Positions 1 through 64,000 of a DNA stretch of 64,000 nucleotides are shown here, piece by piece. The notes below the pieces were generated by a model that worked only from the letters and a program-made list of their open reading frames with translations, was not told the origin of the DNA and made no database searches. How positions within the stretch are numbered: the stretch's first letter is position 1; each line of letters opens with the position of its first letter. The DNA is taken from the NCBI RefSeq assembly GCF_003293695.1, contig NZ_CP029556.1:1932001-1996000 (forward strand). The letters are read 5' to 3'. The position numbers were made by a program, and so were the translations under genes. Source of the DNA: Lysobacter oculi (lineage in GTDB: Bacteria; Pseudomonadota; Gammaproteobacteria; Xanthomonadales; Xanthomonadaceae).

Positions 1-1180
1 ATTGCCGACGCTGCCGACCGCATCGCCCTTGCGCACCGCCGCGCCGACATCATTCATCAGCGCATCGTTGTGCGCGTACAGGCTCATGTAGCCGTTGCCG
101 TGGTCGACGATGCAGAGCAGGCCGTAGCCACTCATCCATTCGGCGAAGACCACCTGGCCATCGGCGACGGCACGGACCGGCGTGCCGGCGGCCGCGCCGA
201 TCAGCAGGCCCGAACTCGCGCTGCCGTCCGGCATGGTGCCGCCGAAGCCGGCGAGCAGGCTGCCGGCCAGCGGCCAGCCCGCGCCACCGACGGCCACCGG
301 CGCGGCCGTGGCGACGCGCGGCGGCGGGCGCGTGGCGCGTGCGGGCGAGCCCGGCGTGCGGCTGCCACGCGCGGCCTCGGCGCGATCACGCCTGGCCTGC
401 GCGGCGGCCTCGCGGCGCTCGCGTTCGGCGGCGGCGCGGCGTTCACGCTCGGCTTTCGCGGCGGCGGCACGCAGCTGGCCCAGCACGCGTTCCAGCGCTT
501 TCGCGTCCTGGCCGAGCGCCTTTTCGCGGCTGGCCTTGTCCTGGTATTTCGCATCCACCTGCGCGAGCAGCGTCGCGCGCTGCCTGCGTTGCTGCGCGAC
601 TTCCGCGAGTTCGGCCTGATGCCGCTTCCGCGCCACCGCCAGCAAGGTCTGTTTCTGGCCGATTTCGGTTTCCACCACCTGCAGGGCCTTGAGGCGCTCG
701 CTGATGTCGCGGATGCGCGCGGCGCGGTCGCGTTGCAGGGCGGCGTAATAGGCCAGCTCGCGGTTGCCCTGGGCGATCTGGTCCTGCGAGAGCATCACCT
801 TGAGCGGCGCATCGCCGCCGGTCATGTAGGCGGCGCGCACCAGCTTCGCCAGCACCTCGCGCTGGCCGACCAGCGACTGCGCCAGGGCTTCGCGCTGCTG
901 CTGCAGGCTGCCGAGCGCGGCCTGCTCGCGGCCGATCGCGGCGGTGGTGTCGTTCAACGCGCGCGTGCTGCGGCCCACCGCTTCATCGGCCTCGCGCACC
1001 GCGCGTGACGCCTGCCCGCGCTGGCCTTCCAGCTGGCGTCGCTCGCTGCCGATCTGCTTGAGCTCCTTGCGCAGCTCCTGCAGCTTGCGTTCGGTCTCGC
1101 GGGTGTTCTGCGCGGTCGCCGCGCCGGCCAGCAACGTCAAGGCGATGGCACAGGCGACAGCGCGGGAACGCGGGCCTCAT
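1..1180 (-). CDS. envC: EnvC-like murein hydrolase activator (M23/LytM domain), cut off by the left window edge
   Basis: Secreted coiled-coil protein with a C-terminal LytM domain, the architecture of EnvC, which activates septal amidases in the periplasm during division. Visible parts are a hydrophobic leader ending in AGAATAQ, a long Glu/Lys/Gln/Arg-rich coiled coil ([19 protein letters not shown] and onward), a low-complexity Arg/Ala linker, then LytM sequence such as [20 protein letters not shown] and [10 protein letters not shown]. The first Zn ligands of active M23 enzymes (HxxxD) are replaced by GLLIGAA, as in E. coli EnvC, so it is probably an activator rather than an enzyme. The last residues lie outside the window. 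The start is odd: the ATG at 1180-1178 overlaps the gpmI stop in ATGA style but is out of frame with the leader. Dropping one base in the C-run at 1172-1174 gives [19 protein letters not shown], a proper signal peptide. Otherwise only a TTG start is available. Confidence 0.85.
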
Positions 1181-2719
1181 CCTTCGAACAGGCTCCGGCC
1201 GCTCATTTCGGCGGGCTTGTCGATGCCGAGCAGGTCGAGCAGGGTCGGCGCGACATCGCGCAACGCACCGCCCCCCGCGCAGCGTCGCGCCGGCACGCGC
1301 ACCGACATAGACCAGCGGCACAGGGCCGACGGTGTGCGCGGTATGCGGCTGGCCGGTCTCGGGGTCGCGCATCATTTCAAGATTGCCGTGGTCGGCGGTG
1401 ACCAGCAGCGCGCCGCCGACGTCTTCCACCGCCGCGCTGACCGCGCCGATCGCGACATCCACCGCTTCGGCGGCTTTCACCGCCGCGTCGAGCATGCCGG
1501 TGTGGCCGACCATGTCGGGATTGGCGATGTTGCAGACGATGCAGTCGTAGGCCTGCGTGCGGATCGCGGCCACCAGTTTGTCGGTGAGCTCGGGGCAGCT
1601 CATTTCCGGCTGCAGGTCGTAGGTGGCGACCTTCGGGCTCGGGATCAGCGTGCGCGCCTCGCCTGCGTACAGGTCTTCGCGGCCACCGCTGAAGAAGAAG
1701 GTGACGTGCGCGTATTTCTCGGTTTCGGCGATGCGCAGCTGGCTGAGACCGTGCGCGGCCAGCACTTCGCCGAGCGTGTTGGCGAGGTTGTCCGGCGGCC
1801 AGGCCACGGTGGCCGGCAGCTTGGCGTCGTATTCGCTGAGGCAGACGAAGTCGGCCAGCGCCGGACGCCGCGCGGCGAAGCCATCGAAGCCCGGCTGCAC
1901 GAAGGCGGCGGTGAGCTGGCGTGCGCGGTCGGCACGGAAGTTCATGAACACCACCGCGTCGCCGTCTTCGATCTTGGCGCCGCTTCCGATCACCGTCGGC
2001 TGCACGAACTCGTCGTTCTCGTCGCGTGCGTAGGCGGCATCGAGCGCATCCAACGCGCTATCGGCGCGATGCATGCCTTCGGCTTCGACCATCGCCTGCC
2101 ATGCGGCCTCGACGCGGTCCCAGCGCTGGTCACGGTCCATCGCGTAGTAGCGGCCGGACACGTTGGCGATGCGTGCGTTGCCCAGCTCGTCGCACAGCGA
2201 CTGCAGCGCTTCGAGGCTGGCACGCGCCGAACGCGGCGGCGTGTCGCGGCCATCGAGGAAGGCATGCACGGCGACGCGCGGCACGCCGAGCTGCTTCGCC
2301 ATCCTCAACATCGCGAACACATGCGTTTCATGGCTGTGCACGCCACCCGGCGAGAGCAGGCCGAACACATGCAGGGTGCGGTCGTCCGCCTTCGCCGCCT
2401 CGCACGCCCTGACCAGCGCGCCGTTGCCGAAGAAGCTGCCGTCCTCGATGGCCGCGTCGATGCGGGTCAGGTCCTGGTAGACGATGCGGCCGGCGCCGAG
2501 ATTCATGTGGCCGACTTCGGAATTGCCCATCTGCCCGTCCGGCAGGCCGACGTGGCGGCCTTCGGTGTGGATCAGCGTGTGCGGGCGCGTGTCCCAGAGC
2601 CGGTGCCAGTGCGGCAGGGTGGCGAGGGCGAGCGCGTTGTCGGCCGGGTCTTCGCGGTATCCCCATCCATCCAGGATCAGCAGGACGACGGGCTTGGGGC
2701 GCGATGCGGCTTCGGACAT
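1177..2719 (-). CDS. gpmI: 2,3-bisphosphoglycerate-independent phosphoglycerate mutase, with an apparent frameshift near the 3' end
   Basis: Interconverts 3- and 2-phosphoglycerate in glycolysis and gluconeogenesis using two Mn ions, in the cytosol. The start [20 protein letters not shown] fits the family N-terminus. [14 protein letters not shown] carries the phospho-Ser; [11 protein letters not shown] and [11 protein letters not shown] are C-terminal metal-binding segments. The frame breaks after GARAGATLR in a run of six C (1271-1276). Reading five C restores [20 protein letters not shown] and ends SGRSLFEG at the stop at 1177-1179. The repaired product is 513 aa, the usual length (E. coli 514). 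Without repair the frame runs on to 983 into nonsense. An extra base from sequencing is likely, since this is often the only mutase in the family. It is followed by an EnvC-like gene in ATGA overlap, a common gpmI-envC order. Confidence 0.93.
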
Positions 2720-2822
2720 GACGTGGGGACCAGTGACTTTCGACGGATGCCCGGCGCCGGGCGTTGTGGAATTGTAGTCCGCACGCGCTGCCGTCCTGTC
2801 GCAGCCCAACGGAGTCCGAATC

Positions 2823-3614
2823 ATGGCGATGCCCAGTCCCTCCCCGCTCGCGATCGCCCTGGCGCTGATGCTGGCGGCCGCGCCCGCCTATCCGCAGGAC
2901 CAGAGCAAGGTCAGCGGCGACATCAGCATTGGCGCCGGGGTGAAATCCGGCAGCCTGACCACGGTCAGCGGCGACATCGACTTGGCCGCGAACGTGCGCG
3001 CCGGCAGCCTGAACACGGTGAGCGGCGACATCGACATCGATTCCGGCGTGGTGGCCGGCGCCGCCGAGGGGGTCAGCGGCGACATCGAGGCCGGCGAGAA
3101 CGTGCAACTGGGCGACGTGCAGACGGTCAGCGGCGACATCAAGCTGGGCGCGCGCGGGCGCACCGGCAGCGCCGGGAGCGTCAGCGGCGACATCCGCTAC
3201 GGCGCGGGCAGCCAGCTGGCCAGCGCGGAGACGGTCAGCGGCGACGTGTTCATCGACCGCGGCGGGCGCATCGCCGGCAACGTGGGCACGGTGAGCGGCG
3301 CGATCGGCCTGGTCGCGGCGGAGGTGGGCGGCGATGTCAGCACCTACACCGGCAACGTGACCGTCGGCGCCGGTTCGCACGTGCGCGGCGGCCTGACCGT
3401 GCGCAAGCCGAACAACGGCAACGGCATCACCATCGTCAACATCAAGCTGAAGCAGGCACCGCCGCGGATCATCATCGGCCCGGATGCACGCGTCGACGGC
3501 GCGCTCTCCTTCGAGCACCCGGTCAAGCTGTACGTGCACCGCAGCGCGCGCATCGGCAAGGTCACCGGCGCCACCGCCATCGCCTACGACACGCCGCGCG
3601 CGCCGAACGACTGA
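2823..3614 (+). CDS. Secreted VSGDI-repeat protein, predicted beta-solenoid
   Basis: 263-aa protein of unknown function. A signal peptide (about residues 1-24, ending APAYPQ) is followed by tandem 18-residue repeats, each with VSGDI or a close variant (VSGDV, VSGAI, then YTGNV). Repeat starts are at residues 30, 48, 66, 84, 102, 120, 138, 156 and weakly 174: no gap or insertion in nine units. Eighteen residues is about one coil of known beta-helices and bactofilin-like folds, so an exported beta-solenoid is inferred. The C-terminal 80 residues (ITIVNIKLKQAPPRIIIGPD) keep a beta-rich, Val/Ile pattern without the motif. No enzyme motif, TM anchor or LPXTG-like signal is visible. It diverges from gpmI across about 100 bp and precedes the M28 peptidase by 39 bp on the same strand. 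Confidence 0.75.
   Translation: MAMPSPSPLAIALALMLAAAPAYPQDQSKVSGDISIGAGVKSGSLTTVSGDIDLAANVRAGSLNTVSGDIDIDSGVVAGAAEGVSGDIEAGENVQLGDVQTVSGDIKLGARGRTGSAGSVSGDIRYGAGSQLASAETVSGDVFIDRGGRIAGNVGTVSGAIGLVAAEVGGDVSTYTGNVTVGAGSHVRGGLTVRKPNNGNGITIVNIKLKQAPPRIIIGPDARVDGALSFEHPVKLYVHRSARIGKVTGATAIAYDTPRAPND
2910..3356 (+). repeat. Nine in-frame 54-bp tandem coding repeats (VSGDI units)
   Basis: Within the secreted repeat protein, the nucleotide core GTCAGCGGCGACATC or GTGAGCGGCGACATC recurs every 54 bp (2910, 2964, 3018, 3072, 3126, 3180, 3234, 3288; weak ninth at 3342). The five-codon core is almost invariant while the other 13 codons have drifted, so the copies are old duplications held by protein structure rather than a recent expansion. 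Confidence 0.85.
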
Positions 3615-3653
3615 CGCGGCTACCATCGGGATTCCGCTCACCAGGGAATCCCC

Positions 3654-5369
3654 ATGCAGCATCGTCACCTGATCCTGGGCCTGGCCGCCGCCTCCGCGCT
3701 GGCCGCCTGCAAGCCCGCCACGCCGCCGGCGGACAGCGCCGCGCCGGCGACCCCCACGCCCGCCGCGAGCGCGCACGCGTTCGCCGCCGACATCAATGCC
3801 GCCGATTACGCCGAACTGGTGAAGACGCTGGCTTCGGATGAATTCGAAGGCCGCGGCCCCGGCACGCCGGGTGAGGAAAAATCGGTCGAGTACATCAAGG
3901 CGCAGTTCGAGCGCGCGGGGCTCAAGCCCGGCAACAACGGCGACTGGTTCCAGACCGTGCCGATGGTGGTCACCGAGGCCGATCCGGCGACGACGATGAA
4001 TATCGATGTCGACGGCAAGCCGCACGCGCTGAAGTTCGGCACCGACATGGTGGTGGGCACCCGCAGCGGCCAGAAGGAAGTGAAGATCGACGGCAGCGAG
4101 CTGGTCTTCGTCGGCTACGGCGTGGACGCGCCGGAGCAGCAGTGGAACGACTACGCCGGCGTGGATGTGAAGGGCAAGACGGTGGTGATGTTCGTCAACG
4201 ACCCCGGCTTCCACGCGCAGGACCCGAACCTGTTCGAAGGCAAGCGCATGACCTATTACGGGCGCTGGACGTACAAGTTCGAGGAAGCCGCGCGCAAGGG
4301 CGCCGCCGCGGCGATCATCATCCATGACGATGCCGGCGCGTCCTACGGCTGGGACGTGGTGAAGAATTCCTGGTCAGGCCCGCAGCATGACCTAAACGCC
4401 AAGGACGATCCGGAACCGCGACTGCCGGCGCAGGGCTGGATCACCGGCGAGCAGGCGAAGACGCTGTTCACCGACGCCGGGCTCGACCTGGACGCGCTGC
4501 GCGTGGCCGCCGGCAAGCCCGGTTTCAAGGCGGTACCGATGAAGGCGAAGCTCTCGCTCGACCTGAAGAGCACGACCAGCGAGCAGTCGTCGCGCAACGT
4601 GATCGGCATCCTGCCGGGCAGCGAGAAGCCCGACGAGGCGATCGTCTACATGGCGCACTGGGACCACTTGGGCAAGCATGAGGGCGCCGATCCTGCTGAA
4701 AACGGGGGCGACAACATCTACAACGGTGCGGTGGACAACGCGACCGGCGTGGCCGGCATCATCGAGATCGCGGAGAAGTTCGCGCGCAGCGAACCGAAAC
4801 CGAAGCGCTCGGTGGTGTTCCTGGCGGTGACGCTGGAGGAGTCCGGCCTGCTGGGTTCCAAGTACTACGTCGCGCATCCCGCCATCCCGATGGACAGGAC
4901 GGTGGCCGTCATCAACATGGACGCGATGCCGGTCGGCGGCCGCGCCAAGAGCATGACCGTGGTCGGCATGGGCAACTCCGAGCTGGAGAACCTGCTGGCC
5001 GATGCGGTGAAGCCACAGAGCCGCACGCTGAAGGCGGAAGCGACGCCGGAAGACGGGTTCTATTTCCGCTCCGACCACTTCAACTTCGCCAAGGCCGGCG
5101 TGCCGGCGCTGTACGCGAAGGGCGGCGATGACCTGGTCGATGGCGGCATCGAGGCCGGCCAGGCGGCGGAAGCGGATTACCGCAAGAACCGCTACCACAA
5201 GCCGAGCGACCAGTACGACGCGAGCTGGAAGCTGGACGGCATCGTCGAGGACCTGAACGCGCTCTACATCGTCGGCAACACGGTGGCCAACGATGGCAGC
5301 TGGCCGAACTGGCTCAAGACCAGCGCGTTCCGTGCCAAGCGCGACGCGATGATGGCAGCGAAGAAGTAA
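3654..5369 (+). CDS. M28-family zinc metallopeptidase lipoprotein (PA-domain aminopeptidase)
   Basis: Predicted exported Zn peptidase, probably an aminopeptidase attached to the outer membrane. The N-terminus has a lipobox (ASALAAC, Cys at residue 19) followed by a Pro/Ala/Thr linker. A protease-associated insert lies around residues 140-290. The M28 core has the expected ligands in order: VYMAHWDHLG (His, Asp), NGAVDNATGVAG (bridging Asp), VTLEESGLLGSKYY (Glu-Glu), INMDAMPVGG (Asp) and SDHFNFAKAGVPALY (last His). At 571 aa it matches the PA-containing M28 peptidases common in Xanthomonadaceae. The substrate cannot be told from sequence. A strong intrinsic terminator follows. Confidence 0.88.
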   Translation: MQHRHLILGLAAASALAACKPATPPADSAAPATPTPAASAHAFAADINAADYAELVKTLASDEFEGRGPGTPGEEKSVEYIKAQFERAGLKPGNNGDWFQTVPMVVTEADPATTMNIDVDGKPHALKFGTDMVVGTRSGQKEVKIDGSELVFVGYGVDAPEQQWNDYAGVDVKGKTVVMFVNDPGFHAQDPNLFEGKRMTYYGRWTYKFEEAARKGAAAAIIIHDDAGASYGWDVVKNSWSGPQHDLNAKDDPEPRLPAQGWITGEQAKTLFTDAGLDLDALRVAAGKPGFKAVPMKAKLSLDLKSTTSEQSSRNVIGILPGSEKPDEAIVYMAHWDHLGKHEGADPAENGGDNIYNGAVDNATGVAGIIEIAEKFARSEPKPKRSVVFLAVTLEESGLLGSKYYVAHPAIPMDRTVAVINMDAMPVGGRAKSMTVVGMGNSELENLLADAVKPQSRTLKAEATPEDGFYFRSDHFNFAKAGVPALYAKGGDDLVDGGIEAGQAAEADYRKNRYHKPSDQYDASWKLDGIVEDLNALYIVGNTVANDGSWPNWLKTSAFRAKRDAMMAAKK

Positions 5370-5399
5370 ACCGCGCGCTCAAACAGGTGTTGCGATGGA

Positions 5400-5426
5400 A
5401 GCCCCGGGGAGACCCGGGGCTTTTTC
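5400..5426 (+). terminator. Rho-independent terminator after the M28 peptidase gene
   Basis: The stem GCCCCGGG (5401-5408) pairs with CCCGGGGC (5413-5420) around GAGA and is followed by TTTTT. It lies 30 bp past the peptidase stop codon. Confidence 0.9.
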
Positions 5427-6104
5427 GTTGCGATGCAGGTCGTCTTTGCTCCGATGCAACTCAATCTGATGCATCCCATCTCCGCGACACGACTTCTGCA
5501 GTCGCTTTTCCATACACCGAGCAAACCCACAGACCCTGCATCAAAAGGCGACGGGGCCAAGGCCCGATGCCGAGCGCGCCATGGATGGCGCGCGGCCGCG
5601 ATTCGAAGCAGGATGCGCAGCCCGAGCGGCGGCATCGGGCCTTGGCCTCGGCGCCGGAAGCGGAGCGCATTTTGCTTTTCGACAAACACCTCAATGAAAG
5701 CAAAGGCGAGCTTCGCCACCGGACCGGAAGCCCACCCCCTGCGTTGCCGCTCAGGCTGCGCATCCTGCTCCGGATTCGCGGGCGCGCGGCGTCCTGCCGC
5801 GCTCAACGCAGGGGGTGGACTCCCGATCCTGCATTCCGGTGGTTTGGTGGCGCACGACCTCTTCCTTCGCAGCGACAGCCTGAAATGGCTACGCACTCTC
5901 TGATGCTGAAAACCCGCTCCGAATCGCAGGACATGGTGTTCTGAAGCGCACAGCGCAATCGGGCTGAGTCTTGCTCCTTTCTCTTTGGCCGGGCGACGGT
6001 TGCTTGCCGTTGAGTCGCACCAATACACGGCGATGAAAAACCACCCTACTCACATCGCCGCGCCAACAGGCATGATGCTGCCATCACTCCAACCGGACTC
6101 CGCC
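5427..6104. other. Long gene-free interval between the M28 and MAPEG genes
   Basis: About 680 bp without a credible gene. Open frames exist on both strands but have low-complexity, palindrome-driven composition and resemble no family I know. The central part (5553-5842) is a nested set of inverted repeats. The right flank (5900-6100) is less GC-rich and probably holds the promoter of the MAPEG gene, although no convincing -35/-10 pair stands out. Confidence 0.7.
5553..5842. repeat. Nested intergenic inverted repeats
   Basis: Paired arms: GGCCAAGGCCCGATGCCG (5555-5572) with its exact complement at 5630-5647; AGCAGGATGCGCAGCC (5607-5622) with 5754-5769, embedded in a looser match of about 34 bp (5597-5630 with 5746-5781); CCACCCCCTGCGTTG (5732-5746) with 5804-5818; CCACCGGA (5717-5724) with 5835-5842. 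There is also a near-palindrome GCGCGCCATGGATGGCGCGC (5574-5593) and a short TTTGCTTT/AAAGCAAA hairpin (5671-5704). The arms are nested or interleaved, as in intergenic repeat families of this lineage. No transposase is present. Confidence 0.75.
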
Positions 6105-6494
6105 ATGATCCTCGCCTACGCCTGCGTGCTGATTGCCGCTCTGCTGCCCTATGTCTGGACGATGGTCGCCAAGTCCGGCGGCGCGAAATTCGACAACCGC
6201 GAGCCGCGCCTGTGGCTGGAGAAACAGGAGAACCCGCGCGTACGCCGTGCCGACGCCGCGCAGAAAAATGCATTCGAAGCCTTTCCCGCCTTCGCTGCCA
6301 GCGTGTTGATGGCGCAGCTGGCCGGCGTGGATGCGCAGCGCATCGGCTGGATCGCCGCGGCTTTCGTCGTCTTCCGCGTGCTGCATGGCGTGTTCTACGT
6401 CGGCAACAAGGCGTCGATGCGCAGCCTGGTCTGGGCCGGCGGCATCGCCTGCGTCATCGCGCTGATGGTGATGGCGGCGCTGCGCATCGCCTGA
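6105..6494 (+). CDS. MAPEG-family integral membrane protein
   Basis: 129-aa membrane protein of the MAPEG superfamily (microsomal glutathione-transferase and eicosanoid-enzyme fold). Four hydrophobic helices are visible: residues 2-20 (ILAYACVLIAALLPYVWTM), about 60-80, 85-100 and 108-127. The helix-1/2 loop holds NREPRLWLEKQENPRVRRADAAQKNAFEAFPAF, whose second part (residues 45-62) is the family signature with the Arg/Asn/Phe residues that shape the glutathione site. The ATG at 6105 was chosen because it places the first helix at the N-terminus; longer upstream extensions run into repeat DNA. Bacterial members lack a settled function. It is followed convergently by the TOPRIM gene with 69 bp between. 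Confidence 0.85.
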   Translation: MILAYACVLIAALLPYVWTMVAKSGGAKFDNREPRLWLEKQENPRVRRADAAQKNAFEAFPAFAASVLMAQLAGVDAQRIGWIAAAFVVFRVLHGVFYVGNKASMRSLVWAGGIACVIALMVMAALRIA

Positions 6495-6563
6495 GGTGCT
6501 ATAGGCAATACCGGCCATGCGCACATGGCTGTGCGCCTGCATGCCTTGTCGGCTTCATCGCAA

Positions 6564-7238
6564 TCAGGTGCCCGCGCCGAACACCGCGAGTACCGCCTCC
6601 ACATCCTCCTGCCCCACTTGCCGCGCCGCGCGCGTGGCCGGATCCACGCATGCACGCCGCAACAGATTGGGCGGCAGGTTGCCGAGCCCGACATGCCGGT
6701 GCTGTACGACCTCGCCTGGTGCGGACGCGCGCATCTGCGCGAGCAGCGCATCGCGATGCGCCGGTGAATACGCCTGCGCGGTCTCGCCGCTGCCGGCATG
6801 GGTGAGCGTGTACATCGGCGCACGCACGCGCCACAGCTGGCCGCAGGCGAGGAAGTCCGGCCACCAACGCGCGAAGTAGAGCAGCATCAAGGCCTCGATG
6901 TGGACGCCGTCGGCATCCGGGTCGAACAACAGCACCACGCGCTCGAAGCGCAACGGCGTCGGCAACAGCGTGGCCGTCTGCAGCGTGGCATCGGCCATGC
7001 CCATCGCATCGGCCAACTGGCGGTACAGCACGTTGCCGCGCACCTTGGTTTCGTCCGCGCGCCAGGCATTGAGCGGCTTGCCCTGCAGCGGCAATACCGC
7101 CTGCGTGCGTTCGTCGCGCACCGCGATCACCGAACGCGCGGCGGAATCACCTTCGACTAGGATCAATTCACAGCCCGCGCCGTGTTGCACGCTGTCGGCG
7201 AGCTTGGCTTTCGATTGCGCGTGGCGTCCGGCGTTCAT
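6564..7238 (-). CDS. Orphan TOPRIM-domain protein, related to GyrB/ParE C-terminal half
   Basis: 224-aa stand-alone piece of a type IIA topoisomerase B subunit. It aligns with GyrB/ParE from the TOPRIM start: AKLADSVQHG, ELILVEGDSAARS (Mg-binding Glu29), VLPLQGKPLNAW, then FDPDADGVHIEALML (Asp106/108/110) and a tail like QLWRVRAPMYTL. The ATPase and transducer domains (about 390 residues) are absent, and nothing upstream resembles them. All acidic TOPRIM residues are kept, so metal binding and folding are plausible, but it cannot be an ATP-driven topoisomerase alone. It might pair with a GyrA/ParC-like partner or be a regulator. The start ATG at 7238 is 82 bp from the divergent TfoX-like gene. 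I am confident of the domain, not of the role. Confidence 0.8.
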   Translation of the reverse strand: MNAGRHAQSKAKLADSVQHGAGCELILVEGDSAARSVIAVRDERTQAVLPLQGKPLNAWRADETKVRGNVLYRQLADAMGMADATLQTATLLPTPLRFERVVLLFDPDADGVHIEALMLLYFARWWPDFLACGQLWRVRAPMYTLTHAGSGETAQAYSPAHRDALLAQMRASAPGEVVQHRHVGLGNLPPNLLRRACVDPATRAARQVGQEDVEAVLAVFGAGT

Positions 7239-7320
7239 CGGCGCAGTGTCGCGCAGCGTGGATGCAGATGCTGAGACGCGGGCGGCCTACCATGGCACGC
7301 CCGCCCCGCAGGATGCCGCC

Positions 7321-7710
7321 ATGGCCACCGACCGCATCTTTGTCGATTACGTCGCCGAGCAGCTCGGCCTCGGCGCGCGGCTGACGCACAGGAAAATGTT
7401 CGGCGAATACGCGCTGTACGTGGACGAGAAGGTGGTCGCCTTCGCCTGCGACAACAGCCTCTTCATCAAGCCCAATCCGGAAGTGGCGCGACTGCATCCC
7501 GACCTGCCGCAGCGCCCGCCCTATCCGGAGGCGAAGAACTACCCGGTCGCCGACGAACTGCTGGACGATGGCGATGCGCTGCGCCGCCTGTTCATCGCCA
7601 GCGCGGAGGTGCTGCCAGCGCCGAAGCGGAAGAAGATCGCCAAGAAGGCAGCGAAGAAAACCGCCGCGAAGAGAGTGGCGAAAAAAACGCCAGCCAAGCC
7701 GAAGCGCTGA
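7321..7710 (+). CDS. TfoX N-terminal-domain protein with a Lys/Ala-rich tail
   Basis: 129-aa protein. Residues 1-97 form a TfoX/Sxy N-terminal domain (RKMFGEYALYVDEKVVAFAC, LFIKPNPEVA, YPEAKNYPVADELLDD). TfoX/Sxy proteins co-activate competence genes with CRP in other gammaproteobacteria, but this one lacks the TfoX C-terminal domain, so a competence role is unproven. Residues 100-129 are a basic tail (KRKKIAKKAAKKTAAKRVAK) like histone H1 or AlgP-type tails, suggesting DNA or RNA binding. The start was chosen at the ATG directly before the conserved domain. It ends next to the convergent tyrS stop. Confidence 0.82.
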   Translation: MATDRIFVDYVAEQLGLGARLTHRKMFGEYALYVDEKVVAFACDNSLFIKPNPEVARLHPDLPQRPPYPEAKNYPVADELLDDGDALRRLFIASAEVLPAPKRKKIAKKAAKKTAAKRVAKKTPAKPKR

Positions 7711-8931
7711 TCAGCCTTCGACCAGCCGTACCCGCGCGAAGTTGCGCTTGCCGACCGCGATCACGCCTTCGAAGCCGGGCGTGAACAGGCGCGCGGCGTC
7801 TTCGAACACTTCGCCATCCACGCGCACGCTGCGTTCCTTGAGCTTGCGGTTGGCTTCCGAATTGCTCGGCGTGATGCCGGCGGCGGTCAGCAGCGCGGCG
7901 ATGCGCAGGCCTTCGGCGGGCACGGTCACGTCCTGCAGCGGCAGGTTCGACACATCGCCTTCGCCACGCACCGCCGCATGCCAGCCGGCGATCGCGGTGT
8001 CGGCGGCGGCCCCGTCGTGGAAGCGCGCGGCCAGTTCGCGGGCGAGGCGCAGCTTGAGGTCGCGTGGGTTGAGCGTGCCGGCCTCGATTTCGCCACGCAG
8101 CGTCTTCGCCTCCTCGATGGAGATGTCGAAGCTGAGCAGGTCGATCCACTTCCACATCAACTCGTCGCCGATCTTCATGGTCTTGGTGACGATGTCGATC
8201 GCGGGCTCGTCGATGCCGATGTAGTTGCCGAGCGACTTCGACATCTTCTGCACGCCATCGATGCCTTCCAGCAGCGGCATCGTCAGCACGATCTGCGGCT
8301 TCATCCCCGCGCCTTCCTGCAGCGCGCGGCCCATCAGCAGGTTGAATTTCTGGTCGGTGCCGCCGAGCTCGACATCGCTCTCCAGCGCCACCGAGTCGTA
8401 GCCCTGCGCGAGCGGGTAGAGGAATTCGTGGATCGAGATCGGCTGCTGCGCCTTGTGGCGCTTGGCGAAGTCGTCGCGCTCCAGCATCCGTGCCACGGTG
8501 AGCTGGCCGGCCAGCCGCACCATGTCGGCGGCGCTCATCCTGTCGAACCACTCGCTGTTGAAACGCAGCTCGGTTTTCTCGCGGTCGAGGATCTTGAACA
8601 CCTGCTCGGCGTAGGTCGCGGCGTTCGCCATCACGTCTTCGCGGGTCAGCGGCTTGCGGGTGACGTTCTTGCCGGTGGGGTCGCCGATCATCCCGGTGAA
8701 GTCGCCGATCAGGAAGATCACCTGGTGGCCGAGGTCCTGGAACTGCCGCAGCTTGTTGATCAGCACGGTGTGGCCGAGGTGCAGGTCGGGCGCGGTCGGG
8801 TCGAAGCCAGCCTTGATCCGCAGCGGGCGGCCTTCCTTCAGGCGGGCCTCCAGCTCCTCGCGCTTGAGCAGCTCGTCACTGCCGCGGGCGATGAGGTCGA
8901 GGGCGGCGGTGATGTTCGGAGCTTCGGACAC
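7711..8931 (-). CDS. tyrS: Tyrosine--tRNA ligase
   Basis: Charges tRNA-Tyr with tyrosine in the cytosol. At 406 aa it is a class I synthetase of the TyrZ-like bacterial subgroup: [11 protein letters not shown] carries the HIGH-type signature (about residues 51-61) and [11 protein letters not shown] the KMSKS loop (about 231). The C-terminal S4 RNA-binding domain ([20 protein letters not shown]) is present. Start [14 protein letters not shown] at 8931. It diverges from the M23 peptidase, with anmK beyond it; the same group occurs in Pseudomonas, supporting an old conserved order. Confidence 0.97.
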
Positions 8932-8976
8932 GGGATTTCCTGAATGCGCTTTGTTGACGGGTGCGAATGGTAAATC

Positions 8977-8992
8977 TTCCGTTAAAACGGAA
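8977..8992. promoter_or_regulatory. Perfect dyad between tyrS and the M23 gene
   Basis: TTCCGTTAAAACGGAA is a 7-bp perfect inverted repeat with a 2-bp spacer in the 162-bp divergent intergenic region, which is less GC-rich than its surroundings. It lies 46 bp upstream of the tyrS start and about 100 bp upstream of the M23 start. It could be an operator or a small hairpin in the tyrS leader; nothing identifies a binding protein. Confidence 0.4.
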
Positions 8993-9093
8993 CTGCATCA
9001 AAATTTCCATCCAGATCAATGGTTTGACGCGGACTTACCTCATGTTTATGGTACCGCGCTGACGTCGCCCTCACATGGCGTGGAGATTGCTGA

Positions 9094-10548
9094 ATGACCA
9101 TCGGAGAGGCACGTCCCGGCCAGCGCGAGGCCCGCCACGAGCAGTTGCGCATCCAGCGTGCGCGCGCCCTGAAGCGCTATGCCGCACTGCGCATCCCGGC
9201 CGGTTTCAACGGCCGCTGGACGCGCCGCCAGTGGGCGCATGCCAGCCTGCTCGGCAGCATCATTGCCCTGCTCGGTGCGCTGGTGCCCGGTTTCGACCAG
9301 GCGCTGGCCCTGCCGTCGCAGGGCGGCCGCGCGTCGATGGCACTGGTGCTGCCGCAGATCGGCCCGCACAAGACCGTGGCCGGCCCGACCCGCAAGGGCG
9401 ACAGCTGGCAGGTGATCAATGTCCGTGCCGGCGAGACCGCCAGCGCGATCTTCGACCAGTTGCAGATTCCGCAGGCCGACCTCGCCCGCCTGCTCAAGTA
9501 TCCGGGCGTGAACATGGAGATGCGCCGGCTGCGTCCGGGCGCGGAGATCTCCTTCGACCTGCCGCCGGGCGGCCCGCTGCGCGGCTTCCGCTACACCCGC
9601 CTCGGCGAGAAGGTCGAGCTGGACATGACCGGCGAGAAGATCACCGAGACCGCCGTGCCACAGCAGGTGGACGTGCGCACCGTGGTGCTGTCGGGCACGG
9701 TCGGCGATTCGCTGTTCGAATCCGCGCGCAAGGTCGGGCTGACCTCGCAGAACCTGAAAGAGCTGACCGACGACATCTTCAAGTACGACGTCGATTTCGA
9801 TTCCGACCTCGACGACAACGACCGCTTCAGCGTGGTGGTCGACCAGACCTGGAAGGACGGCAAGCTGGTCGATACCGGCCCGGTGCTCGCCGCCACCATC
9901 ACCGCCGACGGCAAGCTGTTCTCCGGCTTCCTGTTCGAGCGCGACGGCAAGCCCGGCTACTACACCGCCGATGGCCGTTCGCTGGAACGCCCGTTCATCC
10001 GCATGCCCATTCCGTATGCGCGCCTGACCTCCGGTTTCGGTGGCCGCCGCCACCCGGTGCTGGGCCGCTTCAAGATGCACAAGGGCGTGGACTACGCCGC
10101 CGGCACCGGCACGCCGATCATGGCCGCCGGCGACGCGGTGGTGAAGTCGGTCGGCTGGCATGGCGGCTACGGCCGCGCGGTCGAGCTCTCGCACGGCGAA
10201 GGCAAGACCACGTTCTATGCGCACATGTCGCGCTTCGCCAGCATCCGCCCCGGCCAGCGCATCGCGCAGGGCACGGTGATCGGCTACGTCGGCAGCACCG
10301 GCCTGTCCACCGGCCCGCACCTGCACTACGAATTCCGCGTCAACGGCGCGCACCGCAATCCGTTGTCGATGATGCTGCCGCCACCGGCCCCGCTCTCCGG
10401 CACGCTGCTCGCGCAGTTCCGCGGCGAGACCAAGCGCGCGCTCGGCAAGATCCGCGAAGTCGAGAACATCGTCTTCCAGGGCGAGGACGAGCCGAAGCTC
10501 GCCAAGTACGACGAAGGCGCCAAGGCCAAGCGCGACAAGCGCGGCTGA
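9094..10548 (+). CDS. mepM: M23-family peptidoglycan endopeptidase (MepM-like)
   Basis: Membrane-anchored, periplasm-facing murein DD-endopeptidase of 484 aa. A basic cytoplasmic N-terminus precedes one TM helix (about residues 48-67, ASLLGSIIALLGALVPG). An OapA/LysM-like region follows (WQVINVRAGETASAIFDQL; about 105-200), then a catalytic M23 domain with intact Zn motifs: HPVLGRFKMHKGVDYAAGTG (His and Asp) and HLHYEFRVNGAHRNP near residue 408. The ATG at 9094 leaves a normal type II anchor. Upstream of anmK by 69 bp with a terminator between, it is part of a cell-wall turnover neighbourhood. MepM homologues cut meso-DAP cross-links to allow wall growth. Confidence 0.9.
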   Translation: MTIGEARPGQREARHEQLRIQRARALKRYAALRIPAGFNGRWTRRQWAHASLLGSIIALLGALVPGFDQALALPSQGGRASMALVLPQIGPHKTVAGPTRKGDSWQVINVRAGETASAIFDQLQIPQADLARLLKYPGVNMEMRRLRPGAEISFDLPPGGPLRGFRYTRLGEKVELDMTGEKITETAVPQQVDVRTVVLSGTVGDSLFESARKVGLTSQNLKELTDDIFKYDVDFDSDLDDNDRFSVVVDQTWKDGKLVDTGPVLAATITADGKLFSGFLFERDGKPGYYTADGRSLERPFIRMPIPYARLTSGFGGRRHPVLGRFKMHKGVDYAAGTGTPIMAAGDAVVKSVGWHGGYGRAVELSHGEGKTTFYAHMSRFASIRPGQRIAQGTVIGYVGSTGLSTGPHLHYEFRVNGAHRNPLSMMLPPPAPLSGTLLAQFRGETKRALGKIREVENIVFQGEDEPKLAKYDEGAKAKRDKRG

Positions 10549-10571
10549 TCGCTACGACATGCATGCATCAC

Positions 10572-10601
10572 GACGCCGGCCTCGCGCCGGCGTCTGCTTT
10601 T
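10572..10601 (+). terminator. Rho-independent terminator between the M23 gene and anmK
   Basis: The stem GACGCCGGC (10572-10580) and GCCGGCGTC (10586-10594) close a 5-nt loop, followed by TGCTTTT. It sits 16 bp before the anmK start, so anmK probably has its own weak promoter or depends on read-through. Confidence 0.75.
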
Positions 10602-10617
10602 CGGCGATAGTGGCGCG

Positions 10618-11736
10618 ATGACCGGACCCGATCTTTTCCTCGGCCTGATGTCGGGCACCAGCGCCGACGGCATCGATGCCGCGCTGGTGCGCTTCGATGA
10701 TCGCGATGGCCGCCTGCATGCCGAACTGCTGTACGGCCGCACGCATGCCTGGCGCGACGACCTCCGCACGCGGCTGGTCGAACTGGGGCAAGGGGGCGAT
10801 GTCGCTTCGCTCGACGAACTCGGCCAGCTCGATCTGCAGGTCGGCATCGCTTTCGCCGAGGCCGCGAACGCGTTGCTGTCCGACGCCGGCATCGATGCAT
10901 CGCGCGTGCGCGCGATCGGCTCGCACGGGCAGACGGTGCGCCACCGCCCTGCAATCGCGCATCCCTTCACGATGCAGATCGGCGATGCGAACGTCATCGC
11001 CGAGCGCAGTGGCATCACCACCGTCGCCGATTTCCGCCGCCGCGATGTCGCCGCCGGCGGCCAGGGCGCGCCTTTGCTTCCCGCCTTGCACGCCACGCTG
11101 CTGGGCGACGATCACGAAGTACGCGCCGTGCTGAACCTGGGCGGCATCGGCAACCTGACGCTGTTGCCGGCTGCGGGCGATGTGCGCGGCTTCGACACCG
11201 GCCCGGCCAACGCGTTGATGGATGCGTGGTGCCAGCGCCACACCGGCGCCACCTACGACAAGGGCGGCACGTTCGCCGCCGCGGGCCGCATCGACGAGGC
11301 ACTGCTTTCGCGCCTGCTGGCCGACGCCTGGTTCCCACTGCCACCGCCGAAGAGCACCGGCCGCGAGCAGTTCCACCTCGACTGGCTCGCCACGCATCTG
11401 CAGGGCGATGAAGCGCCCGCCGACGTGCAGGCCACCCTGCTCGCGCTGACCGCCCGCACCATCGCCGATGCGTTGCAGGCCACGCAGCCGGACACGCGGC
11501 GCGTGCTCGCCTGCGGCGGCGGCGTACACAACCCGGCGTTGATGGCGGCGCTGGTCGCGTCGATGCCCGATGCGGTCGTCGAATCCACCGCCGCGCACGG
11601 CGTTGATCCCGACTACATCGAAGCGATGGGTTTCGCGTGGCTGGCGCGGCAGACGCTGCTCAGCCTGCCCGGCAACCTGCCGGCGGTCACCGGCGCGCGT
11701 GGACCGCGCGTGCTTGGCGCGATCCACCCGGCCTAG
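10618..11736 (+). CDS. anmK: Anhydro-N-acetylmuramic acid kinase
   Basis: Phosphorylates 1,6-anhydroMurNAc to MurNAc-6-phosphate with ring opening, in cytosolic peptidoglycan recycling. At 372 aa it starts with the family signature [18 protein letters not shown]; further blocks are [11 protein letters not shown] (catalytic Asp region), [18 protein letters not shown] and [13 protein letters not shown], then [14 protein letters not shown] near the C-terminus. The adjacent ampG on the opposite strand brings anhydro-muropeptides into the cytosol and the upstream M23 enzyme opens cross-links, so release, import and salvage are encoded side by side. Confidence 0.96.
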
Positions 11737-11748
11737 ACGCGCACACGA

Positions 11749-13086
11749 TCAGCCGGTCGCGGCCGGCAGCTTCTTCGCCTGCTGGCGCGCGTGGTGCGCG
11801 ATCCACAGGCAGAGCAGGAACGCCGGGATGCCCATCAGCGCGGTGCCGAGGAAATACAGCCCGTAGCCTTCCAGCAAGGTGCGGCCCTGCGCCAGCGTTT
11901 CCACCGCGACGCCGGAGAAACCCTTCAGCACCTTGCCGAGCAGCGCGTAGAACGAACTCAGCAGCGCGTACTGCGTCGCCGTGTAGCCGATGCTGGTCAG
12001 GCTGGACATGTAGGTCACCAGCGCGGTGCCGGCGAAACCGGTGGAGAAGCCGTCGATCGCCATCACCGTGGCGAAGGTGGTCGGGTCGGCGCCGTGGTAG
12101 GCGAGATACGTGAAGGCCGCATTGGAGCCGGGGCCGAGGATCGCGCCGACCAGCAGCGTCGGCACCACGCCGAAGCGCACCGCGCTCAGGCCCGCCGCGC
12201 CGATGCCGAGGAAAGCGACGACCAGGCCGATCGACGCGCGGATCTCGCCGACGAAATCCTTCGACACGCCCAGGTCCGCATAGAACGGGTTGGCCATCGG
12301 GCCCATGATGAAATCGGGCAGGCGGTACAGGCTGATCGCCGCCAGCATCAGCAGTGCGAACCTGCCATGGGTGCGGAAGAACGCGACGAACGGCCCGACG
12401 ATGCCATCGAGCAGGCCCGAGGTCTGCACCTGCTGCGCGGCATCCAGCGCACGACGCTCGACCGGCTCCTTCGCCATGAACACGCCGATGATGCCGATGC
12501 CCATCAGCAGCGCCATCACCGCGTACGACGGCGACCAGCCGATCCGCGCGGCGAGGATCAGGATCAGCGCGTCGGTCACCAGCAGCGCGATGCGGTAGCC
12601 GTACTGCGAGGCGGCGCTCATCAGGCCCAGCTCGCCCTCGTTGTCGGAGGCCTCGATGCGCCAGGCGTCGATGACGATGTCCTGCGTCGCCGAGGCGAAC
12701 GCGGCGACCAGCGCCATCACCCCGAACAGCACCAGCCCGCCCTGCGGCTGGATCACCGACATCCCGATCAAGGCCGCCGCCACGATCAGCTGCGACAGCA
12801 GCATCCAGCCGCGTCGCCGGCCCAACCGCCCGAGCAGCGGCACGTCGGTCTTGTCGATGATCGGCGCCCACAGGAACTTGAGCGAATACGCCAGCCCGAC
12901 CCACGACAGGAAGCCGATGTCGGAGAGCTCGTTGCCGGCCTCGCGCATCCAGTAACCCATGGTGTTGCCGACCAGGTACAGCGGCAGCCCGGACGCGAAG
13001 CCGAGCATCAGCATGGTCAGCACCTTGGGCTGGCGCAGCGCGGCCATCACCCGCCCGACGCCGGACTTGCCGGAGGCGGCGCTCAT
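11749..13086 (-). CDS. ampG: AmpG-family muropeptide MFS transporter
   Basis: Inner-membrane importer of GlcNAc-anhydroMurNAc peptides in the major facilitator superfamily. 445 aa with about 12-14 hydrophobic helices; VLTMLMLGFASGLPLYLVGN at the N-terminus is a strong AmpG signature, as are FLSWVGLAYSLKFLWAPIID and GRRRGWMLLSQL. The start MSAASGKSG at 13086 was chosen over a longer open frame because that ATG overlaps the xth stop (ATGA) and puts the first helix in place. It is probably cotranscribed with xth. It ends 12 bp from the convergent anmK. Confidence 0.93.
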   Translation of the reverse strand: MSAASGKSGVGRVMAALRQPKVLTMLMLGFASGLPLYLVGNTMGYWMREAGNELSDIGFLSWVGLAYSLKFLWAPIIDKTDVPLLGRLGRRRGWMLLSQLIVAAALIGMSVIQPQGGLVLFGVMALVAAFASATQDIVIDAWRIEASDNEGELGLMSAASQYGYRIALLVTDALILILAARIGWSPSYAVMALLMGIGIIGVFMAKEPVERRALDAAQQVQTSGLLDGIVGPFVAFFRTHGRFALLMLAAISLYRLPDFIMGPMANPFYADLGVSKDFVGEIRASIGLVVAFLGIGAAGLSAVRFGVVPTLLVGAILGPGSNAAFTYLAYHGADPTTFATVMAIDGFSTGFAGTALVTYMSSLTSIGYTATQYALLSSFYALLGKVLKGFSGVAVETLAQGRTLLEGYGLYFLGTALMGIPAFLLCLWIAHHARQQAKKLPAATG

Positions 13087-13901
13087 GCGCGGAACCCCGG
13101 CCAGGCGTAATCGACCAGATACGGCGCATGGTCGGAGAACTTGGGCTCGGGAAAGATCGTCGCCTCGCGGATGGTCGCTGCCAGCTTCGGCGTCACCAGC
13201 TGGTAGTCGATGCGCCAACCCACGTTCTTCGCGCGTGCCGCACCGCGCTGGCTCCACCAGCTGTATTCGATGGCATCGGGTTTGGCCACGCGGAAGCTGT
13301 CCTTCCAGCCGCCCGCACGACGCGCACTCAATCCGTCGCCGCAGTCGTCATCGATCATCCCGCTCAGCCACGCGCGCTCATGCGGCAGGCAGCCGGAATT
13401 CTTCTGGTTGCCGGTCCAGTTCTTGATGTCGCTTTTCGCGCGCACGATGTTCCAGTCGCCGCACAGCACGTACTCGCGGCCGCTGGCGAGCCATTCGTCG
13501 AGGATGGGCGCGAGCCACTGCATCACGTCTTCCTTCACGCCCTGGCGCAGTTCGCCCGAGCTGCCGGAGGGGATGTAGAAACTCACCACCGACACGTTGC
13601 CGAAGCGCGCCTCGATGTAGCGGCCTTCCTCGTCGAAATCCGGGCGGCCCAGCGCGGTGCGCACCTCGTCCGGTTCGCGGCGGCTGTAGATCGCCACGCC
13701 GCTGTAGCCCTTCTTCACCGTGGAGTCGCGGAAGTAGGCGTGGTAGCCGTCCGGCAGATAGTCGGGGACGCGCAGCTGGTGCTCCTGCGCCTTGGTTTCT
13801 TGCACGCACATCACGTCGATGTCGCGTTCGCCGAACCAGTCGAAGAAGCCCTTGCTGGCCGCCGAGCGCAGGCCGTTGGCGTTGAAGCTCAGGATGCGCA
13901 T
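13083..13901 (-). CDS. xth: Exodeoxyribonuclease III
   Basis: Mg-dependent AP endonuclease and 3' exonuclease of the exonuclease-endonuclease-phosphatase fold, in base excision repair. 272 aa. Catalytic blocks are intact: ILSFNANGLR (Asn), CVQETKAQ (Glu), GDWNIVRAKSDIKNW (Asp-x-Asn) and FSDHAPYLVDY (Asp-His). The start MRILSFNANG was chosen over 32 extra upstream codons that overlap the GNAT gene. Pseudomonas Crc has the same fold and also lies near pyrE but has lost catalysis; the intact residues argue for a real nuclease. Its stop overlaps the ampG start. Confidence 0.94.
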   Translation of the reverse strand: MRILSFNANGLRSAASKGFFDWFGERDIDVMCVQETKAQEHQLRVPDYLPDGYHAYFRDSTVKKGYSGVAIYSRREPDEVRTALGRPDFDEEGRYIEARFGNVSVVSFYIPSGSSGELRQGVKEDVMQWLAPILDEWLASGREYVLCGDWNIVRAKSDIKNWTGNQKNSGCLPHERAWLSGMIDDDCGDGLSARRAGGWKDSFRVAKPDAIEYSWWSQRGAARAKNVGWRIDYQLVTPKLAATIREATIFPEPKFSDHAPYLVDYAWPGFRA

Positions 13902-13959
13902 GCAGTCGGCCTCTTTGATGTGGGACGATGATAACAACGCCCCCGGAGCCCGCATCGCG

Positions 13960-14463
13960 ATGCCCGCACCCGTGCTGATCCACGTCGCACCGGTCACCCC
14001 GACGCTCGCGCCCGGCGTGCGCGCGGTCGAAGTCGCGCCGGCGCAGTCGGCCTATGTCGGCAACACCGCGTTCAATCTGCTCGATGCCGAATCGGATGCG
14101 AATTCGGAGGCAATGGCGATCCTCGTCAACGGCCGCGTCATCGGTTTCTACCGGCTCGATTTCGGGCCGCGCTCGGTGATCGGCCGCGAACTCGGCACCC
14201 CGCATATCGGCGTGCGCGCGTTCTGCATCGACCATCGCCACCAGGGCCGCGGCCATGGCTCGCGCGCCGCCGCCGCGATGGCCGAGGACGTGCGCCGCCG
14301 CCATCCCGACCAGCGCCTGATGGTGCTGGCCGTGCATGCCCGCAACCGGGTCGGCATCGCCGCCTACCAGCGCGCCGGCTTCGTCCACAATGGCCAGTAC
14401 ATGTCCGGCGGCCGCGCCGGCCCGCAACTGGTGATGTTCCGCTACCTCCCCGCCCAACGATGA
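13960..14463 (+). CDS. GNAT-family N-acetyltransferase
   Basis: 167-aa acetyl-CoA-dependent acyltransferase of unknown substrate. The core is visible: AILVNGRVIGFYRLDFGP (beta-hairpin), IGVRAFCIDHRHQGRGHGSR (acetyl-CoA pyrophosphate loop, Q/R-x-x-G-x-G type), and LAVHARNRVGIAAYQRAGFV for the C-terminal motif. The start ATG at 13960 was chosen because translation farther upstream would overlap xth. Its stop overlaps the pyrE start (ATGA at 14460-14463), so it is translationally coupled to pyrE. Confidence 0.85.
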   Translation: MPAPVLIHVAPVTPTLAPGVRAVEVAPAQSAYVGNTAFNLLDAESDANSEAMAILVNGRVIGFYRLDFGPRSVIGRELGTPHIGVRAFCIDHRHQGRGHGSRAAAAMAEDVRRRHPDQRLMVLAVHARNRVGIAAYQRAGFVHNGQYMSGGRAGPQLVMFRYLPAQR

Positions 14464-15113
14464 CCGACCACCGCACCCGATTCCTCGATGCCGCGCTGCG
14501 CGCGGAAGCCCTCCGCTTCGGCGAGTTCACCCTCAAGTCCGGCCGCGTCAGCCCGTACTTCTTCAATGCCGGGCGTTTCGATTCCGGCGCCGCGCTGGCC
14601 GCGCTCGGCCGCGCCTACGCCGATGCGATCCACGCCGCCGGCCTCGACTTCGACCTGCTGTTCGGGCCGGCCTACAAGGGCATCCCGCTGGCGACGTCGC
14701 TGGCCTGCGCGCTGGCCGCCGATGGACGCGACCTGCCGGTCGCCTTCAACCGCAAGGAGGCCAAGGCGCATGGCGAGGGCGGGATGCTGATCGGTGCGCC
14801 GCTGGCCGGACGCCGGGTGTTGATCGTCGATGACGTGATCACCGCCGGCACCGCGATCCGCGAGGCGCTGGCCCTGATCCGCGAGGCCGGCGGGCAGCCT
14901 TCGGGCATCGTGATCGGACTGGACCGACAGGAAATCGTCCGCGAAGGCGACCCCCGATCGGCCGCCCAGGGCGTGGCGGAAGAACACGGGATTCCCGTGA
15001 TCGCCGTCGCGAGCCTGTCCGACCTGCTTGATTTCTCCGTCCAAAAGCCGGAACTTGCGGCTTATCGCGATGCGCTCGGCGCCTATCGACAGCGCTACGG
15101 CGCCGGCGACTGA
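14460..15113 (+). CDS. pyrE: Orotate phosphoribosyltransferase
   Basis: Makes orotidine 5'-phosphate from orotate and PRPP in de novo pyrimidine synthesis. 217 aa with FTLKSGRVSPYFFNAG near the N-terminus, LLFGPAYKGIPLA, FNRKEAKAHGEGG (flexible catalytic loop Lys) and the PRPP-binding motif VLIVDDVITAGTAI. Start ATG overlaps the GNAT stop. A DUF4124-like gene follows after 22 bp. Confidence 0.96.
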   Translation: MTDHRTRFLDAALRAEALRFGEFTLKSGRVSPYFFNAGRFDSGAALAALGRAYADAIHAAGLDFDLLFGPAYKGIPLATSLACALAADGRDLPVAFNRKEAKAHGEGGMLIGAPLAGRRVLIVDDVITAGTAIREALALIREAGGQPSGIVIGLDRQEIVREGDPRSAAQGVAEEHGIPVIAVASLSDLLDFSVQKPELAAYRDALGAYRQRYGAGD

Positions 15114-15135
15114 ACCCGCGAAAGGGGGAAACACC

Positions 15136-15828
15136 ATGAAGATGCTCCAACGCGGCACGCTGTTCCTGGCGCTGGCCGCGACCGCCACCATCGCCATCGC
15201 CCAGCAACCGGCCAGTGGCGGCAAGAAGCTGTACTGCTGGAACGAAGGCGGCCGCAAGGTCTGCGGCGATGCCCTGCCCGCCTCGGCGGTCAACAGCGCA
15301 CGCACCGAGATCAGCGGCAAGAGCGGCCTGCCCGGCCAGCACATCGACCGCGCGCTGACGCCGGAAGAACGCGCCGCGCAGGAAGTCCGCCAGGCCGCGG
15401 CCCAGGCCCAGGCCGACCAGGCGCTGGCCGACCAGCGCCGCGACATGGCCCTGGCCGAGTCCTACGAGTCCGAGGAGGCGCTGCGCCGCGCCTACAAGAT
15501 CCGCTACGAGATGGTGGACGAAGGCCTGAAGACCTCGAAGATGGGCATCGACAACCAGCGCCAGAGCCTGCTGCAGCTGCTGCACGCCGCCGCCGACGCC
15601 GAACTCAAGGGCGGCAAGGTGCCGGCGAAACTGGCGCAGAACGTGCTAACCCAGCGCGCCTCGGTCGTGGATGCGCAGCAGGGCTACCGCCAGCAGCAGC
15701 AGGAACGCGCCAACCTCGACACCCAGCTGCAGGAAGCACTGTCGCGCTACCGCAAGGCCAAGGGGCTCGATCCGGAGACCGGCCTGCCGCCTTCGGTGAC
15801 GGCCCCGGCCAACAACCCGCGCGCCTGA
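15136..15828 (+). CDS. Secreted DUF4124-like protein with coiled coil
   Basis: 230-aa exported protein of unknown function. Signal peptide (residues 1-22, LALAATATIAIAQ) and a short DUF4124-like stretch with two Cys (KKLYCWNEGGRKVCGDALP), likely disulphide-bonded. The remainder is a Gln/Ala/Glu-rich coiled coil (about 75-215: EERAAQEVRQAAAQAQADQA and onward). The ATG at 15136 has a strong ribosome-binding site (AAAGGGGG 7 bp upstream). It may be envelope-associated, but nothing names a partner. Confidence 0.75.
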   Translation: MKMLQRGTLFLALAATATIAIAQQPASGGKKLYCWNEGGRKVCGDALPASAVNSARTEISGKSGLPGQHIDRALTPEERAAQEVRQAAAQAQADQALADQRRDMALAESYESEEALRRAYKIRYEMVDEGLKTSKMGIDNQRQSLLQLLHAAADAELKGGKVPAKLAQNVLTQRASVVDAQQGYRQQQQERANLDTQLQEALSRYRKAKGLDPETGLPPSVTAPANNPRA

Positions 15829-15837
15829 CTGGCGGCC

Positions 15838-15860
15838 ACGCGCGGGACTGCCCCGCGCGT
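15838..15860. terminator. Bidirectional hairpin between convergent genes
   Basis: ACGCGCGGG (15838-15846) pairs with CCCGCGCGT (15852-15860) around ACTGC. It lies between the stops of the DUF4124-like gene and algC. No T-run follows, so any termination is weak or Rho-assisted. Confidence 0.5.
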
Positions 15861-15873
15861 CATCGCAACCTGA

Positions 15874-18243
15874 TCAGAACGGGACCGACAGCGACGGGTC
15901 GAGCGCCAGCAGGCGCGTGCGGAAGGCGTCCTGGATGCGCGCCATCGCCGCATCGTCATTGGCCTCGAAGCGCAGCACCAGGATCGGCGTGGTGTTGGAC
16001 GCACGCACCAGGCCCCAGCCGTCCGCCCAGTCGGCGCGCAGGCCGTCGATGGTCACCGAACGCGCACCTTCGAAATCCCCCTCGGCGACGAAGCGCTGGA
16101 TGAAGGCGTGCGGGTCCTCGACCGGGATCTTGAGTTCCGGCGTGCTGATGCCATCGGGGATTTCCTCAAAGACGGTGTCGGCGTCCTCGTCGCGCGCGGC
16201 CAGGATCTCCAGCAGGCGCGCGGCGGAATAGATGCCGTCATCGAACCCGTACCAGCGTTCCTTGAAGAAGAAGTGGCCGCTCATCTCGCCGGCCAGTTCG
16301 GCTTCGGTTTCGCGCATCTTGGCCTTGATCAGCGAGTGCCCGGTCTTCCACATCAGCGGGCTGCCGCCGTGGCGCAGGATGAAGGGCATCAGCGCGCCGC
16401 TGCACTTCACGTCGTAGACGATGACCGCGCCCGGCTGGCGCTCCAGCACGTCGGCGGCGAACAGCATCAGCAGGCGGTCGGGGAAGATGTTGGCGCCGTT
16501 GGGGGTGATCACGCCGAGGCGGTCGCCGTCGCCATCGAAGGCGATGCCGAGGTCGGCGCCTTCGGCCTCCACCACCTGCCGCAGGTCGGCCAGGTTGTGC
16601 GGCTCGCTGGGGTCGGGATGGTGGTTGGGGAAGTGGCCGTCGATCTCGCAATACAGCGGCACCACATCGGCGCCGATGGCTTCCAGCACCTTCGGGCCGA
16701 GTTCGCCGGCCGCGCCGTTGCCGGCATCGACCACCACCTTGAGCGGGCGGCCGAGCTGGATGTCGGAAGCCACGCGCAGCACGTAATCCGGCGCGACGTC
16801 GCGGCTGTCGAGCGTGCCGGGCTGCGGCGCACGGTGCAGGCGGCCGCCGACGATGCGCTGGTAGAGGTCGGCGATGGTGTCGCCGGAGAGCGTCTCGCCG
16901 CCGACCACGATCTTGAAGCCGTTGTAGTCCGGCGGGTTGTGGCTGCCGGTCACCGCCACGCAGGAGCCGTTGCCGTTCTGCGCCGCGGCGAAGTAGACCA
17001 GCGGCGTCGGCGCCAGGCCGATGTCGAGGACGTTGCGGCCGCTGTCGCGCAGGCCGTCGATGAGCGCATCGGCGAGCTCCGGGCCGGACAGGCGGCCGTC
17101 GCGGCCGACCACGATGTCCTTCAGGCCCTTCTCGTGCATCAGCGAACCGATGGCCTGGCCGATGGCGCGGGCGACGTCGGCGCTGAGCGACTGCCCGACC
17201 ACGCCACGGATGTCGTAGGCGCGGAAGATGCCGCGGTCCACCGCCTGGATCTCGGCCACCGGCACCGCGGCTTCGGTCGCGCCCTGCGCATCGTCCGCCA
17301 CGGCGGACGCGGGCACGGCGGAGGCCGGCGCCAGCGGCACGCCATCGGAGACCACCGGGGCCGGCGCACCGGCGTGTTCGCCGGCCAGCGCCTCTTCCAG
17401 GGTGACTTCGTCCTCGGCCACCACTTCGCCGGCGCGACGCGCCTTGAGCTTCGGCCACGCCAGGCCGAGGCCGGCCAGCACCAGCAGCAGCACGCCGCCG
17501 ATCAGGCTGCCGAGCGCGCCCAGCCCGAACGGGCCCGGTTCGCTCGCGGCGATGCCGGTGGCGATGCGCAGGTCGGTGCCCGGCACCTTGGCGGCTTTCG
17601 CCTCGGCGCTGTCGGTGAGTGCGTTGTCACCGGCTTCGGCGATGGTGGCGTTGCCTTGGCGCAGCGCCAGATAGCCGGCGCCCGGCTGCGCGGCCGTGAC
17701 CGCCGCCTGCAGCGGCTGCAGCGGATACGCGGCCAGCGCCACCTGGCCCTTCTCCAGCGGCACACCGGCGACCAGCACATTGCCCTTGGCGCCGCGCGCG
17801 ATGCGCACTTCCGGCTTGCCGCTGGCGATCGCGGCTTCCACCGCGGCCAGCTTGCCGTAGCCGGTGGCCGGCAGGCCGGCATAGGCCGCCTGCAGGTCGG
17901 GCGGGAACACGGCGGTTTCGCTGGCGCCCTTGGCGGCGGCGGCGAACGCCTTGGCCAGCGCGTCCAGATCGGTGCCGGCGGCGGCGGTCTTCACCGTCGG
18001 GTCGGCGGCGGCATCCACCGCACGCTTCCTGACCTGCGACACCGCCTGCGCGGTCTTCTGCGCCAGCGCGTCGCGCTCGGCCATCAACGCGCTGTCGGCG
18101 GCCTCGGCGCGCCACTGCCTCACGCCCGACCACAGCAGCCACGCGCCCAGCAGGGCCAGCAGCAGCGCCAGCAGCGGCAGCGCCTTGTCGGGCGCGCCGA
18201 ACTGCAGCGGGAGTTTGGGTAGCTTGCTGGTCTTGTCGCTCAT
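15874..18243 (-). CDS. algC: Phosphomannomutase/phosphoglucomutase with membrane-anchored N-terminal domain
   Basis: Interconverts 1- and 6-phosphates of mannose and glucose for LPS and exopolysaccharide precursors (AlgC/XanA family). 789 aa. The catalytic half (about 330-789) has GVVGQSLSADVARAIGQA, the phospho-Ser loop VAVTGSHNPPDYNGFK, the Mg loop AFDGDGDRLGV, the sugar-binding GEMSGHFFF and a C-terminal phosphate loop RASNTTPILVLRFE. The first 330 residues are not enzyme: TM helix 1 (about 25-45), an Ala-rich, probably periplasmic segment, TM helix 2 (about 245-268, LGSLIGGVLLLVLAGLGLAW) and a Glu/Ala/Pro linker. Start MSDKTSK at 18243. It is last in a coaB/coaC-dut-algC string, as in Pseudomonas. 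Confidence 0.9.
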   Translation of the reverse strand: MSDKTSKLPKLPLQFGAPDKALPLLALLLALLGAWLLWSGVRQWRAEAADSALMAERDALAQKTAQAVSQVRKRAVDAAADPTVKTAAAGTDLDALAKAFAAAAKGASETAVFPPDLQAAYAGLPATGYGKLAAVEAAIASGKPEVRIARGAKGNVLVAGVPLEKGQVALAAYPLQPLQAAVTAAQPGAGYLALRQGNATIAEAGDNALTDSAEAKAAKVPGTDLRIATGIAASEPGPFGLGALGSLIGGVLLLVLAGLGLAWPKLKARRAGEVVAEDEVTLEEALAGEHAGAPAPVVSDGVPLAPASAVPASAVADDAQGATEAAVPVAEIQAVDRGIFRAYDIRGVVGQSLSADVARAIGQAIGSLMHEKGLKDIVVGRDGRLSGPELADALIDGLRDSGRNVLDIGLAPTPLVYFAAAQNGNGSCVAVTGSHNPPDYNGFKIVVGGETLSGDTIADLYQRIVGGRLHRAPQPGTLDSRDVAPDYVLRVASDIQLGRPLKVVVDAGNGAAGELGPKVLEAIGADVVPLYCEIDGHFPNHHPDPSEPHNLADLRQVVEAEGADLGIAFDGDGDRLGVITPNGANIFPDRLLMLFAADVLERQPGAVIVYDVKCSGALMPFILRHGGSPLMWKTGHSLIKAKMRETEAELAGEMSGHFFFKERWYGFDDGIYSAARLLEILAARDEDADTVFEEIPDGISTPELKIPVEDPHAFIQRFVAEGDFEGARSVTIDGLRADWADGWGLVRASNTTPILVLRFEANDDAAMARIQDAFRTRLLALDPSLSVPF

Positions 18244-18254
18244 CGTGTTCCCCG

Positions 18255-18713
18255 TCATTGCACGCCGGTATGGCCGAACCCGCCGGCCCCGCGCGTGCTT
18301 GCTTCAAATTCTTCCACCACCTGCAAGGTAGCGCGTACCACCGGCAACAGGACCAGCTGCGCGATGCGGTCTCCCGGCTGCATCGTAAAAGCCTCGCGGC
18401 CCCGATTCCACACGCTGATCATCAGCGGACCCTGGTAGTCGGCGTCGATCAACCCGGTGCCGTTGCCCAGCACGATGCCGTGTTTGTGGCCCAGCCCGGA
18501 GCGCGGCAGGATCACCGCGCACAGCGCAGGGTCGGCGATGTGGATGCTGATCCCCGACGGCACCAGCGCGGTATCGCCCGGTTCCAGCACCAGTGGCGCC
18601 TCCAGCGCGGCACGCAGGTCCAGCCCGGCACTGGCCTCGGTGGCGTAGGCGGGCAGCGGCCATTCCGCGCCGAAGCGCGCGTCCAGCACTTTCAGTTGCA
18701 GCACGTGGTGCAT
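18255..18713 (-). CDS. dut: Deoxyuridine 5'-triphosphate nucleotidohydrolase
   Basis: Hydrolyses dUTP to dUMP, protecting DNA from uracil and feeding dTMP synthesis. 152-aa trimeric-type dUTPase with its five motifs: [54 protein letters not shown] and [10 protein letters not shown]. The start codon shares one base with the coaB stop (TGATG at 18711-18715), indicating coupling. algC follows after 11 bp. Confidence 0.96.
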
Positions 18714-19363
18714 CAGGGCAGTTCCTTGTCGATGAGGTCGAGCAGCATCCCGGCGATGGCGGTCTTGGGCGCCGGGCCGAGCATCGCCTCGCCGCCGGCC
18801 CAGAACACCTGCAACGCGTTGTCCTCGGCTTCGAAGCCGCTGCCGGCCACGCCGACCCGGTTGGCGCAGATCATGTCGACGCGCTTGGCCTCCAGCTTGC
18901 CGCGTGCGTAGCGCTCGATGTCGTGGGTTTCCGCGGCGAAGCCGATGACGCGGCGCGGGCGCTGCGGATGCGCGGCGACCCCGGCCAGGATGTCGCGGGT
19001 GCGGACCAGTTCCAGCGTCAGCGTGTCGCTGCCCGGCGTCTTCTTCAATTTGGTGTCGGAAAACGTGCGCGGGGTGAAGTCGGCCACCGCCGCCGCGCCG
19101 ATGTAGATCGAAGCCGGCAGCGCGGCCATCACCGCCTGATGCATGTCGGCGGCGCTGCGCACGTCGATGCGCGATACGCCTTCGGGCGTCGGCAGGTGCA
19201 CCGGGCCGGCGACCAGCACCACCTCCGCCCCCCGTTCCGCTGCAGCCGTCGCGAGCGCGAAGCCCATCTTGCCGCTGGAGCGGTTGCCGATGAAACGCGC
19301 CGGGTCGATGTCTTCGAAGGTCGGCCCTGCGCTGACGACGATCCGCGTCCCGGCCAGGCTCAC
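18713..19363 (-). CDS. coaB: Phosphopantothenate--cysteine ligase (CoaB half of CoaBC)
   Basis: Joins 4'-phosphopantothenate and cysteine (CTP-dependent) in CoA synthesis. 216 aa from a GTG start at 19363. Motifs: [59 protein letters not shown] (the Lys-x-Lys-Lys region) and GFAAETHD. Most bacteria fuse it behind CoaC. Here the GTG overlaps the CoaC stop (GTGA at 19360-19363). Either this is a genuine split with coupled genes, or one G is missing from the GGG at the junction: adding it would yield [20 protein letters not shown], a typical fusion linker, and a normal product of about 398 aa. The latter seems at least as likely. Confidence 0.9.
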
Positions 19364-19908
19364 GCGCCCTTCCCGATCACGGCGTCGAGGATCTCGGCCG
19401 GTTCGCTCATCCGCCCGGGGCCGGTTTCGCCGCAGGCCTGCGCACCGACGCCCGGCCCGATCACCGTGACCCCGCGCGTCTTCAACAGGTCGATGTTGGC
19501 CTGCGTGGCGGCGTGCAGCCACATCCGGTGGTTCATCGCCGGGGCGACGAAGACCGGCGCGGTGGTGGCGAGGCAGAGCGTGGAGACCAGGTCGTCGGCG
19601 AAACCGTGCGCCAGCTTCGCCAGCGTGTTCGCCGTGGCGGGCGCGATGACGATGGCATCCGGCCAGCGCGCCAGTTCGATATGGCCCATCGCGGCTTCGG
19701 CGGCCTCATCCCACAGGCTCTGCCGCACCGGGCGCCCGGACACCGCCTGGAAAGTGGTCGCGCCGACGAAGCGCAACGCGTTATCGGTCATCGCCACCTG
19801 CACTTCGCAGCCGCGCTCGCGCAGCCGCCGCACCAGTTCCACCGCCTTGTACGCGGCCACGCCGCCGCAGACGCACAACAGGACGCGCTGGGGCGAAGAC
19901 AGGCTCAC
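19360..19908 (-). CDS. coaC: Phosphopantothenoylcysteine decarboxylase (CoaC half of CoaBC)
   Basis: FMN-dependent decarboxylation giving 4'-phosphopantetheine, the step after CoaB. 182 aa with the family motifs [18 protein letters not shown] at the N-terminus (flavin site), [20 protein letters not shown] (catalytic His), APAMNHRMW (PxMNxxMW substrate clamp) and [13 protein letters not shown] (catalytic Cys). It ends at a TGA inside the usual CoaC-CoaB linker; see the coaB entry for frameshift versus natural split. Confidence 0.92.
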
Positions 19909-20028
19909 GGCTCGACGGGTTTCCTACGCAGGCGCGGGCCGCCAGCTTAACCGAACGCCTCTTCCGCCCTATGTCGATGCGCGGCCCCGGCGCCGAGCCT
20001 GTCGGCTCCTTGCCGACGGGAATTCCCG

Positions 20029-20703
20029 ATGCACATCCGCGACTGGCCCGCCGACGAACGCCCGCGCGAGAAACTGCTGCGCCACGGCGCCAGCGCCCTC
20101 TCCGATGCCGAACTGCTGGCGCTGTTCCTCGGTTCCGGCTTGCGCGGCGAAGACGCGGTCGCCACCGCGCGCGGCCTGCTGGCGGCACATGGCCCATTGC
20201 GCGCCCTGCTGGAACGCGAGCCCAGGCAGCTCGCCACGCTGAAAGGCATCGGCCCGGCCCGCGCCTGCAAACTGGCCGCCGCACTGGAGCTGGGCAGCCG
20301 CTTCCTCGCCGCCGGGCTGGAACGCGGCGATGCGCTGGCCGACCCGGCCGCCGCCGGCCGCTACTTCGCGCAACGGCTGCGCGGCCGCCCCAGCGAAGTC
20401 TTCGCCGCCCTGTTCCTCGACACCCGCCACCGCGCGCTGGCCTTCGAGGAGCTGTTCACCGGCACCATCGACGGCACCGAGGTCCATCCGCGCGAGGTGG
20501 TGAAGCGCGCCCTCCTGCACAACGCGGCGGCGGTGATCGTCGGCCACAACCACCCGAGCGGCCACCGCGAGCCGAGCGCCGCCGACCGCGCGGTGACCCA
20601 GAGCCTCAAGCAGGCGCTGGGGCTAATCGATGTGCGGCTGCTGGACCATTTCGTGATCGCCGACGGGCCGCCGGTCTCGATGGCGGCGCGCGGCTGGGTC
20701 TGA
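20029..20703 (+). CDS. radC: RadC-family JAMM/MPN-domain protein
   Basis: 224-aa RadC protein. Helix-hairpin-helix-like region TLKGIGPARACKLAAALEL (about 66-84), then a Zn-dependent MPN domain with VIVGHNHPSGHREPSAAD (JAMM motif, Glu at FEELFTGTIDGTEVHP). Historically named for a repair phenotype later assigned to recG; its cellular role is unsettled and the domain suggests a peptidase or deubiquitinase-like hydrolase. It diverges from coaC/coaB across 120 bp. Confidence 0.93.
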   Translation: MHIRDWPADERPREKLLRHGASALSDAELLALFLGSGLRGEDAVATARGLLAAHGPLRALLEREPRQLATLKGIGPARACKLAAALELGSRFLAAGLERGDALADPAAAGRYFAQRLRGRPSEVFAALFLDTRHRALAFEELFTGTIDGTEVHPREVVKRALLHNAAAVIVGHNHPSGHREPSAADRAVTQSLKQALGLIDVRLLDHFVIADGPPVSMAARGWV

Positions 20704-20790
20704 ACGCGGCGGGCCGGAATTCCGCGGGTTTTCCGGGATGCGGCGGCGGCCTGCCGTAAACTACACGGCCGCAGAACCGCCGATCCATTT

Positions 20791-22480
20791 GTGAAATCCC
20801 AGCTCAAGGCCCTGGTCGACCAGGGCATCGAAGCCCTCCGCGCACAGGGCACCCTGCCCGCCGATGCCGCCACGCCCGATTTCGTGATCGAGCGCCCGCG
20901 CGAATCGAGCCACGGCGACTTCTCCACCAATGCCGCGATGCTGCTGGCCAAGGCCGCACGCAGCAACCCGCGTGCCGTCGCGCAGGCGCTGCTCGACGCG
21001 CTGCCGGCCGATGCCACCATCGCCAAGGCCGAGATCGCCGGGCCGGGCTTCATCAACTTCCACCTCGCGCCGGCCGCCTGGCATGGCGTGGTGCGCGAGA
21101 TCCACGCGCGCGGCGATGCCTACGGCCGCAATGACAGCGGCGCCGGGCAGACGGTCGGCGTGGAATACGTCTCCGCCAACCCGACCGGCCCGCTGCATGT
21201 CGGCCACGGCCGCGCGGCGGCGATCGGCGACTCCATCGCCCGCGTGCTGGCGGCGAACGGCTGGCAGGTGATCCGCGAGTTCTATTACAACGACGCCGGC
21301 GTGCAGATCGAGAACCTGGCGAAGTCGGTGAAGGCGCGGCTCGACGGCCTCAAGCCCGGCGACACCGACTGGCCGGAAGCCGCCTACAACGGCGACTACA
21401 TCGCCGATGTCGCCGATGCCTACCTGCGCGGCGACAGCGTGGAGGTGGACGGCGAGACCGTCACCGGCGCGCGCGACATCGCCGACCTCGATGCCATCCG
21501 CCGTTTCGCCGTGGCCTGGCTGCGCCGCGAACAGAACGCCGACCTCGCCGCCTATGCGGTCGCCTTCGACAACTACTTCCTGGAGTCGTCGCTGTACGCC
21601 GATGGCAAGGTGGAGGACACCGTCGCCGAGCTGGTCCGCCACGGCCACACCTACGAGGAAGGCGGCGCGCTGTGGCTGCGCAGCACCGACTTCGGCGACG
21701 ACAAGGACCGCGTGATGCGCAAGTCCGACGGCACGTTCACCTACTTCGTGCCCGATGTCGCCTACCACCGCAACAAGTGGCAGCGCGGCTGGCAGCGCGC
21801 CATCACCGAACTCGGCGCCGACCACCACGGTTCGCTGGCGCGGGTGAAAGCCGGCCTGCAGGCGCTCGATGCCGGCATCCCCAAGGGTTATCCCGACTAC
21901 GTGCTGCACCAGATGGTCACGGTCATGCGCGGCGGCGAGGAAGTGAAGCTGTCCAAGCGTGCCGGCAGCTACGTCACCCTGCGCGACCTCATCGAGGAAA
22001 CCGGCAAGGACGCGGTGCGCTGGTTCCTGATCGCGCGCAAGCCCGATTCGCAGCTGACCTTCGACATCGACCTGGCCCGCTCGCAGTCCAACGACCAACC
22101 CGGTCTATTACGTGCAGTACGCGCATGCCCGCGTGCACAGCCTGCTGCGCCAGGCGGTGGAGAAGGGGTTCCGCTTCGACCTCGACAATGGATTGGCCAA
22201 GCTCGATGCGCTGACCGACGACGCCAGCCAGGCGCTGATGGTCGAACTCTCGCGCTACCCGGAAATGGTGGAGGCCGCCGCGGTCACGCTGGAGCCACAC
22301 GCGATCGCCCAGTATCTGCGTGACCTCGCCACCGCCTTCCACACCGCCTACCACGCGCAGCCGGTGCTGGTGGCCGATGGCGACGAGCGCGACGCCCGCC
22401 TCGCGCTCTGCACCGCCACCGCGCGCGTGCTGGCCAACGGGCTGGATTTGCTGGGCGTGTCCGCGCCCGAAAAGATGTAA
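20791..22480 (+). CDS. argS: Arginine--tRNA ligase, with an apparent single-base frameshift
   Basis: Charges tRNA-Arg. Starts at GTG 20791 ([20 protein letters not shown]). [18 protein letters not shown] holds the HIGH-type motif; the anticodon-binding domain is C-terminal. The frame is lost after [13 protein letters not shown]. An extra C at 22090-22094 (GACCAACCC) shifts it; removing it gives [20 protein letters not shown], the classic ArgS sequence, and a 562-aa protein ending GVSAPEKM at 22480, the expected length. Since argS is essential and single-copy, this is most likely sequencing error. The SPOR gene follows 16 bp later, as in Pseudomonas. Confidence 0.93.
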
Positions 22481-22496
22481 GCAGGAGCACGCACAG

Positions 22497-23375
22497 ATGG
22501 CCGCACGTCGCGGAAAATCGCAGGCCCGCCGCAGTGGCGGGAGCAACAACGGACTGCCGGGCTGGGCCTGGCTGGTGATCGGCGTGCTGTTGGCGCTGGT
22601 GGTGGTGTTGATGGCGCCCAAGTTCATCGGCGGCAAGGATGGCGAAGGCGGCTTCTTCCGCATCGGCGCGCCGCATGCCAACCCGGACGCGCAGCCGCAG
22701 GGCAGCAGCGAAACCGATGGCGCCTTCGAGCCGGTCGGTGCCGAACCCGCCGCCAAGCCGGCCAAGCAGGCCGAAGCCACCGACAAGGCCGGCAACTTCG
22801 ATTTCTACGAGCTGCTGCCGGGCGAGGAAGTCGCGATGACCGACGCCCAGATCGCCGCCATCGCCCGCGAGGAAGCGCGCCGCAAGGCCGCCGAAGCCAA
22901 GGCCGACAGCGCCGCCAGTCTCGATGCCGCCACCCAGGCCGCCGATGCGCAGGCCCGCGCGACCGCAGCCGCCGCCGGCCTGCCGCAGCCGTTGCCGGAA
23001 GCAGGCAGCACCACGCCTGCGCCCGCCAAGCCGGTGCAGGTCGCCAGCGCGCAGCCCGCGCCGAAGCCGGCCACCGCGCCGGTCGCGTCCACCGAGAAAC
23101 CCGCCACCACGCCGGTCGCCGAGAGCAAGCCGCCGACCGCCTCCACGCCGTACGTGCTGCAGGCCGGCGCCTTCCAGGCCAGCGGTGACGCCGAGGCGGT
23201 CAAGGCCAAGATCGCCATGCTCGGGCTCAATGCACGTGTGGAATCGGCCAGTATCAACGGCAAGACCATGTACCGCGTGCGGATGGGGCCCTACGCCACC
23301 GCCTCGGAGCTGGCGGAAGCCAAGTCCAAGCTGTCCAGCGGCGGGCTGCCGGCGGTCGCGGTCAAGGCCAAGTAA
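22497..23375 (+). CDS. SPOR-domain protein, FtsN-like
   Basis: 292-aa inner-membrane protein with one TM helix (about 20-41, PGWAWLVIGVLLALVVVLMA), a long Ala/Pro/Lys periplasmic linker and a C-terminal SPOR domain (about 218-292: YVLQAGAFQASGDAEAVKAK, MYRVRMGPYATASELAEAK). SPOR domains bind denuded glycan at the septum, and the layout matches FtsN, which triggers septal synthesis. The ATG at 22497 follows AGGAG at good spacing. Cotranscription with argS is likely. The linker's low complexity explains several spurious frames on both strands. Confidence 0.88.
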   Translation: MAARRGKSQARRSGGSNNGLPGWAWLVIGVLLALVVVLMAPKFIGGKDGEGGFFRIGAPHANPDAQPQGSSETDGAFEPVGAEPAAKPAKQAEATDKAGNFDFYELLPGEEVAMTDAQIAAIAREEARRKAAEAKADSAASLDAATQAADAQARATAAAAGLPQPLPEAGSTTPAPAKPVQVASAQPAPKPATAPVASTEKPATTPVAESKPPTASTPYVLQAGAFQASGDAEAVKAKIAMLGLNARVESASINGKTMYRVRMGPYATASELAEAKSKLSSGGLPAVAVKAK

Positions 23376-23396
23376 GCCGCCTCGTCACCCACACGG

Positions 23397-23422
23397 AAAC
23401 GCCGGGCATGCCCGGCGTTTTT
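23397..23422. terminator. Bidirectional Rho-independent terminator
   Basis: AAACGCCGGGC (23397-23407) and GCCCGGCGTTTTT (from 23410) form a perfect stem with A and T runs on either side. It sits between the convergent SPOR and alpha/beta-hydrolase genes and can serve both. Confidence 0.92.
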
Positions 23423-23434
23423 CATCCGCGATGT

Positions 23435-24295
23435 TCATGTCGATGTGGCTTCGGGGAAGTGCGCGTCGAGCCAGGCGTGCAGGGTCTCGAACACCGGCGC
23501 GCGGTCGGCTTCGTTGAACAGCTCGTGGTAGTGCCGGGCGAATTCGTGCGTCGCGACGATGTCGCGCGGCGCGGCTTCGGCGAAGCGCCGGCTGCCGCGT
23601 GCATCGACCAGATGATCGTCGCCGGCATAGAGCAGCAGCGTCGGCACGCGCCATGACGGTGCCGCCGCGATGACCGCCGGGCCGGCGCCATCGATGAACA
23701 TCGCCATCCGCCCACCCACGCGGTCGTGGCAGAGCGGGTCGTTGCGATAGGCGGCCACTTCCGCCGCGTCATGGGAGATGCGCTCGATCGGCAGGCCGTT
23801 GCCTATCGTGATGCCGGGCGCGATGTTCGCCAGCAGGCGGGCCAGCGCCTTCTGCCAGCCGCGCATGCCCGATGCCAGCGCCGGCGATGACAACACCAGC
23901 GCATCGACCGGCCGCAGTCCGCGTTCGACGAAGCGCGCCGCCACCGCGCCACCCATGCTGTGGCCGAGCAGCACCAGCGGCGTGTCCGCGCCGGCTTCCC
24001 CACGCAGATGGTCGATGACGCTGGCGAGGTCGGTGAGCAGACGGCCGGGCGAACTCAGCGTGCCGCGCCGGCCCGGCGATTCTCCGTGCGCGTACTGGTC
24101 AAACGCCCGCACATCGAAACCCCATGCGTTCAATTGCGCGGCGACATGGGCATAGCGGGCGGCGTGTTCGCCCAGCCCGTGCACGATCAGCACGGTACCG
24201 CGCGAAGGGCCCGCGCCGGTGTGCGGCCAGGCGTGCGTGCGCAGCGCGATGCCATCGTCCATCGGCAACCATCCGGGTGTGGCCTGCGGGTGCAT
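23435..24295 (-). CDS. Alpha/beta hydrolase, monoacylglycerol-lipase-like
   Basis: 286-aa serine hydrolase of the lysophospholipase/monoacylglycerol lipase group (hydrolase_4). Oxyanion HGLGEHAARYAHVA, nucleophile VLLGHSMGGAVAARFVERG (Ser in GHSMG), Asp in LLLYAGDDHLVDARG and His in FARHYHELFNEADR. The start MHPQATPG at 24295 was preferred to longer forms that overlap the divergent promoter region. No signal peptide, so cytosolic; the likely substrate is a monoacylglycerol or lysophospholipid. Confidence 0.88.
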   Translation of the reverse strand: MHPQATPGWLPMDDGIALRTHAWPHTGAGPSRGTVLIVHGLGEHAARYAHVAAQLNAWGFDVRAFDQYAHGESPGRRGTLSSPGRLLTDLASVIDHLRGEAGADTPLVLLGHSMGGAVAARFVERGLRPVDALVLSSPALASGMRGWQKALARLLANIAPGITIGNGLPIERISHDAAEVAAYRNDPLCHDRVGGRMAMFIDGAGPAVIAAAPSWRVPTLLLYAGDDHLVDARGSRRFAEAAPRDIVATHEFARHYHELFNEADRAPVFETLHAWLDAHFPEATST

Positions 24296-24363
24296 CGGGT
24301 CTCCTTGGGGCTTCGCAGCGGGTGCGACGCGCATGCGGCACACTGCAGGCCAAGGAGAATGCC

Positions 24364-24774
24364 ATGGCGATCGAATCCGCACTGATCAAGCCCGTCGTCG
24401 ACGCCATCATGGCCCTGCTGCGCCGGGGCGAGAACGTGCAGCTGCACCGCCACGCCGAGAAAGCCGTGCGCGAGGCGATCCGCGAACTGCTACTGGCCAG
24501 CCCGGACGAGAACAAGGCGGCGGCGAGGATCGCCATCGCCAAGGCCGCCGGCCTGCTGTCGGAAGACGTGGTGCTGGCCGAAGAGATGCTGCAGAAGCAT
24601 CGCGCCACCAAGGCGCAGACGCGCACGCGTTCGAGCGGCTCGCGGGCACGCAAGCCGAAGGCGGTGGAAGATGCGGCTGCATCCGCTTCAGACAAGTCTT
24701 CGACCAGACCCGCGCCCAAACCCGCGTCGAAAACCACCAAGCCGGCGACGACGCGCAAACGGGCTTCGACATGA
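24364..24774 (+). CDS. Small helical protein with basic, low-complexity tail (unknown)
   Basis: 136 aa, not recognised. Residues 1-80 are helical and charged (IESALIKPVVDAIMALLRRG, HRHAEKAVREAIRELLLA, LLSEDVVLAEEMLQKHRATK), without TM or signal. Residues 85-136 are a Ser/Thr/Lys/Arg/Pro tail similar in style to the tail on the TfoX-like protein here. AAGGAGA lies just before the ATG at 24364. Its stop overlaps the ICMT-like start (ATGA at 24771-24774), so the two are coupled. The tail suggests nucleic-acid binding, by composition only. Confidence 0.7.
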   Translation: MAIESALIKPVVDAIMALLRRGENVQLHRHAEKAVREAIRELLLASPDENKAAARIAIAKAAGLLSEDVVLAEEMLQKHRATKAQTRTRSSGSRARKPKAVEDAAASASDKSSTRPAPKPASKTTKPATTRKRAST

Positions 24775-25340
24775 GCTGCTCGCTGGTTTTCTACACGCTG
24801 GTCGCGCTGTGGGTCGGGCTGGAATTCTGGCTCGGGCGGCGGCGGCGTTCCGGCGGCGGCGATGCCTCGCGCGACGACGGCACGCTGCGCCTGCTGCACC
24901 GGGTGATCGGCGCCAGCGTGTTGGTGGCGGTGCTGGCGGCCTATACCGGCTGGCTGCGCTGGCCGCAGCCATGGCAGTCGGTGCTGTTCTGGACCGGCAT
25001 CGCGTTGATGGCGGGTGGCCTGCTGCTGCGCTGGATTTCGGTGCGCACGCTGGCGCGCTGGTTCACCGTGGACGTGGCGGTGCGCGACGACCAGCGCCTG
25101 ATCCAGCACGGGCCGTACCGCTGGCTACGGCATCCGTCCTATACCGGCGCGTTGATGCTGTTCCTCGGCATGGGCCTGGCGCTCGGCAACGTGCTCAGCC
25201 TGGTGGTGTTGATGCTGCCGGTCCCGCTCGCCTTCCTGCGCCGCATCCACGTGGAGGAGGCGGCGCTGGCGGCGCACTTCGGCGAGGCCTGGACCGCGCA
25301 CGCGCGGCGGACCTGGCGGCTGGTCCCGTTCGTCTGGTGA
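24771..25340 (+). CDS. Isoprenylcysteine carboxyl methyltransferase-like membrane protein
   Basis: 189-aa integral membrane protein with about five TM helices and the ICMT/PEMT C-terminal signature: DDQRLIQHGPYRWLRHPSYT (His-x-x-Tyr-x-x-x-Arg-His-Pro), LAFLRRIHVEEAALAAHFGE (Glu). These residues bind S-adenosylmethionine. Bacterial members methylate diverse small or lipid substrates, so the substrate is open. Translationally coupled to the preceding small gene. Confidence 0.85.
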   Translation: MSCSLVFYTLVALWVGLEFWLGRRRRSGGGDASRDDGTLRLLHRVIGASVLVAVLAAYTGWLRWPQPWQSVLFWTGIALMAGGLLLRWISVRTLARWFTVDVAVRDDQRLIQHGPYRWLRHPSYTGALMLFLGMGLALGNVLSLVVLMLPVPLAFLRRIHVEEAALAAHFGEAWTAHARRTWRLVPFVW

Positions 25341-25377
25341 AGCGGCACAATGGGCGCTTTCCACCGCGCGCCCCGCC

Positions 25378-26130
25378 ATGACTTCGAAAACCGCCTTCGT
25401 CACCGGTGCCACCTCCGGCTTCGGCCGCGCCATCGCCACCCGCCTGCTGCGCGAGGGCTGGCAGGTCGTCGCCACCGGCCGCCGCGCCGAGCGGCTGCAG
25501 GCGCTCAAGGATGAAGCCGGCGACGCGCTGCACGCCGCCTGCTTCGACATGCGCGATGCCGATGCGGTCACCGCCGCGATCGACGCCCTGCCGCCCGCGT
25601 TCGGCCGCATCAACCTGCTGGTGAACAACGCGGGCCTCGCACTCGGCACCGCGCCCGCGCAGCGCGCCGATCTCGCCCAGTGGCGGCAGATGATCGACAC
25701 CAACATCACCGGGCTGGTCACGCTGACCCATGCGCTGCTGCCGAGGCTGATCGAAGCGAAGGCGCTGATCATCAACATCAGCTCGATCGCGGCGACATAC
25801 CCGTATCCCGGCGGCAACGTCTACGGCGGCACCAAGGCCTTCGTCAGCCAGTTCTCGCTGGGCCTGCGCAGCGACCTGCACGGCAGCGGCGTGCGCGTGA
25901 CCAGCATCGAGCCGGGCATGGCCGAAACCGAGTTCACTTTGGTCCGCAACGGCGGCGACCAGGCCGCCAGCGATGCGCTCTATGCCGGCGCCGCGCCGAT
26001 CACCGGCGACGACATCGCCGACCAAGTGCTGTGGCTGGCGCAGCTGCCGCCGCATCTCAACATCAACCGCATCGAGACGATGCCGGTGAACCAGAGTTTC
26101 GCCGGCTTCCAGGTGCATCGACAAGGTTGA
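25378..26130 (+). CDS. SDR-family NAD(P)-dependent oxidoreductase (YdfG-like)
   Basis: 250-aa classical short-chain dehydrogenase. FVTGATSGFGRAIATRLL (TGxxxGxG dinucleotide loop), LLVNNAGLALG, ISSIAATYPYPGGNVYGGTK (Ser, Tyr and Lys of the catalytic set) and IEPGMAETEFTLVR. TGRRAER after the second strand favours NADP. Closest to YdfG (malonic semialdehyde / L-allo-threonine dehydrogenase). Starts 37 bp after the ICMT-like gene. Confidence 0.9.
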   Translation: MTSKTAFVTGATSGFGRAIATRLLREGWQVVATGRRAERLQALKDEAGDALHAACFDMRDADAVTAAIDALPPAFGRINLLVNNAGLALGTAPAQRADLAQWRQMIDTNITGLVTLTHALLPRLIEAKALIINISSIAATYPYPGGNVYGGTKAFVSQFSLGLRSDLHGSGVRVTSIEPGMAETEFTLVRNGGDQAASDALYAGAAPITGDDIADQVLWLAQLPPHLNINRIETMPVNQSFAGFQVHRQG

Positions 26131-26160
26131 AGCCGCGCCGGCCGGGCGGCGCAGGCATCC

Positions 26161-28047
26161 TCACTCGATCGGCGAGTCGTCCAGGTAGGTGTAGCCGGTC
26201 AGGCCGTTTTCCAACGCCTCGTTGAAGCGCTCGGCCTCCGACTTGGTCAGGTCGGCCGCGCCGACGCGGGCACGGTAGGCGCGGCGCAGGTCGTCGAGCC
26301 TGTAGCCGACGTAGTCGAGCATGACGTCGGTGGTGTCGCCGCGGCGCTGCTGCACGATGCGGCAGTCGTCGCCGTCCACCTTCACTTCGATCGCGTCGGT
26401 GTCGCCGAACAGGTTGTGGATGTCGCCGAGGATCTCCTGGTACGCGCCGACCAGGAAGAAGCCCAGCCGGTAGCTCTCGCCCTTGCGCAGTTCGTGCAGC
26501 GGCAGCGATGTGTCGAGGTCCTCGTTCTCCACGTACACGTCGATCTTGCCGTCGGAGTCGCAGGTCAGGTCGGCGATGATGCCGCGCCGCGTCGGCGCCT
26601 CGTCCAGGCGCTCGATCGGCGTGATCGGGAACACCTGGTCGATGGCCCACACGTCCGGCATCGACTCGAACACGCTGAAGTTGACGAAGTACTTGTCGAC
26701 CAGCCGCTCGTTGAGTTCGTCCAGCAGGTCGCGGTGGCTCTTCTCGTCGTAGGTCAGGCGCGCCTTGACCGCATGGGCGATGGCGTAGAACAGGTCGTCG
26801 ATGCGCGCGCGCTGCACCAGGTCGATCTGCCCGAGCGAATACAGCGCCAGGCCTTCGGCATGCGCCTGCGCGGCCTCGTGGAAGATCTCCACGGCCGGGC
26901 GCAGCGGCAGTTCGTCATGCAGTTCGCGCAGCTGGCGGACCGGGTTGGATTCGTCGTCGTTCTGCGGCGGCACGCGGCCTTCCGGCGCCTGTTCCACCTC
27001 GCTCACGTTGGCGACGAGCACGGCGTGGTGCGCGGTCATCGCGCGGCCGCATTCGGTGACGATGCGCGGCTGCGGCAGGTCGTTCTGCGCGCAGGCATCG
27101 GCCAGCGGCTGGACGATGCTGGAGGCGTAGTGCGCGATGTTGTAGTTGACCGAGTTGTACGAACGCGAGCGCGTGCCTTCGTAGTCGATGCCGAGTCCGC
27201 CGCCGACATCGACATGGCTGATCTCCGCACCCAGCTTCGACAGCTCCACGAAGTAGCGGGTCGCCTCGCGCATGCCGTTGGCGATGTCGCGCACGTTGCT
27301 GATCTGCGAGCCCATGTGGAAGTGCAGCAACTTGAGGCAATGGCCCATGCCGGCGTCGCGCAGATGCTTCCACAGGTCCAGCACCTGGCGCGGGTTGAGG
27401 CCGAACTTGGCCTTGTCGCCGCCGGAGTTCTGCCACTTGCCCGCACCCAGCGAGGCCAGCCGCATGCGCACGCCGATGCCCGGCTCCACGTCGAGCGCGG
27501 CGGCTTCCTCCAGCACGATGCGGAGTTCCGACGGCTTCTCGATGACGATGAAGGTCTGCAGCCCCAGCTTGCGGCCGATCAGGGCCAGCCGGATGTACTC
27601 GCGGTCCTTGTAGCCGTTGCAGACGATCAACCCGCCAGCACGCGAGAGCGCCAGCACCGCCATCAGCTCCGGCTTGCTGCCGGCTTCCAGGCCGAAGCCC
27701 TCGCCGTGGTGCGAGGCCAGCGTGCCGGCGACGCCCGCGTTCTGGTTGACCTTGATCGGGTACACCGCCGTGTAGCCGCCGGTGTAGTCCCAGTCCTTCT
27801 CCGCCTGCGCGAAGGCGGCCTGCAGCTTGCCGAGGCGATCGCCGAGGATGTCGGGGAAGCGCACCAGCATCGGCAGGTTGGCGCCGGCGCTCATCGCGCG
27901 ATCCACCGCCTCGGCCAGCGCGATCTTCGGGCCGGCCTTGCCTTTCGGGCGGACCACGATGCGGCCGTCGTCGCCGACATCGAAATAGCCATCCGCCCAG
28001 TGCGGGATGGAATAGGTCTTGCGGGCGAGGTCGAGGGACCAGGTCAT
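26161..28047 (-). CDS. speA: Biosynthetic arginine decarboxylase
   Basis: PLP enzyme producing agmatine from arginine, the first step of putrescine synthesis by the ADC route. 628 aa, family length. AVYPIKVNQNAGVAGTLASH holds the PLP Lys; KLLHFHMGSQISNVRDI and DVGGGLGIDYEG are conserved barrel motifs; VTECGRAMTAHHAV and DSDGKIDVYVENED lie in the C-terminal part. Start MTWSLDLARKTYSIPHWADG at 28047. It diverges from speE, the later aminopropyltransfer step; agmatine-to-putrescine enzymes are not in this window. Confidence 0.96.
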   Translation of the reverse strand: MTWSLDLARKTYSIPHWADGYFDVGDDGRIVVRPKGKAGPKIALAEAVDRAMSAGANLPMLVRFPDILGDRLGKLQAAFAQAEKDWDYTGGYTAVYPIKVNQNAGVAGTLASHHGEGFGLEAGSKPELMAVLALSRAGGLIVCNGYKDREYIRLALIGRKLGLQTFIVIEKPSELRIVLEEAAALDVEPGIGVRMRLASLGAGKWQNSGGDKAKFGLNPRQVLDLWKHLRDAGMGHCLKLLHFHMGSQISNVRDIANGMREATRYFVELSKLGAEISHVDVGGGLGIDYEGTRSRSYNSVNYNIAHYASSIVQPLADACAQNDLPQPRIVTECGRAMTAHHAVLVANVSEVEQAPEGRVPPQNDDESNPVRQLRELHDELPLRPAVEIFHEAAQAHAEGLALYSLGQIDLVQRARIDDLFYAIAHAVKARLTYDEKSHRDLLDELNERLVDKYFVNFSVFESMPDVWAIDQVFPITPIERLDEAPTRRGIIADLTCDSDGKIDVYVENEDLDTSLPLHELRKGESYRLGFFLVGAYQEILGDIHNLFGDTDAIEVKVDGDDCRIVQQRRGDTTDVMLDYVGYRLDDLRRAYRARVGAADLTKSEAERFNEALENGLTGYTYLDDSPIE

Positions 28048-28136
28048 GGCGGCCGGTTCGCGCGGAATGGGCCCGCCATTCTACGGGCCCCGCTCCGGCG
28101 GCGAGGTCAGCGCCGCGTCACCGGGCGGCCGCACGC

Positions 28137-28182
28137 CGCCGTTACAATCCCCGGCCATCCATCGGCCTAACGGAATCCGCCC
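28137..28182 (+). promoter_or_regulatory. Probable speE promoter and leader in the speA/speE divergent region
   Basis: TACAAT (28143-28148) matches the sigma-70 -10 hexamer and lies about 35 bp before the speE ATG; the -35 region is GC-rich and unconvincing. The 135-bp region between speA and speE must hold both promoters, allowing coordinate control of polyamine synthesis. Confidence 0.4.
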
Positions 28183-29037
28183 ATGTCCCAGCAGGAATGG
28201 CTCCACGAGAACTTCGAACCCGCGGGTTCCTCCATCGGCTACCGCATCACCCGCAAGCTGGACGAGGTGCAGTCGCCGTTCCAGAAGATCGAGATCTTCG
28301 AGTCGACCGACTGGGGCAACCTGATGCTGATCGACGGCGCGATGATGCTGACCACGCGCGACAACTTCCTCTACCACGAGATGATCACCCACCCGGTGCT
28401 GTTCACCCACGCGGCGCCGAAGCGCGTGGTGATCATCGGCGGCGGCGACTGCGGCACCCTGCGTGAAGTGCTGAAGCACCCGGGCGTCGAGAAGGTGACC
28501 CAGTGCGACATCGACGAGCAGGTCACGCGGATGGCGGAGAAGTATTTCCCCGAGCTCTGCGAATCCAACGGCGACCCGCGCGCCGAGATCATGTTCGATG
28601 ACGGCCTGGCCTACATGAAGAACTGCGAAGCCGGCAGCGTCGACATCGTCATCGTCGATTCCACCGACCCGGTCGGCCCCGCCGAAGGCCTGTTCAACGC
28701 CGCCTTCTTCGCCGACTGCGCGCGTGCGCTGAAGGACGACGGCATCCTGGTGCAGCAGTCGGAATCGCCGCTGGTGCTGCTGGACCTGATCAGGGAAATG
28801 CGCGCGGAAATGGGCAAGGCCGGCTTCGACAGCTTCCAGACCCTGCCCTTCCCGCAGCCCTGCTACCCGACCGGCTGGTGGAGCGTGACCATGGCCCGCA
28901 AGAACGGCAACGGCGATTTCGGCTTCCGCGAGGCCGACGCGCGCGGCAAGGCGTTCGACACGCTCTATTACAGCGCCGACATCCACGCCGGTGCGCGCCA
29001 CCTGCCGCCGTTCGTGGCCAAGGCGCTGGCCGGCTGA
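28183..29037 (+). CDS. speE: Spermidine synthase (polyamine aminopropyltransferase)
   Basis: Transfers aminopropyl from decarboxylated SAM to putrescine. 284 aa with FQKIEIFESTDWGNLMLIDG, VVIIGGGDCGTLREVLKH (cofactor loop), DIDEQVTRMAEKYFPE and VDIVIVDSTDPVGPAEGLFN (catalytic Asp region), then SYTYPGGWW-like sequence PQPCYPTGWWS. Good MSQQEWLHENF start. The GGDEF remnant follows. Confidence 0.96.
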   Translation: MSQQEWLHENFEPAGSSIGYRITRKLDEVQSPFQKIEIFESTDWGNLMLIDGAMMLTTRDNFLYHEMITHPVLFTHAAPKRVVIIGGGDCGTLREVLKHPGVEKVTQCDIDEQVTRMAEKYFPELCESNGDPRAEIMFDDGLAYMKNCEAGSVDIVIVDSTDPVGPAEGLFNAAFFADCARALKDDGILVQQSESPLVLLDLIREMRAEMGKAGFDSFQTLPFPQPCYPTGWWSVTMARKNGNGDFGFREADARGKAFDTLYYSADIHAGARHLPPFVAKALAG

Positions 29038-29040
29038 TCA

Positions 29041-29101
29041 ACGGGTTGGGATGTCGCCGCGTCAGTGCGCGTCGGCATCCCGTTCGCCGGGGCGGATGCG
29101 C
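29041..29101. repeat. Direct repeat copy 1: duplicate of the glnB 3' end
   Basis: 29041-29058 matches 30347-30364 (17 of 18) and 29059-29101 matches 30385-30427 (40 of 43). The second part, read on the minus strand, encodes RIRPGERDADAH then stop, against [12 protein letters not shown] then stop at the real GlnB C-terminus. Upstream of that the similarity ends, so this is a 3'-end duplication, not a second glnB. It marks the left edge of the segment with the decayed GGDEF gene. Confidence 0.8.
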
Positions 29102-29168
29102 GTCCGAATGTGAATCCGGTTGCATTTCAGGGCATCCTTGTGTCCAGGCTCATTCACCGCCTGGATCC

Positions 29169-30340
29169 ATGCCCGCCAGCAAATTCGGTCCTCTCGCCTG
29201 GACCTGCATCGCGCTGATGCTGGCCGCGGGCTGCGCGATGGCGCAGCCGCCGTCGGGCACGGGCTTCGACCAGACCTATCGCACGCTGTTCGGCCCCGAC
29301 AGTTACGACCGCTCGCCGGCGTACTACCAACAGCTGGTGGCCAAGTTGCGCGACGAACTGCCCCCCGACGACCCGGCGCGCGCCCTGCGCTTGTTTGCAG
29401 CCGAATGCACCGATCAACCCTGGTGGTAACGACCGGCCGTGGAGCGCGCGGCCTTGTTGAAGCAGGCGTTGGCGGGCCTGCGCGACGACGCCATCGTCGA
29501 AGCCCACCTGATGACCTGCCAGGCGTGGCAGCACAACAGCGAAGGTCGCGATTCGCTGGCGCTCAAGGCGGCGGCCCGGCCACCGCGCTGGCCGACTTCC
29601 GCGAACACATCCGCCTGCGCGACCAGGTGACCGCCAATATGGCCGGCCAGCAGGCCGTGCTGCGCAACATGGAACACGCCATCGCCACCCGCGCCGCCGA
29701 GAACCGGGCGCTGCGCAAGGAAAAGGCCGCGCTGGAACAGATGCGCCGCTGGCAGGCCGGCACGATCGCCACCGGCGCCCTGCTCATCCTGCTGTTGGGC
29801 TATGTGGTGATGGTGCAGCTCAAGCGCGGGCGCCGCCTGCGCCGGCTGGCCGACTTCGATGCGCTCACCCATGTCGCCAGCCGGGCCAGCATCCTCTCGG
29901 CGGGGGAAAGCGTCGTCGCGCAAGCACAGGCGGACGGCACGCCGATGTGCGTGCTGACGTTCGACATCGACTATTTCAAGATGGTCAACGACACCCACGG
30001 CCACCCGTTCGGCGACGAGGTGCTGATGGAAGTGGCCAAGGCCTGCCGCAGGACATTGCGGCCCGAAGACCTGCTGGGACGCACCGGCGGCGAGGAGTTC
30101 CTGGTGATCTGCCCGGGCACCGCGCTGCCGCAGGCGCAGGTCATCGCCGAACGGATGCGCCACACCGTGCAGGCATTGCCCTCGACCGCGCCGCTGGAAG
30201 CACTGGCGTCGCTCACGATCAGCATCGGGCTGGCCCAGCTGCAGCTGGGCCAAGACCTGAAGGCGCTGGTGCGGCGCGCGGACCACGCGCTCTATCGGGC
30301 CAAGCGCAACGGCCGCAACCGGGTGGAAGCCGCCGACTGA
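29169..30340 (+). pseudogene. Decayed GGDEF diguanylate cyclase gene (membrane sensor type)
   Basis: Remnant of a secreted-sensor/TM/GGDEF protein. The first part starts at ATG 29169 with a signal peptide (LAWTCIALMLAAGCAMA), runs 86 codons and hits TAA after AECTDQPWW. The same frame then continues with plausible sequence (ERAALLKQALAGLRDDAIVE) until about 29575, where the frame shifts and joins TALADFREHIRLRDQV. The rest is sound: coiled coil, TM helix (GTIATGALLILLLGYVVMVQ) and a GGDEF domain with DFDALTHVASR, DIDYFKMVNDTHGHPFGDEV and GRTGGEEFLVI; RPED five residues before GGEEF is an intact I-site. The sensor half is much shorter than usual for TPR-GGDEF relatives, so material has been lost. 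An ORF begun at 29439 or later could still express the GGDEF part. Confidence 0.7.
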
Positions 30341-30346
30341 TTGATT

Positions 30347-30756
<410 letters not shown>

Positions 30757-30881
30757 TTAAGCGAACGCCCGCACGGCACGCTGCTAGGATTCCCCCACCC
30801 TTTCCACGGGGCTGGCCTGATGACCGCATCGCGCGATGGCGCGGCATCGTCGGGGCTCGCCCACCGCGCAGGAGCGCCGCC

Positions 30882-31148
30882 ATGATCGACCTCGCCCAAC
30901 TCGACGACCTTGCCCGCCGCCTCGGAGGCCTGCTGCCGCCCTCGCTGCGCGAAGGCCGCGAAGAGCTGCAGGAGAACTTCAAGTCGGTGCTGCAGGCCGG
31001 GCTGGCGCGGCTCGACCTGGTGACGCGCGAGGAGTTCGAAGTGCAGCGCGCGGTGCTGCTCAAGACCCGCGAGAAACTCGAAGCGCTCGAACGCAGCGTG
31101 GCCGAGCTGGAAGCCGCCGCGCGCGGCGACGGCGACGCGCACCACTGA
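30882..31148 (+). CDS. ubiK: Ubiquinone biosynthesis accessory factor UbiK (BMFP/YqiC family)
   Basis: 88-aa protein of two helices: an amphipathic N-terminal segment (MIDLAQLDDLARRLGGLLPP) and a C-terminal coiled coil (FEVQRAVLLKTREKLEALER). UbiK binds UbiJ and membranes and aids assembly of the ubiquinone enzyme complex; ubiJ and ubiB lie about 22 kb away here. It precedes comM by 43 bp. Confidence 0.9.
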   Translation: MIDLAQLDDLARRLGGLLPPSLREGREELQENFKSVLQAGLARLDLVTREEFEVQRAVLLKTREKLEALERSVAELEAAARGDGDAHH

Positions 31149-31191
31149 CGGCTGCCGCGTTGCGCCAAGCGCATCGCGGAACCCCAACGAC

Positions 31192-32682
31192 ATGGGACTG
31201 GCCCGGGTGATGAGCCGGGCGCGCGTGGGCGTGCGCGCGCCGCAGGTGGTGGTGGAAGTGCACGTGGGCGGCGGGCTGCCCTCGCTGTCGATCGTCGGCC
31301 TGCCGGAGGCCGCGGTGCGCGAGGCCAAGGACCGCGTGCGGGCGGCCATCGTCTGCGCGCAGCTGGAATATCCGGCCGGGCGCATCACCATCAACCTCGC
31401 GCCGGCTGACCTGCGCAAGGAAGGCGGCGGCTTCGACCTGCCGATCGCGCTCGGCATCCTCGCCGCCAGCGACCAGCTGCCGCTGCAGGCGCTGGCGTCC
31501 ATCGAATTCCTCGGCGAGCTGGGCCTGAGCGGCGAGCTGCGGCCGGTGGCCGGCGTGCTGCCGGCGGCGCTGGCCGCCACCGAGGCGGGACGAAGCCTGA
31601 TCCTGCCCGCCGCCAACGGCGCCGAAGCCGCGCTCGCCGGACGCGCCGGCATCGCCACCGCACGGACATTGCTGGAAGTCTGCGCGGCGTTGCGCGGCCA
31701 GAAGACCCTGCCGCCCGCCGAAGCCGCATCCGCCATCCCCACCCTGCCGTCGCCCGACCTGCGCGATGTGCGCGGGCAGGCGCAAGCGCGGCGCGCGCTG
31801 GAGATCGCCGCCTGTGGCCAGCACCATCTGCTGCTGCTCGGCAGCCCGGGCTGTGGCAAGACGCTGCTGGCCTCGCGCCTGCCCGGCATCCTGCCGCCGA
31901 TGGGCGAAGCCGAGGCGCTGGAAACCGCCGCCGTGCATTCGGTGTCCGGGCAGCCGTTCGAACCGGCACGCTGGCGGCAGCGCCCGTTCCGCAGCCCGCA
32001 CCACACGGCGAGCGCGGTGGCGCTGGCCGGCGGCGGCAGTTCGCCGCGCCCCGGCGAGATCTCGCTGGCGCATCACGGCGTGCTGTTCCTCGACGAACTG
32101 CCGGAGTGGAATCGCGCCGCGCTGGAGGTGCTGCGGCAGCCGCTGGAGTCGGGCACGGTCACGGTGTCGCGGGCGGCGCGGCAATGCGAATTCCCGGCGC
32201 GCGTCCAGCTGGTGGCGGCGATGAACCCGTGTCCCTGCGGCTGGGCCGGGGATGTCTCGGGGCGATGTCGCTGCAGCCCAGACATCATCGCCCGCTACCG
32301 CGCCCGGATCTCCGGGCCGCTGCTCGACCGCATCGACCTGCAGCTGGCGATGCAGCGGCTGCCGCCCGCCGCCCTGGCCTGCGATGCGCCCCCGGCCGAG
32401 GACAGCGCCCGCGTCCGCGCACGGGTCAGCCTTGCCCGCGACCGCCAGCTGGCCCGCGCCGGCAAACCGAACGCGCTGCTGGAGCCGGCCGAACTCGCCC
32501 GCGACGGCCGTCTGCAGACCGGCGACCAGGCCCTGCTGGCGCAGGCCATCGACCGCCTGCAGCTGAGTGCGCGCGGGGTCCACCGCATCCTGAGGGTGGC
32601 GCGGAGCATCGCCGACCTCGCCGGCAGCGGCGACATCCACACCCCGCACCTGGCCGAAGCCATCGGCTACCGGACCCTCTGA
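31192..32682 (+). CDS. comM: YifB/ComM-family Mg-chelatase-like AAA+ ATPase
   Basis: Hexameric DNA helicase promoting branch migration during natural transformation (ComM) and recombination. 496 aa: N-terminal Lon-like fold (MGLARVMSRARVGVRAPQVV; SIVGLPEAAVREAKDRVRAA), Walker A LLLGSPGCGKTLLASRLPG, Walker B VLFLDELPEWNRAAL, then MNPCPCGWAGD with the Cys cluster continuing to GRCRCSPD, and a C-terminal helical lid (RGVHRILRVARSIADLAG). Natural competence is known in this family, and a TfoX-domain gene lies elsewhere in the window. Confidence 0.94.
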   Translation: MGLARVMSRARVGVRAPQVVVEVHVGGGLPSLSIVGLPEAAVREAKDRVRAAIVCAQLEYPAGRITINLAPADLRKEGGGFDLPIALGILAASDQLPLQALASIEFLGELGLSGELRPVAGVLPAALAATEAGRSLILPAANGAEAALAGRAGIATARTLLEVCAALRGQKTLPPAEAASAIPTLPSPDLRDVRGQAQARRALEIAACGQHHLLLLGSPGCGKTLLASRLPGILPPMGEAEALETAAVHSVSGQPFEPARWRQRPFRSPHHTASAVALAGGGSSPRPGEISLAHHGVLFLDELPEWNRAALEVLRQPLESGTVTVSRAARQCEFPARVQLVAAMNPCPCGWAGDVSGRCRCSPDIIARYRARISGPLLDRIDLQLAMQRLPPAALACDAPPAEDSARVRARVSLARDRQLARAGKPNALLEPAELARDGRLQTGDQALLAQAIDRLQLSARGVHRILRVARSIADLAGSGDIHTPHLAEAIGYRTL

Positions 32683-32801
32683 GCCGCGCAGAAGCCGGTT
32701 CGCCCGAGCCCCGAAAAATTGTTAACCACATCACAACATTTCACCCGCACTGGAAGCGTATGGTCGGCCCCACAGGGGATCAACCAAGGGGCGTAACGCG
32801 C

Positions 32802-34856
32802 ATGAAAACCACGATGCTCGCGGCCACTGTCGCCGCCCTGCTGGCTGCCGCAGCCGGCCTTCCATCCACCGCGCTCGCGCAGGACATGGCGACACCCCTG
32901 ATCCCGCGCGACGCGCTGTTCGGCAACCCCGAGCGCAGCAACGTGCAGCTCAGTCCCGACGGCCAGTACATCAGCTGGACCGCGCCGGTGGGCGGGGTGA
33001 TGAATGTCTGGGTCGCGCCGGCCAGCGACATGGGCAAGGCGAAGGCGATCACCCGTGATACCGGGCGCGGCATCCGCCAGTATTTCTGGAGCTACCAGCC
33101 CGGCACACTGCTCTACCTGCGCGACACCGGCGGCAACGAGGACTTTCATCTGTTTGCGCTCGATGTGGCTTCGGGCACCGCGCGCGACCTGACCGACTAT
33201 CCCAAGACCCGTGCCTACGTCTCGGGCGTCAGTTCGCTGCATCCCGAATCGGTCGTGGTCGGCCTGAACGACCGCGATGCCCGCTGGCACGACCTGTACC
33301 GCATCGACCTCAAGAGCGGCAAGCGCACGCTGTTGCAGAAGAACAGCGAGGACTTCGCCAGCATCGAAGTGGATGACAGCTACACCGTGCGCATGGCCTC
33401 CAAGCAGCGCGCGGATGGCGGCATCGACTACTACAGGCCGGACGGCAAGGGCGGCTGGACGGTCTTCGACAGCTTCCCCTACGGCGACTCGATGACCTCG
33501 TACTACGGCGGTTACACGGTGGATGGCAAGACGCTCTACCTCACCGATTCGCGCGACCGCGACACCGCCGCGCTGTATGCCATCGACACCGCCACCGGCA
33601 AGCGCACGCTGCTGGCCGATGACGACCGTGCCGATGTCGGCGACGTGCTGCGTGATCCGCGTACCGGGCAGATCCAGGCGGTGTCGGTGGATTACCAGCG
33701 CAACGACTGGAAGGTGCTGGATCCGCGCATCGCCCCCGCCATGGCCGAAATGCGCAAGCTCGGCCCGGGTGATGTCTGGGTGGCCAGCCGCACGCTGGAT
33801 GACAAGAACTGGATCGTGGCCTACGGCGCCGCGGAACAGCCGGTCGTCTACTACCAATACACGCCCGGCAGCGGCAAAGCGCCGGTCAAGCTGTTGGCCA
33901 CGCGCCCGGCGCTGGAAGGCCAGCCGCTGGTCCCGATGTACCCGCAGGTGATTCCCGCGCGCGACGGGCTGGGCCTGGTCAGTTATCTCACCCTGCCCAA
34001 GGCCGCCGACGCCAATGCCGACGGCAAGGCCGACCGGCCGGTGCCGATGGTGCTGCTCGTGCATGGCGGGCCGTGGGCGCGCGACATGTATGGCTACAAC
34101 AGCTACCACCAGTGGCTGGCCAACCGCGGCTACGCGGTGCTGAGCGTGAACTACCGCGGATCCACCGGCTTCGGCAAGGACTACGTCAACAAGGGCGACC
34201 TGGAGTGGGCCGGCAAGATGCACGACGACCTCATCGATGCGGTCGACTGGGCGGTCAAGCAGGGCGTCACCCGGCCGGAGGACGTCGCCATCATGGGCGG
34301 CAGCTACGGCGGTTACGCCACATTGGTGGGGCTCACCTTCACCCCGGACCGCTTCAAGTGCGGCGTCGATATCGTCGGGCCGTCCAACCTCAACACCCTG
34401 CTCAAGACGATTCCCCCGTACTGGGCCTCGATGCTGGAAACCTGGGCCAAGCGCATGGGCGACCCGCGCACCGAGGCCGGCCGCAAGCTGCTGGACGAGC
34501 GTTCACCGCTGAGCCGCGTCGATGCGATCACGAAGCCGCTGCTGATCGGCCAGGGCGCCAACGACCCGCGCGTCAAACAGTCCGAATCCGACCAGATCGT
34601 CGCGGCGATGAAGGCGAAGAATATCCCGGTCACCTATGTGCTGTTCCCGGACGAAGGCCATGGCTTCCAGCGCCCGCCCAACAGCAAGGCGTTCAATGCC
34701 GTCGCCGAGGGGTTCCTGTCGCAGTGCCTGGGCGGACGCGCGCAGCCGATCGGCGATGACTTCGCCGGGTCCAGCATCGGCGTGTCCGAAGGCGCCGCCT
34801 ACGTGCCGGGGCTGGAGGCTGCGCTCAAGTCGCACACGCCGGCGGTGAAGAAGTAA
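32802..34856 (+). CDS. S9-family prolyl oligopeptidase-like exported peptidase
   Basis: 684-aa secreted peptidase. Signal peptide (residues 1-27, ending TALAQ), seven-blade-type beta-propeller (about 40-400) and a C-terminal alpha/beta-hydrolase domain: LLVHGGPWARDMYGYNSY, nucleophile IMGGSYGGYATLVG (Ser), LIGQGANDPRV (Asp) and FPDEGHGFQRP (His). Related to dipeptidyl-peptidase and acylaminoacyl-peptidase types, abundant in Xanthomonadaceae. The ATG at 32802 gives the signal peptide; the open frame extends upstream over comM but is not coding there. AAGGGG lies 12 bp upstream. Confidence 0.92.
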   Translation: MKTTMLAATVAALLAAAAGLPSTALAQDMATPLIPRDALFGNPERSNVQLSPDGQYISWTAPVGGVMNVWVAPASDMGKAKAITRDTGRGIRQYFWSYQPGTLLYLRDTGGNEDFHLFALDVASGTARDLTDYPKTRAYVSGVSSLHPESVVVGLNDRDARWHDLYRIDLKSGKRTLLQKNSEDFASIEVDDSYTVRMASKQRADGGIDYYRPDGKGGWTVFDSFPYGDSMTSYYGGYTVDGKTLYLTDSRDRDTAALYAIDTATGKRTLLADDDRADVGDVLRDPRTGQIQAVSVDYQRNDWKVLDPRIAPAMAEMRKLGPGDVWVASRTLDDKNWIVAYGAAEQPVVYYQYTPGSGKAPVKLLATRPALEGQPLVPMYPQVIPARDGLGLVSYLTLPKAADANADGKADRPVPMVLLVHGGPWARDMYGYNSYHQWLANRGYAVLSVNYRGSTGFGKDYVNKGDLEWAGKMHDDLIDAVDWAVKQGVTRPEDVAIMGGSYGGYATLVGLTFTPDRFKCGVDIVGPSNLNTLLKTIPPYWASMLETWAKRMGDPRTEAGRKLLDERSPLSRVDAITKPLLIGQGANDPRVKQSESDQIVAAMKAKNIPVTYVLFPDEGHGFQRPPNSKAFNAVAEGFLSQCLGGRAQPIGDDFAGSSIGVSEGAAYVPGLEAALKSHTPAVKK

Positions 34857-34880
34857 GTCCACGGCCGTCATCGAGGCCCC

Positions 34881-34905
34881 GAAGCCCGGCCCCGCGCCGG
34901 GCTTC
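34881..34905 (+). terminator. Hairpin after the S9 peptidase gene
   Basis: GAAGCCCGGC (34881-34890) and GCCGGGCTTC (34896-34905) form a perfect 10-bp stem with a 5-nt loop, 24 bp past the stop. No T-run follows, so termination strength is uncertain. Confidence 0.6.
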
Positions 34906-35029
34906 GCGCATCCATCGCCGCCTGCTTCGGCCAAAAGCGCTGCAGGCCCGCGATTGCAGCCGCTAGACTCGGGTTTCCCCTCCCCTTTCGGCCACCCTTC
35001 TGGAAGTCCTGCACCACATCGACCTGCGG

Positions 35030-36754
35030 TTGCTCGGCGGCGCCCTGCTGGTGCTGGCGGGCATCGCGTCGTCGCTGCTGGCGCGGCGCTTCGGCGCGCC
35101 GTTGCTGCTGGTCTTCCTGGTGCTGGGCCTGCTGCTGGGCGTGGACGGGCCGGGCGGCATCCGTTACAGCGACACCCGCTTCACCTTCATGGTCGGTTCG
35201 CTCGCCCTGGCGCTGATCCTGTTCGACGGCGGCCTGCAGACGCGCGCCTCGCACGTGCGCGGCAGCGTGGCGCCCTCGCTGGTGCTGGCGACGGTCGGCG
35301 TCGTGGCCACCGCGGCCTTGACCGCCATGGCCGCGCATCACCTGCTGCCGCTCACGCCGCTGCAGTCGATGCTGCTGGGCTCGGTGGTGGCGTCCACCGA
35401 TGCCGCGGCAGTGTTCTTCCTACTGCGCTCGGGCGGCCTGCGGCTGGAGCGGCGCACCGGCAGCACGCTGGAACTGGAATCCGGCGCCAACGACCCCATC
35501 GCCATCTACCTCACGCTGGCGCTGACCGGCGTGCTGGCCGGACAGGGCGGCGACGGCGGCGTCATCGGCATCGCCATGAAGATCATCTGGGCGATGGCCA
35601 GCGGCGCGGCCTGCGGTTACGCGGGCGGGCGGCTGCTGGTGTGGGCGCTCAACCGCATCAACCTGCCCTCGGGTCTGCATCCGTGGCTGGCGATGGCCGG
35701 CGCGGTGGCGGTGTTCGCCATCACCAACCAGCTGGGCGGGAGCGGCTACTTGGCGGTGTACCTGGCCGGCATCGTGGTGGCCAACCGGCCGGTGCGGGCG
35801 CGCAGCGAGGTGCTCTCGGTGCAGGACGCCGCCACCTGGTTCGCGCAGCTGGTGATGTTCCTGCTGCTCGGCCTGCTGGCCGATCCCAGCCGCCTGCTCG
35901 ACGTGCTCTGGCCGGCGCTCGGCGTGGCCGCCTTCCTGATGTTCGTGGCGCGGCCCATCGCGGTCGCCGCCTGCCTGCTGCCGTTCCGCTACCGGCCCGG
36001 CGAGATCGGCTTCATCGCCTGGATCGGCCTGCGCGGCGCGGTCGGCGTCTTCCTCGCCTCCATCCCGCTGCTGGCCAAGCTGCCCAACGCCTGGCTCTAC
36101 TTCAACGTGGCCTTCGTGGTGGTGCTGACCTCGCTGCTGGTGCAGGGCTGGACGCTGCGGCTGGCGGCGAAACTGTTCGATGTCGCGGTGCCGCGCGGCG
36201 ACCCCGATACCCGCCGCGTGCAGCTGGACCTGCCCGGCCAGCTCGACTACGACCTGCTCGGCTACCGCGTGCCCGCCGGCAGCAAGGCGCTGGATGCGCA
36301 GACCTGGCCGCTCAACGTGCGGCTGATGATGGCGGTGCGCGCAGGCAAGGTGTTGACCGCCGAGGAAGCCGGCGCCCTGCAGCCCGAGGACTACGCCTAC
36401 CTGCTGGCGCCGCCGGATTCCGCGCGGCGGCTGGACTGGCTGTTCGTGGGTGATGACGGCCAGGGCCCGGCGCAGGCCGGCTTCGGCAGCTTCACCCTGC
36501 CCGGCGACGTGGCGCTGGGCGAGCTGGCGCAGTTCTACGGCCTGCACATCCCCAAGCGTTTCTCGGCGCGGACCGCCGCGCAGCTGTTCGATGAGCGCTT
36601 CGACGAATCGCCGCAGATCGGCGACCGCCTCGCGCTCGGCCCGGCCACGCTGATCGTGCGGGCGATGAAGGAAGACCGCGTCGCCCAGGTGGGTCTGGAG
36701 CTGGTCAGCCTGGGCGAACGCCTGATCAGCGGCAGCAAGAGTCCGCGCGCCTGA
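35030..36754 (+). CDS. CvrA/NhaP2-type potassium/proton antiporter
   Basis: CPA1-family K+(Na+)/H+ antiporter. About 12 TM helices over residues 1-395 with LALALILFDGGLQTR, STDAAAVFFLLRSGGL, LELESGANDPIAIYLTL (ion-binding Asn-Asp) and FIAWIGLRGAVGVFLASIPL. The cytosolic tail holds a TrkA-C-like region (about 395-480) and a CorC_HlyC-like region (FGSFTLPGDVALGELAQFYG). 574 aa, close to CvrA. The start is doubtful: no ATG or GTG is in frame before conserved sequence; TTG 35030 is the first usual codon, but homologous-looking residues continue upstream through a CTG at 35000. It ends 3 bp from the convergent dehydrogenase gene. Confidence 0.87.
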   Translation: MLGGALLVLAGIASSLLARRFGAPLLLVFLVLGLLLGVDGPGGIRYSDTRFTFMVGSLALALILFDGGLQTRASHVRGSVAPSLVLATVGVVATAALTAMAAHHLLPLTPLQSMLLGSVVASTDAAAVFFLLRSGGLRLERRTGSTLELESGANDPIAIYLTLALTGVLAGQGGDGGVIGIAMKIIWAMASGAACGYAGGRLLVWALNRINLPSGLHPWLAMAGAVAVFAITNQLGGSGYLAVYLAGIVVANRPVRARSEVLSVQDAATWFAQLVMFLLLGLLADPSRLLDVLWPALGVAAFLMFVARPIAVAACLLPFRYRPGEIGFIAWIGLRGAVGVFLASIPLLAKLPNAWLYFNVAFVVVLTSLLVQGWTLRLAAKLFDVAVPRGDPDTRRVQLDLPGQLDYDLLGYRVPAGSKALDAQTWPLNVRLMMAVRAGKVLTAEEAGALQPEDYAYLLAPPDSARRLDWLFVGDDGQGPAQAGFGSFTLPGDVALGELAQFYGLHIPKRFSARTAAQLFDERFDESPQIGDRLALGPATLIVRAMKEDRVAQVGLELVSLGERLISGSKSPRA

Positions 36755-36757
36755 GGC

Positions 36758-37933
36758 TCAGGCGTCGGCGGGTTGCCAGATACGGTTCTGCGGGTCGAGT
36801 TCGGTGGTGTCCATCACCTCGCCGCGCCAGCCGAAGCCGCAGATCGCCATCACCCCCTGCGCCATCGGCTGCAGCGCGAAGGCGTCTTCCAGCGGCTTCT
36901 CGTTGATGGCGGCGGTGATGAAGGCACCCAGCCCGGCCTCGGTGGCGGAAAGATAGAGCGTCTGTGACAGGTGGCCGCTTTCCAGCGCGATGACGCGATA
37001 GCCCTTCTTGTGCTGACGGTACTTCCAGAACGTGCGGTCGTAGCGCGGCACCAGCAGCACCATCGCGTGCGCGTTGGCGAACCAGTGTTGATGGCAGACC
37101 GCCACGCTGGCCAGTTCGTCCAGCGGCATCGCCGGCGCGGGCAGCGGCGCCAGCCGATGGCGCACGCAGTCGTAGTGGTAGAGGCCGGGCGCGATGCCTT
37201 CCACATGCCGCAGCAGGCAATACGCCTCCACCGGATGCAGGCCACCACCGGATGGGCTGGTCTTCTTGAGGAAGGTGGTGTCGGGCGCGCCGTCGATGCG
37301 GCCCTGCGCGGCGAACACGCGCTGCATCAGCCGCGCGAACACCGGCAGCGGCAGCGGACGTTCGGCATCGAAGTTGCGGCAGGTCACGCGCGCGAGCAGC
37401 ACCTCGTCGAAGGCGTTGCCCGGCGCGCGCGGCAGGTCGATGCCGGCCGCCGCATCACCATCGGCATACGATTCCGGCGGCGGCGGCCCCAGCACCTGGC
37501 GCATCTCCGGCACGGTCTCGGTGCCCAGGTCCTTCATCGCCTGCACCGCGTCGTTGTCGTCCCAGCGGGTGAAGGCCTGCAGCGTCGCGCCGAGCGGATG
37601 CCAGTGCAGCGCGCGCAGGTGCTCGTCGCGTTCGCGCCAGTGCGCATGGGCGCGGCCCTTGCCGATCAGCAGGCCGGCTTTCAGCAGGCGCCGCCACACC
37701 GGACGGGCGGCTTCGGGCAGGTCGCGGGTATCGGTCCAGGCATGCGCGCCGACCTGGCCCAGCAGGGCGCAGGCGTCGGCATCGATCTCCACTTCCTCAC
37801 CGATGTGCGGCGCCAGCGCGATCCAGCGCCGCTGCGCGGACAGGCCATCGCCACCGGAGAGCAGATGGGTCAGGTCGAAGGCGAGCGTTTCCCGCGGCTC
37901 GATGTAGAGCACGGCGCACCGGCGCAGCTGCAT
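36758..37933 (-). CDS. SagB-related FMN dehydrogenase, putative RiPP peptide-maturation dehydrogenase
   Basis: 391-aa nitroreductase-fold enzyme of the SagB/ThcOx type. SagB enzymes oxidise azolines to azoles in microcins and streptolysin S. C-terminal domain (about 175-391): VTCRNFDAERPLPLPVFARL (FMN-contacting Arg), TSPSGGGLHPVEAYCLLRHV (hallmark SagB motif) and LGAFITAAINEKPLED. The N-terminal 100 residues (IEPRETLAFDLTHLLSGGDG) may be a small helical recognition domain. Start MQLRRCAVLYIEPRET at 37933 was preferred to an upstream extension that overlaps the peptide gene. It resembles the family described as putative peptide maturation dehydrogenase in Xanthomonadaceae. No YcaO-type cyclodehydratase lies nearby, so the reaction on the peptide is unknown. 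Confidence 0.85.
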   Translation of the reverse strand: MQLRRCAVLYIEPRETLAFDLTHLLSGGDGLSAQRRWIALAPHIGEEVEIDADACALLGQVGAHAWTDTRDLPEAARPVWRRLLKAGLLIGKGRAHAHWRERDEHLRALHWHPLGATLQAFTRWDDNDAVQAMKDLGTETVPEMRQVLGPPPPESYADGDAAAGIDLPRAPGNAFDEVLLARVTCRNFDAERPLPLPVFARLMQRVFAAQGRIDGAPDTTFLKKTSPSGGGLHPVEAYCLLRHVEGIAPGLYHYDCVRHRLAPLPAPAMPLDELASVAVCHQHWFANAHAMVLLVPRYDRTFWKYRQHKKGYRVIALESGHLSQTLYLSATEAGLGAFITAAINEKPLEDAFALQPMAQGVMAICGFGWRGEVMDTTELDPQNRIWQPADA

Positions 37934-37969
37934 GGGGTTCTCCGCGTGATTGCGCCCGCACGATAACCG

Positions 37970-37998
37970 TTGCGTGTGCCCCATCCCAGACCTACAGT
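37970..37998 (+). promoter_or_regulatory. Sigma-70-like promoter for the putative RiPP precursor
   Basis: -35 TTGCGT (37970-37975), 17-bp spacer and -10 TACAGT (37993-37998), ending 38 bp before the precursor ATG. The same 103-bp region carries the leader of the divergent dehydrogenase. Confidence 0.5.
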
Positions 37999-38036
37999 CG
38001 GCATTCCGGCCCGGGGGGCCATGAGGGGAAACACCG

Positions 38037-38366
38037 ATGGCAACGAAAAAAAGCCTGAAGTCCGAAGCCCTGAGCCCGAAGGTGGCCGACCGGCTGCTGG
38101 AACTGCTCGGCACCGACACCGAGTTCCGGCGCCTGATCAAGAAGGATCCGCAGGCCGCATTCCTGCAGGCCGGTTACAAGCCGTCGAAGGAAGTGGCCGC
38201 GGGCACCCTCGGCGCAGCGTGGATGTGCTGCGACATTGACCGGATCGCCCCGAAGGCGAACATCGAAGCATCGCGCGAGCAGCTCAAGAGCATGTTGACG
38301 GGTGGCATGGGGCAGTCGCCCATCGCACTGACCCTGTCGGCCAGCCCGCGCAAGCTCAGCAAGTAA
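38037..38366 (+). CDS. Putative NHLP-related RiPP precursor peptide
   Basis: 109-aa protein with the look of a ribosomal peptide precursor. Residues 11-50 are a leader related to the nitrile hydratase alpha-subunit family (LSPKVADRLLELLGTDTEFR, then IKKDPQAAFLQAGY). Next come AAWMCCDIDRIAP with adjacent Cys64-Cys65, a charged helix (ASREQLKSMLTGG), and a small Ser/Leu-rich end (QSPIALTLSASPRKLSK). Gly89-Gly90 could mark leader cleavage. I recognise it as the mod_pep/NHLP-related putative peptide family that travels with the SagB-related dehydrogenase and the cyclase beside it. Good ribosome-binding site (GAGGGGAA) before ATG 38037. No maturation chemistry or activity can be stated. Confidence 0.8.
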   Translation: MATKKSLKSEALSPKVADRLLELLGTDTEFRRLIKKDPQAAFLQAGYKPSKEVAAGTLGAAWMCCDIDRIAPKANIEASREQLKSMLTGGMGQSPIALTLSASPRKLSK

Positions 38367-38382
38367 GGCCTGGCCGCACCGC

Positions 38383-40830
38383 TCAGTTCGCGGCGCGTTT
38401 CGCCAGATACACGTAGGCGGGCTGCTGGCACCAGCCACAGCCCTGCTCCCCATACAGCCGCCCGCGACCGTAGGCGTCGCTTTGTCCCGCTCCCGTCGTC
38501 CGCCCGCGCGCCGGCTGGCGGGCGGCAAGCGCCACGGAATATGGCGCATTCGATGGCACCGGCAGCGAAGCCCCGCGCGCTTGCGTCAAATACTCAAGCG
38601 CGCGGGAAAGCTCGGGCACGAAGGAATCGGTGAGCTTCGAGCAGGCGGGCGCCGCGTGTGCCTTGACGGTGTTGGCGGCATCGAGATCGCCAGTGAGCCC
38701 GAAGAACAGCCCAGCCTGCAAGGCGGTGTAGCAATTCGTGGAAAGTTCCGTCGCAGGCACACCCGTTTCCTTGGGGAAGGACAGCGCCAGCATCCGCTCC
38801 AACACCTGCCGGGCTTCGCGCTTTTCCCCTGCGGCCACGGCAGCGACCGAATGTACGAACAGGGCACCCTGTCGCACCGTCCGGGTCAATGAAGGCGCCT
38901 TGCTGATGAGCCGCGCCCTGTCCAGCGCCGCCTGGGTGTCACCCATGTCGAGCGCGATGGAAACATCTTCGTACGTGACGCCATCGTCCAGCTGCACGTT
39001 CGCGGCACGGTAATCGAGCTTGGCCTGCTGGAAATCACGCAGGGCGGCATGACTGCGCGCCAGGCCGATGTCTGCCGAAGGCAGGCCCAGCGCGCGCGCG
39101 CTGGCATAGGCGATGACTGCATCCTTCGGGCGGTCCAGACCCAGCTGGTTGAAGCCCACCAGCTGCAGGACCTTGGCCCTGGTCGGGTTCTGGGCTTTCT
39201 GGGCCCGTTGCGCATAGGTCAGCGACTGCCCGAACAGACTGCGCTCGGCCAGCACGTAACCCATGTTCATGAGCGCCGGAAAATCATCGGGATAGACCTC
39301 GGACAACTTCTTCCAGGCTTCGAGCTCGCCCGCAGGGTGGTCGAAACGCGCGAGCCAGGCATCCATGTACAGCTTGTCGCGTGCGGCAAGCCTGGCGGAC
39401 AGCGCCGCGCCCTTGCGCAGATAGGACTCGGCCTCCACCGAAAGTCCCTGGGCATTCAATGCCCTCAGGCCACCCAGCCACGCCATCGCAAAGGAGGCGT
39501 CCAGGCTGATGGCGGTATCGAACAGCCGCTTCGCCTTGGGGTAATCGCCCTCGTCAAAGGCCTGCTGTCCGAGCGCATATGACTTCAGTGCATCGATATT
39601 GCTGGTGGTCACCTGCGGCAATGGTTTGGAATCGCGCTCGATCGAGGCCAACGCCTCGCCCAGCTTGCCGCGCAGGGCGCCGGTCACCGTGTCGACTGAA
39701 TCCAGCGCCGAGCCGACGCCACGCCCGTCCGCGCTTTCGACATACACAGTGGACTGCGTCCGTGGATCCACCACCTCGGCGCTGACGCGCAGTCGGCCAC
39801 CCACTTCCGAGACCATCGGCAGGATCACCGCGCGCACGCCGTCGCGCACCGCGATCTCGGAGGCGATGGCGCGGTCGATGGCGGTGCCTTCCGGCTTCTG
39901 CATGCGCTGCAGGGTTTCGCGCGCCTTGAGGTCGGACAGCACGTTGACGTAGCGCGACTGCTCCAGGCTGATGCGGAAGGCCTGTTCCAGCGATTCGTCC
40001 AGGCGCGGGTCGCCGGTCAGGTTGCGCAGGTCACCCATCACCACCCAGTCGCGCTCGGCGAAGGCGATCGCCGGCTCGGGCTTCATCGCATACCAGCCGC
40101 CGATGCCGAGGCCGGCCAGCAACACCGCTTCGGCCACCAGCGACGCCGGGCGCCGCCACAGCGGCAGGTCGCGCCAGGCCTTGGGGCCGTTCTTGGGCAT
40201 GCGCAGCGGGGCCAGCCCGGCTTCGCCCACCTCGTGCACTTCCTGCTTGCCGGGCACGCCCTTGAAGCACCAGTGGCCGTGCGACTTCCACAGCAGGTGT
40301 TCGCCGCGCTCGCCCAGTTCGCGGGCGGCGCGATGCGCCAGCGGTTCGGCGATGGCGGACACCAGGATCTGGCCGGGCCGCGCCAGCGTCATCAGGCGGG
40401 CGGCCATCGGTTTGGTCAGGCCTTCCACTTCCAGCGGCTTGGCGCCCAGCTGGACCGCCTCCACGCTGTTGCGCCAGGTCAGCACCTCGCCCACGTGCAG
40501 GCCGGCGCGGGCGCGCAGTTCCACGCCATGGCGGACACCGACGCCCTTGAGCGCCTTCATGTAATCGAGCGCGAAGCCGAGCCCGTCGATGGGCCGCTCG
40601 AACAGCAGCAGCAGGCCATCGGAACGGTCAATCAGCCGGCCGCGCCAGCGCTGCTGCAGTTCCAGCACCACGCGGTCCAGGTCGCGGAAGATCTGCGCGG
40701 CGGCGGTGTCGCCCCGTTTCTCGGTGATCTCGGTGGAGTCGCACAGGTCGGTGAGCAGCAACGTGCGCAGCAGCGGCGTGTCGTCCGTGCTGGCGCTGGC
40801 CGCAGGCATCGGGCGCGGCTGGGCGTTCAT
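38383..40830 (-). CDS. Putative peptide-modification-system cyclase (class III cyclase + TM + TPR)
   Basis: 815-aa membrane protein. Residues 18-205 are a class III nucleotide cyclase domain: TLLLTDLCDSTEITEKRGD (metal Asp28), GRLIDRSDGLLLLFE (Asp71), ARAGLHVGEV. Where active enzymes have VN-x-AAR, this has KPMAARL (140-146): the Arg is kept, the transition-state Asn is lost, so activity is doubtful. One TM helix (about 229-248) follows. The C-terminal half is periplasmic or cytosolic, first with a TolB-like/ADP-dependent fold region (WVVMGDLRNLTGDPRLDESL), then TPR-like helical repeats (about 440-730), ending in a Cys-x-x-Cys (GCGWCQQ, 798-801). I recognise the family seen with NHLP-related peptides. 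ATGA overlap with the upstream GGDEF gene; converges on the precursor (16 bp). Confidence 0.82.
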   Translation of the reverse strand: MNAQPRPMPAASASTDDTPLLRTLLLTDLCDSTEITEKRGDTAAAQIFRDLDRVVLELQQRWRGRLIDRSDGLLLLFERPIDGLGFALDYMKALKGVGVRHGVELRARAGLHVGEVLTWRNSVEAVQLGAKPLEVEGLTKPMAARLMTLARPGQILVSAIAEPLAHRAARELGERGEHLLWKSHGHWCFKGVPGKQEVHEVGEAGLAPLRMPKNGPKAWRDLPLWRRPASLVAEAVLLAGLGIGGWYAMKPEPAIAFAERDWVVMGDLRNLTGDPRLDESLEQAFRISLEQSRYVNVLSDLKARETLQRMQKPEGTAIDRAIASEIAVRDGVRAVILPMVSEVGGRLRVSAEVVDPRTQSTVYVESADGRGVGSALDSVDTVTGALRGKLGEALASIERDSKPLPQVTTSNIDALKSYALGQQAFDEGDYPKAKRLFDTAISLDASFAMAWLGGLRALNAQGLSVEAESYLRKGAALSARLAARDKLYMDAWLARFDHPAGELEAWKKLSEVYPDDFPALMNMGYVLAERSLFGQSLTYAQRAQKAQNPTRAKVLQLVGFNQLGLDRPKDAVIAYASARALGLPSADIGLARSHAALRDFQQAKLDYRAANVQLDDGVTYEDVSIALDMGDTQAALDRARLISKAPSLTRTVRQGALFVHSVAAVAAGEKREARQVLERMLALSFPKETGVPATELSTNCYTALQAGLFFGLTGDLDAANTVKAHAAPACSKLTDSFVPELSRALEYLTQARGASLPVPSNAPYSVALAARQPARGRTTGAGQSDAYGRGRLYGEQGCGWCQQPAYVYLAKRAAN

Positions 40831-41894
40831 GCCACCGTTTCCCGCACCGGCGCGACGTGGACCACCGGCGCGTCGGGTTCGTGGATTTCGAAGCCATCGC
40901 CGCCGCGCGCCTTGACGCGGTAGAGCGCGGCATCGGCGCAGGCGTACCAGCCCTGCCAGTCCTGCGCCGGGTCGATCATGCAGCCGCCCACGCTGAGGCG
41001 GCAGATCAGCGGCGGTTCGCCGTTCATTTCCCACAGCGCGCGGGCGGTGGCGACCAGGTAGTCGGCCATCCGCGCCAGGTCGTCAGGCTGGTCGAGGCAG
41101 GCCAGCACGCAGAATTCGTCGCCGCCCAGCCGTGCCGCCACTTCGACCGAGCCGGTGATGGATCGCAGGATGTGCGCCACGCTCTGCAGCACGCGGTCGC
41201 CGGCGATGTGGCCGTAACGGTCGTTGACGTCCTTGAAGGCATCGCAGTCGATGATCAGCAGGCCGCAGCTGTCCAGGCTGCCCAGCGCGCGACGCTGGTC
41301 CACCATCGCCACGAAGCCGCGGCGGTTGCACAGGCCGGTCAGGTCGTCGGTGCGGGTGAGTTCCTGGGTGCGGGTCAGCCGGTCGGTGGCGTCGCGCAGG
41401 GAGTCGAGCGCGGATTGCAGGTCGCGGTTGCGCCGGCGCAGGCTGTGCATCAGCGACTGCTCGTTGTCCACTACCCGCATGATGGCGCGATGCAGGAAGC
41501 CCGCCACGCAGCGCGGGTCCTCGGCCAGCAGGTTCTGGAAGGTGCTGTGGTCGAGCTCCAGCAACACGCAGTCGTTCACCGCGCGGGCGGTGGCGGAACG
41601 CAGGTGGTCGCCGATCAGCAGGCCCAACTCGCCGAAGAAGCCGCGCGCGCCGAGCTGCTTGAAGAATAGGTCGTCGCCGAACACCAGTTCGACCACGCCC
41701 GATTCCACGATGTACATGGTGCGGCCGCTGTCGCCTTCGGCGAACAGTTGCTGGCCGGCTTTCAGGGTGCGGCGATGCGCCTGGCTGGCGAACAACGCGA
41801 ACTCGGTTTCGCCGACCACATAGCTGTCCCGCGCGGGAACCCGCACGGGGGCTTGGCCTTCATTCGAAGAAACGCGAGCGCTGCGACTATCCAC
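40827..41894 (-). CDS. cNMP-binding/GGDEF protein coupled to the cyclase
   Basis: About 355 aa. N-terminal Crp-type cNMP-binding domain: AGQQLFAEGDSGRTMYIVES, then GFFGELGLLIGDHLRSATAR, which keeps Glu and Arg of the phosphate-binding cassette. A short helical linker leads to a GGDEF domain: TRTDDLTGLCNRRGFVAMVD, IDCDAFKDVNDRYGHIAGDR, ARLGGDEFCVLACL. The GGDEF signature is exact; no RxxD I-site precedes it, so product inhibition is unlikely. Together: a cNMP-controlled c-di-GMP synthase. The stop overlaps the cyclase start (ATGA at 40827-40830). Start chosen at GTG 41894; a TTG at 41942 opens a longer frame but lies upstream of the likely -10 element. Confidence 0.85.
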   Translation of the reverse strand: MDSRSARVSSNEGQAPVRVPARDSYVVGETEFALFASQAHRRTLKAGQQLFAEGDSGRTMYIVESGVVELVFGDDLFFKQLGARGFFGELGLLIGDHLRSATARAVNDCVLLELDHSTFQNLLAEDPRCVAGFLHRAIMRVVDNEQSLMHSLRRRNRDLQSALDSLRDATDRLTRTQELTRTDDLTGLCNRRGFVAMVDQRRALGSLDSCGLLIIDCDAFKDVNDRYGHIAGDRVLQSVAHILRSITGSVEVAARLGGDEFCVLACLDQPDDLARMADYLVATARALWEMNGEPPLICRLSVGGCMIDPAQDWQGWYACADAALYRVKARGGDGFEIHEPDAPVVHVAPVRETVA

Positions 41895-41921
41895 GCATCC
41901 TGCCCACCCCAATAGACGCTG

Positions 41922-41930
41922 AATATAGCA
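41922..41930 (-). promoter_or_regulatory. Extended -10 promoter of the cNMP-GGDEF/cyclase operon
   Basis: On the minus strand TGCTATATT (41930 to 41922) is an extended -10 element. A weak -35 (TTAAAG) lies 17 bp upstream. Transcription would begin near 41915, about 20 bp before the proposed GTG. A nearby TTGACA (41942-41937) is spaced only 9 bp from the -10 and cannot be its -35. Confidence 0.5.
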
Positions 41931-41957
41931 CCTGAATGTCAACCCTTTAAGCAGACC

Positions 41958-41983
41958 AAAAACGCGGCCGGAGCCGCGTTTTT
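41958..41983. terminator. Terminator downstream of aceA
   Basis: AAAAACGCGGC and GCCGCGTTTTT form an 11-bp perfect stem with a CGGA loop. It ends the minus-strand aceB-aceA operon and separates it from the cNMP-GGDEF promoter. Confidence 0.92.
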
Positions 41984-42005
41984 AGATTCATGAACGCCCT
42001 GCTGT

Positions 42006-43301
<1,296 letters not shown>

Positions 43302-43356
43302 GGCGATGTCCTTGGTGGATGCGATGGGGCGATGCGGGGTGGATGTGGCGGCGGAA

Positions 43357-45018
<1,662 letters not shown>

Positions 45019-45040
45019 CCGTCGCCGAATGGCTATTTAC

Positions 45041-45088
45041 AAAACAGACTTGTCAATGTTTTACATTTGCTTTTCAAATATGTGGAAA
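45041..45088. promoter_or_regulatory. A/T-rich operator region between aceB and its LysR-type neighbour
   Basis: This stretch is strikingly A/T-rich for the genome. It carries AAAACA-N10-TGTTTT (45041-45062) and an imperfect dyad TTTCAAATATGTGGAAA (45072-45088). Such paired A/T dyads upstream of LysR regulators often bind the regulator. TTGTCA (45050-45055) could be the regulator gene's -35. Confidence 0.5.
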
Positions 45089-45104
45089 TCAAGCGCTTCG
45101 GCCC

Positions 45105-46070
45105 ATGACGCAATCCACTGAATTTCCTCGCTTTTCCTACAAAGGCAGCCGGCTCAAACCGCTCCGGGCGTTCTGCCAGGTGGCGCGTCTGGGGTCGATT
45201 TCCCGCGCGGCGGAGGCGCTTTTCCTCAGCCAGCCGGCGGTGAGCCTGCAGATCCAGGCGCTGGAACGCGACATCGGCACCCGGCTGTTCGACCGCAGCG
45301 GCCGCCGGCTGACCCTGACCCGCGAGGGGGACATCCTCTACGAGATGGCGCGCCCGCTGGTGGAGGGGCTGGACGGGCTGGACGGCGCTTTCCGCGAGCG
45401 GCTGGCCGGGCTGGATGCCGGCGAGCTGCACGTGGCGGCGGGCTCATCGACCATCCTCTACCTGCTGCCGAAGATCGTGGCCGCCTTCCGCGCCGCGCAC
45501 CCGGAGATCCGCCTCAGCCTGCACAACGTGACCGGCGCCGGCGGGCTGGAACTGCTGCGCTCGGACAAGGTGGACCTGGCGTTCGGCTCGATGCTCGATA
45601 TCCCCGCCGACCTCGACTACGCGCCGGTCCACGAGTTCGAGCCGATGCTGATCATGCCGCTGGACCACCCGCTGGCCGGCCGCCGCGACATCACCCTGGC
45701 CGACCTGTCGCCGTACGGGCTGATCCTGCCGCCGCAACGCCTCACCACTTACCGGCTGGTGGACCTGGTGTTCCAGCGCGCGCGGGTGCCGTACACGGTG
45801 GCGCTGGAAGTCGGCGGCTGGGAGGTGATCAAGCAGTACGTGGCGATGGGGCAAGGCATCAGCATCGTCACCGCGTTCTGCCTGACCGAGGCCGACCACC
45901 AGCGGCTGGCGACGCACTCGCTGGCGCGGTATTTCCCGGCGCGCAGTTATGGCGTGGTGAAGCGGCGCGGCAAGTTCCTGTCGGCGCAGGCGCGCGCGTT
46001 CGTCGATCTGATCCAGCCCAACCTGCTCGCGCCACGCGGCTACGACCAGACCGGGCATTCGGAACGCTAG
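45105..46070 (+). CDS. LysR-family transcriptional regulator
   Basis: 321 aa. N-terminal winged helix-turn-helix (LKPLRAFCQVARLGSISRAA, LFLSQPAVSLQIQALERDIG, RLFDRSGRRLTLTREGDILY) and a periplasmic-binding-like effector domain (GELHVAAGSSTILYLLPKIV, KVDLAFGSMLDIPADLDYAP), somewhat CysB/Cbl-like. The ATG at 45105 was chosen as it follows the A/T-rich operator. Divergent from aceBA, so control of the glyoxylate shunt is the natural hypothesis. Confidence 0.9.
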   Translation: MTQSTEFPRFSYKGSRLKPLRAFCQVARLGSISRAAEALFLSQPAVSLQIQALERDIGTRLFDRSGRRLTLTREGDILYEMARPLVEGLDGLDGAFRERLAGLDAGELHVAAGSSTILYLLPKIVAAFRAAHPEIRLSLHNVTGAGGLELLRSDKVDLAFGSMLDIPADLDYAPVHEFEPMLIMPLDHPLAGRRDITLADLSPYGLILPPQRLTTYRLVDLVFQRARVPYTVALEVGGWEVIKQYVAMGQGISIVTAFCLTEADHQRLATHSLARYFPARSYGVVKRRGKFLSAQARAFVDLIQPNLLAPRGYDQTGHSER

Positions 46071-46077
46071 GCGGCGG

Positions 46078-46437
46078 TCATTCCTGGACGATCGGCTTGA
46101 AGCCGCCCCAGAACATGCGCTGCATGCCCATGATCTCCTTCATGTCGTCCTCGACGGCCTGCAGGCGCGGGTCTTCCATCACCTTGGCGTTGCAGGCGTC
46201 GCGCACTTCGCGCGAGGGATAGGTGATCCACGAGAACACCACCACCTCGTCGTCCTCCAGCTGCACGGCCTGCGGGAACGAGGTGAGCTTGCCCGGCTGC
46301 ACGTCATCGGCCACGCATTCCACGTAGTCCAGCGCGCCGTGATCCTTCCACACCGCGCTGCACTTCTGCGACACCGCCCGATAGTCCTCGACTCTGTCCT
46401 TGCGGACCGGGACGACGAATCCATCCACATAGTTCAT
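46078..46437 (-). CDS. DUF1428 family protein (YbaA-like)
   Basis: 119 aa with the DUF1428 pattern MNYVDGFVVPVRKDRVEDYR, WKDHGALDYVECVADDVQPG and EVVVFSWITYPSREVRDACN; a dimeric alpha/beta-barrel (ABM-like) fold. E. coli YbaA belongs here; no reaction is known. Last gene of the five-gene group read from 48230 down. Confidence 0.87.
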   Translation of the reverse strand: MNYVDGFVVPVRKDRVEDYRAVSQKCSAVWKDHGALDYVECVADDVQPGKLTSFPQAVQLEDDEVVVFSWITYPSREVRDACNAKVMEDPRLQAVEDDMKEIMGMQRMFWGGFKPIVQE

Positions 46438-46498
46438 GGCGTTTCTCCTCGGGGGTCAGGATGCGCACGCGGCGCGGGGTCCGGGCCGGTGGCGCGCG

Positions 46499-46915
46499 TC
46501 ATTCCGGCGCGCGCATCTCGCAGTTCACCATCCACGAGACACCGAAGCGGTCGATGCACATGCCGAAGCGTTCGGCCCAGAACGTCTTGTCGAGCGGCAT
46601 GGTGACCTGGCCGCCTTCGGAAATGCCGGCGAACAGGCGCTCGGCTTCCTCCACCGTCTTCGCGTTGACCGACAGCGAGAAGCCGCCGAACGGCGTGCCG
46701 TATTCCGGCGGGCAGTCGGCGCCCATCAGCAGCGCGCCATCGGCGAACTGCAATGTGGCGTGCATGATCTTGCTGCCGTCGCCACCCGGGGCCTGGTCGG
46801 CCATCGGCGAATCGGCCCAGGCGTGCGAGAACACGCACTTCGCGCCGAACACCTGCTGGTAAAGGTCGAAGGCAGCCTGGCAGTCGCCGTTGGGAAAGCT
46901 GAGATACGGGTTCAT
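46499..46915 (-). CDS. VOC-family protein, PhnB-like
   Basis: 138-aa glyoxalase-superfamily protein: MNPYLSFPNGDCQAAFDLYQ, KIMHATLQFADGALLMGADC, FAGISEGGQVTMPLDKTFWA and FGMCIDRFGVSWMVNC. This is the PhnB/3-demethylubiquinone-9 3-methyltransferase-like VOC group, of unknown substrate. Sits 33 bp after the next VOC gene. Confidence 0.87.
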   Translation of the reverse strand: MNPYLSFPNGDCQAAFDLYQQVFGAKCVFSHAWADSPMADQAPGGDGSKIMHATLQFADGALLMGADCPPEYGTPFGGFSLSVNAKTVEEAERLFAGISEGGQVTMPLDKTFWAERFGMCIDRFGVSWMVNCEMRAPE

Positions 46916-46948
46916 CGGATGTCCTGTCTGGTGGTTTGGGGCGGGTGT

Positions 46949-47368
46949 TCAATCCTGCGCCGGCGGGCCGGCCGGGTCCATCCAGAACGGACCCCAGCCG
47001 TGGCCATCGGGGTCGTTGAAGGCGCGCTGGTACATGAAGCCGTAATCCTCGGGGCCGTGCGGCTCATCGCTGCCCTGCGCCACCGCCGCCTCGACGATCG
47101 CATCCACCGCTTCTCGGCTGTCGAGCTGGATCGCCAGCAGGCATTGCACGCCGGCGCGCGGGTCGATGATCGGGCGGTCGGTGAAGGTGGTGAAGAACTC
47201 GCGCCGGAGCAGCATCGCCACCTGCCCTTCGCCCAATTTCACGGCGATGGCGTTGTCGTCGCTGAAGCGCGGGTCGATCTCGAAACCGAGCGCGCCGTAG
47301 AACGCACGCGTGCGGGCCAGGTCGGTGACCGGCAGGTTGATGTAGAGGCCTTGCGTGCGAGTGGCCAT
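46949..47368 (-). CDS. VOC-family protein, glyoxalase/bleomycin-resistance-like
   Basis: 139 aa. Starts MATRTQGLYINLPVTDLART; TRAFYGALGFEIDPRFSDDN and FNDPDGHGWGPFWMDP (C-terminal Asp-Pro-Asp-Gly-His typical of the fold). Start taken at ATG 47368 because the SRPBCC stop is only 2 bp upstream. Substrate unknown. Confidence 0.87.
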   Translation of the reverse strand: MATRTQGLYINLPVTDLARTRAFYGALGFEIDPRFSDDNAIAVKLGEGQVAMLLRREFFTTFTDRPIIDPRAGVQCLLAIQLDSREAVDAIVEAAVAQGSDEPHGPEDYGFMYQRAFNDPDGHGWGPFWMDPAGPPAQD

Positions 47369-47370
47369 GC

Positions 47371-47793
47371 TCAGTGCTCCCGTTCCACGTGGCGCTTGAA
47401 GTTGTCGAGGATCGCCTGCCAGCCGTCCTGCTGCTGTTCGCGGCTGTGCGTGCCCTCGGGGTCGAAGGTCTCGCGCACCGTCACCGTGCCGTCGCCGTTG
47501 TCGATGAAGGCGATGGACACGCCGCGGCCATCGTCGAGTGCGTACTCCAGCCGTTCGTCCGGGATGATCCGGGTATAGCTGCCGCCGAAGTCGAAACCGA
47601 AGCTGCCGTCCTTCGCTTCCATCCGTGCGCTGAAGCGGCCGCCTTCGCGCAGGTCGATGTCGGAGGCGGTGGTGTGCCAGTCGTCGCTGGCGGCATTCCA
47701 CCGCATGACGTCGGCGGGCGTGTTCCACGCCGACCAGACCCGTTCGATGGGCGCGGTGACGGTGCTTTCAACGGTGATCGGGCTGGCGTCCAT
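47371..47793 (-). CDS. SRPBCC/AHSA1-family protein
   Basis: 140-aa START-like protein of the activator-of-Hsp90-homologue type: ITVESTVTAPIERVWSAWNT, RWNAASDDWHTTASDIDLRE, GRFSARMEAKDGSFGFDFGG, VRETFDPEGTHSREQQQDGW. Commonly clustered with VOC/PhnB-like and DUF1428 genes under an ArsR- or TetR-type regulator. Start at MDASPITVES; a codon 13 residues upstream is also possible. Confidence 0.87.
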   Translation of the reverse strand: MDASPITVESTVTAPIERVWSAWNTPADVMRWNAASDDWHTTASDIDLREGGRFSARMEAKDGSFGFDFGGSYTRIIPDERLEYALDDGRGVSIAFIDNGDGTVTVRETFDPEGTHSREQQQDGWQAILDNFKRHVEREH

Positions 47794-47825
47794 GGCGGTG
47801 TCCTCTGCGTATGCCGATGCGCGGC

Positions 47826-48230
47826 TCATTTCATCGAATGCAGGCCGAAGGTATTGCCTTCGGTATCGACGGCGATGGCGCAGAAGCCATACGGGCCGAT
47901 CGAGAATTTGTCCTTGGCGACCTGGCCACCGGCGCCCTGCACCCGGGCCGCCTCCACCGCGCAGTCCTCGCAGCCGAAATAGACCATCGTGCCGGCGGCG
48001 GACGCATCCACGCCGCCCGACGGGCAGCCTTCGGCCTTGACCAGCGCACCGCTCGCGCCGCCGTTCTCCATCTCGCTGGGGAAGGACATCATGTGCAGGC
48101 CACCGGCCTCGCCTTCGGGCGCGGCCAGCGTGTCCAGCTTCAGGGCCAGCACGGTCTCGTAGAACTTCTGCGCGCGCGCCATCTCCTGCACGTAGATTTC
48201 GAACCACACCACCGGGTTGAACTTCTGCAT
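47826..48230 (-). CDS. VOC-family protein
   Basis: 134 aa; first gene of the group. MQKFNPVVWFEIYVQEMARA, FYETVLALKLDTLAAPEGEA, MVYFGCEDCAVEAARVQGAG and GPYGFCAIAVDTEGNTFGLH. Resembles antibiotic-resistance/dioxygenase-like VOC proteins. The 110-bp space to the TetR gene carries two matched dyads. Confidence 0.87.
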   Translation of the reverse strand: MQKFNPVVWFEIYVQEMARAQKFYETVLALKLDTLAAPEGEAGGLHMMSFPSEMENGGASGALVKAEGCPSGGVDASAAGTMVYFGCEDCAVEAARVQGAGGQVAKDKFSIGPYGFCAIAVDTEGNTFGLHSMK

Positions 48231-48285
48231 GTCGTGCTCCTGTCGTAGGCGTCGTGGGGGATGTTGTCGGCTGCGGCGTTAACTC

Positions 48286-48306
48286 GATGTTAATACCGTA
48301 AACATC
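48286..48306. promoter_or_regulatory. Operator 1 of the VOC/TetR divergent region
   Basis: GATGTT-N9-AACATC, a perfect 6-bp inverted repeat in a 21-bp site. It lies 34 bp before (centre to centre) an identical-architecture site next to the TetR start. Confidence 0.7.
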
Positions 48307-48319
48307 ACCCTAGCGCCCC

Positions 48320-48340
48320 GATGTTACAGTTGTCAACATC
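48320..48340. promoter_or_regulatory. Operator 2, abutting the TetR start codon
   Basis: GATGTT-N9-AACATC again, with a different spacer sequence, ending at the base before ATG 48341. Binding here would block transcription or translation initiation of the regulator itself, the usual TetR autoregulation layout. Confidence 0.7.
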
Positions 48341-48973
48341 ATGAGGACCGCCCCCGGCAAGAAGCCCCGCATCCCCAAGCCGCAGGGCTACCACCACGGC
48401 GACCTGCGCCGCGCACTGCTGATCGCCGCCCGGCAGATGGTCGAGGAAGGCGGCAGCCAGGCACTTACCCTGCGCGGCGCGGCACAACGCGCGGGCGTCA
48501 GTTCGGCCGCGCCGTACCGCCACTTCGCCGACCGCGAATCGCTGCTGGCCGCGACGATGACCGAAGGCTTCAACGAACTCGCCGCCGCCACCGATGCCGC
48601 ACGCACCACCGCGCCGGATCCCGTGCAGGCCTATCTCGCGGTCGGGCGTGCCTATCTCGGTTTCGCCGCCGCGCATCCGCTGCTCTACCGGCTGATGTTC
48701 GGGGTGGAATGCAACAAGCCGGAATACCCGGAACTGCTCGCCGCCGGCGAGCGCGCGTTCGGCGTGGTGCTGCAGGCCGCGCGCGACTGCGCGGAGGCCG
48801 GGCTGATCGGCACGCGCGCGCCGGAACAGGTGGCGCTGGCCGGCTGGAGCATGGTCCACGGCCTGGCCAGCCTGCATGTGGACGGCGTGCTCGGGCTGGT
48901 GCTGCCGATGCCGCTGCCCGACGCCGCCGAGGCGCTGTTCCAGGTGTTGGTCGAGGGCGTCAGGCCGCGCTGA
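48341..48973 (+). CDS. TetR/AcrR-family transcriptional regulator
   Basis: 210 aa. DNA-binding domain HHGDLRRALLIAARQMVEEG, RAGVSSAAPYRHFADRESLL (helix-turn-helix) and a C-terminal ligand/dimer domain (TetR_C-33-like; AYLGFAAAHPLLYRLMFGVE). Diverges from the five-gene VOC/SRPBCC/DUF1428 group; the two dyads in between are its probable sites. Confidence 0.92.
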   Translation: MRTAPGKKPRIPKPQGYHHGDLRRALLIAARQMVEEGGSQALTLRGAAQRAGVSSAAPYRHFADRESLLAATMTEGFNELAAATDAARTTAPDPVQAYLAVGRAYLGFAAAHPLLYRLMFGVECNKPEYPELLAAGERAFGVVLQAARDCAEAGLIGTRAPEQVALAGWSMVHGLASLHVDGVLGLVLPMPLPDAAEALFQVLVEGVRPR

Positions 48974-48979
48974 GCGGGA

Positions 48980-49611
48980 TCACTGGGTGCCGCGGTTGCG
49001 GCCCTGCCACGGCGCGTACCACGCGCGGATGCGCGCCATGTCGGCCTCGATGTCGCCGCTGGTGCGGATGGTCGGGCCGATGCCGATGATCTTCTCGGGG
49101 TAATGGAAGTATTCGAGGATGATCGGGATGTCGGCCTCGTGCGCGATCTTCCAGAAGCCGGTCTTCCACTTCTCCACGCGCTTGCGCGTACCTTCCGGCG
49201 CCACGCCCAGCCAGAAGCTGTCGGCTTCGCGGATGCGCTCGACGGTCTGGCCGACGAAGCCGCCCGGCGCGCTGCGGTCGATCGGGATCACCCCCAGCCG
49301 GCGCAGCAGCGTGCCCATCGGGCCCCGCATCAATTCCTTCTTGGCGATGATGCGGATGTCGAGCCCCAGCGCCATCTTCGCGGCAAAGCCCCAGATGCCG
49401 TCCCAGTTGCTCGAATGCGGCGCGCCGATCAGCACCGCCTTCGGCACGTCCGGAAAAGCGCCGACCATCCGCCAGCCGGCCAGCGTCAGGATCGTCCGGC
49501 CGATCCAGCGGGTGAAGCGGTTCGGCGTGACCCGCGGCGCGGCCGGCGGCAGGATCAGCACCGGGCCGTCCATCGGCGCGGTCGGCGGATGCACCCATTC
49601 TTCGTTCGTCG

Positions 49612-49615
<4 letters not shown>
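48980..49615 (-). CDS. PlsC-like 1-acyl-sn-glycerol-3-phosphate acyltransferase family protein
   Basis: 211 aa. Acyltransferase motifs: APHSSNWDGIWGFAAKMALG (HX4D variant), IPIDRSAPGGFVGQTVERI, FWLGVAPEGTRKRVEKWKTG (APEGTR). Probable lysophospholipid or glycolipid acylation at the inner membrane; the exact acceptor is unknown. Start MTTNEEWV at 49615 chosen because its ATG overlaps the arfB stop (ATGA). Confidence 0.88.
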
Positions 49616-50028
<413 letters not shown>

Positions 50029-50116
50029 CATGGGCGGCACTTTAGCAGCCATTCGCTGCCGCATCGTGGCCGCGGCAGGCTAAGCTTCGGCCTCCCCGTC
50101 ACGGCATGGAGCCGCC

Positions 50117-50620
50117 ATGAAACGCCTGTTCGCCCCGCTCGCCCTCGCCCTCACGCTGGCCGCCGCGCCCGCCTTCGCCGCCCCGCCCAGCGCCGCCCAG
50201 GTCGAACGCCTGCTGCAGGTGATGGACGCGCAGAAGATGGCCGACCAGATGATCCCGGCGATGATGCAGCAATCACGCGCCATGCTCGCCCAATCGCTGC
50301 CGGCGGACACCACGCCCGCCGATCGCGCCCGCGCCGAGCGCCTCGTCGCCAGCCAGGAGGCCAGCCTCCGCGAGATGCTGGCGTGGAAGAACCTGCAGCC
50401 GATCTACCTGCGCGTCTATACCGACACCCTCAGCGCCGAGGAAGTCACGGCGATGACCCGCTTCTACGAAAGCCCGGAAGGCCGCAGCGTGATGCAGAAG
50501 CTGCCGCAGATCATGCAGCGCTCGATGGTGGAGATGCAGCCGCTGGTCCAGCAGTCGATGCAGAAGATGATGCAGACGCTGGAAGCCGAGATGGCCAAGG
50601 ACGCGCCCGCGTCCAAGTAA
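50117..50620 (+). CDS. Secreted DUF2059 protein
   Basis: 167 aa. Signal peptide (1-21, ALTLAAAPAFA), then the DUF2059 helical domain: VERLLQVMDAQKMADQMIPA, LQPIYLRVYTDTLSAEEVTA, MTRFYESPEGRSVMQKLPQI. Function unknown; envelope location inferred. The gene diverges from arfB. Confidence 0.87.
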   Translation: MKRLFAPLALALTLAAAPAFAAPPSAAQVERLLQVMDAQKMADQMIPAMMQQSRAMLAQSLPADTTPADRARAERLVASQEASLREMLAWKNLQPIYLRVYTDTLSAEEVTAMTRFYESPEGRSVMQKLPQIMQRSMVEMQPLVQQSMQKMMQTLEAEMAKDAPASK

Positions 50621-50641
50621 GCGCTGGAGGCCGGCGCCGGC

Positions 50642-51364
50642 TCAGTCCCGCGCCGGCCCGAACAGGTCGAGCGCGCGGGCGAACTCGCCCTCGACCGGCG
50701 CTTCCACGCGCATCGCCACACCCGTATGCGGATGCGCGAAGACCAGCGCCTCGGCGTGCAGCAACATGCGATGGATGCCGGCCATCCGCCAGGCGCGGTT
50801 GTGCCGGCCATCGCCATGGCTGGTATCGCCGATCAGATGATGGAAGGCGTGCTTGAGATGCCGGCGGATCTGCCGGAAACGCCCGGTCCGCGGCGAGGCA
50901 CGCAGCAGCGCATAGCGCGAAGTCGGGAAATCCTGCGACGGCCACGGCAGCTCGCAGGTCCGCAGCAGCTCGAAGTCGGTGACCGCGTCCTTCTTCTTCG
51001 GCTTGCCCGGCCCGCCATCCAGCGGGTGGTCGATGCTGAAGTGTGGCTCCGCCGGCCAGCCGCGACAGACGGCCAGATAGTCCTTCCGCACCTCGCCTGC
51101 CATCCAGGCCTTGCCGAGCACCGAAGCGGTCTCGCGGTCGAAGGCCAGCAGCAGGCAGCCGCTGGTCGCGCGGTCCAGCCGATGGACCAAGAACACCGGC
51201 CGGCCGAACTGTCCGCGCAGGCGGTCGGCGGCGAAATCGGTCTCGCCGCGCGCCAGCGCGCTGTCGTGGACCATCAGCCCGGCGGGCTTGTCGACGACGG
51301 CGAAGGCGTCATCGAGATGGAGGACGCGCAGCGCCTGCGGTGCCGCCTCGTCCTCCCCGCTCAA
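50642..51364 (-). CDS. RluA-family RNA pseudouridine synthase (TruC-like)
   Basis: 240 aa. VVDKPAGLMVHDSALARGET, VHRLDRATSGCLLLAFDRET (catalytic Asp in HRLDxxTSG) and RTGRFRQIRRHLKHAFHHLI. Closest by size and layout to TruC (tRNA-Tyr/Ile U65). Begins at a TTG that overlaps the stop of the upstream PAS-GGDEF gene (TTGA at 51361-51364). Confidence 0.88.
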   Translation of the reverse strand: MSGEDEAAPQALRVLHLDDAFAVVDKPAGLMVHDSALARGETDFAADRLRGQFGRPVFLVHRLDRATSGCLLLAFDRETASVLGKAWMAGEVRKDYLAVCRGWPAEPHFSIDHPLDGGPGKPKKKDAVTDFELLRTCELPWPSQDFPTSRYALLRASPRTGRFRQIRRHLKHAFHHLIGDTSHGDGRHNRAWRMAGIHRMLLHAEALVFAHPHTGVAMRVEAPVEGEFARALDLFGPARD

Positions 51365-52325
51365 GCCACCACCACGCCCCGCCCGCTGGCCTTGGCGTTG
51401 TACAGGCGGCCATCCACGCGGGCGACGAAGTCGTGCATGGTGCCGATGTCGTCCGTCAGCCGGGTGACCACGCCGAAGCTCATGCTGACGACCGGGCCAT
51501 CCGGGTTGCTGGCGTGCGCGATGCCGGCTTCGTTCAACAGGCGGCGGCAGCGTTCGGCCACCGCCATCGCCTCGTGGCGCGCGGTATTGGGCAGCAGCAG
51601 CGCGAATTCCTCGCCGCCGTAACGCGCGACCACGTCGGTCGGCGCGTCGCCACGTGCTTCAGCACGCCGGCCACGGATTTCAGGCAGTCGTCGCCTTCCA
51701 GATGGCCGTAATGGTCGTTGTAGGCCTTGAAGTGGTCGATGTCGCAGAGGACCAGCGACAACGGCTGGCCGCTGGACCCGGCGCGCGCCCATTCCTCGGC
51801 CAGCGCCTCGTCGAAGCGGCGGCGGTTGGCCAGGCCGGTCAGGCCGTCCTGGTAGCTCAGCGCCATCAGCTCGTGCTGCAGCTCCTCGATGCGCTGCTCG
51901 CTGGCCTTGCGTTCGCTGATGTCGAACATGAACCCGACCAGCGAGGTCACTTCGCCCGCGTCATCGCGGATCACGTGGACCACGTCGCGGATCCACACGT
52001 AGCGGCCATCGGCGGTGAGCGCGCGGTAGTCGGCCTCGTGGTCGATGCCGCCGGCGGACTGCGCCATGCAGTAATCGACCACCCACTGGCGGTCGTCGGG
52101 GTGCATGCGCTCGGCCCAGTCGCTGGCCAGTTTCCAGCTGCCCGCCGGCCAGCCCAGCAGCGGCTCGATCTGCGGGCCGATGTAGCTGAAGCTCGCGGTT
52201 TTCCAGTCGATCTGCCACGGAATGGCGCGGGTGGATTCCAGCAGGGTGCGATACACCCGGCTGTCGACATCGATCCCTTCGTTGCGTACTGCTGCGTCCA
52301 CTTCAAGCCCCCTGTTGGCCGTCAT
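51361..52325 (-). CDS. PAS-GGDEF diguanylate cyclase, with an apparent frameshift
   Basis: Makes c-di-GMP. PAS domain (about 28-130): RAIPWQIDWKTASFSYIGPQ, WAERMHPDDRQWVVDYC, YVWIRDVVHVIRDDAGEVTS; GGDEF domain: LSYQDGLTGLANRRRFDEAL, CDIDHFKAYNDHYGHLEGDD. The frame breaks after VAGVLKHVA near 51650 and resumes in another frame with DAPTDVVARYGGEEFALLLP, so one base is missing. The repaired protein is about 321 aa with an intact GGEEF. No RxxD I-site is evident before it. Sits 18 bp after ubiB on the same strand. Confidence 0.87.
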
Positions 52326-52343
52326 GTGAGATGTGTGATGTTG

Positions 52344-54005
52344 TCAGCGCCCGCGCCGTCGCGGCCAGGCCGCGATCAACGCCCAGATGCCGCCCAGCCC
52401 GGCGATCCACGTGGACACCGGAATGCCCGCGAAACGCGGCCCGCCCGCCTCGAGCCCGTACAGCACGCTGGCGACGATCAGCAGGCCCACGCCCAGCACC
52501 GCGGAGATCATCCGCTTCTGCATGATGTGCAGGTCCTTGGACAGCACGCGCAGGTCGTGCGATTCCATCTGCAGGTTGTGGCGGCCTTCCACCTGCTGCT
52601 TGAGCCAGGCGTGTGCCAGGCCGGGCATGTCCGGCGCGTGCGTCACCAGCTCCGGCAGGCGCTTGCCGAATTCGCCGAGCAGGCGGCGCGGGCTGTAGCG
52701 CTCGACCAGGATCGTTTCCAGCACCGGCTTGGCGACCGCCCAGATGTCGAGCTTCGGGTCCAGCAGGCGGCCGACGCCCTCGATGTTGAGCAACGTCTTC
52801 TGCAGCAGGATGAGCTGCGGCTGCAGGGTCAGCTGGTAGCGCTGCGCCATGCGGAACAGCTTGGCCAGCACTTCGGCCAGCGAGATCTCCGACAGCGGCC
52901 GGGTGAAGTACGGCTCGCAGATCGCGCGCGCAGCGGCTTCCAGCTCGTCGATGCGCACGGTGGCCGGCATCCAGCCCGCCTCGACATGCAGTTCGGCGAT
53001 GCGGCGGTAATCGCGGTTGAAGATCGCCATGAAGTTCTCGGCGAGGTAGTACTGATCCTCGCGCGAGAGCTGGCCCATGATCCCGAAATCCAGCGCGATG
53101 AAGCGCGGGTTGTCGCGCCGCTCCGGGTCCACCCAGATGTTGCCGGCGTGCGCATCGGCATGGAAGAAGTTGTCGCGGAACACCTGCTGGTAGAACACGC
53201 GCACGCCCTTCTCGGCCAGCGCGCGGCGGTCGATGCCGGCGGCGTCCAGCGCGGCGATGTCATCGCTGGGAATGCCGTGCACACGCTCCATCGTCATCGC
53301 GCGCGGGCCGGTATGGGTCCAGATCACTTCCGGCACGTACAGGTCGGCGGTGCCCAGCCAGTTGCGGCGCAGCACGCTGGCGTTGCCGGCCTCGCGCTGC
53401 AGGTCCAGTTCGGCGGCGAGCGTGGATTCGACTTCGGCCACCACTTCGCGCGGACGGATCTTGTCGGCATTGGGATGGGTGCGTTCGACGATGCCGGCGA
53501 TGTCGCCGAGCAGCGCGATGTCGCCGGCGATCTGCCTGTCGATACCGGGCCGCAGCACCTTGACCACCACCTCGCGGCCGTCGTGCAGCACCGCCGGGTG
53601 CACCTGGGCGATGGAAGCCGAGGCCAGCGGCGTGGTGTCGAAGGCGGCGAAGGCTTCGTCGATCGGCTTGCCGAGCGTCTCCTCGACGATGGCGCGCGCG
53701 GCCTGGCCGTCGAACGGCTTCACCCGGTCCTGCAGCAGCGCGAGTTCGTCGGCGATGTCGGCCGGCACCAGGTCGCGGCGGGTCGAGAGGATCTGCCCGA
53801 ACTTGACGAAGATCGGCCCGAGTTCCTGCAGCGCCAGTCGCAGGCGCTGGCCGCGCGACATCGCCTGCACTTCGCGCGAAGCGCTCGGCACGAACGGGCG
53901 CGCAAGTTTCAGCCAGCGCTCGGCCGGGGTGTCATGGAGCAGCGAATCCAGCCGGTAGCGCAGCAGCACGCGGCCGATACGCCAGGCGCGGCGCACCGAC
54001 TTCAT
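52344..54005 (-). CDS. ubiB: Ubiquinone biosynthesis regulatory kinase-like ATPase UbiB
   Basis: ABC1/ADCK-type atypical kinase/ATPase needed for ubiquinone assembly. 553 aa. [20 protein letters not shown] start; [20 protein letters not shown] (KxGQ motif), [60 protein letters not shown], and two C-terminal TM helices ([35 protein letters not shown]). Follows ubiJ by 10 bp. Confidence 0.95.
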
Positions 54006-54015
54006 CGCGCGCGCC

Positions 54016-54645
54016 TCATGCCGCGCCCCGCAGGCGCTGGATGCGCGCGGCGATGCGTTCGACGTCGTCGCGGACCGCATCGACATCGTCATGGAAGGCG
54101 TTGAGTTCCTCGCGGCCGAGCACGTCGCGCGATTCCTCGGTGAGGTAGTCGGCAGCGCTGCCGGCGAATTCCTTGCCGGCGTTCTTCGCGTTGCGCAGCG
54201 CGAAGCCGATGCCGTTGGCGATCTGCGTGCCCAGCACTTCGCCGAACACCGCGGTCAGCGGGCGCGCCCAGTCGGGGTCGAAGCGTTCGGCGAGGCGTTG
54301 CAGGCGGCGCGCGAGTTCGGCATCGCCCTCGATGCGCAACTGGCCGACCGGCGGCGCGTCATCGCGGCGGAACATCGGCAGCTGGCGCAGCAGGCCGCCG
54401 AGCGTGCTGCGCACGGAGAGATCGGCGCGGTCGGCATCGCCCACCGGCCCGACCTTCAACGCTTCGCCATCGACCGTCACCCGCAGCGCCAGCGGCGGCG
54501 ATTCCACCGTCAGGGCCACGCTGCGGCCATCGAGCGCACGCAGGTCGGCGCGCGCGTCCTCGTCCAGCGACAGGGCGCGGTTGAGGGCGGCTTCCAGCGC
54601 GCGGCCGGCCGGGACTTTCCAGTTGAACGGGAGCGATGCGGTCAT
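54016..54645 (-). CDS. ubiJ: UbiJ, SCP2 lipid-binding factor for ubiquinone synthesis
   Basis: 209 aa. SCP2/sterol-carrier fold ([59 protein letters not shown]) and a C-terminal helix ([20 protein letters not shown]). UbiJ carries polyprenyl intermediates in the Ubi complex with UbiK, whose gene is at 30.9 kb. Upstream of ubiB, as in most gammaproteobacteria. Confidence 0.92.
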
Positions 54646-54654
54646 CCCCGCATT

Positions 54655-55653
54655 CTAGCCGCGCGTGCCCCAGGCCTCGGCGACGCGCTGCATGCCTTCG
54701 GCCATCGACACCTTCGGCACGTAGCCGAAATCGCGCCGCGCCGGTTCCATGCTGTACCAGTGGGTGGTCGCCAGCTGCTCGGCCAGAAAGCGCGTCATCG
54801 GCGGTTCGCCCTTCAGGCGCAGCAGCGGCCACAGGGTTTTCGGCCGCCGCGCCCGCCGCGTAGGCCAGCTTGAAGGGGATGTGGCGATGCACCTCCGGCG
54901 CACCGGCGGCGCGCAGCAGGGTGTTGACCATGCGTTCCATCGTCCACGGCTCGCCATTGCTGATGAAGTAGGCGCGGCCGGCGCACGCGCTGCCGATGGC
55001 GAGATGGTCGAAGGCATCGAAATGCGCCTGCGCGGCGTTGTCGACATAGGTGGTGTCGATGAGGTTCCGGCCGTCGCCCACCAGCGCCAGCCGGCCGGCG
55101 CGTGCGCGTTCCACCAGCCGCGGCAGCAGCTGGTTGTCGCCGGGGCCCCAGATCAGCCGCGGGCGCAGCGCGACAGTGGCGAGCGTGTCGTCGTTGGCCG
55201 CCAGCACGATCTTCTCCGCCACCTGCTTGGTCGCCGCATACGGCGCCTTCAGGTCTTCGCCATAGGGCACGTCGTCGGCGCTGCCGCCCTCGACCGGATG
55301 CGTGGCGCGGTGGGTCACGCTCGGCGTGGAGGTATGGACCAGCCGCGAAATGAAGTGCTCGCGGCAGGCGGCCAGCACGTTGCCGGTGCCCATCACGTTG
55401 GCGCGGTGGTAGTCCTCGTAATCGCCCCAGGCGCCGGCCTTCGCGGCGTTGTGGAAGATCGCCTCGCAGCCCTGCGCGGCGTCGATGACCGCAAGCCGGT
55501 CGGCCAGGTCGCCCTGCCTCTGCTCGACGCCCAGCGCGTCGAGTTCCGCATAGCGCCCGCGATTGAAACTGACCACGCGATGACCGCGCGCCAGCAGCCC
55601 TTCACACGCTTCTGGCCAAGAAACCCGCCGCCGCCGGTCACCAAGATCTTCAT
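54655..55653 (-). CDS. oleD: OleD, 2-alkyl-3-oxoalkanoate reductase, with two apparent frameshifts
   Basis: NADPH-dependent SDR that reduces the 3-oxo product of OleA to 2-alkyl-3-hydroxyalkanoate. Starts [14 protein letters not shown], then loses the frame near 55606-55612 (one base missing) and resumes [20 protein letters not shown]. Active-site [10 protein letters not shown] and [14 protein letters not shown] (Tyr/Lys) are intact. A second break in a four-T run (54837-54840, one extra base) is repaired by reading [20 protein letters not shown], ending [14 protein letters not shown]. Repaired length about 332 aa, the family norm. Either a broken gene or sequencing error; the other ole genes are intact. 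Confidence 0.9.
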
Positions 55654-55767
55654 TCCGTCCTTCCGGGAAATTCATCGTGCCCGCGCATTCTCCGGCATCC
55701 ACGCCGGCTCACGCATGCGCAACGCCGGCGCTGGCATGGTCGGCCTCCTCCGCAGCGGAGTTCCACG

Positions 55768-56143
55768 ATGACGGATTCAAAGGAAATCATCGCGCTGGAA
55801 ACAGCGTTCTGGCAGGCCATGGTGGAGGGCGATGCGGCAGCGGCCGCCGCCATGATCACCGACCACGCGGCCAACATCGCCATGTTCGGCATCGTCCATT
55901 TCAGCCCCGCGCAATACATCGAAATGGCGGAAAACGGCCCGGCGCGGACGCTGTCGTTCAAGTTCTCGGACGAAAAAGTGTTCTTCCCCACGCCCGATGT
56001 CGCGGTCATCACCCACACGGTCGAACAGTCGTTCTCGATCAACGGGCAAGCCGCAGGACATGACCTGCTACGACAGCACCGTGTGGGTGTGCGGCGATGC
56101 CGGCTGGCGTGCCGCCCTGCACACCGAAAGCCGCAAGGAATAG
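55768..56143 (+). CDS. SnoaL/DUF4440-like small protein, with an apparent frameshift
   Basis: 124 aa after repair. MTDSKEIIALETAFWQAMVE, MITDHAANIAMFGIVHFSPA: the cone-shaped alpha+beta NTF2-like fold of SnoaL/DUF4440 proteins. The frame breaks at NGQAAG; dropping one G of 56042-56044 gives GKPQDMTCYDSTVWVCGDAG and RAALHTESRKE before TAG at 56141-56143. Opposite strand to oleC and oleD, which flank it. Function unknown. Confidence 0.75.
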
Positions 56144-56161
56144 CTTCCCGGGTAACGCGGT

Positions 56162-57865
56162 TCAGGCGGCCGGCTGGCGCGCGGCCCAGGCCGCGAGTTT
56201 TTCGCGACCGATCTTGGCGTTGTGGCGGATGTCGACCGGAAACGCCTGCGGGTAACGCAGGAAACGCGCGACCTTGGCGGTATGCACGAAGCCGTCGGCG
56301 ATGCGCCGCAGCTCGGCCTCGATGCGCGGCCATTCGCTGGCGGCGATGCCTTCGCGCAGTTCCACGCACAGCACCGGCGCCATACCGGCCGCGCGCGCGG
56401 CTTCGTGCAGGCGGCCGCTGCCGGCATCCAGCTCCAGCGTCCGCGCATCGGCAGCGCGCGGCACGCCGACCAGCGCGGTGCGGGCGACATCGGGATGGGT
56501 GTTGAACACCGGCTCGATCTGCTCGGTGCAGAGCGTGGTCTGCGCATCCACCCCCACGCGTTGCGACTTGCGGCCGCAGAACCACAGCCGGCCTTCGCCA
56601 TCCACATAGCCCAGGTCACCCATGCGGTGGACGATGCGTTCACCGCCGTCGTGCCGCTCGCGGATCTTGGCCAGCGCGGTCTGCGCGTCGCGGTTGAAAT
56701 AGCTGTCGGTGGCGCTGGGCCCGGCCACGGTGATCTCGCCGACGATGCCTTGCGGCACTTCGCGCACGCCGGACCAATCCGCGATGGCGTCATCGGTGAT
56801 CGCGATGATGCGCACCGTATTGCCTTCGACCGGCCGCCCGACGCAGGTGCCGGCGCCGGCTTCGGTGCGTTCGCGCAGGGTCAGCAGTTCGCGGCCTTCG
56901 ATCACCGCCACCGGCAGGCATTCGGTGGCGCCGTAGGGCGTCCACAGCTGCGCGCCTTCGGGCAGCAGGCTGAGCATTTTCGCCACCACGTCAGGCGGCA
57001 CCGGCGCGCCGGCGCTGGTCGCGCGCATCACGCCCGGCAGCGGCTCGCCGTGCTCGGCCAGCACGCGTATCAACGCGGGCGAACCGAACAGCTGGGTCAC
57101 GCCGAAGCGCCTGATCGCCGCATGCAGCTTGCGCGGGTCGGCCTGCGCCGGCCGCGTCGGATCCATGTCGGGGATGATCGACGTGAGGCCGAGCGCGGGG
57201 TCGAACAGCGCGAACGGCGGAAAGGTCGGCAGGTCCACGCCGCCGGGCTCGATGCCGAACGCGCGCCGCAGCATGTCGATCTGCGCGATGAAATGGCGAT
57301 GCCGGTAGACCACGCCCTTCGGCACGCCGGTCGAGCCGCTGGTGAACAGGATCGCGGCGATGTCATCGCCATGGGTGTCACCGAAATCGCGCGGCGCCTT
57401 CGCGCCTTCGCGCTCGACCTCGGCCAGGGTGGCGTCGGCCAGCCAGGCGCGACGGCCGGTGGTGATGGCGATGCGCGCCGACTTCGCCCATCCCAATATC
57501 CTGCGGGCCAGCATCGCCAGCGGGATGCCGATGAAAGCCGCGGGCTGCGCTTCACCCAGGCATTGCCGCAGCGCGCGACGGTCGATGCCCGGGTCCACCA
57601 GCACCGGCACCGCGCCGAGCTTGAACAGCGCGAACATCAGCAGGAAGAACTCCGGCGTCGGCCGCACCATCACCACCGTGCGGCTGCCGCGCACGATGCC
57701 GCGCAGATGCAGGCCGGCGGCGATGGCGTCGCTGCGGGCATCCAGCTCGCCGCAGCTCAGGGCGATGTCGTAGCCGCCGCGTCCCGGGCAACGCATGGCG
57801 ATGCGGTCGGGGGCTTCGCGGGCGCGTTCGCGCAGGCTGTCGGCGATGTTGGTGCGCGTCTGCAT
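56162..57865 (-). CDS. oleC: OleC, beta-lactone synthetase (AMP-dependent ligase family)
   Basis: Converts 2-alkyl-3-hydroxyalkanoate to a cis-beta-lactone using ATP in long-chain olefin synthesis. 567 aa. AAILFTSGSTGVPKGVVYRH (adenylate P-loop), SAGAPVPPDVVAKMLSLLPE, LWTPYGATECLPVAVIEGRE, HRMGDLGYVDGEGRLWFCGR and a C-terminal KVARFLRYPQAFPVDIRHNA. Start MQTRTNIADSLRERAREAPD at 57865 chosen over an extension that would overlap the YkgJ-like gene. Confidence 0.93.
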   Translation of the reverse strand: MQTRTNIADSLRERAREAPDRIAMRCPGRGGYDIALSCGELDARSDAIAAGLHLRGIVRGSRTVVMVRPTPEFFLLMFALFKLGAVPVLVDPGIDRRALRQCLGEAQPAAFIGIPLAMLARRILGWAKSARIAITTGRRAWLADATLAEVEREGAKAPRDFGDTHGDDIAAILFTSGSTGVPKGVVYRHRHFIAQIDMLRRAFGIEPGGVDLPTFPPFALFDPALGLTSIIPDMDPTRPAQADPRKLHAAIRRFGVTQLFGSPALIRVLAEHGEPLPGVMRATSAGAPVPPDVVAKMLSLLPEGAQLWTPYGATECLPVAVIEGRELLTLRERTEAGAGTCVGRPVEGNTVRIIAITDDAIADWSGVREVPQGIVGEITVAGPSATDSYFNRDAQTALAKIRERHDGGERIVHRMGDLGYVDGEGRLWFCGRKSQRVGVDAQTTLCTEQIEPVFNTHPDVARTALVGVPRAADARTLELDAGSGRLHEAARAAGMAPVLCVELREGIAASEWPRIEAELRRIADGFVHTAKVARFLRYPQAFPVDIRHNAKIGREKLAAWAARQPAA

Positions 57866-57917
57866 GCGGGCATTGTCGCAGCCCTTGCGCGCGACGGTCC
57901 TTCGGGGAAAATTGCGC

Positions 57918-58316
57918 ATGACCGCCGCCCGCCCGACCCATCCCTGCCTGACCTGCGGCGCCTGCTGCGCGTACTTCCGCGTCAGCTTCCACTGGTCGGA
58001 GGCCGACCCGTCACTCGGCGGCCAGGTGCCCTTTGAACTGACCGAGCCGCTGCGCACGCATGAGCGGGTGATGCGCGGCACCTCGCAGGAACACCCGCGC
58101 TGCGTGGCGCTGGATGCGGAGATCGGGCGCTATTCGCGCTGCACCATCCACGACCGGCGGCCTTCGGTCTGCGCGCTGGTGCCGGCCAGTTACGAATTCG
58201 GCCAGCCGAGCCGGCAATGCGACATCTCGCGGCAGGCGCATGGCCTGCCCGCGCTCACGCCGGCCGACTGGACCGGCGTGGACGAGGCCGAGAAAAACCC
58301 GCTGCCGGACGCCTGA
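57918..58316 (+). CDS. YkgJ-type cysteine-cluster protein
   Basis: 132 aa, CxxCxxCC-type metal-binding domain: HPCLTCGACCAYFRVSFHWS, RCVALDAEIGRYSRCTIHDR, RPSVCALVPASYEFGQPS, RQCDISRQAHGL. Likely Zn or Fe-S binding; family function unknown. It lies on the opposite strand within the ole cluster. Confidence 0.87.
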   Translation: MTAARPTHPCLTCGACCAYFRVSFHWSEADPSLGGQVPFELTEPLRTHERVMRGTSQEHPRCVALDAEIGRYSRCTIHDRRPSVCALVPASYEFGQPSRQCDISRQAHGLPALTPADWTGVDEAEKNPLPDA

Positions 58317-58325
58317 GCGCGCGCC

Positions 58326-59564
58326 TCAGCGCGGACGCAGCCGCATCGCCAGCTTGCGCACGCGTTCGAACGGCATGCCGTCGCCGGGCTGGGTCAGCCC
58401 ATGCATCACCCCGCGCCGGAACGGACGCGCATGGCGACCGATGCCGAGCGCCAGCTTGCGCAGCGCACGGGCCGGCACGCGGTCGTCGGTGTAGAGCGCG
58501 GAGACCAGCCAGGTGGCGAGGTAGAGCGGGCGCGTCGCCGCGCGGTGTTCGATGTCGTAGCTGGCCAGCAGGCGCGGGCCCCAGATCGCCTCGCCCTTGG
58601 CCAGCGCGTCGAGGATGCGCGATGCCAGCGACTCCACCGACAGCAGCCCGAAGTTGAAGCCGTGCGCGGTCACCGGATGCATGCCGACCGCCGCATCACC
58701 GATGCAGGCGAAGCGGGTGGCGTGGAAGCGCTCCGGATACACGCCGACCAGCGGATAGGCGACCGCCGGGCCGATCCGCTTCATGTCGCCGAGGCGGTGG
58801 TCGAAGCGTTCGGTCATCGCGGCGTCGAAGGCGTCGGCATCCAGCGCCAGCAGGTCGTCGATCTCGCCGCGGGTCGCGGTCAGCACGGCGGAGGATGCGT
58901 TTGCGTCGTGCACCGGCAGCAGCGCCAGCGTCTGCCCGTAGCGGAACCATTCCCAGGCCACCGCGTCGTGCGGCACTTCATGGCGCATCCGCACCACCAG
59001 CATGGTCTTGCCGAAGTCGTGCAGGTCGGCGCGGATGCCCATCGCGCGGCGGCTCTCGGAGAAGCGGCTGTCGGCGGCCACCAGCAACTGCGCGTGCAGC
59101 ACGCGGCCATCGGCCAGCCGCACTTCGGCGCCGGCATCATCCGCGCGCACGCCGACCACCTTGGCAGCGGCGATCACCTCGACATCGGCGCATTCGCGCA
59201 CCGCATCCCAGGCCGCGCGACGGATCGCATGGTTCGACACCAGCCAGCCCAGCTGCGACTGGCCGCTTTCCGCATGCGAGAACAACAGGCCGGAAGCATC
59301 ATCGCCATCGATCACCTGCGCGTCGCGCAGCGTGCCGATGTCGGTGTCGGCGATGCGCGCCCACAGTCCGTGCTCGCGCAGCCAGCGCTGCGAACGGTGG
59401 GTCAGCGCGATCTCGCGGCCATCGTCGGGCGGGTTGGCCAGCGCGTCTTCCGGCTGCTGCTCGACCAGCGCGATGCGCAGGCCACTGCCGGCCAGCGCGC
59501 GGGCGAAGCACAGCCCGGTGGGACCGGCGCCGATGACGACGATGTCGTACGGGGAAGAAGACAT
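58326..59564 (-). CDS. FAD-dependent aromatic hydroxylase, UbiH/UbiM-like
   Basis: 412-aa flavoprotein monooxygenase of the UbiH/COQ6 type. IVVIGAGPTGLCFARALAGS (GxGxxG), DGREIALTHRSQRWLREHGL, LVAADSRFSESRRAMGI, FACIGDAAVGMHPVTAHGFN (GD motif with conserved HPVTAHG). REIALTHRS recalls UbiM, the ubiquinone hydroxylase found in some proteobacteria, but substrate assignment is inference. Cotranscription with oleB is possible (64 bp); a role in ubiquinone or in olefin metabolism cannot be decided. Confidence 0.82.
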   Translation of the reverse strand: MSSSPYDIVVIGAGPTGLCFARALAGSGLRIALVEQQPEDALANPPDDGREIALTHRSQRWLREHGLWARIADTDIGTLRDAQVIDGDDASGLLFSHAESGQSQLGWLVSNHAIRRAAWDAVRECADVEVIAAAKVVGVRADDAGAEVRLADGRVLHAQLLVAADSRFSESRRAMGIRADLHDFGKTMLVVRMRHEVPHDAVAWEWFRYGQTLALLPVHDANASSAVLTATRGEIDDLLALDADAFDAAMTERFDHRLGDMKRIGPAVAYPLVGVYPERFHATRFACIGDAAVGMHPVTAHGFNFGLLSVESLASRILDALAKGEAIWGPRLLASYDIEHRAATRPLYLATWLVSALYTDDRVPARALRKLALGIGRHARPFRRGVMHGLTQPGDGMPFERVRKLAMRLRPR

Positions 59565-59628
59565 GCGCGCACTCCGTTCGGGGGAATGCGCGCCACGCTA
59601 GCGCGCGCGACCGGTGTGGCCGTTGATG

Positions 59629-60549
59629 TCAGTCAAGCGGATGCGCATCGAGGAAGGCGCGGATCGCCGGCACCAGCGCCTCGTGCCTGTCTTCCATCAC
59701 GTAATGGCCGGCGTCGTCGAAGGCGTGCAGCTCGGCCTGCGGCAGGGCGCGGGTGAAGCCGGCCAGGAAATGCCGGTCGAAGACGAAATCCTTCAGCCCC
59801 CAGCCGATGAACACCGGCCGGTCGGCGTACGCGGGCAACTGCCGTTCCGCCGCCTGCAGCAGCGACCAGGCGCGGTCGTTCGCATCGAGCGGAATGTCCT
59901 GCATGAAGCGCAGGGTGGAAATCGCGTTGGCCCAGCCGTCGTAGACGCCGCTGTAGGCCTGCTTCACTTCGGGCGACAGGCGACGTTTCGTGCCGAATGC
60001 CGCCGCACCACGCGCGAACAGGTTGAAGCGGCGGATCAGCCAGCCGCCGACCCTGGAATGCCGGCCCGCGGCGATCCGCCACGGCATCGGCTTTGCCGCC
60101 GGCAGCGGGAACGAAGCCGTGTTGGTGATGACCAGCCGCTTGACCCGCGACGGATCCTTCAGCGCCCAGCCGAAGCCGATCATCCCGCCCCAGTCGTGCA
60201 CGGCCAGCGTGACCGGCCCGGTGACGCCGAGATGCGCCAGCAGCGCGTCCAGGTCGTCGATGCGCGAGGCCAGCGTGTAGTCGTAGCGCGGCGATGCACC
60301 GGGCGCGTCGTCCGGCTTGTCGGACAGGCCCATGCCGACATGGTCCGGCACGATGCAGCGGTATTGCTTGTCGAAAGCGGGGTCCGTCAGCCCGTTGACC
60401 AGATGCCGCCAGTAGAAGCTCCACGACGGATTGCCGTGCAACATGACGACGACCTCGCCGTCGCGCGGTCCTTCGTCGAGATACGACATCTCGATGCCGG
60501 GACGGACTTCGAAGCGCGCCGGCTGGAACGGGTAATCGGGGAAACGCAT
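59629..60549 (-). CDS. oleB: OleB, beta-lactone decarboxylase (haloalkane-dehalogenase fold)
   Basis: 306-aa alpha/beta hydrolase: VMLHGNPSWSFYWRHLVNGL (oxyanion), nucleophile Asp119 in LAVHDWGGMIGFGWALKD, DDAGHYVMEDRHEALVPAIR (catalytic His). An Asp rather than Ser nucleophile is diagnostic of the haloalkane-dehalogenase-like OleB that decarboxylates cis-beta-lactones to olefins. Follows oleA by 24 bp. Confidence 0.92.
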   Translation of the reverse strand: MRFPDYPFQPARFEVRPGIEMSYLDEGPRDGEVVVMLHGNPSWSFYWRHLVNGLTDPAFDKQYRCIVPDHVGMGLSDKPDDAPGASPRYDYTLASRIDDLDALLAHLGVTGPVTLAVHDWGGMIGFGWALKDPSRVKRLVITNTASFPLPAAKPMPWRIAAGRHSRVGGWLIRRFNLFARGAAAFGTKRRLSPEVKQAYSGVYDGWANAISTLRFMQDIPLDANDRAWSLLQAAERQLPAYADRPVFIGWGLKDFVFDRHFLAGFTRALPQAELHAFDDAGHYVMEDRHEALVPAIRAFLDAHPLD

Positions 60550-60573
60550 GCGGGAATCAGGCGCCGCGCGCGG

Positions 60574-61590
60574 TCACCACACCACTTCCGACATCGTGCA
60601 GTTCAGGCCGGAACCGATGCCGAGCAGCGCGATGCGGTCGCCCTTCTTCAGGCGGCCGGCCTGCTTGAGCTTGGACAGCACGATCGGCACCGAGGCCGGA
60701 CCGATGTTGCCGTGCTCGCCGAAGATGGTCATGACCTTCTTCGGGTCGATGCCGATGTTCTGGATCAGCGTCTGGGTGTGCACCTTGCTGACCTGGTGGA
60801 CCACGAACTGGTCCAGCTCGTGCGCGGCCCAGCCCATCGCCTGCACGGCCGCGGCGAAGGTTTTCTGCGCCAGCTTCATGCCCTGCACCAGCAGCTGCTT
60901 GGTGTCGGTGACCATGCGGTCCAGGTTGCCGCGGCAGAGCGTGTTCCACTCGGTCGCCGAGCGGGTCACGCCGCCCTTGTAGCGCGGCGCGTCGGGGTGC
61001 AGGTCGGCGCGCGACAGCACCATGCCGGCGGCACCGGAACCGAGCGTCAGCGTGGCCAGCTCGTTGCGGAATTCGTCCTCGGTGGAATCCGGGCGCAGCA
61101 TCCGCTCGATGGTCTTCTCGTAGGCGAGGTCGGCGGTTTCGCCATCCACCACCAGCGCGTAGTCGATCTCACCGCGCTCGATCATCCGCGCCGCCATGTC
61201 CATGCCGTTGATGAAGGCGAGGCAGGCGTTGGCGACGTCGTAGTTCTGGCAGGTGTCGCCGACCTGCAGGTTGCCGGCCACGATGCTCGCGGTGGACGGC
61301 TCCAGATAGTCGCGGCTGACCGAGGTGCTGACCAGCAGGCCCAGCTGGTCGGCGCGGATGCCGGCATCGTCCAGGGCCAGCACGCCGGCTTCGGTGGCGG
61401 CATCGGAGGACAGCTTGTCGGTGCCCCAGAGCCGGCGGGCATGGATGCCGGCGATGTCCTTCAGCACGTCAACGCGGATGCCGAGGCGGTCCAGCGTGGG
61501 TTTGAGGCGCTGGTTGATCTCGTCCGAGGTCAACGACTGCGGCGCGTCCACGTGGGCGAGACCGGCGATGGCGACATTCTGGAACAGCAT
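60574..61590 (-). CDS. oleA: OleA, 3-oxoacyl-ACP synthase III-like head-to-head condensing enzyme
   Basis: 338-aa thiolase that joins two fatty acyl-CoAs to a 2-alkyl-3-ketoacid, starting the pathway. LVSTSVSRDYLEPSTAS with Glu97, NYDVANACLAFINGMDMAAR with Cys123 (26 residues apart, as for Glu117/Cys143 of X. campestris OleA), FVVHQVSKVHTQTLIQNI (His) and FGEHGNIGPASVPIVLSKLK (Asn). First gene of the leftward ole group. Confidence 0.94.
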   Translation of the reverse strand: MLFQNVAIAGLAHVDAPQSLTSDEINQRLKPTLDRLGIRVDVLKDIAGIHARRLWGTDKLSSDAATEAGVLALDDAGIRADQLGLLVSTSVSRDYLEPSTASIVAGNLQVGDTCQNYDVANACLAFINGMDMAARMIERGEIDYALVVDGETADLAYEKTIERMLRPDSTEDEFRNELATLTLGSGAAGMVLSRADLHPDAPRYKGGVTRSATEWNTLCRGNLDRMVTDTKQLLVQGMKLAQKTFAAAVQAMGWAAHELDQFVVHQVSKVHTQTLIQNIGIDPKKVMTIFGEHGNIGPASVPIVLSKLKQAGRLKKGDRIALLGIGSGLNCTMSEVVW

Positions 61591-61680
61591 GCTGGGTGGG
61601 CTCTGGGCGAAACAAAGACCGCCTAGATTACCGGTTCGCAGGCCCCGCCGCAGCAGAACCCGACATGACGCCGGGTATGT

Positions 61681-62004
61681 TCAGCGTTTACAGCGCCACG
61701 CGGCGAAGCGCTGGGTGCCCTCGGTGGGCGCGTTCAGCGGGTGGATGTCGGTGGCGGGGATGCCGGCGGCCTGGTTGCGGGCCAGCGTCTCCAGCTCCTC
61801 GGCGACGCGCAGCGGGTTGCGCTTGTACAGGGCCACCTTGTCGGTGACTTCCACCTCGATTTCGCCCACCTTGTCGCAGCCGGCCGGGGCGGCACGGAGC
61901 ACCTTCACGCCCTGCGCGGCGGGCGCGATCGGCACCCAGGTGCAGCCGGACACGATGAACAGGGCGGCGGTGGCGGACAGCAGGCAGGCGAGACGAAGGC
62001 GCAT
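61681..62004 (-). CDS. DUF4156 lipoprotein
   Basis: 107 aa. Lipobox ALFIVSGC (Cys21) and the DUF4156 body: CTWVPIAPAAQGVKVLRAAP, GCDKVGEIEVEVTDKVALYK, VAEELETLARNQAAGIPATD. Related to YjeI of E. coli; function unknown. Confidence 0.85.
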   Translation of the reverse strand: MRLRLACLLSATAALFIVSGCTWVPIAPAAQGVKVLRAAPAGCDKVGEIEVEVTDKVALYKRNPLRVAEELETLARNQAAGIPATDIHPLNAPTEGTQRFAAWRCKR

Positions 62005-62139
62005 CGGACAACTCCACGGGGGAATGGGGTGGCGATGCCGGCGGATGCCGCGACATCGATACAAAAACCGGGGAAAGCCGCCGCGGTGGCGGATTCCGGC
62101 AAGGCGAGCCCCGCCAACGTAGCGGGTTCGCACATAAAC

Positions 62140-62164
62140 GATGCCCGCCATTGTGGCGGGCATC
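62140..62164 (-). terminator. Hairpin downstream of the M16 peptidase gene
   Basis: GATGCCCGCC (62140-62149) pairs with GGCGGGCATC (62155-62164) around a 5-nt loop, 30 bp past the peptidase stop. The T-run after it is weak. Confidence 0.65.
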
Positions 62165-62193
62165 TGGGTGCAGCGGAACCGCGAAGCTGAACC

Positions 62194-64000
62194 TTACTTC
62201 TTCACCACCGGCTTGCCGTCGGCGTCGAGCACGGTCACTTCGCCCAGGTTGAGCGCGCGCACCGGGGCCTCGATCTTGGACAGGTCGCCGACCACCACCC
62301 AGACCAGCTGGGCCGGGTCGATGTCCTTGGCGGCGGCCGCGGCCTGCGCCGGGGTGAACGCCTGGACCTGGCCGTTGCGCACCTGCACCCAGTTGTCCGG
62401 GCGGCCGTAGCGGACGATGCCGCCGATGGTGCCCATCACCGAGGACGCGGTCTCGTACGCACCCGGCTGGCTGCGCACTTCGTTGTTGATGACCTTGGTC
62501 ACCTCGTCCTGGGTGGCCGGGACCTTGCCGCTGCCGTAGTCGGCGAACTCGCGCTGCATTTCCTTCATCGACTCGGCGGTCTTGTCGATCTGCACCGGCG
62601 CCACCGCCAGCCACGGACGCTGGCCGAGCGCGCCGGCCAGCTGCGTGCGGGCACCGTAGGACCAGTGCTTGTCCTCGCGCAGGTTCATGTTGAGGCGGGA
62701 GGTGAAGCTGCCACCCAGCACGTCGTTGCTCATCTCCAGCGCGACCGCGCCCGGGTCCTTGCTCGACGGCATCAGCTGGCCGGCGATGATGTTGGCCTGC
62801 ACCGCGCCCGGCTGGTCGATCAGGAACACGCGGGCCTTGGCCGGACGGGCGACCTGCGGCAGGGCCGCGACCTTCGGCGCGGCGCCGACGCCCTTCCAGT
62901 CGCCGAGGTGGCGGTTGAGGACCGGCACGATCTGCTGGAGCGTGGTGTCGCCGACGACGATGATCGTGGCGTTCTCCGGGCGCAGCCAGGCGTTCTTGTA
63001 GGCCAGCAGGTCGTCGCGGGTCAGCGAGGCGATGGCGGCTTCGGTGCCGCTGCCGGTGAACGGGATCGCGTAGGGGTGGCCTTCGCCGTAGAGCAGCGGC
63101 GGCAGCACGCGCAGCGCGACGGAGTTCGGGCGGGCCTTTTCCTGGGCGATGCCGGCGATCCACTGCGCCTTGACCCGGTCGATGTCCTTCTGGTCGAAGC
63201 GCGGCGTGCGCAGCATGTCGGCGAACAGCGCGACCGACGGATCCAGGTTGGACTTCAGCGCCGAGACATAGGCGCTGCTGCCGTCGAGCGAAGCGCCGGA
63301 GCCGAACTCGGCACCCAGCGATTCCGCGCGCGCCTTGAAACCCAGCGAATCGAGCGCGCCGGCGCCTTCATCCAGCATGCCCATGGCGAAGCTGGCGGTG
63401 CCCAGCTTGGCGCCGCTGTCGGAGGCGTAGCCGCCATCGAACTGGTAGCTCATCTGCACCACCGGCACTTCGTGGCGCTCGGCCAGCACCACGGTGCTGC
63501 CGTTGGCCAGCTTGGCGCGCTGCAGCGCCGGGAACTTCAGCGCCGGGAACTGCTCGACCGAGGGCACGCCCTTGCTGCGGTCCACGGTGCTGGCGGTGGT
63601 CTTGTACTTGGCGTCCGGCTTGCCGACGGCGAACGGCGCCGGCTTGCCGCTTTCCTCTTCGGCCAGCGGCTTGCGCTCGCCCGGGCTCACCACGAAGGTG
63701 TGGCTCGGCGCGGCCAGCCAGCGCTTGGCGGCGGCGGTCACGGTGGCCGGGGTGGCATTGGCCACGGTCTTGAGGGAATCGCGGAAGCAGCCCGGATCGT
63801 TCTCGTAGATGGCGCAGGCGGCCAGCACGTCGGCCTTGCCGCCGAAGCCGCCGATGCGCTCGACGCCGCGTACCACCTGCGCGTCATAGCTGGTCTTGGC
63901 CTGGGCCAGTTCCTCGGCGGTCGGGCCGTCCTTCAACAGGCGCTGCAGTTCCTCGTCGATCACCGCCTCGACCTGCTTCGGGTCCACGCCCTTCTTCACC
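62194..64000 (-). CDS. M16-family (insulinase-like) peptidase, C-terminal two-thirds only
   Basis: 602 codons visible; the start and N-terminal half are beyond the right edge. ERIGGFGGKADVLAACAIYE is the end of the first M16 repeat; QRAKLANGSTVVLAERHEVP and ASFAMGMLDEGAGALDSLGF are the second repeat, in which the HxxEH Zn motif is replaced (MLDEG), as is normal for the second half. LLAYKNAWLRPENATIIVVG, LNMNLREDKHWSYGARTQLA and DNWVQVRNGQVQAFTPAQAA are further hallmarks. Any active HxxEH must lie outside the window. Exported in most relatives. Confidence 0.9.
   Translation of the reverse strand, partial: VKKGVDPKQVEAVIDEELQRLLKDGPTAEELAQAKTSYDAQVVRGVERIGGFGGKADVLAACAIYENDPGCFRDSLKTVANATPATVTAAAKRWLAAPSHTFVVSPGERKPLAEEESGKPAPFAVGKPDAKYKTTASTVDRSKGVPSVEQFPALKFPALQRAKLANGSTVVLAERHEVPVVQMSYQFDGGYASDSGAKLGTASFAMGMLDEGAGALDSLGFKARAESLGAEFGSGASLDGSSAYVSALKSNLDPSVALFADMLRTPRFDQKDIDRVKAQWIAGIAQEKARPNSVALRVLPPLLYGEGHPYAIPFTGSGTEAAIASLTRDDLLAYKNAWLRPENATIIVVGDTTLQQIVPVLNRHLGDWKGVGAAPKVAALPQVARPAKARVFLIDQPGAVQANIIAGQLMPSSKDPGAVALEMSNDVLGGSFTSRLNMNLREDKHWSYGARTQLAGALGQRPWLAVAPVQIDKTAESMKEMQREFADYGSGKVPATQDEVTKVINNEVRSQPGAYETASSVMGTIGGIVRYGRPDNWVQVRNGQVQAFTPAQAAAAAKDIDPAQLVWVVVGDLSKIEAPVRALNLGEVTVLDADGKPVVKK

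Follow-up and report, generated by a model that had tools for sequence, protein, structure and literature searches.

Within genera of the Xanthomonadaceae, the catalytic domain of a cyclase encoded in a four-gene cassette is constant, while its sensor, a precursor peptide and a SagB-like dehydrogenase form linked types, an observation that is new here. We studied this cassette in a 64-kb window of Lysobacter oculi (64,000 nucleotides of NZ_CP029556.1) and in related genomes. The cassette is rather probably an agr-like system in which a receptor guanylate cyclase is controlled by a processed peptide, with recognition types exchanged as a block. That the sensor and the peptide end change together further points to the peptide as the signal still missing from an established pathway of biofilm formation and virulence.

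All four genes were found at the positions given by the first-pass annotation (36758–41942; Table 1), and three of the proteins are named by NCBIfam, each above its cut-off. The families named in that annotation for the precursor (NHLP-related peptide, TIGR04509; 66.7 bits, cut-off 34) and for the dehydrogenase (peptide-maturation dehydrogenase, TIGR04511; 541.9 bits, cut-off 240) were both recovered. The "peptide-modification cyclase" named there also matched its family (TIGR04510; 930.1 bits, cut-off 400), but the protein is a nucleotide cyclase and no peptide cyclase. The fourth protein had been described as a cNMP-binding GGDEF protein; it matched both PF00027 (cNMP_binding) and PF00990 (GGDEF) and contains the GGDEF motif. 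The longest frame of its gene begins with TTG at 41942, and the relatives of about 350–360 aa make GTG at 41894 the likelier start. The reported ATGA in which the GGDEF gene overlaps the cyclase gene was located at 40827–40830, and the SPSGGGLHP motif does sit in the dehydrogenase. The 103-bp gap between precursor and dehydrogenase is likely a shared promoter region; in this gap, CRP/CLP-like sites with at most two mismatches were present in 10 of 120 loci, where simple shuffling predicts about 3.6. No Rfam match at gathering scores and, with ARAGORN, no tRNA was detected in the 64-kb window.

Table 1. Features of the cassette in the Lysobacter oculi window (positions numbered from the first letter of the window).
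Feature	Positions	Strand	Remarks
SagB-like FMN dehydrogenase, 391 aa from start MQLRRC	36758..37933	-	TIGR04511
Divergent gap, 103 bp, between starts of precursor and dehydrogenase	37934..38036	.	
Precursor, NHLP-type leader part, codons 1–63	38037..38225	+	TIGR04509; conserved columns
Precursor core region, Cys64 to stop	38226..38366	+	C-terminal end most variable
Tail-to-tail gap, 16 bp, between stop codons of precursor and cyclase	38367..38382	.	
Class III nucleotide cyclase of 815 aa with membrane helix and TPR sensor, XC_0250 orthologue by sequence	38383..40830	-	TIGR04510
Predicted periplasmic sensor: alpha/beta domain and TPR superhelix	38386..40074	-	Hypervariable part; model pLDDT 90.9
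Predicted single membrane helix	40084..40140	-	N-terminus in, C-terminus out; hydropathy and charge
Catalytic (cyclase) domain	40147..40830	-	Nearly constant within genera
cNMP-binding GGDEF protein, XC_0249 orthologue by sequence	40827..41942	-	PF00027 and PF00990

Matches above the cut-off were found for the cyclase in 150, for the dehydrogenase in 148 and for the precursor in 151 of 247 family genomes, and for none of the three in 14 control genomes, which is far beyond chance; cassette members occur in about 60% of the sampled family genomes. In a sample of the class, TIGR04511 gave a match of any strength in 49 of 229 genomes, 46 of them below the cut-off, and the three genomes above it all belong to the Xanthomonadaceae. 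The four genes are co-conserved: the exact order GGDEF>, cyclase>, <precursor, dehydrogenase> was revealed in 104 of 153 loci, and the GGDEF gene immediately precedes the cyclase gene in 138 of 153. The precursor directly follows the cyclase in 140 loci, every time on the opposite strand; the tails of the two genes overlap in 73 of 143 loci other than that of the window, and some loci carry several precursors. These gene-order data support the earlier interpretation of the cassette as one unit of peptide maturation and nucleotide second messengers. The match to the XC_0250/XC_0249 pathway from cGMP to c-di-GMP and the covariation of sensor and peptide had been missed.

In total, 154 complete loci of the 167 with a full-length cyclase were used in the identity tables (loci without any one gene were excluded), and only the precursor nearest the cyclase was used for multi-precursor loci; L002, whose contig equals that of L080 in length, and L003 were excluded from genus counts. 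Short dehydrogenase ORFs were present in three of 29 Xanthomonas loci (L040, 110 aa; L201, 218 aa; L204, 210 aa); they were kept in the tables if the other genes were complete and lower the table values. In Xanthomonas, a variable island of about 3.5 kb lies in otherwise 97–99% identical DNA. One pair of loci has catalytic domains that are 100% identical and sensors that are 30% identical, with 97–99% identity in the surrounding DNA. Among 28 Xanthomonas loci (L204, with a cyclase ORF of 364 aa, being excluded), sensor identity was 0.820 for loci of one peptide type and 0.381 for loci of different types, with ranges that do not overlap, and catalytic-domain identity was 0.939 and 0.920, respectively; none of 5000 label shuffles reached the observed result.

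Across 19 genera, sensor and core were correlated within genera with a rho of 0.80, reached by none of 2000 permutations; rho was 0.70 without Xanthomonas and 0.61 for non-overlapping gene tails (123 pairs). The corresponding values were 0.83 for sensor and dehydrogenase and 0.72 for sensor and leader. The partial link with the sensor at a catalytic identity of at least 0.93 was 0.59 for the dehydrogenase and 0.53 for the core, and over all 11,780 pairs it was 0.23 and 0.21, respectively; the pairs in these covariation statistics are not independent. Comparison of individual pairs revealed that: (i) in all seven pairs, from three genera, whose sensor has changed but whose dehydrogenase has not, the leader is retained and the core is a different one; (ii) no pair combines different sensors with the same core, and one has like sensors with different cores; (iii) 14 pairs have a kept sensor with a different dehydrogenase, 13 of them involving L201, one of the short ORFs. 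Between the window and its genus mate (L126), identity is 0.45 for the sensor and 0.41 for the core, and 0.72–0.84 for the remaining parts.

Judged by their sequences, the cyclase and cNMP-GGDEF proteins are orthologues of XC_0250 and XC_0249 of Xanthomonas campestris. According to the text of PMC3770947, XC_0250 is a cGMP synthase and XC_0249 a cGMP-activated diguanylate cyclase; binding of cGMP to the cNMP-GGDEF partner leads to more c-di-GMP, these regulators act on biofilm and virulence, and biofilm formation is restored by the cyclase domain alone. The passages of PMC3770947 considered here name no signal for this guanylate cyclase, and neither "peptide" nor "dehydrogenase" occurs in its main text. 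Of the residues named there, D41, D71, L73, A150 and A161 are found at identical numbers in the window cyclase and L157 is replaced by V157; the window protein is a candidate guanylate cyclase. The window GGDEF protein has every one of the seven cGMP-contact residues that were compared, each being kept in 119–142 of 143 relatives, and its best PDB match is the cNMP domain 5h5o_A. It should be mentioned that the flanking genes of X. campestris itself were deduced from close relatives; the best cNMP-domain match among 35 Xanthomonas genomes is 97% identical. The TPR sensor is predicted to lie in the periplasm, behind a single helix with the C-terminus out; the helix of the window protein scores 1.57, just below the threshold of 1.6 used in the count. 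Fold searches with the sensor model returned generic TPR matches.

The precursor product is probably a modified peptide, with a variable C-terminus behind the conserved NHLP leader. Much is also conserved behind the leader (LA(S/P)K..I..AR motif), and cores are nearly constant within one type. The adjacent cysteines to which attention had been drawn are present in the window but not family-wide, "CC" being found in only 16 of 187 precursors, and were rejected as the modified site; 150 of 185 precursors have some Cys close to this column, and 16 of 187 have no Cys at all. Redox pairing of the peptide Cys with a CxxC at the cyclase C-terminus was rejected as a general feature, since its two cysteines occur in only 39 and 38 of 151 proteins. 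The dehydrogenase model (pLDDT 95.6) has the nitroreductase fold of azoline oxidases, nearest to McbC, BmdC and ThcOx, and the protein contains the FWKY motif. An azole (TOMM) reading was discarded, azole chemistry being unlikely because no YcaO match was found in the L. oculi genome, while the control search finds YcaO in five of 14 genomes. Over the cut-off, YcaO occurs in 13 of 247 family genomes, in none of them close to a cassette. We know of no reaction of such a SagB-like enzyme without YcaO. No exporter, protease or immunity gene was recognised within the cassette; the only C39 peptidase match genome-wide is a 263-aa frame about 107 kb outside the window, unlinked to the cassette.

In the mechanism that we propose, the NHLP leader would be recognised and the precursor oxidised by the SagB-like dehydrogenase, probably in a reaction other than azole formation. 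The C-terminal core would then be released and may reach the periplasm by a general route, the cassette having no exporter. There, as the covariation suggests, it would be the ligand of the TPR sensor on the membrane-bound guanylate cyclase, and the ligand state would set the level of cGMP synthesis; cGMP would act on the cNMP-GGDEF partner to give more c-di-GMP, as for XC_0250/XC_0249 in the text of PMC3770947 and as the conserved residues would allow. Alleles of sensor and core, often with the dehydrogenase, would be exchanged together, whereas the catalytic domain and the GGDEF partner would remain in place; the outcome would be recognition types like those of agr in staphylococci. One exchange tract could carry core and sensor together because the convergent order places the core end beside the sensor end. 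We give about even chances to the broader proposition of a family-wide Gram-negative peptide communication, in which an NHLP peptide modified by the dehydrogenase through YcaO-free oxidation acts on a receptor guanylate cyclase, comes in recognition types and is the unknown input of the Xanthomonas pathway, with convergent, often overlapping genes keeping core and sensor exchangeable together.

The same physical adjacency means that covariation is expected from block exchange alone, and breaks between adjacent core and sensor would be infrequent under any model. Other findings that speak against the proposed mechanism are the covariation of the sensor with the dehydrogenase, which is at least as strong as that with the core, the pair with like sensors and different cores, the lack of a recognised exporter or protease in the cassette, the generic TPR matches and the restoration of X. 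campestris biofilm by the cyclase domain alone. If linkage is the whole explanation, the sensor could read another variable ligand, with the peptide and dehydrogenase being an output or a hitch-hiker of the exchange; the adjoining or overlapping sensor and precursor genes and the covariation of the dehydrogenase and the leader with the sensor fit this explanation. It is nevertheless unlikely, as in all seven kept-dehydrogenase pairs the exchange ends within the precursor gene and includes its core but not its leader, the coupling persists without tail overlap, and a different sensor never goes with the same core.

Core types that vary like antagonistic peptides, and the several precursors of some loci, would also suit a bacteriocin-like RiPP hitting competitors, with the cyclase sensing the peptide level for autoregulation or protection. 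We regard this as quite improbable: no immunity or export gene is recognised in the cassette, cores are almost constant inside a type, and the linked X. campestris regulators act on biofilm and virulence (main text of PMC3770947). A still different role, that of an unprocessed small adaptor protein with the sensor or the dehydrogenase as its binding partner, in which case the enzyme would inform the cyclase of redox or flavin status, would explain the conservation behind the leader, the absence of a protease from the cassette and the lack of a familiar reaction for the enzyme. The variability of the C-terminus, which follows a conserved NHLP leader, and the predicted location of the sensor across the membrane make it very unlikely.

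A peptide gating the guanylate cyclase would give X. campestris a concrete candidate signal, whose gene is an immediate neighbour in Xanthomonas loci, and a curated, uncharacterised RiPP family is now tied to a characterised signalling pathway. In the one open-access library searched, we found no work joining the two. If the proposal is true, Gram-negative signalling gains agr-like types and a guanylate cyclase gated by a peptide, and RiPP biology an oxidising enzyme that would work without YcaO.

Among known systems, RRNPP receptors (Rap, NprR) are cytoplasmic and have no cyclase fusion; in the fold list of the sensor, unrelated TPR proteins score as high as these receptors. TOMM clusters with a SagB/McbC dehydrogenase share the dehydrogenase fold and the FWKY motif, but differ by YcaO, which the L. 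oculi genome does not have. The agr system includes the AgrB protease and a two-component system. The cassette has neither, and its output would be cGMP and c-di-GMP; it would be agr-like in its working and is not a member of agr, because it holds a cyclase, a GGDEF protein, a precursor and a dehydrogenase instead. What it shares with staphylococcal agr, as outlined in the text of PMC10482373, is a hypervariable block that comprises the modifying enzyme, the peptide and the sensor of the receptor and adjoins constant output parts, although the types here are compared between species rather than strains. All three members of the NCBIfam cassette TIGR04509/TIGR04510/TIGR04511 are present; the family names give no pathway, and the GGDEF partner, the role of cGMP and the sensor–core covariation are added here. 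The closest likeness in signalling parts is to XC_0250/XC_0249 (text of PMC3770947), where the genes for the cyclase-TPR and cNMP-GGDEF proteins are likewise adjacent and whose cGMP-contact and most named cyclase residues are conserved in the window proteins, whereas the sensor types and the link to a peptide and a dehydrogenase are additions of the present study.

We checked the genes of the window by reading the sequence and by NCBIfam and Pfam scans. All four genes of the cassette described in the first-pass annotation are present, as is the ATGA overlap it had reported between the GGDEF and cyclase genes, and the families it had named for three of the four proteins agree with their curated NCBIfam names (TIGR04511, TIGR04509, and TIGR04510). 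The Lysobacter oculi genome is a single contig of 2.59 Mb.

Genes of the cassette and of its 5' flank in the window
Gene product	Position	Strand	Remark
SagB-like dehydrogenase	36758-37933	-	TIGR04511, well above cut-off
NHLP-type precursor, 109 aa	38037-38366	+	TIGR04509, well above cut-off
Class III cyclase with TPR region	38383-40830	-	TIGR04510, well above cut-off
cNMP-binding GGDEF protein	40827-41942	-	ATGA overlap with cyclase gene
Isocitrate lyase	42006-43301	-	5' of cassette
Malate synthase	43357-45018	-	5' of cassette

Among 247 genomes of the family, the cut-off was passed for the cyclase in 150, the dehydrogenase in 148 and the precursor in 151, each counted separately; in a class-wide sample TIGR04511 passed in 3 of 229 genomes, all within the family. 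In total, we compared 153 loci: 150 fetched regions (chosen by a listed cyclase match in 146 cases and by a dehydrogenase or precursor match in the other 4), plus the window and two named records. The expected co-conservation across relatives was borne out, since the exact order GGDEF> cyclase> <precursor dehydrogenase> occurs in 104 of the 153 loci. The cyclase gene immediately follows the GGDEF gene in 138, the cyclase-precursor(s)-dehydrogenase> order is kept in 127, and a precursor lies immediately 3' of the cyclase in 140, invariably in the opposite orientation. Two expanded loci, L171 (genome G067) and L173 (G022), have several precursors and dehydrogenases and no GGDEF partner within the fetched stretch. 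Locus L040 (genome G231) has no full dehydrogenase adjoining the precursor; its contig carries a partial match to the profile some 14 kb off.

In 128 of the 150 regions, representing at least 28 genera, an isocitrate lyase gene lies on the 5' side of the cassette in the same orientation, so the cassette has long been settled at a single chromosomal site; malate synthase relatives are present in 123 of the regions. Of 12 genomes sampled from the window's genus, just 2 have the cassette above cut-off, so in that genus it is often lost or was a late gain. The other 10 have no above-cut-off match to any of the three.

In the PDB, the top hit for the GGDEF protein was the cNMP domain 5h5o_A. We infer that this is XC_0249 of Xanthomonas campestris, because it fits the spacing of cGMP-contact residues in the paper on that protein, which itself cites the code 4KG1 (PMC3770947). 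All seven contact residues checked occur in the window GGDEF protein, and each is kept in 119-142 of 143 aligned proteins. XC_0250 is reported to produce cGMP and XC_0249 to be activated by it, and losing either reduces biofilm formation and virulence (EMBO J 2013, PMC3770947). The XC_0250 residues D41, D71, L73, A150, and A161 named there have the same numbers in the window cyclase, and residue L157 is replaced by V157. By its sequence, the window cassette is a member of both the TIGR04509/10/11 cassette and the XC_0250/XC_0249 families. The terms "peptide," "operon," and "dehydrogenase" have no occurrence in the main text of PMC3770947, and our searches of one open-access library listed no paper visibly joining the RiPP cassette with the cGMP pathway or reporting its types. 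We took the genus of genome G159 to be Xanthomonas, as its cNMP domains reach 97% identity with 5h5o; the domain is present in 29 of 35 genomes of this genus. In all 29 Xanthomonas loci a precursor adjoins the cyclase, and in 26 the fetched stretch includes a dehydrogenase ORF of 386 aa or more.

On the window cyclase, the usual class III pattern would give metal Asp D28 and D71, I67 and P141 in place of the substrate Lys and Asn, and Arg R145. Among 151 cyclases D28, D71, I67, P141, and R145 are kept in 150, 150, 141, 147, and 150, respectively. The catalytic residues assigned in PMC3770947 differ from this pattern, so that its alignment may merit a second look. In its C-terminal part the cyclase also has a CGWC motif (window codons 798-801); of 151 relatives, 39 and 38 have the respective Cys.

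The cyclase domain is immediately followed by a membrane helix, whose hydropathy is at least 1.6 in 165 of 167 cyclases (1.57 in the window); positive charge is higher before it than after it in all 167, and hydropathy revealed no second helix-like stretch in 166. This single helix with its charge bias predicts that the C-terminal part (the sensor) is periplasmic. The comparisons thus far show, at the sequence level, a four-gene unit with a conserved cGMP pocket and a conserved predicted topology. The sensor model (pLDDT 90.9) consists of an alpha/beta domain and a TPR superhelix; its PDB matches include the peptide-binding TPR proteins Rap, NprR, LGN, and KLC1 amid many generic ones, and therefore the fold alone is no proof of peptide binding.

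In an alignment of 185 precursors, Leu24 and Arg31 (window numbering) of the NHLP leader are invariant, the segment LA(S/P)K..I..AR..L is conserved, and a Cys (Cys64 in the window) stands at one column in 134 sequences and near it in 150. The C-terminus is variable, with several distinct patterns. At the same Xanthomonas locus we revealed six types of core, i.e., the part from this Cys to the stop (15, 6, 5, 1, 1, and 1 loci), almost constant inside each type. In 73 of 143 loci the convergent cyclase and precursor genes overlap at their stop ends, so that the last codons of sensor and core share DNA there. CRP/CLP-like palindromes (at most 2 mismatches) were found in 10 of 120 precursor-dehydrogenase gaps, with about 3.6 expected from shuffles; a putative c-di-GMP feedback on peptide expression is possible.

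Comparison of 28 full Xanthomonas loci within and between peptide types revealed similar identities for the GGDEF protein (0.919 and 0.899) and the catalytic domain (0.939 and 0.920), whereas those of the sensor (0.820 and 0.381, ranges without overlap) and the dehydrogenase (0.775 and 0.438) fall sharply; the sensor-versus-catalytic contrast was reached by none of 5000 label shuffles. For example, loci L090 and L157 have identical catalytic domains and 99.4% identical GGDEF proteins but only 30% identical sensors and 33% identical dehydrogenases. Their DNA is 97.2% identical until about 0.8 kb into the cyclase gene and 99.2% identical again from about 0.25 kb beyond the dehydrogenase. The left break, taken as the end of BLAST similarity in 186 pairs of all genera (113 Xanthomonas, 73 other), has its median at codon 312 and lies later, at codon 415, outside Xanthomonas; for comparison, the membrane helix extends to codon 249.

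Seven pairs from 3 genera, five of them from one genus, passed a filter for natural recombinants (catalytic identity at least 0.93, dehydrogenase at least 0.80, sensor below 0.65). All seven kept the leader (0.83-0.97) and differ in the core (0.47-0.66), e.g., L048/L052. No pair among those compared combined a sensor below 0.5 with a core above 0.75, and one combined a sensor of at least 0.75 with a core below 0.55. The window follows the same pattern relative to its genus mate L126, with 0.45 for the sensor, 0.41 for the core and 0.72-0.84 for the GGDEF protein, catalytic domain, leader, and dehydrogenase. The nearest neighbour belongs to another genus in 1 (GGDEF), 3 (catalytic), 25 (sensor), 39 (core), 33 (leader), and 21 (dehydrogenase) of 140 loci. 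The closest other sensor lies outside the genus for Xanthomonas types A, B, F, and E (E by 0.01) and within it for C and D.

Across 154 complete loci, 856 pairs reach a catalytic identity of 0.85 or more; in these, Spearman rho was 0.86 for sensor-dehydrogenase, 0.79 for sensor-precursor, 0.77 for dehydrogenase-precursor and only 0.14 for catalytic-sensor. Within genera (754 pairs, 19 genera, 2000 permutations inside genera) sensor-core rho was 0.80 (null maximum 0.28; 0/2000); it was 0.70 when Xanthomonas was left out and 0.61 in the 123 pairs whose gene tails do not overlap. Sensor-dehydrogenase (0.83), sensor-leader (0.72), and dehydrogenase-core (0.74) were likewise never reached (0/2000 each); catalytic-core and GGDEF-core both gave 0.19 (14/2000 and 0/2000). 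With the precursor split at the conserved Cys and all others held fixed, partial correlations in 304 pairs of catalytic identity at least 0.93 were 0.53 for sensor-core, 0.13 for sensor-leader, 0.05 for dehydrogenase-core, 0.20 for dehydrogenase-leader, and 0.59 for sensor-dehydrogenase. Over all 11,780 pairs this contrast of sensor/core with leader/dehydrogenase is gone (sensor-core 0.21, sensor-leader 0.08, dehydrogenase-core 0.23, dehydrogenase-leader 0.24). In all these sets, pairs have genomes in common and are not independent. These identities show linked types, in which the core follows the sensor in close pairs.

It can be hypothesized that the core is oxidised and the peptide released, that it then passes to the periplasm and binds the TPR sensor, and that this binding would control the cyclase. 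In X. campestris the cyclase acts through cGMP on the GGDEF protein and so on c-di-GMP, and biofilm formation was regained with the cyclase domain alone (PMC3770947); the sensor could therefore act as an inhibitor, or that test may not have required it. The cassette is not a TOMM cluster. Having neither AgrB nor a two-component output, it is not agr, but it would work alike and is similarly hypervariable across several genes, as the agr hypervariable region is described to span agrB, agrD, and agrC (PMC10482373).
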